Shown: positions 1 to 42,099, counted from the stretch's first letter. The stretch: DNA of 42,099 bases from Ktedonobacterales bacterium (GCA_025935195.1 JAICVS010000019.1:1-42099); one strand, 5' to 3'. Numbers and translations are program-made. The notes: generated by a model from the sequence alone, not told the origin.

Positions 1-1079
1 CCGGGCGCGGCGTTGCGCCGCTGCGTCGCCAGGTACGCCAGCATGCCGGCGAGCGCGGCCAGCAGCACGACAATCGCCACCACCAGCCCGATCAGCAGTC
101 CGGTGTTGCTGCCACCAGCGCCGGTGGATGCGCTGGTGTTCCCGCCGCCGTTGCCCGCGCTCGCTTTGGTGGCCGTCGCTGTCGGCGCCTTGGTCGCGGT
201 GGGCGAGGGCGCGGTCGTGGCGGTCGACGCGGCGGCGGCGACGGTCAGGTGCGGGCCGGTGTTGATCAGATCGAGGACGCTGCTCTGGTTGTGCGCGGAG
301 GCGATGTAGGTCGCGGGCGCGGTGTTGCTGGGGATGGGCAGCGAGACGCTGAAGTTGCCGCTCGCGTCTGATGAGAGGGTGGTGGAGACGATGGGCGCGC
401 TGTCGCAGTTGGCGCAGGGGCCGATGGAGACGAAGATGCCGCCCTGGGCAGGCAGCCAGTTCTTCCCGGTGATGGTGACGGCCTGGCCCGGCTGCGTATT
501 GTTCGTCGAGAGCGCGATGGATGGGGAGCCGGCTGTCAGCACGCGGAAGGGGCCGTCGTCAACGTTGCCAACGCCGGTCGGGGCCGGCAGCCCATCCTCA
601 CCGTAGGCGCAGATGCTCCAGTCGCCGGCTCCCGCTGCGGCAGCCTGCGGAATGTCGAAGTTGAAGTCGAATGCGCCGTCGTTACGCACGACAACATCAC
701 CGGGAATATCCACTTTCGGCTGCACGAACTTGCAGAAGGTATAGTTATCGGTTGTCCCAGGAGGAGGACTGTTCACGTCGCCGTCCACAAAGCGGAAATG
801 CACGTGCTGACCGGCGTTGGTGAGAAAGCCCTCGCCATGCACGAGCGCATGCTCGCCGACCGGCCCCTCTGGATTGCCGTTGTTCTGGCCGGGATAGATC
901 ATGCTGCCATCCCAGTGGATGCACGCCTGGGTGGTGCCGCAGCCGCCGGCCGCGCGGACGTTGGGCGCGGATTGCAATGCGACGCCGCCGAGGATGGGCA
1001 GCAGCGCGCAGAGCGCGAGCACGCTCGCCGCGACACGAGTGAGGTGGAGCGCCTGGCGCCGCATGGAGACACCTGCCAT
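1..1079 (-). CDS. Secreted, C-terminally anchored Ig-like protein (3' end outside window)
   Basis: The minus frame is open from an ATG at 1079 to the window edge, so the C-terminus is missing. A second in-frame ATG lies at 1064. The N-terminus has Arg residues followed by a hydrophobic stretch (SVLALCALLPILGGVAL), a Sec signal peptide. The mature part has paired cysteines and a middle region containing ITGKNWLPAQGGIFVSIGPC, which resembles a bacterial Ig-like/IPT strand pattern. A Thr/Ala/Pro-rich linker follows, then a hydrophobic segment (GLLIGLVVAIVVLLAALAGM) with basic residues after it. This architecture is a surface protein held by one C-terminal membrane helix. The function is unknown; adhesion or ligand binding is a guess. 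The reading frame is well supported by its composition. Confidence 0.75.
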   Translation of the reverse strand, partial: MAGVSMRRQALHLTRVAASVLALCALLPILGGVALQSAPNVRAAGGCGTTQACIHWDGSMIYPGQNNGNPEGPVGEHALVHGEGFLTNAGQHVHFRFVDGDVNSPPPGTTDNYTFCKFVQPKVDIPGDVVVRNDGAFDFNFDIPQAAAAGAGDWSICAYGEDGLPAPTGVGNVDDGPFRVLTAGSPSIALSTNNTQPGQAVTITGKNWLPAQGGIFVSIGPCANCDSAPIVSTTLSSDASGNFSVSLPIPSNTAPATYIASAHNQSSVLDLINTGPHLTVAAAASTATTAPSPTATKAPTATATKASAGNGGGNTSASTGAGGSNTGLLIGLVVAIVVLLAALAGMLAYLATQRRNAAP

Positions 1080-1243
1080 TCTTCATATGCTGTGTGCGTG
1101 GTGTGCGCCCGCGTGGGCGCGGTCCCCGGCAGTATACCGGGCGGCAGATGAGTGGGGCAAGAGGTTTCACTGTGATGTGCGCAACACTCAGCGCATCGCC
1201 GGCATCTCATACCAATTTCGTCTGGGGTGTGGTGAGGCGGTGG

Positions 1244-1282
1244 GGCCGACATTCCTGTCGGCCGGCGGGCAAGAATGCCCGC
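1244..1282. repeat. Double-hairpin palindromic repeat
   Basis: Two perfect stem-loops lie side by side: GGCCGACA/TGTCGGCC (1244-1251 and 1256-1263, loop TTCC) and GCGGGCA/TGCCCGC (1265-1271 and 1276-1282, loop AGAA). The unit sits between the 3' end of the MFS gene and the start of the secreted-protein gene, both on the minus strand. It has no T-run, so it is more likely a REP-like dispersed palindrome than a terminator, though it could slow transcription. Confidence 0.6.
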
Positions 1283-1303
1283 TTCACCAGAGCGGAGCCG
1301 CGA

Positions 1304-2644
1304 TCACATATGGATTGGTCCTGGCGTTCGGCGGGGTGGTCTAGCGGGTGTGCGCAGGGCAAAGAGCGCGGCCAGTAGCAGTGCCACCGCGCACGGCACG
1401 AGCACACCGGGCCAGCGGTAGCGTTCCCAGCCGATGCCGGGGATGAAGGCGCCCAGCCCGCCGCCGATGTAGAAGCCGAAGGTGTAGAGCGAGAGCGCGG
1501 TGGCCCGCGCGCGCGGCCCCAGCGCGTTGGCGCCGTCGCTGGTCGAGGCGTTGGCGACGACGTGGGCCATCAGGCTGCCCACGCAGACGACCGCCAGCGC
1601 CAGCGCCGCCACGGCCAGCGCATCCACCGTCGCCAGCAGCAGCCCCAGCGCGGTCAGCGCCAGCGCCGCCAGGATCGTCGGCCGCCGCCCGATGCGGTCG
1701 GAGATCTGGCCGGCCAGCGGCGAGGCCACCGCGCCGAGCAGGTAGACCAGATAGATCAGGCTGGTCGCCCCGGCTGAGAGGTTGAAGGGCGGACTCTCCA
1801 GGCGGTAGGGCGTGTAGGTGAAGAGCGTCAGGAAGGGGAAGAAGACCGTCCCGCCCAGCAGCGGCGCCCACCACAGCCGCCGCGCCACCGCCCACAGCGA
1901 CGCGCCCGCCCCGGCGCCGGCCACCGCCTCCGGCGCCGCCACCAGCGCCGCTTCGCCTCCTGCCTCGCCCCGCGTCTCGTCAGCAGCGCCCGTACGTGGG
2001 ATGCCGCGCGGCATGCCGAGCGCTAGCGTCGTCGTGCCGCCAGCCGCCAGCAGCGCCACCAGTCCCAGCCCGCCGCGCCAGCCGATGATCTCCACGCTCA
2101 GGCCGACGCCGAGCCGGCCCACCAGCCCACCGATGGTGTTGGCGGCGATGTAGAAGCCGCTGACACGCCCGCGCCAGGCCGCCGGCAGGTCGTTGTGCAG
2201 GAAGGCCAGCCCGGCCACCGTGATCCCCGGCACCACCGCGCCTTGCAGCGCACGCAGCCCCACCAGCGCCGGGAAGGTCGGCGCCAGCGCCACCGCCGCG
2301 CTGAGAACGGCGAGCGCCGCGCTGCACACGAGCATCACGCGGCGCGAGCCGAGCCGGTCCGTCAGCCGGCCGGCGGCGAGCGAGGCGAAGGCCAGCGCGA
2401 GCGTGACGGCGCTGAGTGTCAGCCCGGCCTGCGCCGGGCTGACGCCGAACTCCTGGCCGATCTGTGGCAGGATGGCCTGCGTGGAATACATCGCCGTGAA
2501 GGCGACCGAGGCGCCCAGGTTGATTGCCAGCAGCCGCCGCACGCGCCGCCCGTCCAGCCGCTCGGTATGAGCCGACGACCGCGCGTCGCTTGGGTTGGTT
2601 GGGCTGGCTCCTTCGCGCGCATGAGAAGCCCTGGTCGCCGCCAC
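1304..2644 (-). CDS. MFS transporter, YnfM/AraJ-like exporter
   Basis: This is a 12-helix major facilitator protein of about 446 residues, in the cytoplasmic membrane. The first helices carry the family pattern MYSTQAILPQIGQEF, then SPAQAGLTLSAVTLALAFASL and GRLTDRLGSRRVMLV (the loop 2-3 motif). A second such motif, GQISDRIGRRP, begins the C-terminal half. The open frame extends to 2740 inside livF, but a GTG at 2644 has a well-spaced GGAG just upstream and starts shortly after the livF stop, so it is preferred. The gene is the last of the liv operon. Known relatives are drug or arylamine exporters or amino-acid exporters; the substrate here is not known. Confidence 0.8.
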   Translation of the reverse strand: MAATRASHAREGASPTNPSDARSSAHTERLDGRRVRRLLAINLGASVAFTAMYSTQAILPQIGQEFGVSPAQAGLTLSAVTLALAFASLAAGRLTDRLGSRRVMLVCSAALAVLSAAVALAPTFPALVGLRALQGAVVPGITVAGLAFLHNDLPAAWRGRVSGFYIAANTIGGLVGRLGVGLSVEIIGWRGGLGLVALLAAGGTTTLALGMPRGIPRTGAADETRGEAGGEAALVAAPEAVAGAGAGASLWAVARRLWWAPLLGGTVFFPFLTLFTYTPYRLESPPFNLSAGATSLIYLVYLLGAVASPLAGQISDRIGRRPTILAALALTALGLLLATVDALAVAALALAVVCVGSLMAHVVANASTSDGANALGPRARATALSLYTFGFYIGGGLGAFIPGIGWERYRWPGVLVPCAVALLLAALFALRTPARPPRRTPGPIHM

Positions 2645-2648
2645 CGTC

Positions 2649-3425
2649 CTATTCTCCGAGGTAGGCGGCGCGCACGGTTGTGCTGCGCAGCAGCTCGGCG
2701 CCGGTGCCGGTCGAGACGATGCGCCCGTTCTCGATGACATAGCCGCGGTCGGCCCGCTCCAGCGCGATCTGCACGTCCTGCTCGACCAGCAGCACGGCCA
2801 GCCCTTCGTGGCGGTGAATCTCGTCTATCGCCGCCAGAATGGTATCTACGATGTTGGGCGCCAGGCCGAGCGAGAGCTCGTCAATCATCAGCAGCGCGGG
2901 GCGGGCCATCAGGCCGCGGCCAATGGCGCACATCTGCTGCTCGCCGCCGGAGAGTGAGCCGGCCGCCTGTGCGCGCCGCTCCGCCAGCTTGGGCAGCAGC
3001 GTGTAGACGCGCTCAAGATCAGTCGCGAGGGCGGTGGGTGAGCCGGCGCGGCGGGTGTAGGCGCCCAGCTTCAGGTTCTCTTCGACGGCGAGGCCGGGGA
3101 AGAGGCGGCGCCCCTGCGGCACGTGGATCAGCCCTTGCTTGACGATGCGCTCGGCGCCGGTGTGTGTGATGTCGCGCTCGGCGAAGCGGATCGCGCCGGC
3201 CCAGGCCGGCACCAGCCCGGAGATCGCCGCCAGCAGAGTAGATTTGCCGGCGCCATTGGCGCCGACCAATGCCACCACCTCGCCGCGCCGCACCTCCAGC
3301 CCAACATCCCAGAGCACCTGCGTGTCGCCGTAGCCGGTGTCCAGCCCGGCGACGGCCAAGAGCGCCGCCGCCTGCTCTGGAGCTGACGGTGCGCCCTCAC
3401 GCGCGGATGTGGTGGATGGGTTCAT
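2649..3425 (-). CDS. livF: Branched-chain amino-acid ABC transporter ATPase LivF
   Basis: This is one of the two cytoplasmic ATPases of a Liv-type (HAAT) importer. Visible motifs are Walker A GANGAGKST, the Q-loop region with HVPQGRRLFPGL, signature LSGGEQQ, Walker B ALLMIDE followed by LSLGLAP, and the LLVEQDV switch segment. The terminal HVPQGR..F element and the length of about 258 residues are typical of LivF rather than LivG. The ATG at 3425 overlaps the livG stop as ATGA with a purine-rich Shine-Dalgarno sequence; a start six codons upstream (3443) is possible but less likely. It is translationally coupled with livG and followed closely by the MFS gene. Confidence 0.92.
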   Translation of the reverse strand: MNPSTTSAREGAPSAPEQAAALLAVAGLDTGYGDTQVLWDVGLEVRRGEVVALVGANGAGKSTLLAAISGLVPAWAGAIRFAERDITHTGAERIVKQGLIHVPQGRRLFPGLAVEENLKLGAYTRRAGSPTALATDLERVYTLLPKLAERRAQAAGSLSGGEQQMCAIGRGLMARPALLMIDELSLGLAPNIVDTILAAIDEIHRHEGLAVLLVEQDVQIALERADRGYVIENGRIVSTGTGAELLRSTTVRAAYLGE

Positions 3426-4342
3426 GCCAGGCCGCCTTTCCACTCCGGCTCCTCAGCCGCGTCTGTATCCGCATCCGCCGCGCTTGTCGCCGCACCCGTC
3501 GCCGCGCTTGTCGCCGCACCCTCGCGCTCGGCGGCGCGCTGGCGGGCGTAACGCTCGCCCAGGTACGCCTCGATCACCTTGGGGTCGGCCAGCACCTCGT
3601 CGGGCAGGTCTTCGGCGATCTTGCGGCCGTGGTGCAGCACGAGGATGCGGTCGGAGACGCCCTTGATGGCGCGCATAATGTGCTCGACCACCAGCACGGT
3701 CACGCCGTCGCGGTTGATGGCGCGGATCAGCTCGACCGCCTGCGCGACCTCGGTGGGGGTGAGGCCGGCCATCACTTCGTCCAGCAGCAGCAGGCGTGGG
3801 TTGGTGGCGAGGGCGCGGGCCATCTCCAGCCGCTTGCGGTCGGCGACGGTGAGCTGGTCGCCTTTGAGCATAGCTTTATGCGTCAGGTGGACGCGCTCCA
3901 GCACCTCGTCGGCGACACGCGCCGCCTCGGGCCGGCGCAGGCCGCGCCGGCCGAAGAGCGCGCCGACGATCACGTTGTCGCGCACGTCCAGCCCGACGAA
4001 GGGCTGCGCGATCTGGAAGGTGCGGGCGATGCCCAGGTGGGCGCGGCGGTGCGGCGGCAGATCGGCGATGGCGCGGCCCGCGTAGGTGATGACGCCGCTG
4101 GTGGGGGCGAGCGCGCCGCCGATCAGGCCGATCAGGGTGGACTTGCCGGCGCCGTTGGGGCCGATGATGCCCAGCACCTCGCCCGGCCGCACGGCGAAGC
4201 TGAGGTCATCCACCGCCGGCAGCCCGCCGAAGCGCTTGGTGACAGCGTCGAGGGCGAGGATGGGCGCGGCGTTGGCGTCGGGCGTGGCGTCCGGGGAGCC
4301 GGATGGGCTAGATGCCGTTGGACGCGATGAAGCGCTGGACAC
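3422..4342 (-). CDS. livG: Branched-chain amino-acid ABC transporter ATPase LivG
   Basis: This is the second ATPase of the Liv importer. It has Walker A GPNGAGKST, the LivG-type sequence GIARTFQIAQPF at the Q-loop, signature TVADRKRLEMARAL, Walker B LLLLDEVMAGL and the switch segment VLVVEHIM. The start is a GTG at 4342 with GGAAGGGG upstream; it lies inside the livM 3' end (35-base overlap), implying coupling. Compared with the usual LivG of about 255 residues the protein is longer (306). The extra parts are a low-complexity N-terminus and an Ala/Thr/Asp-rich C-terminal tail after RYARQRAAE, both probably disordered. Confidence 0.92.
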   Translation of the reverse strand: MSSASSRPTASSPSGSPDATPDANAAPILALDAVTKRFGGLPAVDDLSFAVRPGEVLGIIGPNGAGKSTLIGLIGGALAPTSGVITYAGRAIADLPPHRRAHLGIARTFQIAQPFVGLDVRDNVIVGALFGRRGLRRPEAARVADEVLERVHLTHKAMLKGDQLTVADRKRLEMARALATNPRLLLLDEVMAGLTPTEVAQAVELIRAINRDGVTVLVVEHIMRAIKGVSDRILVLHHGRKIAEDLPDEVLADPKVIEAYLGERYARQRAAEREGAATSAATGAATSAADADTDAAEEPEWKGGLA

Positions 4343-5390
4343 GTCGCACCCCTTCCGTGAACCGCCGTGTGTAGCTGAGCTTGACGCCGGCCGGGCTGAC
4401 CGTCAGCTCGCGCACCAGCCGGATCAACCCCTGTGGCAGGAAGATCGTCACCAGGATGATCAGCGCGCCGAGCAACTGGCCGTGAATGTCGCCGAAGGCG
4501 ACGGTGGTGGTCTGCACGAGATATTCAATGATGATGCCGCCGATCAGCGGGCCGACAATGGTGCCGGCGCCGCCGAGGAAGGTCATCAGCACCATCGAGA
4601 CGGAGTAGCCGACATCGAAGACGCCGCCCTCGCCGGTCGGCTGAAGCGAGAGGAACCAGTAGGCGTAGAGACCGCCGGCCAGCGCGGTGGGCAGCGCGCT
4701 GAGCACGAAGGCGCCGACTTTGTACCAGAAGGTGGGGATGCCAAGCGCCTCCGCGGCCTCCTCGTTCTCACGGATTGCCACCAGCGCCACGCCGAAGCGC
4801 GAGCGCGCGAGCCAGGCGGTGCCGAGCAGCGTCAGCAGCGAAAGCGCGAGAAAGCCGTAGAAGAAGAGCGTGTTGGCGATGTGAAAATCGAGGTCGGGCG
4901 GGGTGAGCGAGACCTCGCCGCCCGGCCCGCCAATGGCCTTGGCGGCGACCAGCTCGCCCAGCGCCTCGGCGATGCCGAGGGTGGCGATGGCGAAGTAGTG
5001 GCCGCGCAGCCGCAGCACCGGCAGCCCCAGCAGGAAGGCGAACAGCCCTGCCGCTAGCGTGCCCAGCAAGAGGCCCAGCCAGAACGGCCCGCCGTTGAGC
5101 AGGGTGAGCGCGACGGCCTCGGCGCCGATGCCGAAGAAGACGACGTTGCCGAAGGCGGCGTAGCCGGCGTAGCCGCCGATGAAGTTCCAGCCCTGGGCCA
5201 GCACGCAGAACATGACGATGAGCGTCCAGAGGCTGAGCGCCGCGTCGTCGCCGCTGAGTGGCACCAGCGCGATCGCCGCCAGGATCGCCACGCCGGCCAG
5301 CAGCGACCAGAGCCACTCGCGGCTCTCGCGCCGCACGCCGGCTGCTCCGGTCCCCGCCAGCGGATCGCGCGCCGGTGCGTGTGTCGCCAT
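4308..5390 (-). CDS. livM: Branched-chain amino-acid ABC transporter permease LivM
   Basis: This is an inner-membrane permease of about 360 residues with eight or more hydrophobic segments. The family signature is seen in GYAGYAAFGNVVFFGIGA (substrate-path region), RLRGHYFAIATLGIAEAL, and the EAA-like loop ARSRFGVALVAIRENEEAAEALGIP in shorter form, followed by FLGGAGTIVGPLIGG near the C-terminus. The ATG at 5390 follows AGGAGG at good spacing. A basic C-terminal tail (YTRRFTEGVRRVQRF) overlaps the livG start. It forms the translocation pore with LivH. Confidence 0.9.
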   Translation of the reverse strand: MATHAPARDPLAGTGAAGVRRESREWLWSLLAGVAILAAIALVPLSGDDAALSLWTLIVMFCVLAQGWNFIGGYAGYAAFGNVVFFGIGAEAVALTLLNGGPFWLGLLLGTLAAGLFAFLLGLPVLRLRGHYFAIATLGIAEALGELVAAKAIGGPGGEVSLTPPDLDFHIANTLFFYGFLALSLLTLLGTAWLARSRFGVALVAIRENEEAAEALGIPTFWYKVGAFVLSALPTALAGGLYAYWFLSLQPTGEGGVFDVGYSVSMVLMTFLGGAGTIVGPLIGGIIIEYLVQTTTVAFGDIHGQLLGALIILVTIFLPQGLIRLVRELTVSPAGVKLSYTRRFTEGVRRVQRFIASNGI

Positions 5391-5528
5391 GTGCGCCCTC
5401 CTTTCGGGTCAGCCGGCGAATGAATGCGCGCCTGGATGGCGTGCCGCCGCGACGTCCACCTGCGTGGACTCGGACGACACGGACTCAGATGCGCCCTGGA
5501 TTGCCAGCCAGGGCTTCAGGTGGGACGA

Positions 5529-6401
5529 TCAGGAGTAAAAGGCTTTGCCCAGGACGCCCCTGGGGCGCAGCACGAGCACCAGCACGAGCACGGCGAAGGC
5601 GACGGTCGTCTGCAAGCCGGGGCCGATGGCCTGGATGGAGCCGGAGAGGGTGGTCGCCAGGCCGAAGAGCAGCCCGCCGGCGAGAGCGCCCCAGGGTGTG
5701 CCGAGGCCGCCGAGCGCGACGATGACGAAGGCGAAGAGGGTGTACTGGCCGGCGTCCACCGGCTGGAACTGCAAGGTCATCGCCAGCATGGCGCCGGCGG
5801 CGCCGGCCAGGGCGGCGCCGAGGGCGAAGGTGAGCGCGTAGGTGCGCGCGATGTTGATGCCCATGAGGCGGGCGGCATCGCGGTCCATGCCCACGGCGAG
5901 GATGGCGTTGCCGGTGCGCGTGCGCGCGAGGAAAAGGCTGAGCGCGGCGGTGAGCAGCACGGCGATGAGAGCGGCGAGGACGTTCTGCACGGGGATGACG
6001 ATCGCGCCGAGGGTGAGGTTGACGCCGGCGAGCGAGGAGTTGATGGCGCGGTTGTTGGCGGTGAAGAACTGCTGCGCGAGGTTGGTGATGAGCAGGTCGA
6101 GGCCGAAGGTGAGCATGAAGGTTACGAGCAGCGGGGCGCGGATGACGCGGTTGATGGCGATGTACTGGATGAGCCAGCCGACGACGAAGAGCGCCAGCAT
6201 GGCGAGGATGATGCCGATGAAGGGGTTGAGGTGGAGCGCGGTGAAGGCGAAGTAGGCGACGTAGGCGCCGAGGATGAGCAGGGAGCCATGGGCGAGGTTG
6301 ACGATGTTCATGATGCCCCAGACGAGCGAGAAGCCGAGGGCCACCGCCGCGTAGAAGCTGCCGATGAGCAGCCAGTTGACGAGAATCTGCGCGTTTGGCA
6401 T
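5529..6401 (-). CDS. livH: Branched-chain amino-acid ABC transporter permease LivH
   Basis: This is a permease of about 290 residues, homologous to LivH/UrtB-type subunits. It begins MPNAQILVNWLLIGSFYAAVALG and has the characteristic VWGIMNIVNLAHGSLLILGAY segment in shorter form and ALGGLGTPWGALAGGLLFG near the end. The frame is open upstream to 6605, but the ATG at 6401 has GGAGG seven bases before it and matches the family N-terminus, so it is chosen. It lies 138 bases upstream of livM and about 250 bases downstream of the substrate-binding protein gene, with repeats in that gap. Confidence 0.9.
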   Translation of the reverse strand: MPNAQILVNWLLIGSFYAAVALGFSLVWGIMNIVNLAHGSLLILGAYVAYFAFTALHLNPFIGIILAMLALFVVGWLIQYIAINRVIRAPLLVTFMLTFGLDLLITNLAQQFFTANNRAINSSLAGVNLTLGAIVIPVQNVLAALIAVLLTAALSLFLARTRTGNAILAVGMDRDAARLMGINIARTYALTFALGAALAGAAGAMLAMTLQFQPVDAGQYTLFAFVIVALGGLGTPWGALAGGLLFGLATTLSGSIQAIGPGLQTTVAFAVLVLVLVLRPRGVLGKAFYS

Positions 6402-6427
6402 GTCGTCCCTCCGTCGCTGGGGTTCCT

Positions 6428-6466
6428 CACCCCCCGGCCCCCTCTCCGTGCGAGGGGAGGGGGAGC
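6428..6466. repeat. C/G-tract hairpin repeat upstream of livH
   Basis: A CCCCC-rich segment folds with its G-rich partner: CCCCCTCTCC (6438-6447) and GGGGAGGGGG (6454-6463), loop GTGCGA, one wobble pair. Similar cytosine-tract repeats are widely dispersed in G+C-rich genomes. It stands between livK and livH on the operon transcript and might lower readthrough from livK to the permease genes, giving more binding protein than permease. That effect is inferred. Confidence 0.5.
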
Positions 6467-6523
6467 AGATGGGTTCCGGGGGAGTGATACCGGATGGCGT
6501 TGGGGCGTTGTCGTTTGCGGGCT

Positions 6524-6544
6524 CCCCGGCATTCATGCCAGGGG
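6524..6544. repeat. CCGGCAT-type palindromic repeat
   Basis: CCCCGGCAT and ATGCCAGGGG face each other with a two-base loop and one bulged base. The same core (CCGGCAT/ATGCCGG) recurs at 8216-8233 and 8258-8275, so this is one member of a small dispersed palindrome family. It lies in the livK-livH spacer. Confidence 0.5.
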
Positions 6545-6649
6545 TAATCCTGCCCAATCCTGGCCCACTATGGGCGGCCCGGATACTCCAACACCCCAAA
6601 ACCATCCAGTATGAAGGGTGGCGCTACGAGGTGGACGGTTTAGCGTGGG

Positions 6650-7984
6650 TTAGCGGCTGCCGAAGGCGGGGGTGGGGTACTTGAGCTGCGCGTTGGCGAT
6701 ATCGGACGGGAAGACGGTGACGACCTGGCCGCTCTGGATCTGGATGGTCGCCATCGGCTTGGTGACGTTGGCGCCGCTGGCGTCGAATTTGAGCTCGCCG
6801 TAGAAGGTCATCACGTCCAGGTTTGCCAGGGCGTCGCGCACCTTATCGGGGGCAATCGAGCCGGCCTTCTCGATGGCGAACTGGAAGGCGAGGCCGGTCG
6901 CGGCGGACTCGGCGGCCTGGTACGACGGCTCGACGTTGTACTTGGCCTTATACATCTGCTCGAAGTTCGGCGCGGTGCCAAAGACGTCCTGGCCCTGGTA
7001 CTTGACCTGCGGCGTCCACTGCGAGCTGCCGAGCACGAAGTTGGAGTCGCCGCCGAGGGTGGTGATGAAGTCGGGCAGGGCGGGGCCGACGGTGAAGCCG
7101 TAGAGCTTGGCGTTGATGCCGAGCTGCTTGGCCTGTTTCATCGTCACGATGGCCTCGTTCTCATGCCCGGAGCCAAGGATCATGTCGGGGACGCCGCCGC
7201 TGTTGGAGGTTTTGAGCGCGGTGAGGACGGTGGTGAGATCGGTGGCGTTGGCGGGGTACTGCTGAAAGTAGGTGACTTTCAGGTTGTTGGAGTCGGCGAA
7301 CGCTTTGGCGGCGTTGGCCACCTCGACGGAGAAGGAGTCGTTGGCCGAGATGATGGCGACGGTCTTGGGCGGGGTGGGCAGGGCGAGCGCGGCCTGGAGC
7401 ATGGTCTTGGCGTACTCGGAAGCGGGGCTGAGCACGCCGAAGATGTAGGGGTTGCTCTTGGCGAAGATGGAGTGGGCGGCGCCGTTGCCCTCGACCATCG
7501 GGATCTTGTACTGCTGGGCAATGGTCTCGTCGGCGAGGGTGGCCGTCGTGCCGTAGGGGCCGAGCAGGAAGTTGACTTTGTCCTGGGTGATGAGCTGGCG
7601 GGTGAGCTGGGTGCTGGTGGTGGGGTTGCTGGCGTCGTCGAAGGATTTGATCTGCACCTGGTACGAGGTGTTGCCGACTTTGATGCCGCCCTTGGCGTTG
7701 ACGGTCTCGGCCCAGAGCTTATAGCCGTTGAGGGTGTCGGTACCCTCGTGCGAGAGGCTGCCGGTCAGCGAGACAGGGGCGCCGAAGACGAGGGTGTTGC
7801 TGCTGGTGCCGCCGCCGCCGCTACTGCCGCCGCAGGCGGCGAGCAGACTCGCCAGCGCCAGCGGCAGCAGCACGCAGAGGCGGAGCAGCCCGCGCGGCGC
7901 GCGCGCGTGAGTTGCGTGGGCCAGGACGGCCGGGGCGGATGTGACGGGGAACGATGATGAGGACGTACCGGGATGGGCTGCCAT
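6650..7984 (-). CDS. livK: Branched-chain amino-acid/amide ABC transporter substrate-binding lipoprotein
   Basis: This 444-residue binding protein captures the substrate outside the membrane and passes it to LivHM. The N-terminus is unusually long (about 50 residues) before the lipobox LLAAC, after which a Gly/Ser linker begins. The mature protein starts TLVFGAPVSLTGSLSHEG, the Peripla_BP_6 opening, and includes LNGYKLWAETVNAKGGI, NFLLGPYGTTATLADE and VEGNGAAHSIF. The ATG at 7984 has AGGAAAGAG upstream. It is first in the liv operon. The ligand could be branched-chain amino acids, amides or related compounds; sequence alone does not decide. Confidence 0.88.
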   Translation of the reverse strand: MAAHPGTSSSSFPVTSAPAVLAHATHARAPRGLLRLCVLLPLALASLLAACGGSSGGGGTSSNTLVFGAPVSLTGSLSHEGTDTLNGYKLWAETVNAKGGIKVGNTSYQVQIKSFDDASNPTTSTQLTRQLITQDKVNFLLGPYGTTATLADETIAQQYKIPMVEGNGAAHSIFAKSNPYIFGVLSPASEYAKTMLQAALALPTPPKTVAIISANDSFSVEVANAAKAFADSNNLKVTYFQQYPANATDLTTVLTALKTSNSGGVPDMILGSGHENEAIVTMKQAKQLGINAKLYGFTVGPALPDFITTLGGDSNFVLGSSQWTPQVKYQGQDVFGTAPNFEQMYKAKYNVEPSYQAAESAATGLAFQFAIEKAGSIAPDKVRDALANLDVMTFYGELKFDASGANVTKPMATIQIQSGQVVTVFPSDIANAQLKYPTPAFGSR

Positions 7985-8212
7985 GTGCCACTCTCTTTCC
8001 TAGCGGATTGTGTCCACCGGCTCCCTTGGGGCGCTCCGCGTATTTGGCGCGGCGGCGCCGGGAGCCAACTCCATCGCCGACAGGTCGAGCTAACACAAGA
8101 GTATCACAGCGAGAGGCGTGCCAGGGTATCGGCAAGGCGTCAGCGTGGAAATTACGCATTCTTACGGATGCATGCCTGATAGCACTTCGGGTTGTGGGGT
8201 CGTGTTTGTACG
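7985..8212. other. Leader region between livK and the repeats
   Basis: This should hold the livK promoter on the minus strand, but no convincing -35/-10 pair was found; a TGTGATACT segment near 8101-8109 (read on minus) is only a weak extended -10 candidate. No gene is evident here on either strand. Confidence 0.3.
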
Positions 8213-8290
8213 CCTCCCGGCATGAATGCCGGGGGGAATGCCGGTGGATGGTGGCTTCCCGGCATGCATGCCGGGGGGAATGCCTGGGGC
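8213..8290. repeat. Tandem pair of CCGGCAT palindromes, 42-base period
   Basis: Two copies stand head to tail: CCCGGCATGAATGCCGGG at 8216-8233 and CCCGGCATGCATGCCGGG at 8258-8275. Each is followed by GGGAATGCC. The palindromes differ by one base at the centre. They adjoin the larger element at 8292-8516 and relate to the single copy at 6524-6544. Confidence 0.65.
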
Positions 8291-8291
8291 A

Positions 8292-8516
8292 AAGTTGACT
8301 GGGATGGTCACCATTGCCGTTTTTGCCGCTTTTTGATGGTGTATCGGGGCGTTCTCCGCGCTGAGCCTGGATTTCAAGCGGATTTGCCGGGTTTGCCGCA
8401 TGCGCGAGGGTGGCAAAAACGGCAAGAAATGGCAAGGATCGCGGCAAGGATGTGGCAGCGGATGGCACGGTGGGCGGCAAAAACGGCAAGGATGGCAACA
8501 TGGGTGGCAAACCTTA
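8292..8516 (+). repeat. TTGCCG/GGCAA dispersed element, copy A
   Basis: The left end carries an imperfect GTTGAC...GGTCAC dyad, followed by TTGCCGTTTTTGCCGC (8314-8329). The right part is full of GGCAA units and ends in the exact reverse complement of that arm (8474-8489). A middle section contains TTTCAAGCGG and TTTGCCGGGTTTGCC. The same order of blocks is found at 16855-17046 (inverted) and 29662-29867. A transcript could fold into one long branched hairpin. No protein-coding signal is evident. Confidence 0.7.
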
Positions 8517-8737
8517 CCCCTCCCTCTCAGGGAAGGGACTGCCAAGCGAGCCTACGAGAACGAATACAGAGGAACGGAGGCAACGAAGGCGACACGGAGG
8601 AGGGAAGGGATAGTCGTGCGCGACGAGGCGAGAACTAGTGTTCTCATCACAAGTGTATCATCGGCGGGGAGTGGGCGCAAGGGACAGCGGATGCGAGGAC
8701 GGTGGTAGCCCAATCGGTCCTTGAACAGAACAGCGGA

Positions 8738-8766
8738 TTGCGCAGGGGCCGCGTGAGGAGTACAAT
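8738..8766 (+). promoter_or_regulatory. Sigma70-type promoter for the FKBP gene
   Basis: TTGCGC (8738-8743) and TACAAT (8761-8766) are separated by exactly 17 bases. Transcription would start near 8773, about 34 bases before the ATG at 8807. Confidence 0.5.
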
Positions 8767-8806
8767 GGCGATATTGTGGAGTCTGTGAGGAGGGGATCGA
8801 TTAGCG

Positions 8807-9550
8807 ATGCCGTCAACGAACACACGCACCGGAGCCGCGACGAGCGCGCGGCCGGTGAAGAGGACCGTCTCGACCAAGGGCGAAACCGCGGCGCAGATCA
8901 GCAAGCGCGAGCAGCGGGCGCGGCACCGCGAGCAGGAGCGCCGCCGCCGCAATCAGACTATCGGTGGCATTCTCGCCGTGCTGGCGGTGATCGGCATCGC
9001 CTGGTTCACCTTCACGCACCTGCCGTCGGGCAACAAGAGCGCCAGCACGGCGGGCGCGACGGCCTCGAACTGCCCGGTGCCGACGGCGACGGCCATCGGG
9101 CCACAACCCGCCAGTCCCAACGCGGGACCGGCCGCGAAGCCGCCGGCGCTGCCGGCCAAGGCCAAGACACAGTCCGAGTCGGTGAGCTATACCGCGGCGG
9201 ATGGCACCGATAAGACGACCACGCTGCAATACGTCGTCATCACACAGGGCTGTGGCGCCGCCGTCAAGTCCGGCGACACGGTCTCGGTGAACTACACCGG
9301 CTGGCTCCAGTCTACCGGCAAAATGTTCGACAGCTCGCTGCAGGCGGGGCGCCCTCCCTTCTCGGTGCATGTGGGCCAGGGCCAAGTGATCAAGGGCTGG
9401 GACGCCGGGCTGGTGGGCATGAAGCCGGGCGAGACGCGCCGCCTGATCATCCCCGGCGAGATCGCCTACGGCGCGACGGGGTCCGGCTCGACGATCCCGC
9501 CGAACGCGACGCTGGTCTTCGACGTGACGCTGCTCAGCATCGGGCAGTAG
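8807..9550 (+). CDS. Membrane-anchored FKBP-type peptidyl-prolyl isomerase
   Basis: The protein has 247 residues: a basic N-terminus, one transmembrane helix (TIGGILAVLAVIGIAWFTF, about residues 50-68), an Ala/Pro/Thr-rich linker, and a C-terminal FKBP domain from about residue 140. The domain shows GDTVSVNYTGWLQ, FDSS, GQVIKGWDAGLVGMKPGE, IPGEIAYGATG, IPPNATLVFDVTLL, which cover the ligand pocket residues of active FKBPs. It should catalyse proline cis-trans isomerisation on exported proteins at the outer face of the membrane. An AGGAGGGG stands about 11 bases before the ATG. It is monocistronic. Confidence 0.9.
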   Translation: MPSTNTRTGAATSARPVKRTVSTKGETAAQISKREQRARHREQERRRRNQTIGGILAVLAVIGIAWFTFTHLPSGNKSASTAGATASNCPVPTATAIGPQPASPNAGPAAKPPALPAKAKTQSESVSYTAADGTDKTTTLQYVVITQGCGAAVKSGDTVSVNYTGWLQSTGKMFDSSLQAGRPPFSVHVGQGQVIKGWDAGLVGMKPGETRRLIIPGEIAYGATGSGSTIPPNATLVFDVTLLSIGQ

Positions 9551-9572
9551 GAATGCTCGCAGACCAAGTAAA

Positions 9573-9681
9573 TGAGGTGAGGTAGCACGCTTGGCGGCAA
9601 GTGAGAGCGTCTATTCTCACCTCAGTAAAGATGTGTTTCGCCCTGGCTCCCCCATCAGTTGAGGCCGCCAGGGCGAAACAC
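9573..9681. repeat. Two stem-loops downstream of the FKBP gene
   Basis: First dyad: TGAGGTGAG (9573-9581) with CTCACCTCA (9616-9624). Second dyad: GTGTTTCGCCCTGGC (9633-9647) with GCCAGGGCGAAACAC (9667-9681), a perfect 15-base stem around a 19-base loop. They lie between convergent genes and may end transcription from both sides, but no T-run follows. The remaining bases to 9863 hold no evident gene. Confidence 0.55.
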
Positions 9682-9863
9682 GTTTGCTTGCAACAGCGCC
9701 CGACCGAAGCCTGGCATCGGACCATCGGACACAGGTCGTTCCGCACGAATCTCGGCGTACGAGGTATCCAAGCACGGAGCAGCATATCTCGACAAACGCC
9801 AGATGTTGCCAACTCGGCCGATACCTGCTGCCGCTGTGGGCCGACACGACCGGCATTGGCTGC

Positions 9864-10385
9864 TCAGATAATACGCACCTCCACAATATCGTACCACGTG
9901 CAGCCGCCACACACGTGGGCTTCGAACTTACCGAAGTCGACCTCCACCACTGGGAACGCATGCGGATAGATGTAAAAAGCACCCGCATTGGCTCCACTAT
10001 CCACTTCATACACCGAATACACGTTGATGGAATTCATCCCAGCGTTGGCAAAACACACCAACGGCGGATAATTCCGCAGGTCAACGAAGTCATTTGGATC
10101 GCTGCACGGGTCCACGCGATTTATCAGAGGCGAGATGTTTGCGGGGCGAGGGGCGGGATGTTTGGCACGTTCCAGTTGGAGCAGATGCTGTTGCTCGGCG
10201 TATGAGCCTCTCCAACTCTTTATCAAATGCCCAGATGCATCGTAATACTTGATAGAGTACGTCGCCGTTGGAATGGGTGCTGCATGGACACTTGCTACTG
10301 ACGTCGGAGAGATACCCACGAGAAACGCTAGCAATCCTGTGAGAGCGAATACCATCCAGGGTCGTTTGCCGAGCGCGCGTAGCAT
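9864..10385 (-). CDS. Secreted protein with possible beta/gamma-crystallin-like domain
   Basis: The protein has 173 residues and a clear Sec signal peptide (WMVFALTGLLAFLVGISPT, cleavage probably after VHA). The C-terminal half (DPNDFVDLRNYPPLVCFANAG onward, with VYSVYEVDSGANAGAFYIYP and CGGCTWYDIVEVRII) resembles the Streptomyces killer-toxin-like beta/gamma-crystallin proteins, with two Cys pairs. The match is from memory of the pattern and is only moderate. The ATG at 10385 has AAAGGGAAG upstream. By eye the gene and its leader are clearly poorer in G+C than their neighbours, suggesting recent acquisition. The role could be secreted toxin, inhibitor or calcium-binding wall protein. Confidence 0.7.
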   Translation of the reverse strand: MLRALGKRPWMVFALTGLLAFLVGISPTSVASVHAAPIPTATYSIKYYDASGHLIKSWRGSYAEQQHLLQLERAKHPAPRPANISPLINRVDPCSDPNDFVDLRNYPPLVCFANAGMNSINVYSVYEVDSGANAGAFYIYPHAFPVVEVDFGKFEAHVCGGCTWYDIVEVRII

Positions 10386-10453
10386 CAGACTTCCCTTTCA
10401 ACTCACACAGACTTTCCTTGAAGCTGTTCAACTCAGGGAACAGCGACAGAAGG

Positions 10454-10482
10454 AGTATATACCCATAGCTCGTTAAAGTCAA
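10454..10482 (-). promoter_or_regulatory. Near-consensus sigma70 promoter
   Basis: Read on the minus strand, TTGACT (10482-10477) is followed by a 17-base spacer and TATACT (10459-10454). This is the closest to consensus of the promoters found in the window. It drives the secreted-protein gene starting at 10385, with a leader of about 60 bases. Confidence 0.75.
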
Positions 10483-10506
10483 GTCTATTGATCCAAGGAA
10501 TAGACG

Positions 10507-10965
10507 CTAATCGGCATTTGCCAGGGTACTGAGCAATAGAGCGCGCGTCCAGAGGAGGATGCCGTCGCGGGCGATGCGCGCAACAAACATCTCGTCCCAG
10601 TGGGCGAAGTGGCTGAGCGCGGCCGTCACCTGCACGTCGCGCGGCGCGTCGGGAATGATTTCATATGCCCGCACAATCGCCCGCGACAGTTGCATGTGCT
10701 GGATGCCGGTCAACTCGGTTTGCGCACGATCAGGCGCGAACAGCACGAGCAGATCCACGTCACTCGGATGGCGGTCGCGCAGCGGACGTTCCTCATGTCG
10801 CGCCACCGATCCAAACGCGATCACAGCGAACGCGTCGGGGCATTCCTCGGCGATGAGGGCGATGACCTGGCGCAGGTACGCGTCGGTCTGCGTGTCGAGC
10901 CAGGGGATGAGGCGGCGAGGTTCCTCCGCCGTTAGCTGCTTGCCCATGCGCGAATCTGTTGGCAT
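10507..10965 (-). CDS. MNT-type nucleotidyltransferase (MntA-like antitoxin)
   Basis: The protein has 152 residues and the minimal nucleotidyltransferase signature: FGSVARHEERP followed by SDVDLLV, which supplies the GS and DxD catalytic motifs. The spacing between GS and DxD is 15 residues, longer than the usual 9-11. Known MntA antitoxins transfer AMP to a tyrosine of their HEPN toxin and block it. The gene overlaps the 3' end of the HEPN gene by 34 bases, the usual gene pairing. The ATG at 10965 has GGAGG 11 bases upstream; an ATG at 10947 is an alternative. Confidence 0.75.
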   Translation of the reverse strand: MPTDSRMGKQLTAEEPRRLIPWLDTQTDAYLRQVIALIAEECPDAFAVIAFGSVARHEERPLRDRHPSDVDLLVLFAPDRAQTELTGIQHMQLSRAIVRAYEIIPDAPRDVQVTAALSHFAHWDEMFVARIARDGILLWTRALLLSTLANAD

Positions 10966-11282
10966 AGGGCCGCTGCCTCCGTCACCTCTGTTGGCGTGGA
11001 CTTATAGCTGTACCACGCATTGTTACGCAAACGCTCTACGGTTGCCCACGTCTGAGCGATGGCCGCTTCGCCAAGTCTCGTAAGGTTGCGCACCAACCCC
11101 AGATGGCTATCAGTGTGCCACCCGTGTTTGCGCATGCAGCCGACGACGATCCAATGGAAGGATGCGCCCCAATACGCTTCCACAGCGAGCGCGCAGATAT
11201 AGGGCTTGGCGGCTGGATCGCCCAGGTCGGCCGCCGCTTTTTCCGTGTCCAGGGCGCGCTGCTGGTGTCCCGCTTCGTTCAT
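10932..11282 (-). CDS. HEPN-domain protein (HepT-like toxin)
   Basis: The 116-residue all-alpha protein has the HEPN order AYWGASFHW, then SHLGLVRNL, then LRNNAWYSY, with helices between. HepT toxins are RNases with an R-x4-H-x-Y motif; here the matching residues are R86, Y91 and Y93, so the His position is Tyr while the Tyr normally modified by MntA is kept. An alternative R-x4-H (R51 to H56, RKHGWH) exists but lies in another helix. The ATG at 11282 follows GAGGGAG. A TATAGT -10 candidate lies at 11328-11323. It forms an operon with the MNT gene. Confidence 0.65.
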   Translation of the reverse strand: MNEAGHQQRALDTEKAAADLGDPAAKPYICALAVEAYWGASFHWIVVGCMRKHGWHTDSHLGLVRNLTRLGEAAIAQTWATVERLRNNAWYSYKSTPTEVTEAAALCQQIRAWASS

Positions 11283-11354
11283 CCGCTCGTTCTCCCTCGG
11301 ACATCCTGGGCGTACAGCCTCAACTATACTCCGTGGGGGCGTTGATTGCTGGCC

Positions 11355-11384
11355 TTGACGCCCACCGCCCGCGCGTGCTACTAC
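11355..11384 (+). promoter_or_regulatory. Possible promoter of the thi operon
   Basis: TTGACG (11355-11360) and TACTAC (11379-11384) have an 18-base spacer. The -10 is weak. A start near 11391 would place the TPP aptamer directly at the 5' end of the transcript, as usual for such operons. Confidence 0.35.
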
Positions 11385-11409
11385 TGACAGCACAATCGAA
11401 GAGAGATTC

Positions 11410-11527
<118 letters not shown>

Positions 11528-11551
11528 CTCGCGTGGCGAGCCGCGGAGATT

Positions 11552-11586
11552 GGGGACGCTGGCATTCAGCCGGCGTCCCCTTTTTT
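11552..11586 (+). terminator. Riboswitch-controlled intrinsic terminator
   Basis: GGGGACGCTGGC (11552-11563), loop ATTCA, GCCGGCGTCCCC (11569-11580), then six T. All pairs are Watson-Crick except one wobble. It lies 58 bases before the first transporter start and is the expression platform of the TPP riboswitch. Confidence 0.93.
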
Positions 11587-11643
11587 GTCCGCCTTCGTAT
11601 GGGCGAAGCTGGGGCGCGGCAGGGCGAGGGCAGGGTAACGCCC

Positions 11644-12543
11644 ATGCGCGGCGAGACGACGGAAACGACCGAGGCAGCGGCGGATGTAGCCGGCGCGACG
11701 ATGCGCGAGTCCAGCGCGGCGCCGCTGCTGGCGGTACGCGGCCTCAGCATGCGCTACCCAACGGGCGGGCCGGGCCCGGGCGGCGGGGCGCTTACTGTGC
11801 TGCGCGATGTCTCGCTGGCGGTGGCGGCCGGTGAGTTCGCCGCGCTGGTGGGGCCGAGCGGCTGCGGCAAAAGCACGCTGCTCGCGCTCATCGCCGGGCT
11901 GGAGGCGCCGGCGGCGGGCAGTATCGCGCTGCATGGCGATACGGAGGCGCGGCGGCTCGGCCGCGTGGGCTACATGCCGCAGCGCGACCTGCTGCTGCCC
12001 TGGCGCACGGCGCTGGGCAACGCCGCCGCCGGGCTGGAGGCGCGCGGAGTCGCGCGGGCGGAAGCGCGCTCGCGGGCGCGGGCGCTCTTCGCGGACTTCG
12101 GCCTGGCCGGCTTCGAGGACGCCTATCCGGCGGCGCTCTCCGGCGGCATGCGCCAGCGCGTCGCCTTCGCGCGCACGGCGCTCGTCTCCGGCGAGCTGCT
12201 GCTGCTGGACGAGCCGTTCGGCGCGCTGGATGCGCTGACACGCGCCGGGCTGCAAGAGTGGCTGCTGGAGGTGTGGGCGCGGCTGGGCGCGGCGTGTGTG
12301 CTGGTGACGCACGATGTGGAGGAGGCGCTGCTGCTGGCGGATCGCGTCTACGTGCTCTCCGCGCGCCCCGGCACGGTGCGATTGGAGCGGCGCGTGCCGC
12401 TGCCGCGTCCCCGCCGGCTGGAGCTGCTGGCGCGGCCAGAGATCGCCGCGCTGAAGGCCGAGCTGCTGGCGGCGCTGGTGGCTGAACAGGCGGGTGGGGC
12501 GCGGCGGCGCGCGGCGGCGACGGATGAGGGAGGCGCGCTATGA
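11644..12543 (+). CDS. thiZ: ABC transporter ATPase for thiamine precursor (ThiZ-like)
   Basis: This is the ATPase of the NitT/TauT-family importer under TPP control. Motifs: Walker A GPSGCGKST, Q-loop GYMPQRDLLLPWRTALGN, signature LSGGMRQRVAFARTA, Walker B LLLLDEPFGALDALTR, switch VLVTHDVEEALLLADR. The open frame starts at 11506 inside the aptamer, which cannot be the start; the ATG at 11644 follows a purine-rich GAGGGCAGGG and lies after the terminator. ATG 11701 is an alternative. The stop overlaps the permease ATG (ATGA). Confidence 0.88.
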   Translation: MRGETTETTEAAADVAGATMRESSAAPLLAVRGLSMRYPTGGPGPGGGALTVLRDVSLAVAAGEFAALVGPSGCGKSTLLALIAGLEAPAAGSIALHGDTEARRLGRVGYMPQRDLLLPWRTALGNAAAGLEARGVARAEARSRARALFADFGLAGFEDAYPAALSGGMRQRVAFARTALVSGELLLLDEPFGALDALTRAGLQEWLLEVWARLGAACVLVTHDVEEALLLADRVYVLSARPGTVRLERRVPLPRPRRLELLARPEIAALKAELLAALVAEQAGGARRRAAATDEGGAL

Positions 12544-13433
12544 AGACGGTCGAGCGGCGCGATAGTGCGGGCGCTTCTCTGTCAGATGAGCCTCAGCGCG
12601 TTGACCAGGGGCATGGCCTTTCTCTCGTGACGGCTAGAGGCTTGCCGGAATGGGGAACGGTTCGGCGGCGGGCGATCCGCCTGGGGAGGACCGGCGGGCC
12701 GGCGCTGCTGGCGCTGGCGATCCTGATCGGGCTGTGGCAGTGGTACGCGGCGCAGCCGGAGATCGATCCGCAGTTCTTGCCGACGCCGGTGGCGGTCTGG
12801 GCGGCGCTGGTGGCCCAGCGCGACATCCTCTGGGGCCATACGCTAGTGACGCTGTGGGAGACGGCGGTGGGCTTCGCGGCGGCGCTGGCGGCGGGCGTCG
12901 CTTTCGCGACGGTGATTGACTTCTCGCCGTGGCTGCGGCGCGCGCTCTATCCACTGCTGGTGACCTCGCAGACGGTGCCGATCATCACGCTGGCGCCGCT
13001 GCTGGTGCTGTGGTTCGGCTTCGGCCTGCTCGCGAAGGCCATCGTCGTGACGCTGGTCTGCTTCTTCCCGGTGACGGTGGCGCTGGCGGACGGGCTGCGC
13101 TCGGCCGATCCGGAGCTGATCCGGCTGTATCGCACCTTCGGCGCGGGGCGCGCGCGCATCTTCTGGTCGGTGCGGCTGCCGGGGGCGCTGCCGGCGCTCT
13201 TTTCGGGCATCCGCATCGCCATCACCTACAGCGTGATCGGCGCGATCTTCGCCGAGTACGTCGGCGCGAGCGCGGGCCTGGGCTTCTACATCGAGCTGAA
13301 GCAGCACACGTTCCAGACGGCCGGGGTGATCGCGGCGATCGTCGTCACGGCGCTGCTGAGCGTCGCGCTCTTCACGCTGACGGCGCTGGTGGAGCGGCTG
13401 GCACTGCCGTGGTACTACCGGGGACGGAATTGA
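12540..13433 (+). CDS. thiX: ABC transporter permease for thiamine precursor (ThiX-like)
   Basis: This inner-membrane permease has 297 residues and about six helices, family BPD_transp_1 of NitT/TauT type. It shows FLPTPVAVWAALV, SQTVPIITLAPLLVLWFGFG, the coupling loop LYRTFGAGRARIFWSVRLP and ITYSVIGAIFAEYVGA. The first 35 residues are hydrophilic and not part of the family core. ATGA overlap with the ATPase gene indicates translational coupling. With the NMT1/THI5-like binding protein it should import a pyrimidine precursor of thiamine. Confidence 0.88.
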   Translation: MKTVERRDSAGASLSDEPQRVDQGHGLSLVTARGLPEWGTVRRRAIRLGRTGGPALLALAILIGLWQWYAAQPEIDPQFLPTPVAVWAALVAQRDILWGHTLVTLWETAVGFAAALAAGVAFATVIDFSPWLRRALYPLLVTSQTVPIITLAPLLVLWFGFGLLAKAIVVTLVCFFPVTVALADGLRSADPELIRLYRTFGAGRARIFWSVRLPGALPALFSGIRIAITYSVIGAIFAEYVGASAGLGFYIELKQHTFQTAGVIAAIVVTALLSVALFTLTALVERLALPWYYRGRN

Positions 13434-13530
13434 ACCGCGGAGAAGACGAGAACGACCACAGAGGACACAGAGGAACACAGAGGAGGAGAGAGGTTCACGG
13501 AGGAGAGAGAAGAAGATTCAGTGATGATCG
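13432..13530. repeat. CACAGAGG-type purine-rich repeat
   Basis: The spacer after thiX repeats ACAGAGGA/ACACAGAGG units and GGAGAGAG runs, strongly purine on the plus strand. Related sequence with the reverse sense is seen near 17070-17100 (CCTCTGCGTCCTCTGCGG) and a degenerate one near 8568-8610. It is a dispersed intergenic repeat lying inside the thi operon. Confidence 0.6.
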
Positions 13531-13577
13531 TCGGGACTCATCTGGTTTGAAAGATGCGGACGAGAGGAGTGAGTATC

Positions 13578-14645
13578 ATGCGGGCAGGGATTCATTGGTG
13601 GGCGGGGAGCGCCATGGGGGGGCTGACGGCGCTGGGGCTGGCGGCGCTGCTGCTGGCGGGGTGCGCGGGCTTCGGCGCGAAATCCACGGCCGGCGGGGCA
13701 TCGTCGAGCGGGCCGGTGGCGCGGGTGAAGCTGGCGCTGGACTGGACGCCGAACACCAATCACACGGGCATCTACGTGGCGCAGCAGAATGGCTGGTATC
13801 GTGAGCAGGGCATTGACCTGACGCTGCTGCCCTACTCGGCGGCGGTGACGCCGGAGCAGCTCGTGGCGACGGGCCAGGCGGACTTCGGCATCAGCTTCGC
13901 CGAGAGCATCACGGCGGCGCGCGCGGCGGGCCAGCAGCTGGTCTCGGTGGCGGCGATTATCCAGCACAACACCTCGGCACTGATCAGCCTGAAGTCGTCC
14001 GGGCTGGATACGGTGGCGAAGCTGGCCGGCAAGCGCTACGCGGGCTTCGGCGCACCCTACGAGCAGCCGCTCATCTCACAGGTGTTGAGCTGCGGCGGGG
14101 CGAAAAGCACGAGCTTCCAGAACATCACGACGGATCTGGATCCGGTGGCCGCGCTCAAGAGCGGCAAGTTCGATTTCGCCTGGGTGTACGAGGGCTGGGA
14201 GGTGATCCAGGCGCAGCGCGAAGGGTTGGCGCTCAACGTCTTCCCGGTCACGCAGTATTGCATCCCGGACTACTACTCGCCGGTGATCATCACAAATCAG
14301 GCGACGATTCAGCAGCGGCCGGACGTGATCAAGCGCTTCCTGGCGGCGACCTCGCGCGGCTACACCTTCGCGGAGCATGACGCGAACGGCGCGGCGAGCC
14401 TGCTGATGCGTGGGGCGCCGAAAGGCACCTTCGACGATCCGGGGCTGGTGACGGCCAGCCAGCGGTTCCTTAGTCCCGCGTACGGCGCGGACGCGAAGTG
14501 CTGGGGCTTCCAGACGGCGGAGAAGTGGACCGATTATCCGCGCTTCATGTTCAACCACGGCGCGATCCAGGACGCCAACGGCAATCCGATCAAGGCGGCG
14601 CCCAACTATACGGCCGCGTTCACGGACGCCTTCCTGCCGTGCTGA
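13578..14645 (+). CDS. thiY: NMT1/THI5-like substrate-binding lipoprotein (ThiY-like)
   Basis: This is the binding protein of the thi transporter, about 355 residues with lipobox LLAGC. The mature part shows the NMT1/THI5 opening LALDWTPNTNHTGIYVAQQN, then GWYREQGIDLTLLPY, TGQADFGISFAESI, AALKSGKFDFAWVYEGWE and NFxxDYPRFMFNHG-like ending (WTDYPRFMFNHGAI). Known ThiY proteins bind formylaminopyrimidine. The ATG at 13578 has AGGAG at good spacing and is preferred to the in-frame ATG at 13554. The 144-base gap to thiX is filled with a repeat. Confidence 0.88.
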   Translation: MRAGIHWWAGSAMGGLTALGLAALLLAGCAGFGAKSTAGGASSSGPVARVKLALDWTPNTNHTGIYVAQQNGWYREQGIDLTLLPYSAAVTPEQLVATGQADFGISFAESITAARAAGQQLVSVAAIIQHNTSALISLKSSGLDTVAKLAGKRYAGFGAPYEQPLISQVLSCGGAKSTSFQNITTDLDPVAALKSGKFDFAWVYEGWEVIQAQREGLALNVFPVTQYCIPDYYSPVIITNQATIQQRPDVIKRFLAATSRGYTFAEHDANGAASLLMRGAPKGTFDDPGLVTASQRFLSPAYGADAKCWGFQTAEKWTDYPRFMFNHGAIQDANGNPIKAAPNYTAAFTDAFLPC

Positions 14646-14799
14646 GGGCGTGCGCGGAATCGTGGCTGAGGGTACGCGCGAGGCCGGATGGGCGCCCATC
14701 CGGCCTTCATCGTGTGGGGCGGCACGATTCCTGTTACAGCGACGGGACATGGCGGGGCATTTGTCGCTGGAACTGGAACTGATGGAAGGGAGCACCTAT

Positions 14800-15177
14800 A
14801 TGCAACGCGCGGCCATGCACATCGCGGCGGTGATCATCGGCGTCGTCGGGGCGCTGGACGGAATTGTGGTCAACACGATCGTCTCGGCGTCAAATCGCGT
14901 CGCGCAGTTCCTCGGCAGCACGGCGGACGCGACGCACGGCTTCATCGGGCTGCTAGTCTGCCTGGTGGCGCTGGCGGCGGCGCTGCTGGCGGTGAAGCTG
15001 CCGGCGGTCGGCGGCATCGTGCTCATCCTGGCGGGGATCGCGTTCTTCTTCGTCGTCGGCTGGTGGGCGCTGCTGGCCAGCCCGCAACTGCTGGTGGCGG
15101 GCGTGCTCGGTGTGCTGGATCAGCTCGGCGCGGGCCGGATGCTGGCACGACGCGAGACGCCGGCGGCGACGGCCTGA
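14800..15177 (+). CDS. Small integral membrane protein, unknown function
   Basis: The 125-residue protein has three or four hydrophobic segments: AAMHIAAVIIGVVGALDGIV, GFIGLLVCLVALAAALLAV, and GIVLILAGIAFFFVVGWWAL with a further hydrophobic stretch after it. It ends in a short hydrophilic tail. The ATG at 14800 follows GGAAGGGAG; the frame is open back to 14650 but has no better start. It follows thiY at 154 bases and may be a separate unit. The family is not recognised. Confidence 0.6.
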   Translation: MQRAAMHIAAVIIGVVGALDGIVVNTIVSASNRVAQFLGSTADATHGFIGLLVCLVALAAALLAVKLPAVGGIVLILAGIAFFFVVGWWALLASPQLLVAGVLGVLDQLGAGRMLARRETPAATA

Positions 15178-15198
15178 TCGGGAAAGCGCCTCGGAAGC

Positions 15199-15804
15199 TT
15201 ACAAGCCGGTCGTCTGAATGATGATGTCCACGACGCCGGCGGCCTGCGCATCGTCGGCGACGGTGAGGATGACGTGAGCATTGCCCTGCGCGGCGGTGAT
15301 CTGGATGGCGGTGTCACTGAGCGGGTTCTGCTTGAGCTGCTGCCAGCCCTTGGCGGGGAGCTGCGCGGCGTAGAAGGCGGCGATGGCGGCGCGGCCGTCG
15401 CCGGAGCAGAGGCCGTAGAGGCCGAAGCCGCCTTGCGCCTGGCTGATCTGGAGCCGCGCGCCGGGGTAGGCGGGGATGTTGGCGGGGAGTTGAGCCGTCA
15501 CGCTGGCGGGCTGGGAGCAGACCGAGGCGAAGCCGACCTGCCCGGTGGCGCCGGTGGTAGTGGCCTGTGCGGAGGGTGAGGCGGCGACGGTGGGGCCTGG
15601 GCCGCCGCTCAACGCGGAGGTGCTCGTGGGCGCGGCCGGAGGCGTTGCGCTCGCCCCGCTGGACTGGCTATCGCAGGCGGCGAGCAGCAGCGCCAGCGCG
15701 ACGATCAGCGCGCACAGCCAGCAGCCGCGCGGCAACCGCGTTCGCCCGATCTTCCCGCCGTCTGCGCCGCTGGTGCTGTTTGTGCCGCTCCTGATAGTGT
15801 CCAC
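15199..15804 (-). CDS. Lipoprotein with C-terminal YPGA domain
   Basis: The 201-residue protein starts with GTG at 15804 after AAAGGAGG. It has a positively charged N-terminus, hydrophobic ALIVALALLLAAC lipobox, and an Ala/Thr/Ser/Pro-rich linker of about 60 residues. The globular C-terminal part contains LPANIPAYPGARLQ, AAIAAFYAAQLPAKGWQQL and a beta-rich end. The pattern PxYPGA with FY..QLP.KGW is one I know from uncharacterised exported proteins of Chloroflexota and Actinobacteria. The function is unknown. Confidence 0.7.
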   Translation of the reverse strand: MDTIRSGTNSTSGADGGKIGRTRLPRGCWLCALIVALALLLAACDSQSSGASATPPAAPTSTSALSGGPGPTVAASPSAQATTTGATGQVGFASVCSQPASVTAQLPANIPAYPGARLQISQAQGGFGLYGLCSGDGRAAIAAFYAAQLPAKGWQQLKQNPLSDTAIQITAAQGNAHVILTVADDAQAAGVVDIIIQTTGL

Positions 15805-15982
15805 GTTTCCCTCGCCTCCTTTGCGTGCGCGTCTCGCGCTCCCTGAGTATAGCGCGGCTGTCGAGGGGCGAGGCCGCTGTTAGCCGCGCGGCAGCAGGCC
15901 ACTTCATGCCCGGCGCTATGCTGGCCTGTCCTCCAGTTCCCGCGGATACTCACCAAGATTGCGGCGCTTCCGGTGCCTCATA
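15805..15982. other. Short spacer upstream of the lipoprotein gene
   Basis: The stretch should contain the minus-strand promoter of the lipoprotein gene; CTATACTC (minus, near 15842-15849) is a possible -10. No gene is evident. Confidence 0.25.
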
Positions 15983-16016
15983 CAAAAGCCCCCGGCCACC
16001 ATAACGCGGCCGGGGA
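15983..16016 (-). terminator. Intrinsic terminator after yceD
   Basis: Read on the minus strand, CCCCGGCC (16015-16008), a ten-base loop, GGCCGGGG (15997-15990), then GCTTTTGT. The stem is perfect and the T-run follows directly. It lies 22 bases after the yceD stop. Confidence 0.85.
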
Positions 16017-16037
16017 CTTATGTGGCGTCAGCGATCC

Positions 16038-16577
16038 CTACACTTCAGGCAGCTCCAGCAGTTGCCGCAGGCTCTCGAACCGCGCGTCGCCGGCCTCCGG
16101 CGCACAGTCGCACGGCCCCTCGTTCAGATCCTTGCCGCACTGCGCGCACAGCCCCGCGCAGTCCTCTTTGCAGAGGGTGCGCACCGGCAGCGCCAGCACC
16201 AGATTCTGGCGGATCGCCTCGCGCAGGTCCAGGATGTGGTTGTGGTCAATGGGGAAGGAGAGATCGTCGTCTTGCGGCGGCGCCACCGGCTCGCCGGTGT
16301 TGACGTCAATCGTCGGGTAGAACTGCTCGCGCAGCGGGAACTCCATCGTCGTGGTGAAGGATTTCAGGCAGCGCGTGCAGTCCAGCGCGACGGGCAGGCG
16401 CACGATGCCATCCACGAAGATGCCCTGGTTGGTGCGGTGCAGCTTGGCCTGCCCCTCCACCGGCCCCGCCAGGCTGGCCTCGTTCTCGCGCAGGTCCAGC
16501 TCGTCCGCGTCGTCCAGCTCCACGCGCTGGACCGTGCCGACATTGGCTTTGAGAAGTTGAGCGACGTTGTAGATCAT
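16038..16577 (-). CDS. yceD: YceD/DUF177 family protein
   Basis: The 179-residue protein belongs to the YceD family, which is linked to 23S rRNA accumulation and often found beside rpmF. It has FVDGIVRLPVALDCTRCLKSF (in part) in the middle and a cysteine-rich end: CKEDCAGLCAQCGKDLNEG followed by CDC, a probable metal site. The ATG at 16577 (MIYNVAQLL) fits the family start and has AGGGA upstream; the frame is open to 16622. No rpmF follows here, as the gene is closed by a terminator. Confidence 0.85.
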   Translation of the reverse strand: MIYNVAQLLKANVGTVQRVELDDADELDLRENEASLAGPVEGQAKLHRTNQGIFVDGIVRLPVALDCTRCLKSFTTTMEFPLREQFYPTIDVNTGEPVAPPQDDDLSFPIDHNHILDLREAIRQNLVLALPVRTLCKEDCAGLCAQCGKDLNEGPCDCAPEAGDARFESLRQLLELPEV

Positions 16578-16854
16578 CCGAGAGAATCCCTGTTGCCGCC
16601 GGGGTCTCCATAGGGCGGCCAACGCTTCAGTATCGGATGCCGCGCGACCTCATGTCAAGCGTGCCGCGATATGGGCGCCGAGATCATCCGGCGTCCATGC
16701 AAGCGATGTGAGCCGCCATTGCCTTCACCCGCCCCACATGCTATACTCTCGATAAGAACATGCGTTCTCTTTTCTGCGAGAGCGCCAGCACCTTAACAAT
16801 CGCATAACGATATCCGCCACCCGTTCCTCGCCGTAGCGTCGCGTACTCACAATG
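16578..16854. other. Spacer upstream of yceD
   Basis: No coding signal was found. TATACT at 16743-16748 on plus, and TATAGC on minus at the same place, are weak -10 candidates without a good -35. Confidence 0.25.
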
Positions 16855-17046
16855 TGGCAAAGCCGTTGCCGATCCCGTTGCCACCCTTGCCGTTTTTGCC
16901 GCGATCGTTGCCACTTTTGCCGCGAATGTGGCAACGGCAATCCCGGCAAACCCGCTTGAATTCAGCAATCGAAAGGGGCATACTCCCAACACACAACCGC
17001 AAAGCGGCAAAAATGGCAAAGTTGACTGGGATGGTCAACATTGCCG
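16855..17046 (-). repeat. TTGCCG/GGCAA dispersed element, copy B
   Basis: This is an inverted copy of the element at 8292-8516. The arms are TTGCCGTTTTTGCCGC (16887-16902) and GCGGCAAAAATGGCAA (17004-17019), complementary with one mismatch. Between them lie GCTTGAATTC and GGGGCATACTCC. The end with the GTTGAC...GGTCAAC dyad is at 17021-17041. It is followed by a CCTCTGCG-type repeat (about 17070-17100) before the tRNA genes. Confidence 0.7.
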
Positions 17047-17190
17047 TTCGCCCGTCCCATCCTCTCTTCTCCTCCTCTGCGTCCTCTGCGGTTCAATTCC
17101 CCTTCCTCGTTCTCCGTTCCCTCGCCGCCCGCCGCCCCATATGTGATACACTACAGGCCGCGTGCTGTGTGCCATGCCGCACGCGCGACC

Positions 17191-18865
<1,675 letters not shown>

Positions 18866-18913
18866 TACGTCTCGGCGTTAGCTGGCAACGCTCTGCGTTC
18901 CCATGGCGGCGGG

Positions 18914-18919
18914 TATAAT
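18914..18919 (+). promoter_or_regulatory. Perfect -10 box upstream of the thiolase gene
   Basis: TATAAT matches the sigma70 -10 consensus exactly. No good -35 lies at 16-18 bases. It is 100 bases before the chosen start at 19019. Confidence 0.45.
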
Positions 18920-19018
18920 GCCCGCACAGGCTATCTGTGGCGCGGTTCGTTGCGAGATTCCTGGTACGCTGTACGCCGCCGCGCGGTCCGGATGAGCGGA
19001 AAGGGTAGGGCAGCAGTT

Positions 19019-20161
19019 ATGCGCGAAGTCGTGATCGTGGAGGCCGTGCGCACGCCCGTCGGCAGGCGCAACGGCTCGCTCAAAGACGTGCATCCGGTCG
19101 TGCTTGGCGCGATGGCCCTGCGCGAGCTGGTCCGGCGCGCGAACATTGACCCGGCCGTCGTCGAAGACGTGGTGATGGGCTGCGTCAGCCAGGTCGGCGA
19201 GCAGGCCGTCAACGTCGCCCGCAACGCCGTGCTCCAGGCCGGCTTCCCCATCTCCGTCCCCGCGACGACGGTGGATCGCCAGTGCGGCTCCGGCCAGCAG
19301 GCCATCCACTTCGCCGCCAACCTCATCCAGTCCGGTGTGGCCGATGTCACCATCGCCGGCGGCATCGAGGCCATGAGCCGGCTGCCCATTGGCTCTTCCA
19401 CCGCCAGCGGCGGCCACCCCTTCCCGCCCTCGCTGCTGGAGATGTACCCGCTGGTCCACCAGGGCATCTCCGCCGAGCTGATGGCCGAGAAGTGGGACAT
19501 CCCTCGCGAGGAGCTGGACGCCTACGGCCTGCGCAGCCACCAGCGCGCCGCCGCCGCGCAGGACGCCGGCCACTTCGACCGCGAGCTGATGCCCATCCCG
19601 CTGGCCGACGGCTCCGTCTTCGCACGCGACGAGGGCGTGCGCCGCGACACCACGCTGGAGAAGCTAGCCGGCTTGCAGCCCGCCTTCAAGCCCGAAGGCA
19701 AGATCACCGCCGGCAGCTCCAGCCAGATCAGCGACGGCGCCGCCGTGCTGCTGCTGACCACGCCGGAGAAGGCGGCCGAGCTGGGCCTGACGCCGCGCGC
19801 GCGCATCGTGGCGCAGAAGGTGGTCGGCGTGGACCCGGTGCTGATGCTCTCCGGCCCCATCCCCGCCACCCAGCAGATTCTCGCCAAAGCCGGATTGAAG
19901 CTCGATGACATTGACCTCTTCGAGGTGAACGAAGCCTTCGCCTCAGTCGTGCTGGCCTGGCAGCGCGAGATTCACCCCGAGATGGAGAAGGTGAACGTCA
20001 ATGGCGGCGCCATCGCGCTGGGCCATCCGCTCGGCTGCTCCGGTGCCAAGCTGATGGTCACGCTGCTGCACGAGCTGGAGCGGCGTGAGGCGCGCTACGG
20101 CTTGCAGACGATGTGCTGCGGCGGCGGCCTGGGTACCGCCACCATCATCGAGCGTGTCTGA
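19019..20161 (+). CDS. Acetyl-CoA acetyltransferase / thiolase
   Basis: The 380-residue enzyme condenses two acetyl-CoA or cleaves 3-ketoacyl-CoA. It begins [15 protein letters not shown], the thiolase opening. The nucleophile is C89 in [27 protein letters not shown] supplies the catalytic His and [11 protein letters not shown] the second Cys. The length fits the family. ATG 19019 is preferred to 18950 because the family homology begins there. The stop codon lies within the first unit of a tandem repeat. Substrate length (AtoB-like or FadA-like) is not decided; no beta-oxidation partners are adjacent. Confidence 0.92.
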
Positions 20162-20230
20162 TCGAGCGTGTCTGATCGAGCGTGTCTGATCGAGCGTGTC
20201 TGATCGAGCGTGTCTGATCGCGCCGGTCTG
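20147..20230. repeat. 14-bp tandem repeat spanning the thiolase stop codon
   Basis: ATCGAGCGTGTCTG is present five times exactly (20147, 20161, 20175, 20189, 20203) and once with three changes (20217-20230). The first copy encodes the last residues IERV and part of the stop codon, so the array grew by copying the gene's own 3' end. Confidence 0.92.
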
Positions 20231-20351
20231 TATCGTGTCTGTTCTGAATAGTGGGGCTGGGCGCCATCAGCTCGGCCCCATCCTGTATTGTGGTAGTGGT
20301 AGACTGAGGACGCAGTGTAGGGCATCTCGCGCAATGCAAAGGCGAACGGCG

Positions 20352-20588
20352 ATGTATCAGGTAAGCGCCGACGAAGCGAAAGAGCGGTTGGCCGAGCTGA
20401 TTGACGCAGCGGTGAAGGGCGAGACCGTGCTCATCACCCGCAACGGAGACGACAGCGAGCAGGCCGTGCAGCTCGTGCCGGCGGCCCACGCAAAGCGCCG
20501 CCGGAAGGCGGGCAGCGCGCAGGGCCTCATCGTCATGAGCGAGGATTTCGATGCGCCCCTGGCCGACTTCGAAGAGCATATGCCGTGA
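20352..20588 (+). CDS. Type II antitoxin, Phd/YefM family
   Basis: The 78-residue protein starts MYQVSADEAKERLAELID, then GETVLITRNGDDSEQAVQLVP, the DNA-binding Phd/YefM fold with its beta-hairpin. The C-terminal tail (VMSEDFDAPLADFEEHMP) is the usual toxin-wrapping segment (xDFDxPLxDFxxYM). The ATG at 20352 has AAAGGCG upstream. The stop overlaps the GTG of a PIN-toxin stump (GTGA). The toxin-binding tail is complete, so the antitoxin may still act as a repressor or neutralise a toxin encoded elsewhere. Confidence 0.88.
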   Translation: MYQVSADEAKERLAELIDAAVKGETVLITRNGDDSEQAVQLVPAAHAKRRRKAGSAQGLIVMSEDFDAPLADFEEHMP

Positions 20589-20644
20589 GGCTGCTGCTCG
20601 ACACCCATAGCTTCCTGTGGTTTATCCGCCCTCGGCTGGCCTGA
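20585..20644 (+). pseudogene. 5' stump of a VapC-like PIN toxin
   Basis: Only 19 codons remain: GTG then RLLLDTHSFLWFI, the first strand of a PIN domain with its first catalytic Asp, then a switch to unrelated RPRLA and a stop. The switch falls at about 20622-20626, which is also where the 3' end of the large minus-strand membrane gene begins. The rest of the toxin is not seen within the next few kilobases. A rearrangement that removed the toxin and brought in the neighbouring gene explains this. Confidence 0.75.
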
Positions 20645-23021
20645 GCGTTGGGGGCAGAGAGGCGGATGGAGACGGCGGGGCCGGGGTCAGCGATTGGAGG
20701 AGCGCTTTCGAGACGGCTGGGGACTCTGGCCCGAACAGGTGGCGCAGGAGGAAATACTCTGGGAGCGGGTGATCGTCGGTGACAAGCGGCCCAGCGCCAG
20801 CGAACGCCGCGACCTGATCCCCCTGGATCCAGACGAGCCTGGGGATCAGCGATGCCCAGCCGCTCACATCGTGTTCGGGTGAGTCGATCGCCGAAGAGAT
20901 GTCCTGAACGATCCGTGGCCGGCTGAGCACCTGGCGGATCGCGGCGGGGTCGAAGGTGATCGGCTGGTCGGAGCCGAGCATGAAGAGGCCGTTGCTTCCA
21001 GGCCCGAAGGCGATGATCACGTGCGGAAAGACGTTACGATACGTCCGCACATGCGCCTTGAACTCGTCCACCGTCTGACCATAGGGAATCCATTGCATCA
21101 TCACTCCGCCTGGATTCAGGCGCGCTTTCGCCGCCGCGTAGAATTCGCGCGACGAGATCACCGACACGCCGGAGGTATAGATCGGTGGCGGCGGATCGAC
21201 CACGATGATGTCGTAGCGGTGGTCGGTCAGCTCGACGAAGTTGCGCCCGTCGGCAATGACGACGTGGCCCCTGGGATCGGATAGCACCTGATGGGCGTCG
21301 GGGTAGAAGACGTCGAGCATCTGCGGGACCGACGGGACGAGCTCCACTGCCTCCGCGGTCAGCCCAGCGTTCAGCGCTCCCCGGTACGCCGACCCCATCC
21401 CGAACGCGATCGTCAGGTCGGTCCGGGAGCGCGGGCGGAGCATCAGCGGCAGAATTGGCATCAGCTTGGCGTCCACCGTCAGGCTGGTCATCGAGGTGCC
21501 GGCGACCCACAACTGCGGAGTGCCGTTGATGGCGCCGGCCTGGACGGAGGCGATCTCGTCCTCCGCGGAGCGCGAGATGATGCCGTGATGCGCGCGGAGC
21601 CAGGCGACATTCGGGTCGAGGAAGACCTCACCGCTGGTGAGGGCGACCACGAGCATGGCAGCCGCCACCGCTCCTGCTGTCGCCGTGATCGTGCGAAGGA
21701 AGCGCGGCTCGATGCGACCGGCAAGGGCGAGGGCGATGCCGGTGCTGACATTCAGGAGGGCGATCAGGCCAACCGCGACCGGCGAGCCGACGAGCGGGAT
21801 CACGACGAACGGGACGAGGAAGGTGCCGGTGATGGCGCCGAGCGTGTTCGCTGAGAGGAGGAGGCCGGTATTCGAGCCGACGTGCCCATCGGGATCGGCG
21901 ACCAGGGCGGAGGCGGCGGGAAACGTCAGGCCCATCACGAAGGTCGCCGGCAGGACCACGACCATGAACACGGCGAGCTGGCTAAGCTGGCTGGCCAGCG
22001 AGCGGAACGTCGCTGCCAGCGCGAGCAGCCCGGAGCTACCGTCGCCGATCAGGATGACCATCCCCAGCAGCACGAGGAGCGCGATGGCGATCTGACCGAA
22101 GGCCAACAGGTTGAGCGTGTGGATGCGCGCACGGAAGGCGTTGAAGGTCGCCGCCCCGAGCGCGAGACCGATCAGAAAGATGGCGAGGATCATCGTGAAG
22201 ACGTAGGTGGAGTTGCCTGTTCCCGATGCGAGCAGCCGTGTCCAGAGCACCTGATAGCCGAGCGAGGTCAAGCCGGAGACGAAGGCCACGATCAGCGCCA
22301 GCCGCACGCGCGGATGCGTCTTCAGGTCCGCGGTGGCGCTCGTCTCCGGCGGGGTCGCATGCCGCGCCAAGGGAGAAGCGATCTTCGCGGCGGCCGCCGG
22401 CTGGCCTTGCGCGCGGTCGAGCAGAAGCGCCACGCTCCCCGCGATTGCTGAGCAACCGACCCCAACGAGCAGCGTGCCGGTCAGCCCCACAAGCTCGATG
22501 AGGATGAAGCCGGCCGCAATCGTCCCAAGGATCGCCCCGAACGTGTTCGCGGCATAGAGCCGGCCGAACGCCAAGCTCAGGCCGGCGGAATCGCGTGACA
22601 GGTGGCGGGTGAGCGTGGGGAGGGTCGCGCCCATCAGGATGGTGGCTGGTCCGAGCGCCAGGAGCGAGAGGCCGAAGCGGACGAGCGCCAGGAGCTGCGG
22701 ATCGGCCACCAGTGAGTCGAACACCCCGCGGTAGATCAGGTGGAGGAGCCGGAACGTGACCGGCGTGAGCAGCACGATTACGACGAGGAAGAGCTCGAGC
22801 AGGCCGTACATCCGCAGCGGACGGCGGACGCGATCGGCGAGCCTGCCGCCGAGCGCACTGCCGATGGCCATGCCGCCGAAGAAGCCTGTGAGGATTGCCG
22901 AGACCGCCTGTGTCGTATTGCCGAAGACGAGGACGAGCTGGCGTCCCCAGACGACCTCATAAACCAGCCCGGCCGCGCCAGACAGGATGAAGATCCCAAA
23001 CAACGGCCAGCGGCGGCTCAT
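20622..23021 (-). CDS. Fused membrane/spermidine-synthase-like protein
   Basis: The protein has about 799 residues. The N-terminal two thirds has 14 or so hydrophobic segments, beginning with the family pattern ILSGAAGLVYEVVWGRQL and including a second, similar SGLTSLGYQVLWTRLL, as in fused MFS/SpeE-like proteins. The C-terminal third is a Rossmann methyltransferase-like SpeE domain (DLTIAFGMGSAYRGAL, ELVPSVPQML, YDIIVVDPPPPIYTSG, LNPGGVMMQWIP). The nucleotide-binding glycine motif is altered from GGGDG, so synthesis of spermidine is doubtful. ATG 23021 has AGGAGA upstream; ATG 23057 is possible. The 3' end abuts a broken toxin gene. Confidence 0.85.
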   Translation of the reverse strand: MSRRWPLFGIFILSGAAGLVYEVVWGRQLVLVFGNTTQAVSAILTGFFGGMAIGSALGGRLADRVRRPLRMYGLLELFLVVIVLLTPVTFRLLHLIYRGVFDSLVADPQLLALVRFGLSLLALGPATILMGATLPTLTRHLSRDSAGLSLAFGRLYAANTFGAILGTIAAGFILIELVGLTGTLLVGVGCSAIAGSVALLLDRAQGQPAAAAKIASPLARHATPPETSATADLKTHPRVRLALIVAFVSGLTSLGYQVLWTRLLASGTGNSTYVFTMILAIFLIGLALGAATFNAFRARIHTLNLLAFGQIAIALLVLLGMVILIGDGSSGLLALAATFRSLASQLSQLAVFMVVVLPATFVMGLTFPAASALVADPDGHVGSNTGLLLSANTLGAITGTFLVPFVVIPLVGSPVAVGLIALLNVSTGIALALAGRIEPRFLRTITATAGAVAAAMLVVALTSGEVFLDPNVAWLRAHHGIISRSAEDEIASVQAGAINGTPQLWVAGTSMTSLTVDAKLMPILPLMLRPRSRTDLTIAFGMGSAYRGALNAGLTAEAVELVPSVPQMLDVFYPDAHQVLSDPRGHVVIADGRNFVELTDHRYDIIVVDPPPPIYTSGVSVISSREFYAAAKARLNPGGVMMQWIPYGQTVDEFKAHVRTYRNVFPHVIIAFGPGSNGLFMLGSDQPITFDPAAIRQVLSRPRIVQDISSAIDSPEHDVSGWASLIPRLVWIQGDQVAAFAGAGPLVTDDHPLPEYFLLRHLFGPESPAVSKALLQSLTPAPPSPSASLPPTLRPAEGG

Positions 23022-23421
23022 AGCATCTCCTGTGCGGTCAGGGTCGAACAAGCGCATCGGAACCTCACTCCATCGTCGGGACGCCAGGGCGCGAGTGGGA
23101 CCATCAGGACTGTCAGGACGGTATCAAGCTACTTCCTGGTGTTACCCAGCCTTGGCGATAGTAGAGCAGGAGCGGCATCTTTCATACCCTCCGCGACCAA
23201 AGGTACTTGTGGGAACGGAATCTGAAGGCTACGAACTGGCCCAGCGCCGATCACGGCGCTCGTCGCGGTCGCGCGCGACTTCCCATGTGCCATTGTCCGC
23301 GCGCGGCGGCCTCGACGTATACTGTGGGAGCCATTGGTTACGACGCTCGATCCGGTCATAGAGCCGGCGGCTAGATACGTCGTGGCAGCGCGGATGACGC
23401 GAGACAGACGGGAGGTGTGAC
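23022..23421. other. Divergent spacer between the SpeE-like gene and osmC
   Basis: No gene was recognised. It must hold the two divergent promoters. GTATACTG (23319-23326) is a possible -10 for osmC, with no clear -35. No remnant of the missing PIN-toxin part was found here. Confidence 0.3.
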
Positions 23422-23928
23422 ATGACCACCATCAACCTGCGCGAGAAGCAACGTCCCTTGAAGGCGGGATACCGTGAAAACCCTGGCAGCGCGGTGATCA
23501 CGCTGACGGCCAGGGGCAGCCAGACCGACACGCCCATCTCGTGCGGCGTGGACCTTGGCCGCGCCCTCTACGCCGCACAGGCGCATCCCGGCGTGGGCGG
23601 CGAGGGCACCGGCGCTTGCTCCGGCGATCTGCTGCTCGGTGCGCTGGCGGCCTGCGCGCAGCTCACGACGCAGATGGTGGCCGAGGCGATGGGCATCCGC
23701 ACGGAGACGATCGCCGTCACCGTCGAGGGCGATCTGGATCTAAAGGGCACGCTGGGGATTGACCCGCAAGCGCCGGTCGGCTTCAGCGCGATCCGCACGC
23801 GCTTTGAGATCGTGGCGCCGGAGGCCACACCGGAGCAGATCGCGGCGCTGCGCGAGAAGGCGGAGAAGTACTGCGTCGTGCTCTCGACGCTGCGCACTCC
23901 CCCACCCATGGAGACGACCTGGGCCTGA
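23422..23928 (+). CDS. OsmC-family peroxiredoxin-like protein
   Basis: The 168-residue protein has the OsmC/Ohr fold. The two reactive cysteines are visible: one in GALAACAQLTTQMVAEAMG and one in AEKYCVVLSTL. Members reduce organic hydroperoxides with dithiol donors in the cytoplasm. The central block VEGDLDLKGTLGIDPQAPVG with GFSAIRTRFEI matches the YhfA/OsmC-like subgroup more than Ohr. The ATG at 23422 has GGGAGGTG just upstream. The gene is convergent with the next one. Confidence 0.88.
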   Translation: MTTINLREKQRPLKAGYRENPGSAVITLTARGSQTDTPISCGVDLGRALYAAQAHPGVGGEGTGACSGDLLLGALAACAQLTTQMVAEAMGIRTETIAVTVEGDLDLKGTLGIDPQAPVGFSAIRTRFEIVAPEATPEQIAALREKAEKYCVVLSTLRTPPPMETTWA

Positions 23929-23994
23929 TGGACACCCCGGAGCGGAATACTCCGTCGCTCCCACGGACATTCCACTGAGATACTGCCCACGCTC

Positions 23995-24012
23995 GCCACC
24001 CTGTCGGGTGGC
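23995..24012. terminator. Hairpin between convergent genes, terminator candidate
   Basis: GCCACCC, loop TGTC, GGGTGGC form a perfect seven-base stem between osmC and the phosphotransferase gene. No T-run follows, so termination strength is uncertain. Confidence 0.35.
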
Positions 24013-24067
24013 CGAGTTGACGACCTGGCTGCTTGTGTGCGCCCTGAAGCGCGAAGGGCCGATCCGC

Positions 24068-25084
24068 TTATGAGCTTCGCGTGATCTGCTCGCGGGCCAG
24101 CTCGGCCGCACTACTGGCCGCGTCGAAGCGGGCACGCAGCCGGTGCAGGCTGCGCTCGATGCGCTCATTCCAGCCGTCTTGTCGCGCCCACAGGTAGCGT
24201 AGCGCGCCGACGAACGCCACGCCGAAGCGCGCGACATCGGGCAGCACGTCCAGCTCGGCAGGGCTGAGACGCCGGTACTGGCTATATCCCACCACCACCG
24301 CCGCGACCGGCTCCGGGGTGACGGCGATGCTCGCACCGGGCGCCGGATCAGGGTGGCAATCCGCCAGCAGACCGCCCAGGTCTAGCACGGCCGCGCCCAG
24401 CCCCGCACACTCCCAATCAATCAGCGCCACTTGACCCGCGCTCGTGCGCACCGCGTTCGCCGGCCAGCAGTCGCCATGGATGAGCGTCACGGGCAGGTCC
24501 GCATGATCGCGATGGTCGCGGAAGAAGGCCAGCGCGGAGGCGAACCGGGCGTGTAGCGCCCGCCACTCGTCCGGAATGTCCGGCCCCGCCGGGCCAAGCG
24601 CCGCCAGCGCCCTGGCGGCCGCATGATCGACGGGATGCCACCATGAGGGCGGCGCCTGGGGAACCGGGGCGAGCGTATGCAGCCGGCCGAGCGCCTCCGC
24701 CAGCGCGCGGATGTCGTCTGACGACGACCACGCTAACGGCGCGCCCGCGATGAAGCCCTCCACAAACGCACACCAGGTATCGTCGCGAGCGACGAGGCCG
24801 CCATCGCGTGCCGGCAGCGGGCGCGGCGCTGGATATCCGCGCCGTTCCAGCGCCGCGAGCAACGCCGCCCGTCCATCCATCCACTCAGGCGCGGCGGCGC
24901 CGCCCAGCCAGGGGGCGACGCGGCCATCCACGCGATACGACCGCAGCACCCAGCTTCGTCCTTGCTCGTCCGTGATGCGGTAGAGCGCGCGGCCGGCGTC
25001 TCCCGCCGCGCCGATAGGGGTTAGCGCGCTTGCTCGCAGCCCATAGCACGCTGCCAGGAACGCTACGGCTTCATCCACAGTCAT
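24068..25084 (-). CDS. Aminoglycoside-phosphotransferase-fold kinase
   Basis: The 338-residue protein has the APH/choline-kinase fold. The catalytic loop is HGDCWPANAV and the metal-binding segment VALIDWECAGLG. The N-terminal lobe starts FLAACYGL and has RALYRITDEQGRSWVLRSYR, the ATP-binding strands. Relatives phosphorylate small hydroxylated molecules (homoserine, methylthioribose, choline, antibiotics) in the cytoplasm. The substrate cannot be told from sequence. It lies 42 bases after the anti-sigma gene on the same strand, so may be cotranscribed with it. Confidence 0.85.
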   Translation of the reverse strand: MTVDEAVAFLAACYGLRASALTPIGAAGDAGRALYRITDEQGRSWVLRSYRVDGRVAPWLGGAAAPEWMDGRAALLAALERRGYPAPRPLPARDGGLVARDDTWCAFVEGFIAGAPLAWSSSDDIRALAEALGRLHTLAPVPQAPPSWWHPVDHAAARALAALGPAGPDIPDEWRALHARFASALAFFRDHRDHADLPVTLIHGDCWPANAVRTSAGQVALIDWECAGLGAAVLDLGGLLADCHPDPAPGASIAVTPEPVAAVVVGYSQYRRLSPAELDVLPDVARFGVAFVGALRYLWARQDGWNERIERSLHRLRARFDAASSAAELAREQITRSS

Positions 25085-25126
25085 CGCCGCGCCCCCTGCC
25101 CACTCTCATGAGCATATGAGCGTCCA

Positions 25127-25390
25127 CTACTCGCCGGTATGCTGATGTTTCCAGGTGCGGAAGGCGTCGAGCAGCTTCGCCTTGCCATCGTCGGGGATGG
25201 TCTCCTCGGAGAGCATGCCTGCCAGGCGGATGGTCTCGCGCATCTGCGCCAGGTAGTTGGTGCAGCCGGGGCAGATCGCGAGGTGCGCCTCGAAGCGCGC
25301 CTGCTCGAGCGGCGGCAGCGTCATCTCCAGGTACGCCGTCACCAGCTCGACGAGCTCCTGGCAGCTCAGATCTTCTTCTACGGTAGCCAT
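25127..25390 (-). CDS. Anti-sigma factor with zinc-finger (zf-HC2) domain
   Basis: The 87-residue protein shows CQELVELVTAYLEMTLPPLE, then FEAHLAICPGCTNYLAQM: the H-x3-C-x2-C zinc site of ZAS-type anti-sigma factors. No transmembrane helix follows, so it is a soluble, RsrA-like type. It directly follows the ECF sigma gene (12 bases), the standard pairing. Zinc or thiol chemistry may control release of sigma. Confidence 0.88.
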   Translation of the reverse strand: MATVEEDLSCQELVELVTAYLEMTLPPLEQARFEAHLAICPGCTNYLAQMRETIRLAGMLSEETIPDDGKAKLLDAFRTWKHQHTGE

Positions 25391-25402
25391 AGTCCGCTCC
25401 GC

Positions 25403-26130
25403 CTACACTTCCGCGAGATAGCGTTCCAGCGCCGCCCGCACCTTTGACCGGGCGCGGTGCAGCAGCACCCGTTGATTGCCGTCCGTCACGCCGAGATGGC
25501 CGCTCACCTCGCCGGCGTCCCACCCTTCGATGTCGCGCAGGGTGATCACCGCGCGCTGCGCAGGCGGCAGCGCTTCGATGGCGAGGCGGATGCGCTCGCG
25601 CGTCTCCAGCGCAAGCATGCGCTCCTCTGGAAGCTCGCCCCAGCTCTGTGGCGCGCTGGCCCAGTGGCGCGGCCACTGCGCGTCGGCCGGGCGGAAGCGC
25701 TCCGGCTCGACCGCCGGCTCGTCGCCCTCGGCCTCTTGGGAGATGAGCGCCGAGAAGGGCACGCTGCGGCCCTCATGCACGGCGCGTGTGCGCGCGCGGT
25801 TCGCCAGGATGCGGAAGATCCAGGTCTTGAGCGACGAGCGGCCCTCGAAGCGCGCCAGCCCTTGCAACACCGCCAGCCACGTCTCCTGGATGACCTCCTC
25901 GGCGACCGAGCGGTTGCGCACGTACATGAGCGCGACGCGCAGCATGGCGGGGTAGTGCGCGTTCACCAGCGTCTCGAAGGCCGCCTCATCGCCGTCGCGC
26001 AGGCAGTGAGCAGCGTCAACTCGTCCGACGTGGCGGGCGACGTGTCGCCGGCGCGCTCCTCTGGCAGAGCATCGGCTATCACTACTGGCGGCTGCTGTTG
26101 CTGTCGCGGCCCGTCCACATCCTCGCCCAT
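25403..26130 (-). CDS. ECF RNA polymerase sigma factor with apparent frameshift
   Basis: Regions 2 and 4 are clear: LRDGDEAAFETLVNAHYPAM, IQETWLAVLQGLARFEGRS, LKTWIFRILANRARTRAV, then PPAQRAVITLRDIEGWDAGE and DGNQRVLLHRARSKVRAAL. The proper N-terminus (MGEDVDG... to SDELTLLTA, ATG at 26130) is in a different frame from the rest. One missing base at about 26003 breaks the sequence ...ELTLLTA / LRDGDEAAF. As given, only an odd reading from 26152 joins the sigma frame. Either a real single-base loss or an assembly error explains this. It pairs with the zinc anti-sigma gene downstream. Confidence 0.75.
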
Positions 26131-26452
26131 GTCCGCCCCACCTTCCCGCCACCCCGCACGCGCGTGTTCCGCGATCACTTGGAGATCGGCTGTGTCACGT
26201 GGAGCATTGCGGAAGTATAGAGCGGGTGGGCGCATGCGTCAAACCCCTCTGGCGCGGCGGGATGGCGGTGGCAGACATCGCATGATCTATCGTCCGGGTG
26301 GCGCGGCGATTGTTACAAGGAGATCAAGGCAGCTTTCACAATCCGGCTTGCCATGCCGGCACGGCACTGACAGATGCGGCGCCATGAAGGGAAGCCGCCA
26401 CCTTGCGGCGACGGCTCCCCGATTTGTCTGCTGGGCTTCACGCTCGATCTAC
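26131..26452. other. Spacer between the DHA2 exporter and the sigma gene
   Basis: It should hold the sigma operon promoter (minus); none is convincing. It contains CCGGCTTGCCATGCCGG (26343-26359), a palindrome akin to the CCGGCAT family, and the hairpin at 26389-26419. No gene is evident. Confidence 0.3.
26389..26419 (-). terminator. GCAA-tetraloop hairpin after the DHA2 exporter gene
   Basis: On the minus strand GGGAGCCGTCGCC, loop GCAA, GGTGGCGGCTTCCC pair almost fully, with one bulged base and two wobbles. It lies 34 bases after the stop of the exporter gene. There is no T-run, so termination is probable but not certain. Confidence 0.45.
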
Positions 26453-28246
26453 TTAGCGGGCGATGGCCGGCCGCTCGCCAGGAGTGCCGGAGGCCAGCGC
26501 CTCGGCGGCAACCTGCTCGGCCTGCGCCTCCGCCGCGCCCTCAATGGCCATGCCCGGCCGAGCGCCGGCCTTGCGCAGCGGCACCTCGGGGATGAGGGCA
26601 GTGGCGAGGATGGCGAGGGCGACCGCGGCGGCGCCAATCAGGAACGCCTCGGTGATGGCGTTGGAGAGCGCCGGCCGGATCGGCGCCTGGATGGCGTCCA
26701 GGATGCCGGCGATCTGCTGTCCCGGCACTTTCGCCGCCACCAACTGGCCTTTGATCGCGGCGATGGTGTCGGGGCTGATCAACGCCTGCGGGTTGAGCTT
26801 TGCCAGGAAGGCGCCGAACTGCGGGTTGTTCTTGATTTGCGGCGAGAGGTTGGCCGTGTAGTCGCTGGTGAAGCGGCTGTTGACCAGCGTGCCCAGCACG
26901 GCGATGCCGACGGTGCCGCCGATGGAGCGGAAGAAGGTGGTCGCCGCCGTCACCACGCCCAGGCGCTGGATGGGGAAGGCGTTCTGCGCGATCAGCGTGT
27001 AGATTGGCATCGCCACGCCCAAACCGACGCCGAGCAGCAGCATGAAGGCGATGGTCTGGAGGCGCGGGGTATCCACCCGCATGCGTGAGAGCAGGAACAT
27101 GCCCAGCGTCAGCGCCGACATGCCGAAGACGCCCAGCCAGCGATACTTGCCCGTGCGTGTGAGCAACTGGCCGGAGACGATGCTCATCGCCACCAGCGAG
27201 AGCGTCATCGGCAGCAGCGAGTTGCCGCTGTTGGTGGCGCTGTCGCCCTGCACGCCCTGGATGAAGAGCGGGATGTTGATCAGCGCGCCGAACATGCCGA
27301 CGCCGGTCAGGAAGGTGGTGATCGCCACCAGCGCGAAGGTGCGGCTCTTGAACAGATCGAGCGGCAGCAGCGGCTCTTTGGCCTTCCACTCGGCCAGGAT
27401 GAAGCCGATCAGCATCACGCCGCCGAAGGCGAACAGGCCGATCACCTTGGGCGAGCTCCAGGGGAAGTCGGGCGAGCCGCCCAGCGAGAGCGCCACCAGC
27501 AGCGGCGTCAGCGCGCCGACCAGCGCGCCCGCGCCCAGCCAGTCGATCGAGCGGGTGGTGTGGTGGTCGTTCTTGAGGCTGGGGAACTGGGTGATGACGA
27601 CGGCGAGCGCGACGGCGCCGACCGGCACGTTGACGTAGAAGACCCACTGCCAGCCGATGTTGTCGGTAATGAAGCCGCCGATGGTTGGGCCAATCACGCT
27701 GGAGAGGCCGAAGACGGCGCTGAACAGACCAGTCCAGCGGCCGCGCTCGGCCGGCGAGACGAGGTCGCCGATGATGGCGAAGGCGTTCGCCATGAGCATG
27801 CCGGCGCCGATACCTTGCAGCCCGCGGAAGGCGATCAGCTCGGCCATGCCCGTTGTCAGGCCGGAGATGTCCAGCCCGAAGGGGGTGAAGAAGCCGGTGC
27901 CGCGCGAGAGGCCGGAGAGCCAGGAGCCGACGAGGAAGACGGCCATGCCGCCGACGAAGAGCCACTTGCGGCCGTACAGGTCGCTCAGCTTGCCGACGAT
28001 CGGCACGGTGATGGTGGATGTGAGCAGGTAGCCGGTCGTCACCCAGGCATAGTGCTCCAGGCCGTGCAGGTCGCGCACGATGCGGAAGAGCGCCGGGCCG
28101 ACCACCGTTTGGTCCAGTGATGAGAGCAGCATGCCGAGCATGACGCCGCCCATGATGGTGTAGAGCTGGCGCCGGCTGATCGCCTTGCCGGACGTCGTGA
28201 TGTGCATCGCTCCGGCGGCCGAGCCGCCTACGGATGCGCGTGCCAT
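26453..28246 (-). CDS. DHA2-family (EmrB/QacA) MFS drug exporter
   Basis: The 597-residue protein has 14 hydrophobic segments. It begins with MLGMLLSSLDQTVVGPALFR, the DHA2 helix-1 motif (LDxTVVNxALP type), then TGYLLTSTITVPIVGKLSDL and GRKWLFVGG, FRGLQGIGAGMLMANAFAII, GLFSAVFGLSSVIGPTIGGF (motif C of exporters). A loop of about 70 residues near the C-terminus (TSDYTANLSPQIKNNPQFG onward) lies between the last two helices. ATG 28246 has GGGGAGGGG upstream; the frame is open to 28375. It is downstream of, and probably cotranscribed with, a MarR gene, and should export toxic compounds. Confidence 0.9.
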   Translation of the reverse strand: MARASVGGSAAGAMHITTSGKAISRRQLYTIMGGVMLGMLLSSLDQTVVGPALFRIVRDLHGLEHYAWVTTGYLLTSTITVPIVGKLSDLYGRKWLFVGGMAVFLVGSWLSGLSRGTGFFTPFGLDISGLTTGMAELIAFRGLQGIGAGMLMANAFAIIGDLVSPAERGRWTGLFSAVFGLSSVIGPTIGGFITDNIGWQWVFYVNVPVGAVALAVVITQFPSLKNDHHTTRSIDWLGAGALVGALTPLLVALSLGGSPDFPWSSPKVIGLFAFGGVMLIGFILAEWKAKEPLLPLDLFKSRTFALVAITTFLTGVGMFGALINIPLFIQGVQGDSATNSGNSLLPMTLSLVAMSIVSGQLLTRTGKYRWLGVFGMSALTLGMFLLSRMRVDTPRLQTIAFMLLLGVGLGVAMPIYTLIAQNAFPIQRLGVVTAATTFFRSIGGTVGIAVLGTLVNSRFTSDYTANLSPQIKNNPQFGAFLAKLNPQALISPDTIAAIKGQLVAAKVPGQQIAGILDAIQAPIRPALSNAITEAFLIGAAAVALAILATALIPEVPLRKAGARPGMAIEGAAEAQAEQVAAEALASGTPGERPAIAR

Positions 28247-28337
28247 AGATCCCCTCCCCAGAGAATCACTCTTTGTGTGAATCGCTTGTGCGCGGCCGGG
28301 CCGCGTCAATCCCTCGTCGTGCCCCGTTGGTGAGGGG

Positions 28338-28868
28338 CTAGTCGCGCGTCTTCGGCGGGCGGCGACGCTCGTCACCCTCGACGAGCTGTGCCAGATGGCC
28401 GAAGGCGGCGATCAGGTCGCGGAGCTGGTCGTCGCTCAGGCCGTCCATGACGCGGACGAGCGCGCTCTCGAAGTGCGCGATCATCTGGTCGTGCAGGGCG
28501 CGGCCGCGCGGTGTGAGGCTGACCCAGACGACGCGGCGGTTCGCGGGGTCGGTCTGGCGCTCGACCAGGCCGCCGTGCTCCAGGCCCTTCAGCATCTTCG
28601 AGATGGTCGGCTCGCTGACGTGGCAGCGCTCGGCCAGCTCGCCGGCCTTGAGGCGCTCGTGCTCGAAAAGCGCGTGGACGGCGTGGTACTGCCCCTCGCC
28701 CATCTGCGCCACTTCACGCGGCACGTCCGCCGTAAGCTGCTTGGTCACCAGCTTCATCATGCGCAGCCCGACCATCATCTGGCGCACCGTCTGCCGTAGC
28801 AGCTCGGCCCGGTCTTCGGTCGCGGCGGGCCTCTTTGCCAACTGCTCCCGCACTGCCGCATCCGTCAT
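28338..28868 (-). CDS. MarR-family transcriptional regulator
   Basis: The 176-residue winged-helix protein has LKAGELAERCHVSEPTISKM (helix-turn-helix), LKGLEHGGLVERQTDPANRR, VVWVSLTPRGRALHD (the wing). N- and C-terminal helices form the dimer. The ATG at 28868 has GAGGG upstream and fits the family; the frame extends to 28955. The gene precedes the DHA2 exporter by 91 bases on the same strand. The standard logic is self-repression released by an effector that the exporter removes; this is inferred from gene order. Confidence 0.88.
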   Translation of the reverse strand: MTDAAVREQLAKRPAATEDRAELLRQTVRQMMVGLRMMKLVTKQLTADVPREVAQMGEGQYHAVHALFEHERLKAGELAERCHVSEPTISKMLKGLEHGGLVERQTDPANRRVVWVSLTPRGRALHDQMIAHFESALVRVMDGLSDDQLRDLIAAFGHLAQLVEGDERRRPPKTRD

Positions 28869-28984
28869 CCGCGTCCCTCGATTCATGCCGCTGATACATT
28901 CCGCGTCGCGCCGTCGCGAGCGGTAAGCTCCGCCAACACGTTGCCCGTCAATCATTTTGCTATGCTAAATGTTGTGCAAAGAAA

Positions 28985-29014
28985 TATATAGCACGTCTAA
29001 GCATTGAGCGTCAA
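28985..29014 (-). promoter_or_regulatory. Promoter of the marR-exporter operon
   Basis: On minus, TTGACG (29014-29009), 18-base spacer, TATATA (28990-28985). It stands in a short A+T-rich patch. Just downstream, TTTGC (28956-28960) and GCAAA (28976-28980) form a spaced dyad over the likely transcription start, a possible MarR operator. Confidence 0.55.
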
Positions 29015-29139
29015 GGGGAAGGGGAGAGATGTTTGGGATGGGGTCATGTCATATCACGCTGCCATTGAACCCGCCCGACGTTGTGTCGTCTAATGGACGG
29101 CGAAAGCGACATGCGAGGAGACACGCGAGGAGGCAGGCC

Positions 29140-29580
29140 ATGCGTATTCGCTCGATGACGGCCGGTGATGCCGGCGAGGTCGCCGCGCTCTGCGGCCAGC
29201 TTGGCTACCCTTCCACGCCCGCACAGGTGGCGCACCGCTTCGGCCTGCTCGCGGAGCGGCCCGAGAGCGCCACTTTCGTGGCCGAGGACGAGGATGAGGA
29301 GGCGGAGGAGCATATCGCCGGCTTCGTCCACGTGCAGGGCCGGCTGACGATGGAATCCGATCCATGCGCCGAGATCGCCGGGCTGGTGGTGGATGAGGCG
29401 CGGCGCGGCGCGGGGGTTGGCCGCGCGCTGGTGGCAGTGGCGGAGGCGTGGGCGGCGGAGCGCGGCTACGATGAGGTGACGCTGCGCTCGAACGTGGCCC
29501 GCGAGCGCGCGCACCGCTTCTACCAGTCGCTTGGCTACACGATCACGAAGTCGTCGCACGTGTTCCGTAAGGCGCTGTGA
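29140..29580 (+). CDS. GNAT-family N-acetyltransferase
   Basis: The 146-residue protein begins MRIRSMTAGDAGEVAALCGQ. The acetyl-CoA site is IAGLVVDEARRGAGVGRALV (motif A, R/Q-x2-G-x-G/A pattern RRGAGVG), and the end ARERAHRFYQSLGYTITKSS is motif B. It shows most resemblance to stand-alone aminoglycoside-6'-acetyltransferase-like or protein acetylating enzymes, but the acceptor is unknown. ATG 29140 has GGAGG upstream; the frame is open to 29029. The acidic run EDEDEEAEEH in the middle is unusual and probably a loop. Confidence 0.88.
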   Translation: MRIRSMTAGDAGEVAALCGQLGYPSTPAQVAHRFGLLAERPESATFVAEDEDEEAEEHIAGFVHVQGRLTMESDPCAEIAGLVVDEARRGAGVGRALVAVAEAWAAERGYDEVTLRSNVARERAHRFYQSLGYTITKSSHVFRKAL

Positions 29581-29589
29581 GGCGAGAGG

Positions 29590-29661
29590 GTCCGCGCGGT
29601 CTTCTTCGACCTAGACGCTCCGCTCCGCGACGCGGCGCCGGCCCTCACCGAGCGCATCTGA
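29590..29661 (+). pseudogene. N-terminal relic of a HAD-family hydrolase
   Basis: The frame reads VRAVFFDLDAPLRDAAPALT then ERI and stop. This is the HAD opening (FFDLDGTLxDAxPAL) with Gly-Thr changed to Ala-Pro. The nucleophile Asp and second Asp are kept but no more of the gene is present. The relic ends where the repeat element at 29662 begins. Confidence 0.55.
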
Positions 29662-29867
29662 TGTTGACCTGATGTTGACCGTGGCGGTCAACATTGCCGT
29701 TTTTGCCGCTTTTCAGCCGCGCATCGGGGGCATACTCCTCTCAAACCCTGAATTCAAGCCGAGTGGCGTGGATTGGCGACGTGACAGTGCGCGTTCTGGG
29801 TGGCAAAAGCGGCAAGATTGGGGCAAGAAGTGGCAATGGATGGCAAGGTGGGCGGCAAAAGCGGCAA
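29662..29867 (+). repeat. TTGCCG/GGCAA dispersed element, copy C
   Basis: Starts with a perfect dyad ATGTTGACC/GGTCAACAT (29672-29680 and 29686-29694), then TTGCCGTTTTTGCCGC (29694-29709), GGGGCATACTCC and CTGAATTCAAGC in the middle, and GGCAA units ending in GCGGCAAAAGCGGCAA (29852-29867), which pairs with the left arm. The layout is that of copies A and B. GGGGCATACTCC is reversed relative to copy B when the copies are aligned. Confidence 0.7.
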
Positions 29868-30200
29868 GAGAGCGACGGGTGGTGGTTGTATCCAGGCGGC
29901 CACCCTCAGGGCCGCGATTGGCCGTTTGGCTATCTATTTGGTTGTTAAGGTGCTGGCGGCGCGGGGTGGCGCCACGATAATAGAACTAAATTACCATAAA
30001 CTGAGTGGGATGTCAAGAAGGAAGCTCATCGCCTAACCTCAGTAGACGATGGATGCCGATAGGGTGCGGAGCATCCGCTGGTCATTTCCCGCTTCCCCTG
30101 CTTGCGCGGCTGTAGTAGAGTAGCCATGCGAACAGCGCATGCCATGGCACGCGGTGGCGAGAATGCGGCGCGGTTGAGAGTGGAGCGAAGGGGTGGCGGC
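29868..30200. other. Spacer with a locally A+T-rich segment
   Basis: A+T-rich sequence at 29970-30010 (ATAATAGAACTAAATTACC) probably includes a promoter for the lipoprotein gene, though no spaced -35/-10 pair was settled. The frame of the lipoprotein is open from 30102 but the first part lacks a signal-peptide character. Confidence 0.3.
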
Positions 30201-30890
30201 ATGGCGGGCGGCATGGCGAGGATATCTCTGCGCGCGGCGGGCGCACGCGGTGCGCCCCTACGGTCAAGGGGCGATACACGTTGCTTCGCGCTGCTCATCT
30301 GCCTGCTGGCCGCGCTACTGGTGGCGTGTGCGCCGGGAGCGGATTCGACGCCGACCGGGACAACGCCCACTGCCACGGCGGATGTCGGGCGGCTGATCGG
30401 CTCGCCCGCGCCCGCGCACACGAGTGTCACGTCATTGCCGATTGATTGCCCGCATGCCAACCAGCCCGTCATCCAGCCGAGCGCGCTCATCACACTCACG
30501 CCGGATCACGGTCCCGCCGGCACGCAGGTGAGCGTGGACATCTCCGGCATCCAGGCCGGCTGCCACCTCTGGCTGGCGCTCACGGCGGAGGACATTCCGC
30601 CGGCGCGCATCCAGTCCACGCCGGTGCCGGCGCCGGTGGGGGCGGCGGCGGGGCTGCAATGGCTCACCATCCCCACGAGCGGCGCGCTGCGCACGAGCTT
30701 CTGCCTCTGCCCGCCGGTGTATGTGTACGCGCTCGGCCTGCCGCCGTATACGACGGCGACACCGGTGGCCGGCGCGGCCAACGTCGGCACGTACGAGCCG
30801 AAAGTGGGCGAGTTCTTCTTCATCTCGGTGGCCGGTGTGGGTATTCCGCAGCCGCCGCCGCTCTACGCTCGCTTCGACATCACGGCGTGA
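30201..30890 (+). CDS. Lipoprotein with Ig-like fold features, unknown function
   Basis: The protein has about 229 residues. After a basic N-terminus the hydrophobic stretch FALLICLLAALLVAC gives a lipobox, then a Thr/Ala/Pro linker. The globular part has LITLTPDHGPAGTQVSVDIS, like the first strands of IPT/TIG Ig-like domains, four to five cysteines (DCPH, GCHLW, FCLC) and Pro/Tyr-rich VYVYALGLPPYTT. ATG 30201 has GAAGGGG upstream; ATG 30102 is also in frame. It resembles in style the secreted protein at the left edge. No known function. Confidence 0.65.
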   Translation: MAGGMARISLRAAGARGAPLRSRGDTRCFALLICLLAALLVACAPGADSTPTGTTPTATADVGRLIGSPAPAHTSVTSLPIDCPHANQPVIQPSALITLTPDHGPAGTQVSVDISGIQAGCHLWLALTAEDIPPARIQSTPVPAPVGAAAGLQWLTIPTSGALRTSFCLCPPVYVYALGLPPYTTATPVAGAANVGTYEPKVGEFFFISVAGVGIPQPPPLYARFDITA

Positions 30891-30958
30891 GGTTCTTCGC
30901 GGGCCTCCCATGCTATACCGCGCTATACCGCGGGAGCGCGCGAGGAAAGGGGTCCGCT

Positions 30959-31180
30959 ATGACCGAGCAGCTCCAGCGGGTGATCGAGCAGATCGAAACG
31001 CTGCCCGAGGATGAGCGGAATGCCATCGCGGCAAGGCTGCTTGAGCTGGCGGATGAGCGGCGCTGGGACACGCTGCCGCGCCATCCGAAGACGGACGCGC
31101 TGCTCGACATGCTTTCGGCGGAAGCCGAGACCGAGGATGAGGCGGGGTTGACGCGCCCACTGAGCGAGAGCTATGAGTGA
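30959..31180 (+). CDS. Antitoxin-like small protein
   Basis: The 73-residue acidic protein reads QLQRVIEQIETLPEDERNAI, AARLLELADERRWDTL and ends in GLTRPLSESYE. This pattern (LPEDEQ..IA..L..EL.DE.RW, then ..AG.T.PLd) is what I know from small proteins encoded directly before RelE/HigB-type toxins in cyanobacteria and Chloroflexota. ATG 30959 has GGAAAGGGG upstream. It overlaps the next frame by eight bases. The role as antitoxin is inferred from this pattern and position. Confidence 0.65.
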   Translation: MTEQLQRVIEQIETLPEDERNAIAARLLELADERRWDTLPRHPKTDALLDMLSAEAETEDEAGLTRPLSESYE

Positions 31181-31430
31181 TGCTCGTTCGTGGCCGAATC
31201 GCACATCGAAGCGCTTCCGCGACATGCTCGCGGGCCTGCCGGATGACGTCCAGCAGCAAGCACGTAATGGGGCGGTGATGCTACGGCGTCTGGGTGTGAT
31301 GGGTATGAGACTCGCCGGGTGTAACGTGATGATCGGCGAAGGGTTCCGGCGCACGCATAGGGCCGCCGCGAGACGTGTCGAAGGATGCGCCGGGAAGTTC
31401 ATCGCCCTGGAAGCGATGCCTCTATGTTGA
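31173..31430 (+). pseudogene. Decayed RelE-type toxin
   Basis: The frame begins with TSKRFRDMLAGLPDDVQQQA (after ten leading residues), the opening of RelE/HigB-like toxins found after such antitoxins. After that point the usual FKRV, YSVRI and YRA.G segments are missing and the sequence becomes unrelated, Arg/Met-rich and short (85 residues in total). I read it as a toxin whose catalytic half has been lost or scrambled. It overlaps both neighbours by a few bases. Confidence 0.45.
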
Positions 31431-31936
31431 CCATTGCCCGTCCACCTGTCACGCCGTCGCGCGTGCCCGATGCCGCCACGACGAAGACGGCAACGGCGAC
31501 CAGCGCGCACTGGGGAGTGCGCCTGACGCTCGCCGCGCTGGAGCTGTTCCTGGCCGCGACCACTCTCTGGGGCGCGATCTTCGTCGTGCCGGCGCTGCCC
31601 CACGACTTTCTGCGCTGGGGCCCATTTAGCGATTTCATGATCCCGGCGCTCGCGCTAGGCGTGCTGTGCGGCGGCAGCGCGCTGGCCGCGCTCGGCGCCG
31701 TCCTCGCGCGGCCGCGTCTGGGGGCGCTGGTCGCCGTGGTCTCCGGCGTGATGATCATCGGCTTCGAGCTGGTCGAGATCGCGGTTGTCGGCTTCACCGC
31801 CGTGATGTCGCCGGAGCAGCCGGTCGCCTGGCTCCAGGTGTTCTACATCGTGTTCGGCGTCGCGGTGATGCTGCTGGGCGCGCGGCTGTGGAAAGCGGAG
31901 ACCGGCGCGTACCGCCTGCTGTGGCCGCCGTTCTAA
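31424..31936 (+). CDS. Four-helix integral membrane protein, unknown function
   Basis: The 170-residue protein has a hydrophilic N-terminus of about 35 residues, then four hydrophobic segments: LTLAALELFLAATTLWGAIF, MIPALALGVLCGGSALAALG, LVAVVSGVMIIGFELVEIAV and VFYIVFGVAVMLLGARLW. It ends YRLLWPPF. No family is certain. The ATG at 31424 overlaps the end of the decayed toxin frame. It is convergent with the redox cluster. Confidence 0.65.
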   Translation: MLTIARPPVTPSRVPDAATTKTATATSAHWGVRLTLAALELFLAATTLWGAIFVVPALPHDFLRWGPFSDFMIPALALGVLCGGSALAALGAVLARPRLGALVAVVSGVMIIGFELVEIAVVGFTAVMSPEQPVAWLQVFYIVFGVAVMLLGARLWKAETGAYRLLWPPF

Positions 31937-31975
31937 ACGGCTCCGGTCCGCGCTGGCGTGTAACAACACGTGTAA

Positions 31976-32052
31976 CAACAGGTGATCAACAGATGACACA
32001 GATGATCATTCGCGTAGGATGATCATCTGTGTCATCTGTTGATCACCTGTTG
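31976..32052. repeat. Perfect 34-bp inverted repeat between convergent genes
   Basis: Bases 31976-32009 and 32019-32052 are exact reverse complements around a nine-base loop (TCGCGTAGG). The arms carry TGATCA twice each and the pieces AACAGATGACACAGATG / CATCTGTGTCATCTGTT. It lies between the membrane-protein gene (plus) and the small membrane gene of the redox cluster (minus). It could act as a two-way terminator, though no T-run follows. Confidence 0.9.
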
Positions 32053-32094
32053 ATCATCTATGCGGCATGCATCCGCAAGGTCTACTTCCCCAAC

Positions 32095-32463
32095 TTACCA
32101 GCGGCGCTTGGGGCGCTTCGGCAGCAGGCGCAGGATGAGCAGGCCGCCGAGGAAGACGAGGCCGGAGATGGCGGCAGCGAGCCAGGTGGCTTCGGGGCGG
32201 CCGCTCAGATACAGGTCGAGCGCGACGGTCAGCAGCCAGAGCTGGATGCCCATCAGGATCATGCCGATGGTCAGGCCGGCCAGCACGATGGCCGCCTGGC
32301 CGTGTGAGGGCGCGCGGCGCGCGTAGGCCGTCGTCTCGCTGAGGGCGCGGCCATCTATACTATCCAGGCCGCCGTGACCGTCCGCGCCGTCCAGCCGCGC
32401 GCGTGTATGGCCGCGCGCCTCGCGCATCTCACGCATGTCGCGCATCTCAGGCGTCTCGCTCAT
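32095..32463 (-). CDS. Small two-helix membrane protein of the redox cluster
   Basis: The 122-residue protein has a charged N-terminal half (MSETPEMRDMREMREARGH...) and two transmembrane helices: AAIVLAGLTIGMILMGIQLW and WLAAAISGLVFLGGLLILRL, ending in basic PKRPKRRW. The ATG overlaps the Rieske gene stop (ATGA), so it is translated with the cluster. It could be a small subunit or assembly factor that holds the Rieske protein. No known family is claimed. Confidence 0.75.
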   Translation of the reverse strand: MSETPEMRDMREMREARGHTRARLDGADGHGGLDSIDGRALSETTAYARRAPSHGQAAIVLAGLTIGMILMGIQLWLLTVALDLYLSGRPEATWLAAAISGLVFLGGLLILRLLPKRPKRRW

Positions 32464-33002
32464 TGGGGCGCCTCCTCGGTGGCGACGAGGGTGTCGCCCT
32501 CCTGTCGCAGCGTGATGCGCGGCAGGGGACGCTGCGGCGGGCCGGCGATGGGGTCGCCCGTCTCTGGATCGAAGACGCCTTCGTGGCAGGGGCAGAGTAG
32601 CTTGTTCTGGCGCGCGTCGAAGTAAACGGCGCAGGAGAGGTGGGTGCAACGGCCGCTATAGGCGACGAACTGGCCGTTGGCGAGGCGCAGCAGGATGGCC
32701 TGTTCATCCCTGGGCGTGTACTCGAAGTATTTGACTCCGCCGGGCGCGATCTCACCGACGCGGGCAATGGCGATGCGGCCGCTGGTGCGCGGCGGGCGGA
32801 GCTGGCCGAGCGCGGCGATGCCGGCGGTGGCGGCGAAGAGCGCGCCGGAGGCCAGCACGGCGAAGCGCAGCAGCTCGCGGCGCGAGACCACATCGTCGGC
32901 GTCCCAGTGATAGGGGAACTCGGCCTGCCAGCGCGTGCGGCGCGGGCCGGTGGGCGTGCGGCCGGGCGCGGTGAAGACCTGGCGGTCGCTCGGCGTCGTC
33001 AT
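32460..33002 (-). CDS. Rieske [2Fe-2S] protein with Tat-like anchor
   Basis: The 180-residue protein binds a Rieske cluster by C119-T-H121 and C137-P-C-H140; C124 and C139 are placed to form the disulfide seen in bc1/b6f Rieske proteins. Before the domain, SRRELLRFAVLASGALFAAT (40-59) is a twin-arginine signal/anchor, so the domain should be outside the membrane. The ATG at 33002 overlaps the ferredoxin stop (ATGA) and has AGGAGG ten bases upstream; ATG 33011 is less well placed. No cytochrome b of bc1 type is nearby; its partners are the molybdoenzyme subunits. Confidence 0.9.
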   Translation of the reverse strand: MTTPSDRQVFTAPGRTPTGPRRTRWQAEFPYHWDADDVVSRRELLRFAVLASGALFAATAGIAALGQLRPPRTSGRIAIARVGEIAPGGVKYFEYTPRDEQAILLRLANGQFVAYSGRCTHLSCAVYFDARQNKLLCPCHEGVFDPETGDPIAGPPQRPLPRITLRQEGDTLVATEEAPQ

Positions 33003-33628
33003 AGGACCCATGCCTCCTCGCGCGGGCGCGCGCCAGCGCGCTGTTGGGCGCTCGCTTCATCCAGCAGCGCGGAGATGTCGAGCTTTTGCGTCTCGTCGGG
33101 CAGCACGAAGTAGACGCGCGTGCGCACGCTCTGCTCGCCGAATGCCGTCAGGTTGGCGGGATGGCCGACGCGCGAGTTGGCGAACTCCTCGTAGTCGCCG
33201 TACCAGAGCGCGTGCGTGGGGCAGACCTGGGAGCAGTAGGGCTGCACGCCCTGGCTGGTGCGGTCGTAGCAGAGGTTGCACTTCTTCATCAGCCGCGCCT
33301 GAGTGTCGAACTTGGGGACGCCGAAGGGGCAGGCGTAGACACAGTTGCGGCAGCCGATGCAGCGCGACGGCTCGGCCATCTGCACGACGCCGTCCGGCGT
33401 GATCAGGATCGCCAGCACGGGGCAGACCTGCGCGCAGGGCGCGACGGGGTCCTGGCAGTGCATGCAGACGGTGGGCTGGGTGGCGACGCTCAGGTCGCGA
33501 TCCATGAAGTCCACCATCACCATGCTCTCGCCTTTGTGCGAGTCGCACTCGCGGCAGGCGGCTTCGCACGAGCGACAGCCGATGCAGCGCGAGGGGTCCA
33601 CGAAGAGCGTTTTGACGGCCGCGGCCAC
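32999..33628 (-). CDS. Four-cluster [4Fe-4S] electron-transfer subunit
   Basis: The 209-residue protein is of the DmsB/NrfC/HybA type. Four Cys groups are visible: C15-C18-C21-C25, C55-C58-C65-C69, C90-C93-C96-C100, C117-C120-C132-C136, enough for four cubane clusters. There is no signal peptide, so it is cytoplasmic. It should pass electrons between the molybdoenzyme and the membrane cytochrome. The start is GTG 33628 with AAGGAGG upstream. It lies 18 bases after the molybdoenzyme gene. Confidence 0.92.
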   Translation of the reverse strand: MAAAVKTLFVDPSRCIGCRSCEAACRECDSHKGESMVMVDFMDRDLSVATQPTVCMHCQDPVAPCAQVCPVLAILITPDGVVQMAEPSRCIGCRNCVYACPFGVPKFDTQARLMKKCNLCYDRTSQGVQPYCSQVCPTHALWYGDYEEFANSRVGHPANLTAFGEQSVRTRVYFVLPDETQKLDISALLDEASAQQRAGARPREEAWVL

Positions 33629-33646
33629 GGCGCTTCCCTCCTTCCG

Positions 33647-36049
33647 CTAGAACGTCTTGCCAGCCTTTTCGGGCGGGGCCTTGGTTTCGCCCACGGCGTA
33701 TGGGAACATCTTGGGCGCGTTGGCCGGCGTGAAGTTCTCCGTCGCGCCGGATGTGATCGCCGTCGTCGCGGCGTCCGCGCCCGCCGTGGCCGCGCTCACC
33801 GCCGCCGCCGCCCTGGCCGTCTCGGCGGTCTCGACCACAAAGGGCGTTGCCGCTGTCGTGGCCGCCGGGGTGGCGGCGAGCTTCTCGACGCGGGCGGCGC
33901 AGGCCTTGTACTCCGGAATCTTGACGGTCGGCTCGACGGCGGGGTTGGTGAGCTGGTTGGCGGCGAGCCGGTGGCCCCAGTGGTAGGGGATGAAGATCGT
34001 GTCGGGGCGGATGGTCGGCGCGATCAGCGCCTTGACCTCCATCGCGCCGCGCGGCGTGGCGACGCGCACGATCTCGTCGTTGGCGATGCCCAACTGATCG
34101 GCTAGCCGGGGGTGAATCTCCACCCACGGCTCCGGCGCCTGCGCGAGCAGGAAGCCCAGGCGGCGCGTCTGGTTGCCGCTGAGATAATGATAGACGACGC
34201 GGCCGGTGGTCAGGCGCAGCGGGAAGGACTCGCCCGGCTCCTCGGCGGGCGGCGCGTAGGGGATGGGGAACATCTTGGCGCGGCCGTCGGGGTGGGCGAA
34301 ACGCTCGGTGAAGAGGCGCGGCGTGCCGGGGGAGTCGAGCGTGGGGCAGGGCCAGAAGACGCCGCTCTGCTCGTCAATCTTCTCCCAAGTGATGCCATAG
34401 TAGTCGGAGACGCCGCCCTTGGAGGCGAGACGCAGCTCGTCCCAGATGGCGCGCACGTCGCGGTAGGGGAAGAATTTGCCACGACCGAGCCGCTCCGCCA
34501 GCTCGACGGCGATCTGCCAGTCGGGCTTGGCCTCGCCGGGTGGGGCCACCGCCTGATTGGTCTTGATGACGCGGCCCTCCAGGTTGGTGGTGGTGCCTTC
34601 GTCCTCGCACCAGACGGTGCCGGGCAGCACCACGTCGGCCAGCTCGGCGGTCTCGGAGAGGAAGAAGTCCACCACCACCAGCGGATCGAGCTGTCGCAGC
34701 GCGCGCTGGACGACGGCGTTGTCGGGCAGCGAGACCATCAGGTTGGAGCAGACGACCATGCAGCTCTTGATCGCGCCCTCGGCCATGAGATGGACCATCT
34801 CGGTGGCGGCGGCGCCCTCCCACGGCAGCTCCGCGACGGGGATGCCCCAGAGGTCGGCGATGTACTGGCGGTCCTCCGGCACGTCTATGTGGCGGTAGCC
34901 GGGGAGCTGGTTGGCTTTCTGGCCGACCTCGCGCCCGCCCTGGCCGTTGCCCTGGCCGGTGATCATCATCGCGCCGCCGCCGGGCTTACCGAGCTGGCCG
35001 CGCGCCAGCGCCAGGTTGATGCAGGCCAGCACGTTGTTGACGCCGTGGGTGCTGTGCTCGATGCCGCGCGCGTGCATGACGAGCGAGGGATCGGCGCGAC
35101 CGTAGAGGCGGGCGGCGGCGACGATGCGCTCGGCGGGTACGCCGCAGAGGCGCTCGGCGGCCTCCGGGGTGAACGGCGCGACGGCGGCGCGCACCTCGTC
35201 CCAGCCGTTGGTGCGGGCTTTCAGGTACGCCTCGTCCACCAGGCCATCCGTGATGATCTGGCGCAGCAGGGCGTTCAGGAGGGCGGGATCGGTGCCGGGC
35301 TTGACGGGCAGCCAGAGGTCGGCGGTGCGCGCGAGCGGCGTCTCGCGCGGGTCCACCACGATCAGCGCGGCGCCACGGTCGCGCGCCTGCCAGATCCACT
35401 GCATCATCACGGGGAAGCATTCGGCGACGTTGGAGCCGACGACGAGCATGGCGTTGGTGAGCGGGATGTCGGTCATGGGCAGCGGCGCGCGGTCAATGCC
35501 GAAGGCGCGGGCGTAGCCGGCGGCGGCGGATGACATGCAGAGGCGGCCGTTGTAGTCTATGTGGCGGGTGGCGAGGGCGACGCGGGCGAACTTGCCCATC
35601 ACGTAGCACTTCTCGTTGGTCATGGAGGAGCCGCTGTAGATGGCGACGGCGTCTTTGCCATGCTCGGCCTGGATGCGCTGCCAGCGCGAGACGACGTAAT
35701 CGAGCGCCTCGTCCCAGCTGGCGCGCTCCAGCGTGCCGCCCTTGCCGCCGCGACGAATCAGGGGGTAGAGCAGGCGGTCGGGGTGGCCGGCCTGCTGGTA
35801 GGCGACGACACCCTTGGGGCAGAGCTTGCCGCGGTTGTGTGGGAAGTCGCGCGCCTCGACGCCGATCACCTTGCCGTCCGCGACTTTGAGGTACATGCCG
35901 CACTGCACGCCGCAGAAGCAGCAGTGGGTCGGCACGAGCGTGTCTGGCACGCGGTTGGCGTCGGTCCAGCCGGGGGCAGGGTGGCCGGCGGACTCGAAGT
36001 CGTAGTTGAAGTCACGTTGTGGGTCGAAGAAGTCTTTATTGACGCTCAT
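33647..36049 (-). CDS. Molybdopterin oxidoreductase, NasA/NapA-like catalytic subunit
   Basis: The 800-residue enzyme of the DMSO-reductase superfamily binds one [4Fe-4S] by C43, C46, C50 and C77 (CCFCGVQCGMYL, GKLCPKG) and Mo-bis-MGD. The likely Mo ligand is C171 in GRLCMSSAAAGYARAFG, the pattern of assimilatory and periplasmic nitrate reductases rather than formate dehydrogenases. TGQGNGQGGREVGQKANQLP and the C-terminal VYHYLSGNQTRR/HWGHRLAANQLTNPAVEP complete the cofactor site. No Tat signal is present, so it is cytoplasmic. An Ala/Thr-rich tail of about 70 residues is added at the end. Nitrate is the best guess for substrate; others are possible. Confidence 0.9.
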   Translation of the reverse strand: MSVNKDFFDPQRDFNYDFESAGHPAPGWTDANRVPDTLVPTHCCFCGVQCGMYLKVADGKVIGVEARDFPHNRGKLCPKGVVAYQQAGHPDRLLYPLIRRGGKGGTLERASWDEALDYVVSRWQRIQAEHGKDAVAIYSGSSMTNEKCYVMGKFARVALATRHIDYNGRLCMSSAAAGYARAFGIDRAPLPMTDIPLTNAMLVVGSNVAECFPVMMQWIWQARDRGAALIVVDPRETPLARTADLWLPVKPGTDPALLNALLRQIITDGLVDEAYLKARTNGWDEVRAAVAPFTPEAAERLCGVPAERIVAAARLYGRADPSLVMHARGIEHSTHGVNNVLACINLALARGQLGKPGGGAMMITGQGNGQGGREVGQKANQLPGYRHIDVPEDRQYIADLWGIPVAELPWEGAAATEMVHLMAEGAIKSCMVVCSNLMVSLPDNAVVQRALRQLDPLVVVDFFLSETAELADVVLPGTVWCEDEGTTTNLEGRVIKTNQAVAPPGEAKPDWQIAVELAERLGRGKFFPYRDVRAIWDELRLASKGGVSDYYGITWEKIDEQSGVFWPCPTLDSPGTPRLFTERFAHPDGRAKMFPIPYAPPAEEPGESFPLRLTTGRVVYHYLSGNQTRRLGFLLAQAPEPWVEIHPRLADQLGIANDEIVRVATPRGAMEVKALIAPTIRPDTIFIPYHWGHRLAANQLTNPAVEPTVKIPEYKACAARVEKLAATPAATTAATPFVVETAETARAAAAVSAATAGADAATTAITSGATENFTPANAPKMFPYAVGETKAPPEKAGKTF

Positions 36050-36061
36050 GCGTGGCTCCCT

Positions 36062-37174
36062 CTAGAGAAAGCGTTTGCCCATGAGGCCGTAGTAGGCCTG
36101 GCCGCGCAGCACGCGCTTGCAGGTGGGGCAGTAGTCTTGCAGGGCGCCGTGGTCGCCGCCCAGGTCGTAGTGCTGGCCGAGATCGTTGAGCGTCGCTTTG
36201 AGGTCGGTGACGAATTGCTCGGAGGGCAGCTGCTGGCCGCAGCGCTTGCAGCGGCCGGTCTGGGGTTGGGCGCCGTAGTGCTCGATATCCTGATTGACGG
36301 TCTGGTAGAGGGTGACGCCGATGCTGGCGGGGCGCTGGATGATGTGGAAGAACTTGCCGAAAGGGATGGAGATCAGCCAGAGCACGACGACGGCCTGATG
36401 GGTGAGCGAGATGAACCAGTAGAAGCGGCCGGCAAACCAGGCGGAGTCGGCGGTGAGGGCGAGGCCGGTGACGGCGATAGCGACGAGCAGCACCAGCGGC
36501 ATGAGGTCGAAACCGAAGCGCTGGATGACGAGCAGGCCGGCGTTGACCAGGCGGCGCCAGAGGGCGATGGTGAGGCCGACGATGAGCAGCACGGCGCTGA
36601 AGTCCAGCGCGTGGAAGATGGCGAAGCCGGTGCCGGCGGCGATGGGGAAGGTGAAGATGGGGAAGCCGAAGAACCAGGCCTGGTAGCCATCGGGCGGGAT
36701 GAGCGTGAAGCGGATCCAGCCGAAGGTGAGCGGGAGGGTGACGGCGAGCGAGAGGATGACACCCCAGAAGATGCACATGTGCATGATCCAGCGCAGCGCG
36801 CCGCGCTTGAGGATGAAGGTCTGGGCGAGGATGTCGGTCCACCAGGCTTTGGGGATGAGCAGGGTGTAGCGCAGGAAGTTCTTGACGGAGAGGAAGTTGA
36901 CCCAGCCGGCCTTGAAGTAGCGCCAGGTGGGCGGGCGGCCGATCCAGAGGGTGTAGCGGTAGGCCAGCGCGGCGACGGTGAAGACGGTGGCGACGGCGTA
37001 GCCGATCAGCGCGGAGTCGAAGTCGCGCAGGCCGCGCGAGCCGATGGCGATCAGCACGATCAGGCCCAGCGCCGCCAGCGTGGCGATGATGCGCGCGGAT
37101 AACTCGGCGCGGCGCGCGGGTGTGGCGCGCTGGCCCGCCTGTGTGGCCTCTGGCGCGCGCACGGTGCGTTGCAT
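36062..37174 (-). CDS. NarI-like cytochrome b membrane subunit with zinc-ribbon tail
   Basis: The 370-residue protein has about six helices. Candidate heme ligands are H132 (RWIMHMCIFWGVI), H188 (FAIFHALDF), H259 (ISLTHQAVVV) and H277 (PFGKFFHII), the NarI/DsrM/HdrE-type pattern including the PFxKxxH motif. After the last helix a soluble region has C309-x2-C312 and C349-x2-C352, a zinc ribbon or rubredoxin-like site. It should exchange electrons with quinone and the ferredoxin subunit. The ATG at 37174 has GGAGG upstream; the frame is open to 37282. It is the first gene of the cluster, 12 bases before the molybdoenzyme gene. Confidence 0.85.
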   Translation of the reverse strand: MQRTVRAPEATQAGQRATPARRAELSARIIATLAALGLIVLIAIGSRGLRDFDSALIGYAVATVFTVAALAYRYTLWIGRPPTWRYFKAGWVNFLSVKNFLRYTLLIPKAWWTDILAQTFILKRGALRWIMHMCIFWGVILSLAVTLPLTFGWIRFTLIPPDGYQAWFFGFPIFTFPIAAGTGFAIFHALDFSAVLLIVGLTIALWRRLVNAGLLVIQRFGFDLMPLVLLVAIAVTGLALTADSAWFAGRFYWFISLTHQAVVVLWLISIPFGKFFHIIQRPASIGVTLYQTVNQDIEHYGAQPQTGRCKRCGQQLPSEQFVTDLKATLNDLGQHYDLGGDHGALQDYCPTCKRVLRGQAYYGLMGKRFL

Positions 37175-37548
37175 GTGCGGCCTCCTCATCCCTGCGCGGG
37201 CGCGCTCGCTCGCCCGTATCCGTGCTGGCCTCTGCCGCAAGAGCGATACCGCTCTTGTAGAGAGCGTACTCCATTGGGCCACGCGCCGCCCAACTCATCA
37301 TGTCACATTGTGGTCACGGTGGGTTCTCAACCTCTCTCACCCTCCCTTTGTGAGCGCAGGGGAACGCGGCGGCGACCGGCCGGTGAAAGGGGACGCGCGC
37401 GATGTGTGAGGAACCTGTGATGTGAGGCGTTGCGGGGCGTGAGGCAACTGTGAGCCGGAGCGACGATAGTGAATGGACGAGAGTGGATGCGGACCCGCGC
37501 GGGCCGACTCATTCCGTACGCGCACTATTCACGAAGGAGAAATGCTCT
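37175..37548. other. Divergent regulatory region between redox cluster and hemerythrin gene
   Basis: The 374 bases separate two divergent transcripts. Besides the dyad at 37238-37266 it holds GTGAC repeated at an 11-base interval (37302-37317, minus) and a G+C-rich stretch with several TGTGAGG/CTGTGA-like repeats (37400-37455). No clear sigma70 promoter pair was found for either side. No FNR-type TTGAT-N4-ATCAA was found. Confidence 0.4.
37238..37266. promoter_or_regulatory. Triple AGAGCG/CGCTCT dyad, operator candidate
   Basis: CAAGAGCG (37238-37245), ATAC, CGCTCTTG (37250-37257) form a near-perfect 20-base palindrome. The CGCTCT half (37250-37255) can instead pair with AGAGCG at 37261-37266. 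It lies 64-92 bases upstream of the cytochrome b start, a usual place for a regulator. Confidence 0.4.
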
Positions 37549-38055
37549 ATGCCCCGGATCACTCAGCCGCTACGCGACGAACACAAGGAGCTGCTGCCGC
37601 GCGTCGAGACGTTACGCGCGGCGGCCGACTGTATCGGCGCGGCGCCCGTTACGGAGCTTCGTGACGCGGTGGACGCGGCGTACACCTTCCTGGACGGCCA
37701 CCTCATCCCGCACGCGAAGGCGGAGGAGGCGGCGCTCTATCCAATGGTCGCGCGGATGATGGGCGCGCGCGAGGCGACGGCGACGATGATCCGCGAGCAT
37801 GTCGAGATCGGCCGCATGGTCACGGAGCTGGGCGTGTTGCGCGGGCGACTGGGCGGTGAGACGCTGACGCCGGTGACGGCGAACTATCTGCGCTACGTGC
37901 TCTACGGCCTGCACGCGCTGGTGAAGATGCACTTCTTCAATGAGGAGGAGGTGTTCCTGCCGCTGCTGGACGCGCGGCTGGGCGAGGCTGAGGCGCGCGA
38001 GCTGTTCGCGCGCATGGAGCGCGTCGCCCACGAGGCGATGGCCGGCGCGCGCTGA
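37549..38055 (+). CDS. Hemerythrin HHE cation-binding protein
   Basis: The 168-residue four-helix protein carries the HHE pattern: H12 (DEHKELL), H51 and H55 with E59 (GHLIPHAKAEE), H84 (REHVEIGRM), H122 and H128 with E132 (LHALVKMHFFNEEEVFLPLL). Such residues bind a di-iron site used for oxygen or NO sensing, storage or iron-sulfur repair. The ATG at 37549 has AAGGAG ten bases upstream; the frame is open to 37450. It is divergent from the molybdoenzyme cluster, which fits a link with nitrogen oxides or oxygen, but this is inference. Confidence 0.85.
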   Translation: MPRITQPLRDEHKELLPRVETLRAAADCIGAAPVTELRDAVDAAYTFLDGHLIPHAKAEEAALYPMVARMMGAREATATMIREHVEIGRMVTELGVLRGRLGGETLTPVTANYLRYVLYGLHALVKMHFFNEEEVFLPLLDARLGEAEARELFARMERVAHEAMAGAR

Positions 38056-38079
38056 ATTGCCTTCCCGCTCGATGGATAT

Positions 38080-38133
38080 AAAAGCCGGGCCTGGTGGGCG
38101 GCGTGAGATGCGCCATCAGGCCCGGTGTATGGG
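38080..38133. terminator. Bidirectional hairpin terminator
   Basis: CCGGGCCTG (38085-38093) and CAGGCCCGG (38117-38125) form the base of a stem extended by further pairs (GTGG...CCAT). On the minus strand it is followed by CTTTTATAT, a good terminator for the hypothetical gene ending at 38158. On plus it closes the hemerythrin gene. Confidence 0.7.
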
Positions 38134-38157
38134 CTGTCGTTCTTGAAAATGGGCGGG

Positions 38158-38607
38158 CTACGAGGCGCGCAGGCCGGCCATCGCCAGGTCAATGTCGCGC
38201 CAGACGCCGCGGCGGCGCAGCTCCAGCGTGGCCGGGATGGGGGCGGGCGCGGTGTCTTGCCGCTCCAGCCAGACGCGTAGCGCCTCGGCCCAGACCTCTT
38301 CGGGGCGGCGGCCGATCTGCTGGGCGGCGCGCGCCGTCGCCAGCACCAGCTCCGGCGCGAGGCCGTGCCGGGAGCGTTTTCGCGCCTTTCGCAGCGGGCC
38401 GGAGGCGGCGGCACGCTCGACCGCCTCGAAGTAGCGCAGCGCGCCGGCCTCCGGCCGGGGGCTGATGATGCCGCGCGGCACGCCGGCCTGGGCCAGGTGC
38501 GCCGCCTCAATCGCCCGCGCCACGCGCGGCCGGGAGGCGGAGGCCGTGCGGTCGCGCGCCGGCCATTGCTCGATCTTCGTCGTCTTGTCTCGTTTCCAGA
38601 AGCGCAT
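38158..38607 (-). CDS. Hypothetical protein
   Basis: The 149-residue basic protein starts MRFWKRDKTTKIEQWPARD, with the ATG at 38607 after GGAAGGGA; the frame is open to 38721. The middle is helical (ARVAR..EAAHLAQAGV, ALRYFEAVERAA) and the C-terminal half contains LAPELVLATARAAQQIGRRP, EEVWAEALRVWLERQD and ELRRRGVWRDIDLAMAGLRA. No signal peptide or membrane helix. The family is not recognised. It ends at a good terminator and appears monocistronic. Confidence 0.65.
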   Translation of the reverse strand: MRFWKRDKTTKIEQWPARDRTASASRPRVARAIEAAHLAQAGVPRGIISPRPEAGALRYFEAVERAAASGPLRKARKRSRHGLAPELVLATARAAQQIGRRPEEVWAEALRVWLERQDTAPAPIPATLELRRRGVWRDIDLAMAGLRAS

Positions 38608-38760
38608 CTCGCCGTTCCCTTCCGCTCTCGCGATCAATTCATGTCTCCACGGTCGCGGCGCCACGCTCGCGCGGGCCATAGAAACTAAGTTCAATATATC
38701 AGGACGCGGGAGGCGGCGCAAGGGTAACGGGATATTGGTACTGGTGTTCAGGGTTGTTGA

Positions 38761-41700
38761 TCAGCCGTCGCCGGTGAGGCGCAGCACGGGGTATTCGGCA
38801 GTCTCGTCGCGGGTGAGCGCGCCGGCGGCGATGAGGGCGTCAATCTCGCGGCGGATGCGGGCTTCGCTGGTGCCGCTGAGGGCGGCGAAGTGGGGCGAGC
38901 GGGCGGCGGAGGCGCCGGTGTTGGCGGAGCCGCGCAGGATGCGGATCAGGCCGGTGACGCCGACGGCGTAGGGCAGGTCGCGCAGGCAGGTGAGGATCGT
39001 CTCACGGATATCCGGCTCGTCGTGGGCGGCGACGCGGCCATCTTGAAGGCGCTCTTGGCGGCGGGCGCGGCGGGCCTCACGCGCGGAGACGGCGGTGCCG
39101 CGGCAGGTGTCGCAGACGCCGCAACGGGCGACGGGGAGGCGCTCGCCGAAGTGGCGGGCGATCATGCGCGGGCGGCACTCGCGCGCCTGGGTGAAGGCTT
39201 CCAGCGCGGCGATCTGGCGCTCGTGGCGCTCGGCCAGGTCGTCCAGCAGGGCGGGGAGGGTGGCGCGGCCGTCCGGCGGGGGCGGGAGCAGCTCCAAGAG
39301 CAGGTCGCGCGCGCCATCGCGATAGGCGAGCAGGCCGGCGTCGCGCCAGGCGAGCAGATGCTCTTCCAGCACGGCGGGGGTGGTCTGAAGCTGGGTGGTG
39401 AGAGCGACGAGATCGAGGGTTTGCACGTCGTTGGGACGCAGGCGCGCGGCGGCGAGGAAGGCGGTGAGGGCGGGATCGGTGGATGAGGCAGACGAGGCGG
39501 CGGGGGCGATCAAGCGGACTTCGGGGGCGCGAGGAACGTCGGGATGGCGCAGCAGGAAGCCGCAGCGTTCCAGCAGACTGAGGGCGACGCGGGCGCCGGT
39601 CTCGTCCACGCCGCGCGGGCGGTGCTGGCTGTTGGCTGGAGCGCTGGCCTGGATGGCGTCGCTGACGTCGCGCTCCAGGTCGGCGGCGGTGACACGGCCG
39701 GCACGCGCGCCGGCGGGGGCGCTGGCGCGGATGAGGTCACGGGTGGTGGCGTAGACGGCGCGCAGTGTCTCGATGGGCAATTCGTCGCCGCGGATGTGGC
39801 GGCGCAGGGCGGTGACGTCGGAGGTGGAGGCGAAGAGCACGCAGCGCGAAGGGCGGCCGTCGCGCCCGGCGCGGCCGGACTCCTGAGCGTAGGCTTCGAG
39901 CGAGCCGGGAAGCTGGTAGTGGACGATGAAGCGTACGTCGGGCTTGTCTATGCCCATGCCGAAGGCGACGGTGGCGACGACGACGCGGGCGCGGCCGGCG
40001 ATGAAGTCGTTCTGGGCGGCGTCGCGGTCGGCGCGCTCCATGCCGGCGTGGTAGTGCAGCGCGCGCACGCCGCAGCGGCGGCGCAGGAACTCCGCCACCT
40101 CTTCGCAGCCGTCGCGCGAGCGGACGTAGACGATGCCGCTGCCGGATGTCTCTTTGACGATCGCGGCCAGGGCGCGCAGGCGGTCCTCGTTGTTGGCGAC
40201 GTGGACGACCTCGTAGGCGAGGTTGGGGCGGAAGACGCCGCGATTGACAATGCGTAGCGGACGGCCGAGCGCGTCGCCGATGCTGGCGCGCACGTCGGGT
40301 GTGGCGGTGGCGGTGAGGGCGAGGACAGGGATGTGAGCGCCGCCATCCGCTTCGAGGGCGCGCAGTGCCTTGGCGATGAAGAGGTAGTCGGGGCGGAAGT
40401 CGTGGCCCCACATGCTGACGCAGTGCGCCTCGTCCACGACGAAGCGGGCGACGCCGGCGCGGCGCAGGGCGTAGACGAAGGACTGCTGGCGCAGGCGCTC
40501 CGGCGCGGCATAGACGAGCTTGTATGTGCCGGCGGCGATGTCCCGCAGGCGTCGGTCCAGCTCGTCGCGGTCCACCTGGCTGTTGACGACGGTGGCGCGC
40601 GCGCGGACGGCGGCGGGCAGCCCTTCGAGCTGGTCTTTCATCAGGGCGATGAGGGGAGAGATGAGGACGGTGGTGCCGGGGAGCAGCAGGGCGGGAAGCT
40701 GGTAGCAGAGGGACTTGCCGGCGCCGGTGGGCAGCAGGGCAAGCACGTCTTCGCCGCGCAGCACGGCGGCGATGATGGTGGATTGGCCGGGTAGGAAGCT
40801 GTCGTAGCCGAAGTGGTCGGCGAGGGCTTCCAGCAGATCGTCGCCGGGCGGCTCCTCAGGCTCGTCGGCGGTGGGCGGCGGCGCGGTGTCGTCGCCGGCT
40901 GGATCATCGTCCTGCGCATCGGCGAGCTTGGCGGCGCGGGCGATGCCGACACGGCGTGAGGCGCGCGAGAGGCGTCCGGTGGGCGATACCGCGGCTGGGT
41001 CGCCGCCATGCAGGGCCAGATCGAGCTGGAAGCGCAGCCGCTCGGCCTCGTGCGCATTCAGGGCGGCGCGGCGGGCGGCAAGCTCGTCCGCCCAGGCGGA
41101 TTCACCCAGGCGGCGGGCAATACGCAGGGCTTCGTCCAGCACCCAGGCGGAGGGGGCGTCGCCATAGGCGGCGAAGACGCGCGCCACCAGCTCGCTCGCG
41201 CTGGCGGTATCGCCCTCGCGGGCGCGACAGTCGGCCAGGCCCAGCAGGGCGCGGGTATTGTTGGGATAGAGGGCGAGCGCGCGCTGGTAGGCGGTGACGG
41301 CGGCGTGCGTGTCATCCTCGGCGAGGGCGACGGCTCCGGCGATCAGCCAGGGCGTGAGGCGGTCGCCGTCCTCGCGGGTGAGCCGCGTGGCGATGGCGCG
41401 GGCGTCTGCGATGCGGTCGAGGGCAAGGTATGCCTCGGCCAACGCCTGGTGGGCGGCGAGCGCGTCGCTGCGCTCCAGGCGCGCTTCGAGGATCGCGGCA
41501 GCGTCCGCATGGCGGCCGAGGGATGCCGCCAGCTTCGCCAGATCGTCGTCCAGCCGGACGGTGTCGCCAGCGAGTGGGCGCAGGGTGTCAAAGATGGACG
41601 CGGCGAGGGTGCGGACGCGCTCGTCGTCGTCGTAACGGGCGAAGTGGAGCGCAAGGGAACAGGCGAGGGCGACGGGCAGCCGCGCCAGCGTGGCGGCGTC

Positions 41701-41781
41701 GAGCGCGCCGTCGGGGCCGGTGAGGAGAGAGAGCAGAGACGCGGTTGTTTCAGAGCTGGTGGTAGTCAATGGTGGCCTCAT
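38761..41781 (-). CDS. RecQ-family DNA helicase with N-terminal TPR-like region
   Basis: The protein has 1006 residues; typical RecQ is about 600. Residues 1 to about 250 are helical repeats of TPR character (AVTAYQRALALYPNNTRALL, GLADCRAREG). An acidic Pro-rich linker (290-315) follows. The helicase has LLPTGAGKSLCYQLPAL (Walker A, 349-365), VVDEAHCVSMWGHDFRPDY (448-466), LALTATATP, GIVYVRSRDGCEEVAEFLRR and VAFGMGIDKPDVRFIVHY, QESGRAGRDGRPS. A zinc site follows in ECRPRMIARHFGE and CGVCDTC. It should unwind branched DNA in repair. The ATG at 41781 lacks a clear Shine-Dalgarno; the exact start is uncertain. Confidence 0.9.
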   Translation of the reverse strand: MRPPLTTTSSETTASLLSLLTGPDGALDAATLARLPVALACSLALHFARYDDDERVRTLAASIFDTLRPLAGDTVRLDDDLAKLAASLGRHADAAAILEARLERSDALAAHQALAEAYLALDRIADARAIATRLTREDGDRLTPWLIAGAVALAEDDTHAAVTAYQRALALYPNNTRALLGLADCRAREGDTASASELVARVFAAYGDAPSAWVLDEALRIARRLGESAWADELAARRAALNAHEAERLRFQLDLALHGGDPAAVSPTGRLSRASRRVGIARAAKLADAQDDDPAGDDTAPPPTADEPEEPPGDDLLEALADHFGYDSFLPGQSTIIAAVLRGEDVLALLPTGAGKSLCYQLPALLLPGTTVLISPLIALMKDQLEGLPAAVRARATVVNSQVDRDELDRRLRDIAAGTYKLVYAAPERLRQQSFVYALRRAGVARFVVDEAHCVSMWGHDFRPDYLFIAKALRALEADGGAHIPVLALTATATPDVRASIGDALGRPLRIVNRGVFRPNLAYEVVHVANNEDRLRALAAIVKETSGSGIVYVRSRDGCEEVAEFLRRRCGVRALHYHAGMERADRDAAQNDFIAGRARVVVATVAFGMGIDKPDVRFIVHYQLPGSLEAYAQESGRAGRDGRPSRCVLFASTSDVTALRRHIRGDELPIETLRAVYATTRDLIRASAPAGARAGRVTAADLERDVSDAIQASAPANSQHRPRGVDETGARVALSLLERCGFLLRHPDVPRAPEVRLIAPAASSASSTDPALTAFLAAARLRPNDVQTLDLVALTTQLQTTPAVLEEHLLAWRDAGLLAYRDGARDLLLELLPPPPDGRATLPALLDDLAERHERQIAALEAFTQARECRPRMIARHFGERLPVARCGVCDTCRGTAVSAREARRARRQERLQDGRVAAHDEPDIRETILTCLRDLPYAVGVTGLIRILRGSANTGASAARSPHFAALSGTSEARIRREIDALIAAGALTRDETAEYPVLRLTGDG

Positions 41782-42099
41782 AGTCGGGGAGGGTGTGAAC
41801 GCCGACGATCAACGGCCAGTGGCGGCCGTCGTGCGTGCGGCTGCTGCCGAGAGCGAGCCAGATGCGCTGCGCGCCACCGAGGGCCGCGCGCAGCGTGTCG
41901 CCGGAGAGAGTGAGCGTCTGGAGGCTATTCCCGGCGCCGCTGACGTCGCCGGAAGCGGCCTGTTCCGCCAGCAAACGGCGGCCGAGCGCGCCGCCCTGCT
42001 CGACGCCGCCAGCGCCAGCGCGGCCGACATCTGGGTGTATTACACCCGCTCGCTCGGCACGCTCGCCGTTCCCGATCTCACCGCCACCTTCACGCACGA
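41750..42099 (-). CDS. Possible C-terminal fragment of a gene upstream of recQ
   Basis: The minus frame is open from the window edge to the stop at 41750 and overlaps the recQ start by 32 bases. The last 60 codons look coding: TLSGDTLRAALGGAQRIWLA, then RHWPLIVGVHTLPDYEATID, with G/C-rich third positions. Upstream of about 41940 the same frame turns into Gly/Glu/Arg-rich sequence with poor codon use, typical of a non-coding frame. So only the 3' part is convincing. The family is not recognised. Confidence 0.4.
   Translation of the reverse strand, partial: VREGGGEIGNGERAERAGVIHPDVGRAGAGGVEQGGALGRRLLAEQAASGDVSGAGNSLQTLTLSGDTLRAALGGAQRIWLALGSSRTHDGRHWPLIVGVHTLPDYEATIDYHQL
41942..42099 (+). CDS. 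Possible coding segment running off the right edge
   Basis: In the plus frame starting at 41942 the sequence reads LFRQQTAAERAALLDAASAS, AADIWVYYTRSLGTLAVPDL, TATFTH, with strongly G/C-ending codons and aromatic residues, and stays open to the edge. No start codon with a ribosome site is seen nearby; the frame is open leftward past 41759 but with poorer composition. It faces the opposite way to the convincing part of the minus frame at 41750-41940. Confidence 0.35.

Follow-up and report, generated by a model that had tools for sequence, protein, structure and literature searches.

What would a molybdenum enzyme without an export signal do together with a cytochrome b and a Rieske protein that is anchored in the membrane? 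This question is raised by five genes in a draft genome of a Ktedonobacterales bacterium, found in a stretch of 42,099 nucleotides (the window). A first-pass annotation had proposed that they encode a single membrane complex.

Layout and distribution of the cluster

The five genes lie tightly packed on the minus strand, running from 37174 to 32095, and the window sequence and family matches confirmed every gene that had been claimed. The first (36062..37174, 370 aa) starts at an ATG at 37174, preceded by GAGGAGG, and ends at 36062; it encodes a NarI-like, putatively diheme cytochrome b with a C-terminal four-Cys domain (CxxC...CPxC). After a gap of 12 nt comes a Mo-bisMGD catalytic subunit of the NasC type (33647..36049, 800 aa, no signal peptide), and after another 18 nt a DmsB/NrfC-like subunit with four [4Fe-4S] motifs (32999..33628, 209 aa, GTG start, no signal), which we call the ferredoxin. 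The gene for a Tat- and membrane-anchored Rieske [2Fe-2S] protein (32460..33011, 183 aa) starts at 33011 or 33002, overlapping the end of the ferredoxin gene, and ends at 32460. Its stop is overlapped, as ATGA, by the last gene (32463-32095, 122 aa), whose product is a small membrane subunit of the DUF6755 family (PF20540) with two predicted helices and a QLW motif. Directly after the DUF6755 stop, between convergent ORFs, is an inverted repeat at 31976-32052 with perfect 34-bp arms (100% complementary) and a 9-nt loop (-64.8 kcal/mol, z = -10.7), of which there is no second copy within the window. This hairpin probably ends the operon transcript. A hemerythrin-domain gene at 37450-38055 is divergent from the operon; we considered it as a sixth member and rejected it, as no counterpart turned up in the stretches fetched for other clusters.

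The host belongs to the class of Ktedonobacter, Thermogemmatispora, Dictyobacter and Thermosporothrix. A strong match to the Mo enzyme is present in 31 of the 47 genomes of this class, a count that takes in plain NasC copies, and of 400 Chloroflexota genomes, 48 match the cytochrome profile. Scanning species genomes, we obtained 80 loci in Chloroflexota, Acidobacteriota (Pyrinomonas, Bryobacterales), Streptomyces and its relatives, Phycisphaerae and Obscuribacterales, with a few further loci known by their MAG record labels, and the cluster is also carried on Deinococcus plasmids. The cytochrome, Mo enzyme, ferredoxin and Rieske genes follow one another in the same order at 70 of 82 loci; nine of the remainder run off a contig end and three are decayed. 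The fifth gene was checked separately, in 24 sequences, and all 24 products, drawn from across the phyla, match DUF6755 (E <= 0.01). An arrangement that returns unchanged in several phyla is not due to chance. Relatives that mostly lacked the Rieske and two-helix genes would have told against a defined system, and almost all clusters keep both. The conserved order thus supports the proposal of one conserved membrane complex, whose parts would also assemble physically.

The window genome is approximately 88% complete with 3.6% contamination. Its Mo enzyme gene (33647-36049) is 75-81% identical to its counterparts in family f4 and in further Chloroflexota, versus approximately 60% to those of its own family (f1), which points to horizontal transfer or to a mis-binned contig. 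Our general conclusions rest on the other genomes. Decayed clusters, with genes missing or internal deletions, are found in Ktedonobacter racemifer (L131), as a second copy in Dictyobacter aurantiacus (L130), and at L228 (genome G038) and L229 (G144). Thermosporothrix hazakensis has two five-gene clusters (L115 and L118) approximately 120 kb apart on one scaffold. In Dictyobacter kobayashii (L136/L232) the Mo enzyme gene is in three stretches or frames, indicating either a pseudogene or sequencing errors.

Family and active site of the molybdenum enzyme

The best model for the Mo enzyme is NCBIfam NasC, with a score of 816.9 bits against a curated cut-off of 1100, which an assimilatory NasC of the same class also fails to reach (850.5 bits). 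Other nitrate reductases and arsenite oxidase fit far less well: the NarG-type model (TIGR01580) is absent among the 25 families listed for the enzyme, NapA scores 270 against a cut-off of 930.6 and the sequence has no Tat signal or other signal peptide, and AioA (TIGR02693) scores 146.5 against 359. The second-best model is the formate dehydrogenase alpha subunit (TIGR01591, 642 bits), close to its cut-off of 666, and the five top PDB matches are all formate dehydrogenases. These scores raise the question of whether the complex is instead a formate:quinone oxidoreductase, in which formate is oxidised at the Mo site and its electrons reach quinone through the cytochrome. Such a reading would also suit the Streptomyces loci, as pyruvate-formate-lyase, a source of formate, adjoins the cluster in 22 of 28.

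The active site argues otherwise. All full-length five-gene enzymes compared carry the Mo ligand stretch NGRLCM and a second active-site stretch TGQ(G/A)NGQGGRE (TGQGNGQGGRE in the window), whereas formate dehydrogenases have Cys/Sec-His and RGQNNVQG at these sites. In other words, every one of these five-gene enzymes has Met in place of the His that follows Cys/Sec, and Thr in place of the Arg of RGQNNVQG. In a maximum-likelihood tree of 48 rows, in which locus L196 was labelled NasA on the strength of its motifs, the five-gene enzymes are monophyletic (100/98). Their sister group is made up of NasC enzymes whose genes accompany those for NirB and NirD (100/98); formate dehydrogenases, NasA and NapA fall elsewhere in the tree. 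On active-site residues and tree we reject a formate dehydrogenase identity for the enzyme and, with nitrate or nitrite transporters as the usual neighbours outside Streptomyces, we consider formate oxidation by the complex very unlikely. Another Mo-bisMGD enzyme of the window genome (L006, G000:C190) has an in-frame TGA in a 1090-aa open frame, possibly encoding selenocysteine.

The membrane and electron-transfer subunits

The cytochrome has no Pfam match, including none to a bc1 family, and only a weak NCBIfam match (QmoC, 22.7 bits). Six membrane helices are predicted. Of four conserved His, three (His132, His259 and His277) do not vary, and the fourth, His188, is present in 31 of 32 sequences. 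The structure model (pLDDT 88) contains six long membrane helices, with the outer loop 152-180 modelled as a beta hairpin, and the relevant solved folds are mycobacterial EtfD (9ojn, Foldseek probability 1.00) and NarI (0.95), although the E-values behind these matches are weak (0.14 or worse; 0.42 for NarI). Basic residues are dense in loops 80-125 and 207-219 and in the C-terminal tail, so by the positive-inside rule these segments should be cytoplasmic. This prediction puts both termini in the cytoplasm, and it follows that His132 and His277 would lie near the inner face and His188 and His259 near the outer face. The best reading of the model is that the cytochrome holds two hemes in series across the membrane, as in NarI. 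One ligand pair is 18 residues apart, as in NarI (His259/277 in the window cytochrome; His187/205 in NarI). The C-terminal tail also has four invariant Cys, which point to a small metal site on the cytoplasmic side. The best fold match and the weak QmoC match both link the protein to the mycobacterial EtfD/HdrE-DsrM-QmoC cytochromes, but these are partnered by HdrD- or ETF-type proteins and not by a Mo enzyme. Two Deinococcus records (L188 8857-9969 and L189 8857-9969) label the cytochrome 'MFS transporter', probably a misannotation.

The ferredoxin matches Fer4_11 and is of the DmsB/NrfC kind, with motifs for four [4Fe-4S] clusters whose Cys residues are invariant in nine homologues. The last gene product matches DUF6755 at 36.8 bits (gathering cut-off 27). 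Among the 400 Chloroflexota genomes, 33 encode DUF6755: 29 of these also have the cytochrome, two have internally deleted clusters, and two have pieces at contig ends. Because it is found there only in the cluster or its remnants, DUF6755 can serve as a marker of the five-gene complex in Chloroflexota.

The Rieske protein matches PF00355 and consists of one long helix followed by the Rieske domain, with AioB and the b6f Rieske protein as the nearest solved folds. In all 29 sequences compared, twin Arg residues before the membrane helix and the motifs CTHLxC and CPCHxG with their disulfide Cys pair are invariant; the protein thus shares CTHLxC, CPCH, the disulfide pair and a Tat anchor with Rieske proteins of the bc1, b6f and AioB type. 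Since it combines twin Arg and a membrane helix with disulfide-type motifs and an AioB/b6f-like fold, it should sit on the outer face. The Mo enzyme and the ferredoxin both lack an export signal, which supports a cytoplasmic site for the predicted catalytic reaction. The division proposed in the first-pass annotation, with the Mo enzyme inside and the Rieske protein outside, is therefore upheld.

An outer-face Rieske protein is also what we would expect if the enzyme ran outward, as a nitrite oxidoreductase or other oxidase in which substrate oxidation by the Mo enzyme in the cytoplasm would let the Rieske protein feed an external high-potential carrier. The closest Rieske folds are indeed the Rieske subunits of arsenite oxidases, which are donors to cytochrome c (8ed4 is that complex). 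On neighbour maps, however, we recognised no conserved external carrier gene beside the cluster; specifically, neither a cytochrome c nor a cupredoxin gene is conserved there, and the earlier suggestion that the Rieske protein passes electrons to such a carrier finds no support. Streptomyces and Deinococcus, both among the hosts, are known as heterotrophs, and the linkage to pyruvate-formate-lyase in Streptomyces suggests anaerobic reduction. We regard operation as an outward oxidase as decidedly improbable.

Rieske partners are less foreign to nitrate reductases than had been claimed. The haloarchaeal nar operon encodes a Rieske protein, NarB, and a cytochrome b, NarC (PMC2483277), and Paracoccus NasC receives electrons from the Rieske protein NasG (PMC5424462; also PMC3475470). 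Paracoccus-type NasC with NirB/NirD (NasB/NasG) shares with the five-gene system a sister catalytic subunit, a Rieske partner and linkage to NarK, but its Rieske protein is cytoplasmic, of the NirD type, and NADH-fed through NasB; here the Rieske protein is Tat-anchored outside, and the cytochrome b and ferredoxin take the place of NirB. The haloarchaeal operon likewise joins Rieske and cytochrome b genes to a nitrate reductase, but its catalytic subunit is of the NarG type, with NarGH on the outer face, whereas the five-gene Mo enzyme lacks an export signal. Neither of these Rieske designs has the five-gene composition or topology. A Mo-bisMGD enzyme is also paired with an exported Rieske protein in AioAB, whose AioB subunit is the solved structure nearest in fold to our Rieske protein. 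AioAB, however, lacks a cytochrome b, and all of it is located on the outer face.

Neighbouring genes and the proposed reaction

The first-pass annotation had looked to co-occurrence with nitrate transporters and nitrite reductase. Transporters lie within approximately 800 bp of 31 of the 39 complete non-Streptomyces clusters (NarK in 15, HPP in 12, SLAC1 in 4), and none was recognised within 800 bp of the other eight. Nitrite is transported by HPP proteins of cyanobacteria and chloroplasts (Maeda 2014, as cited in PMC4137279). Of the 28 Streptomyces loci, 25 include narK, 22 pyruvate-formate-lyase and 24 its activating enzyme, and in 11 nirBD also falls within range. As a glycyl radical enzyme, pyruvate-formate-lyase is sensitive to oxygen, and its presence next to the cluster therefore points to an anaerobic setting in Streptomyces.

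Siroheme nitrite reductase is absent from families f1-f3, but is present in f4 and, near the cluster, in some Streptomyces. Specifically, its siroheme nitrite/sulfite reductase domain is found in none of the 11 genomes of the window's family and none of the 18 genomes of f1-f3, although 12 of those 18, including the single-contig genome G017, carry the complex. No f1 genome has NrfA, and eight of the 11 encode NirK-like proteins at approximately 160-200 bits (cut-off 296). The window genome is not among these eight; at approximately 88% completeness it shows two HPP genes, neither adjoining the cluster, no NarK, and none of the nitrite reductase types searched for. Without a siroheme enzyme, nitrite would not be assimilated by the usual route in f1, and nitrate reduction there is probably dissimilatory. 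Because f4 and Streptomyces have nitrite reductases, the role may differ in those groups; where nirBD is nearby in Streptomyces, nitrite may be taken on to ammonium.

These data bear on the alternative that the complex is an assimilatory nitrate reductase fed by quinol in place of NADH. The closest sister clade, assimilatory NasC with NirBD, and the Streptomyces clusters near nirBD are consistent with it. The 12 genomes that carry the complex without siroheme nitrite reductase, from the window's family and its neighbours, speak against it, and the pyruvate-formate-lyase linkage suggests anaerobic use. In addition, several genomes carry, beside the five-gene cluster, a separate assimilatory NasC-NirB-NirD-HemD-NarK operon, so the two are not duplicates of each other. 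An assimilatory role for the complex as a whole is, in our judgement, unlikely.

Our proposal is that the operon probably specifies a quinol:nitrate oxidoreductase bound to the membrane, with its active site in the cytoplasm: a counterpart of NarGHI built on a NasC-type enzyme. Sequence evidence supports the gene set and order, the topology, the cluster and heme ligands, the nitrate-type active site, the transporter linkage and the lack of siroheme nitrite reductase in f1. Like NarGHI, it would combine a cytoplasm-facing Mo enzyme, a multi-cluster Fe-S subunit, a diheme cytochrome b and linkage to NarK. It differs in its NasC-type catalytic subunit, in having a four-cluster DmsB-like subunit instead of NarH, in the added Rieske and DUF6755 proteins, and in that no NarJ gene was seen beside the cluster.

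As to mechanism, we infer a physical complex, the direction of the reaction, quinol as the donor, and roles for the Rieske and DUF6755 proteins. Menaquinol, our assumed donor, would give up its electrons close to the outer face of the cytochrome and release its protons outside. Electrons would then travel inward from the outer heme (His188/His259) to the inner heme (His132/His277) and reach the NasC-type enzyme by way of the four [4Fe-4S] clusters; there nitrate would be reduced to nitrite, to be moved by HPP, NarK or SLAC1-type carriers. The Rieske protein, on the outer face, would most likely accept one of the two quinol electrons and hand it to the outer heme, and DUF6755 would be a dedicated small subunit that probably keeps the cytochrome and the Rieske protein together. 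The overall reaction would be electrogenic. A bolder idea, to which we give some small chance, is that a NarI/EtfD-type cytochrome and a Rieske protein form a quinol-oxidation site unrelated to that of bc1, a second evolutionary solution for separating two quinol electrons, with a dedicated DUF6755 subunit holding the two proteins together and a cytoplasmic nitrate reductase coupled to the site.

A Rieske protein and a diheme cytochrome b acting on quinol are also the layout of a Q-cycle enzyme, and a Q-cycle has been proposed for the haloarchaeal nar operon (PMC2483277). The complex could then be a nitrate reductase with electron bifurcation, sending one quinol electron through the hemes to nitrate and the other through the Rieske protein to a second acceptor. 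We recognised no such acceptor, the cytochrome has no bc1 family match, and a low-potential branch is not needed because nitrate is a strong oxidant; bifurcation is thus very improbable. A bc1-like complex as such was rejected, as the cytochrome has no match to a bc1-type cytochrome b in Pfam.

We found no published description of the five-gene system in the open full-text literature (subscription papers lay outside the search), nor did open literature on DUF6755, on nitrate reductases with a Rieske protein (including one in Deinococcus with NarK), on nitrate in Ktedonobacter or Thermogemmatispora, or on Streptomyces pyruvate formate-lyase describe it, in keeping with its earlier designation as a candidate undescribed system. 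If our reading as a quinol:nitrate oxidoreductase is correct, a nitrate reductase of soil Chloroflexota, Acidobacteriota, Streptomyces, Deinococcus and Planctomycetota would be easily missed in nitrogen-cycle surveys, since the catalytic subunit looks like assimilatory NasC or a formate dehydrogenase and some records list the cytochrome as an MFS transporter. DUF6755 and the Rieske genes of the operon would gain a setting, and the question would arise of why a cytoplasmic nitrate reductase needs an outer-face Rieske protein.

Elsewhere in the window, positions 38761-41781 encode a 1006-aa RecQ-type helicase that carries a TPR region at its N-terminal end, and positions 20622-23057 encode an 811-aa protein in which an MFS-like membrane part is fused to a spermine-synthase-like domain.
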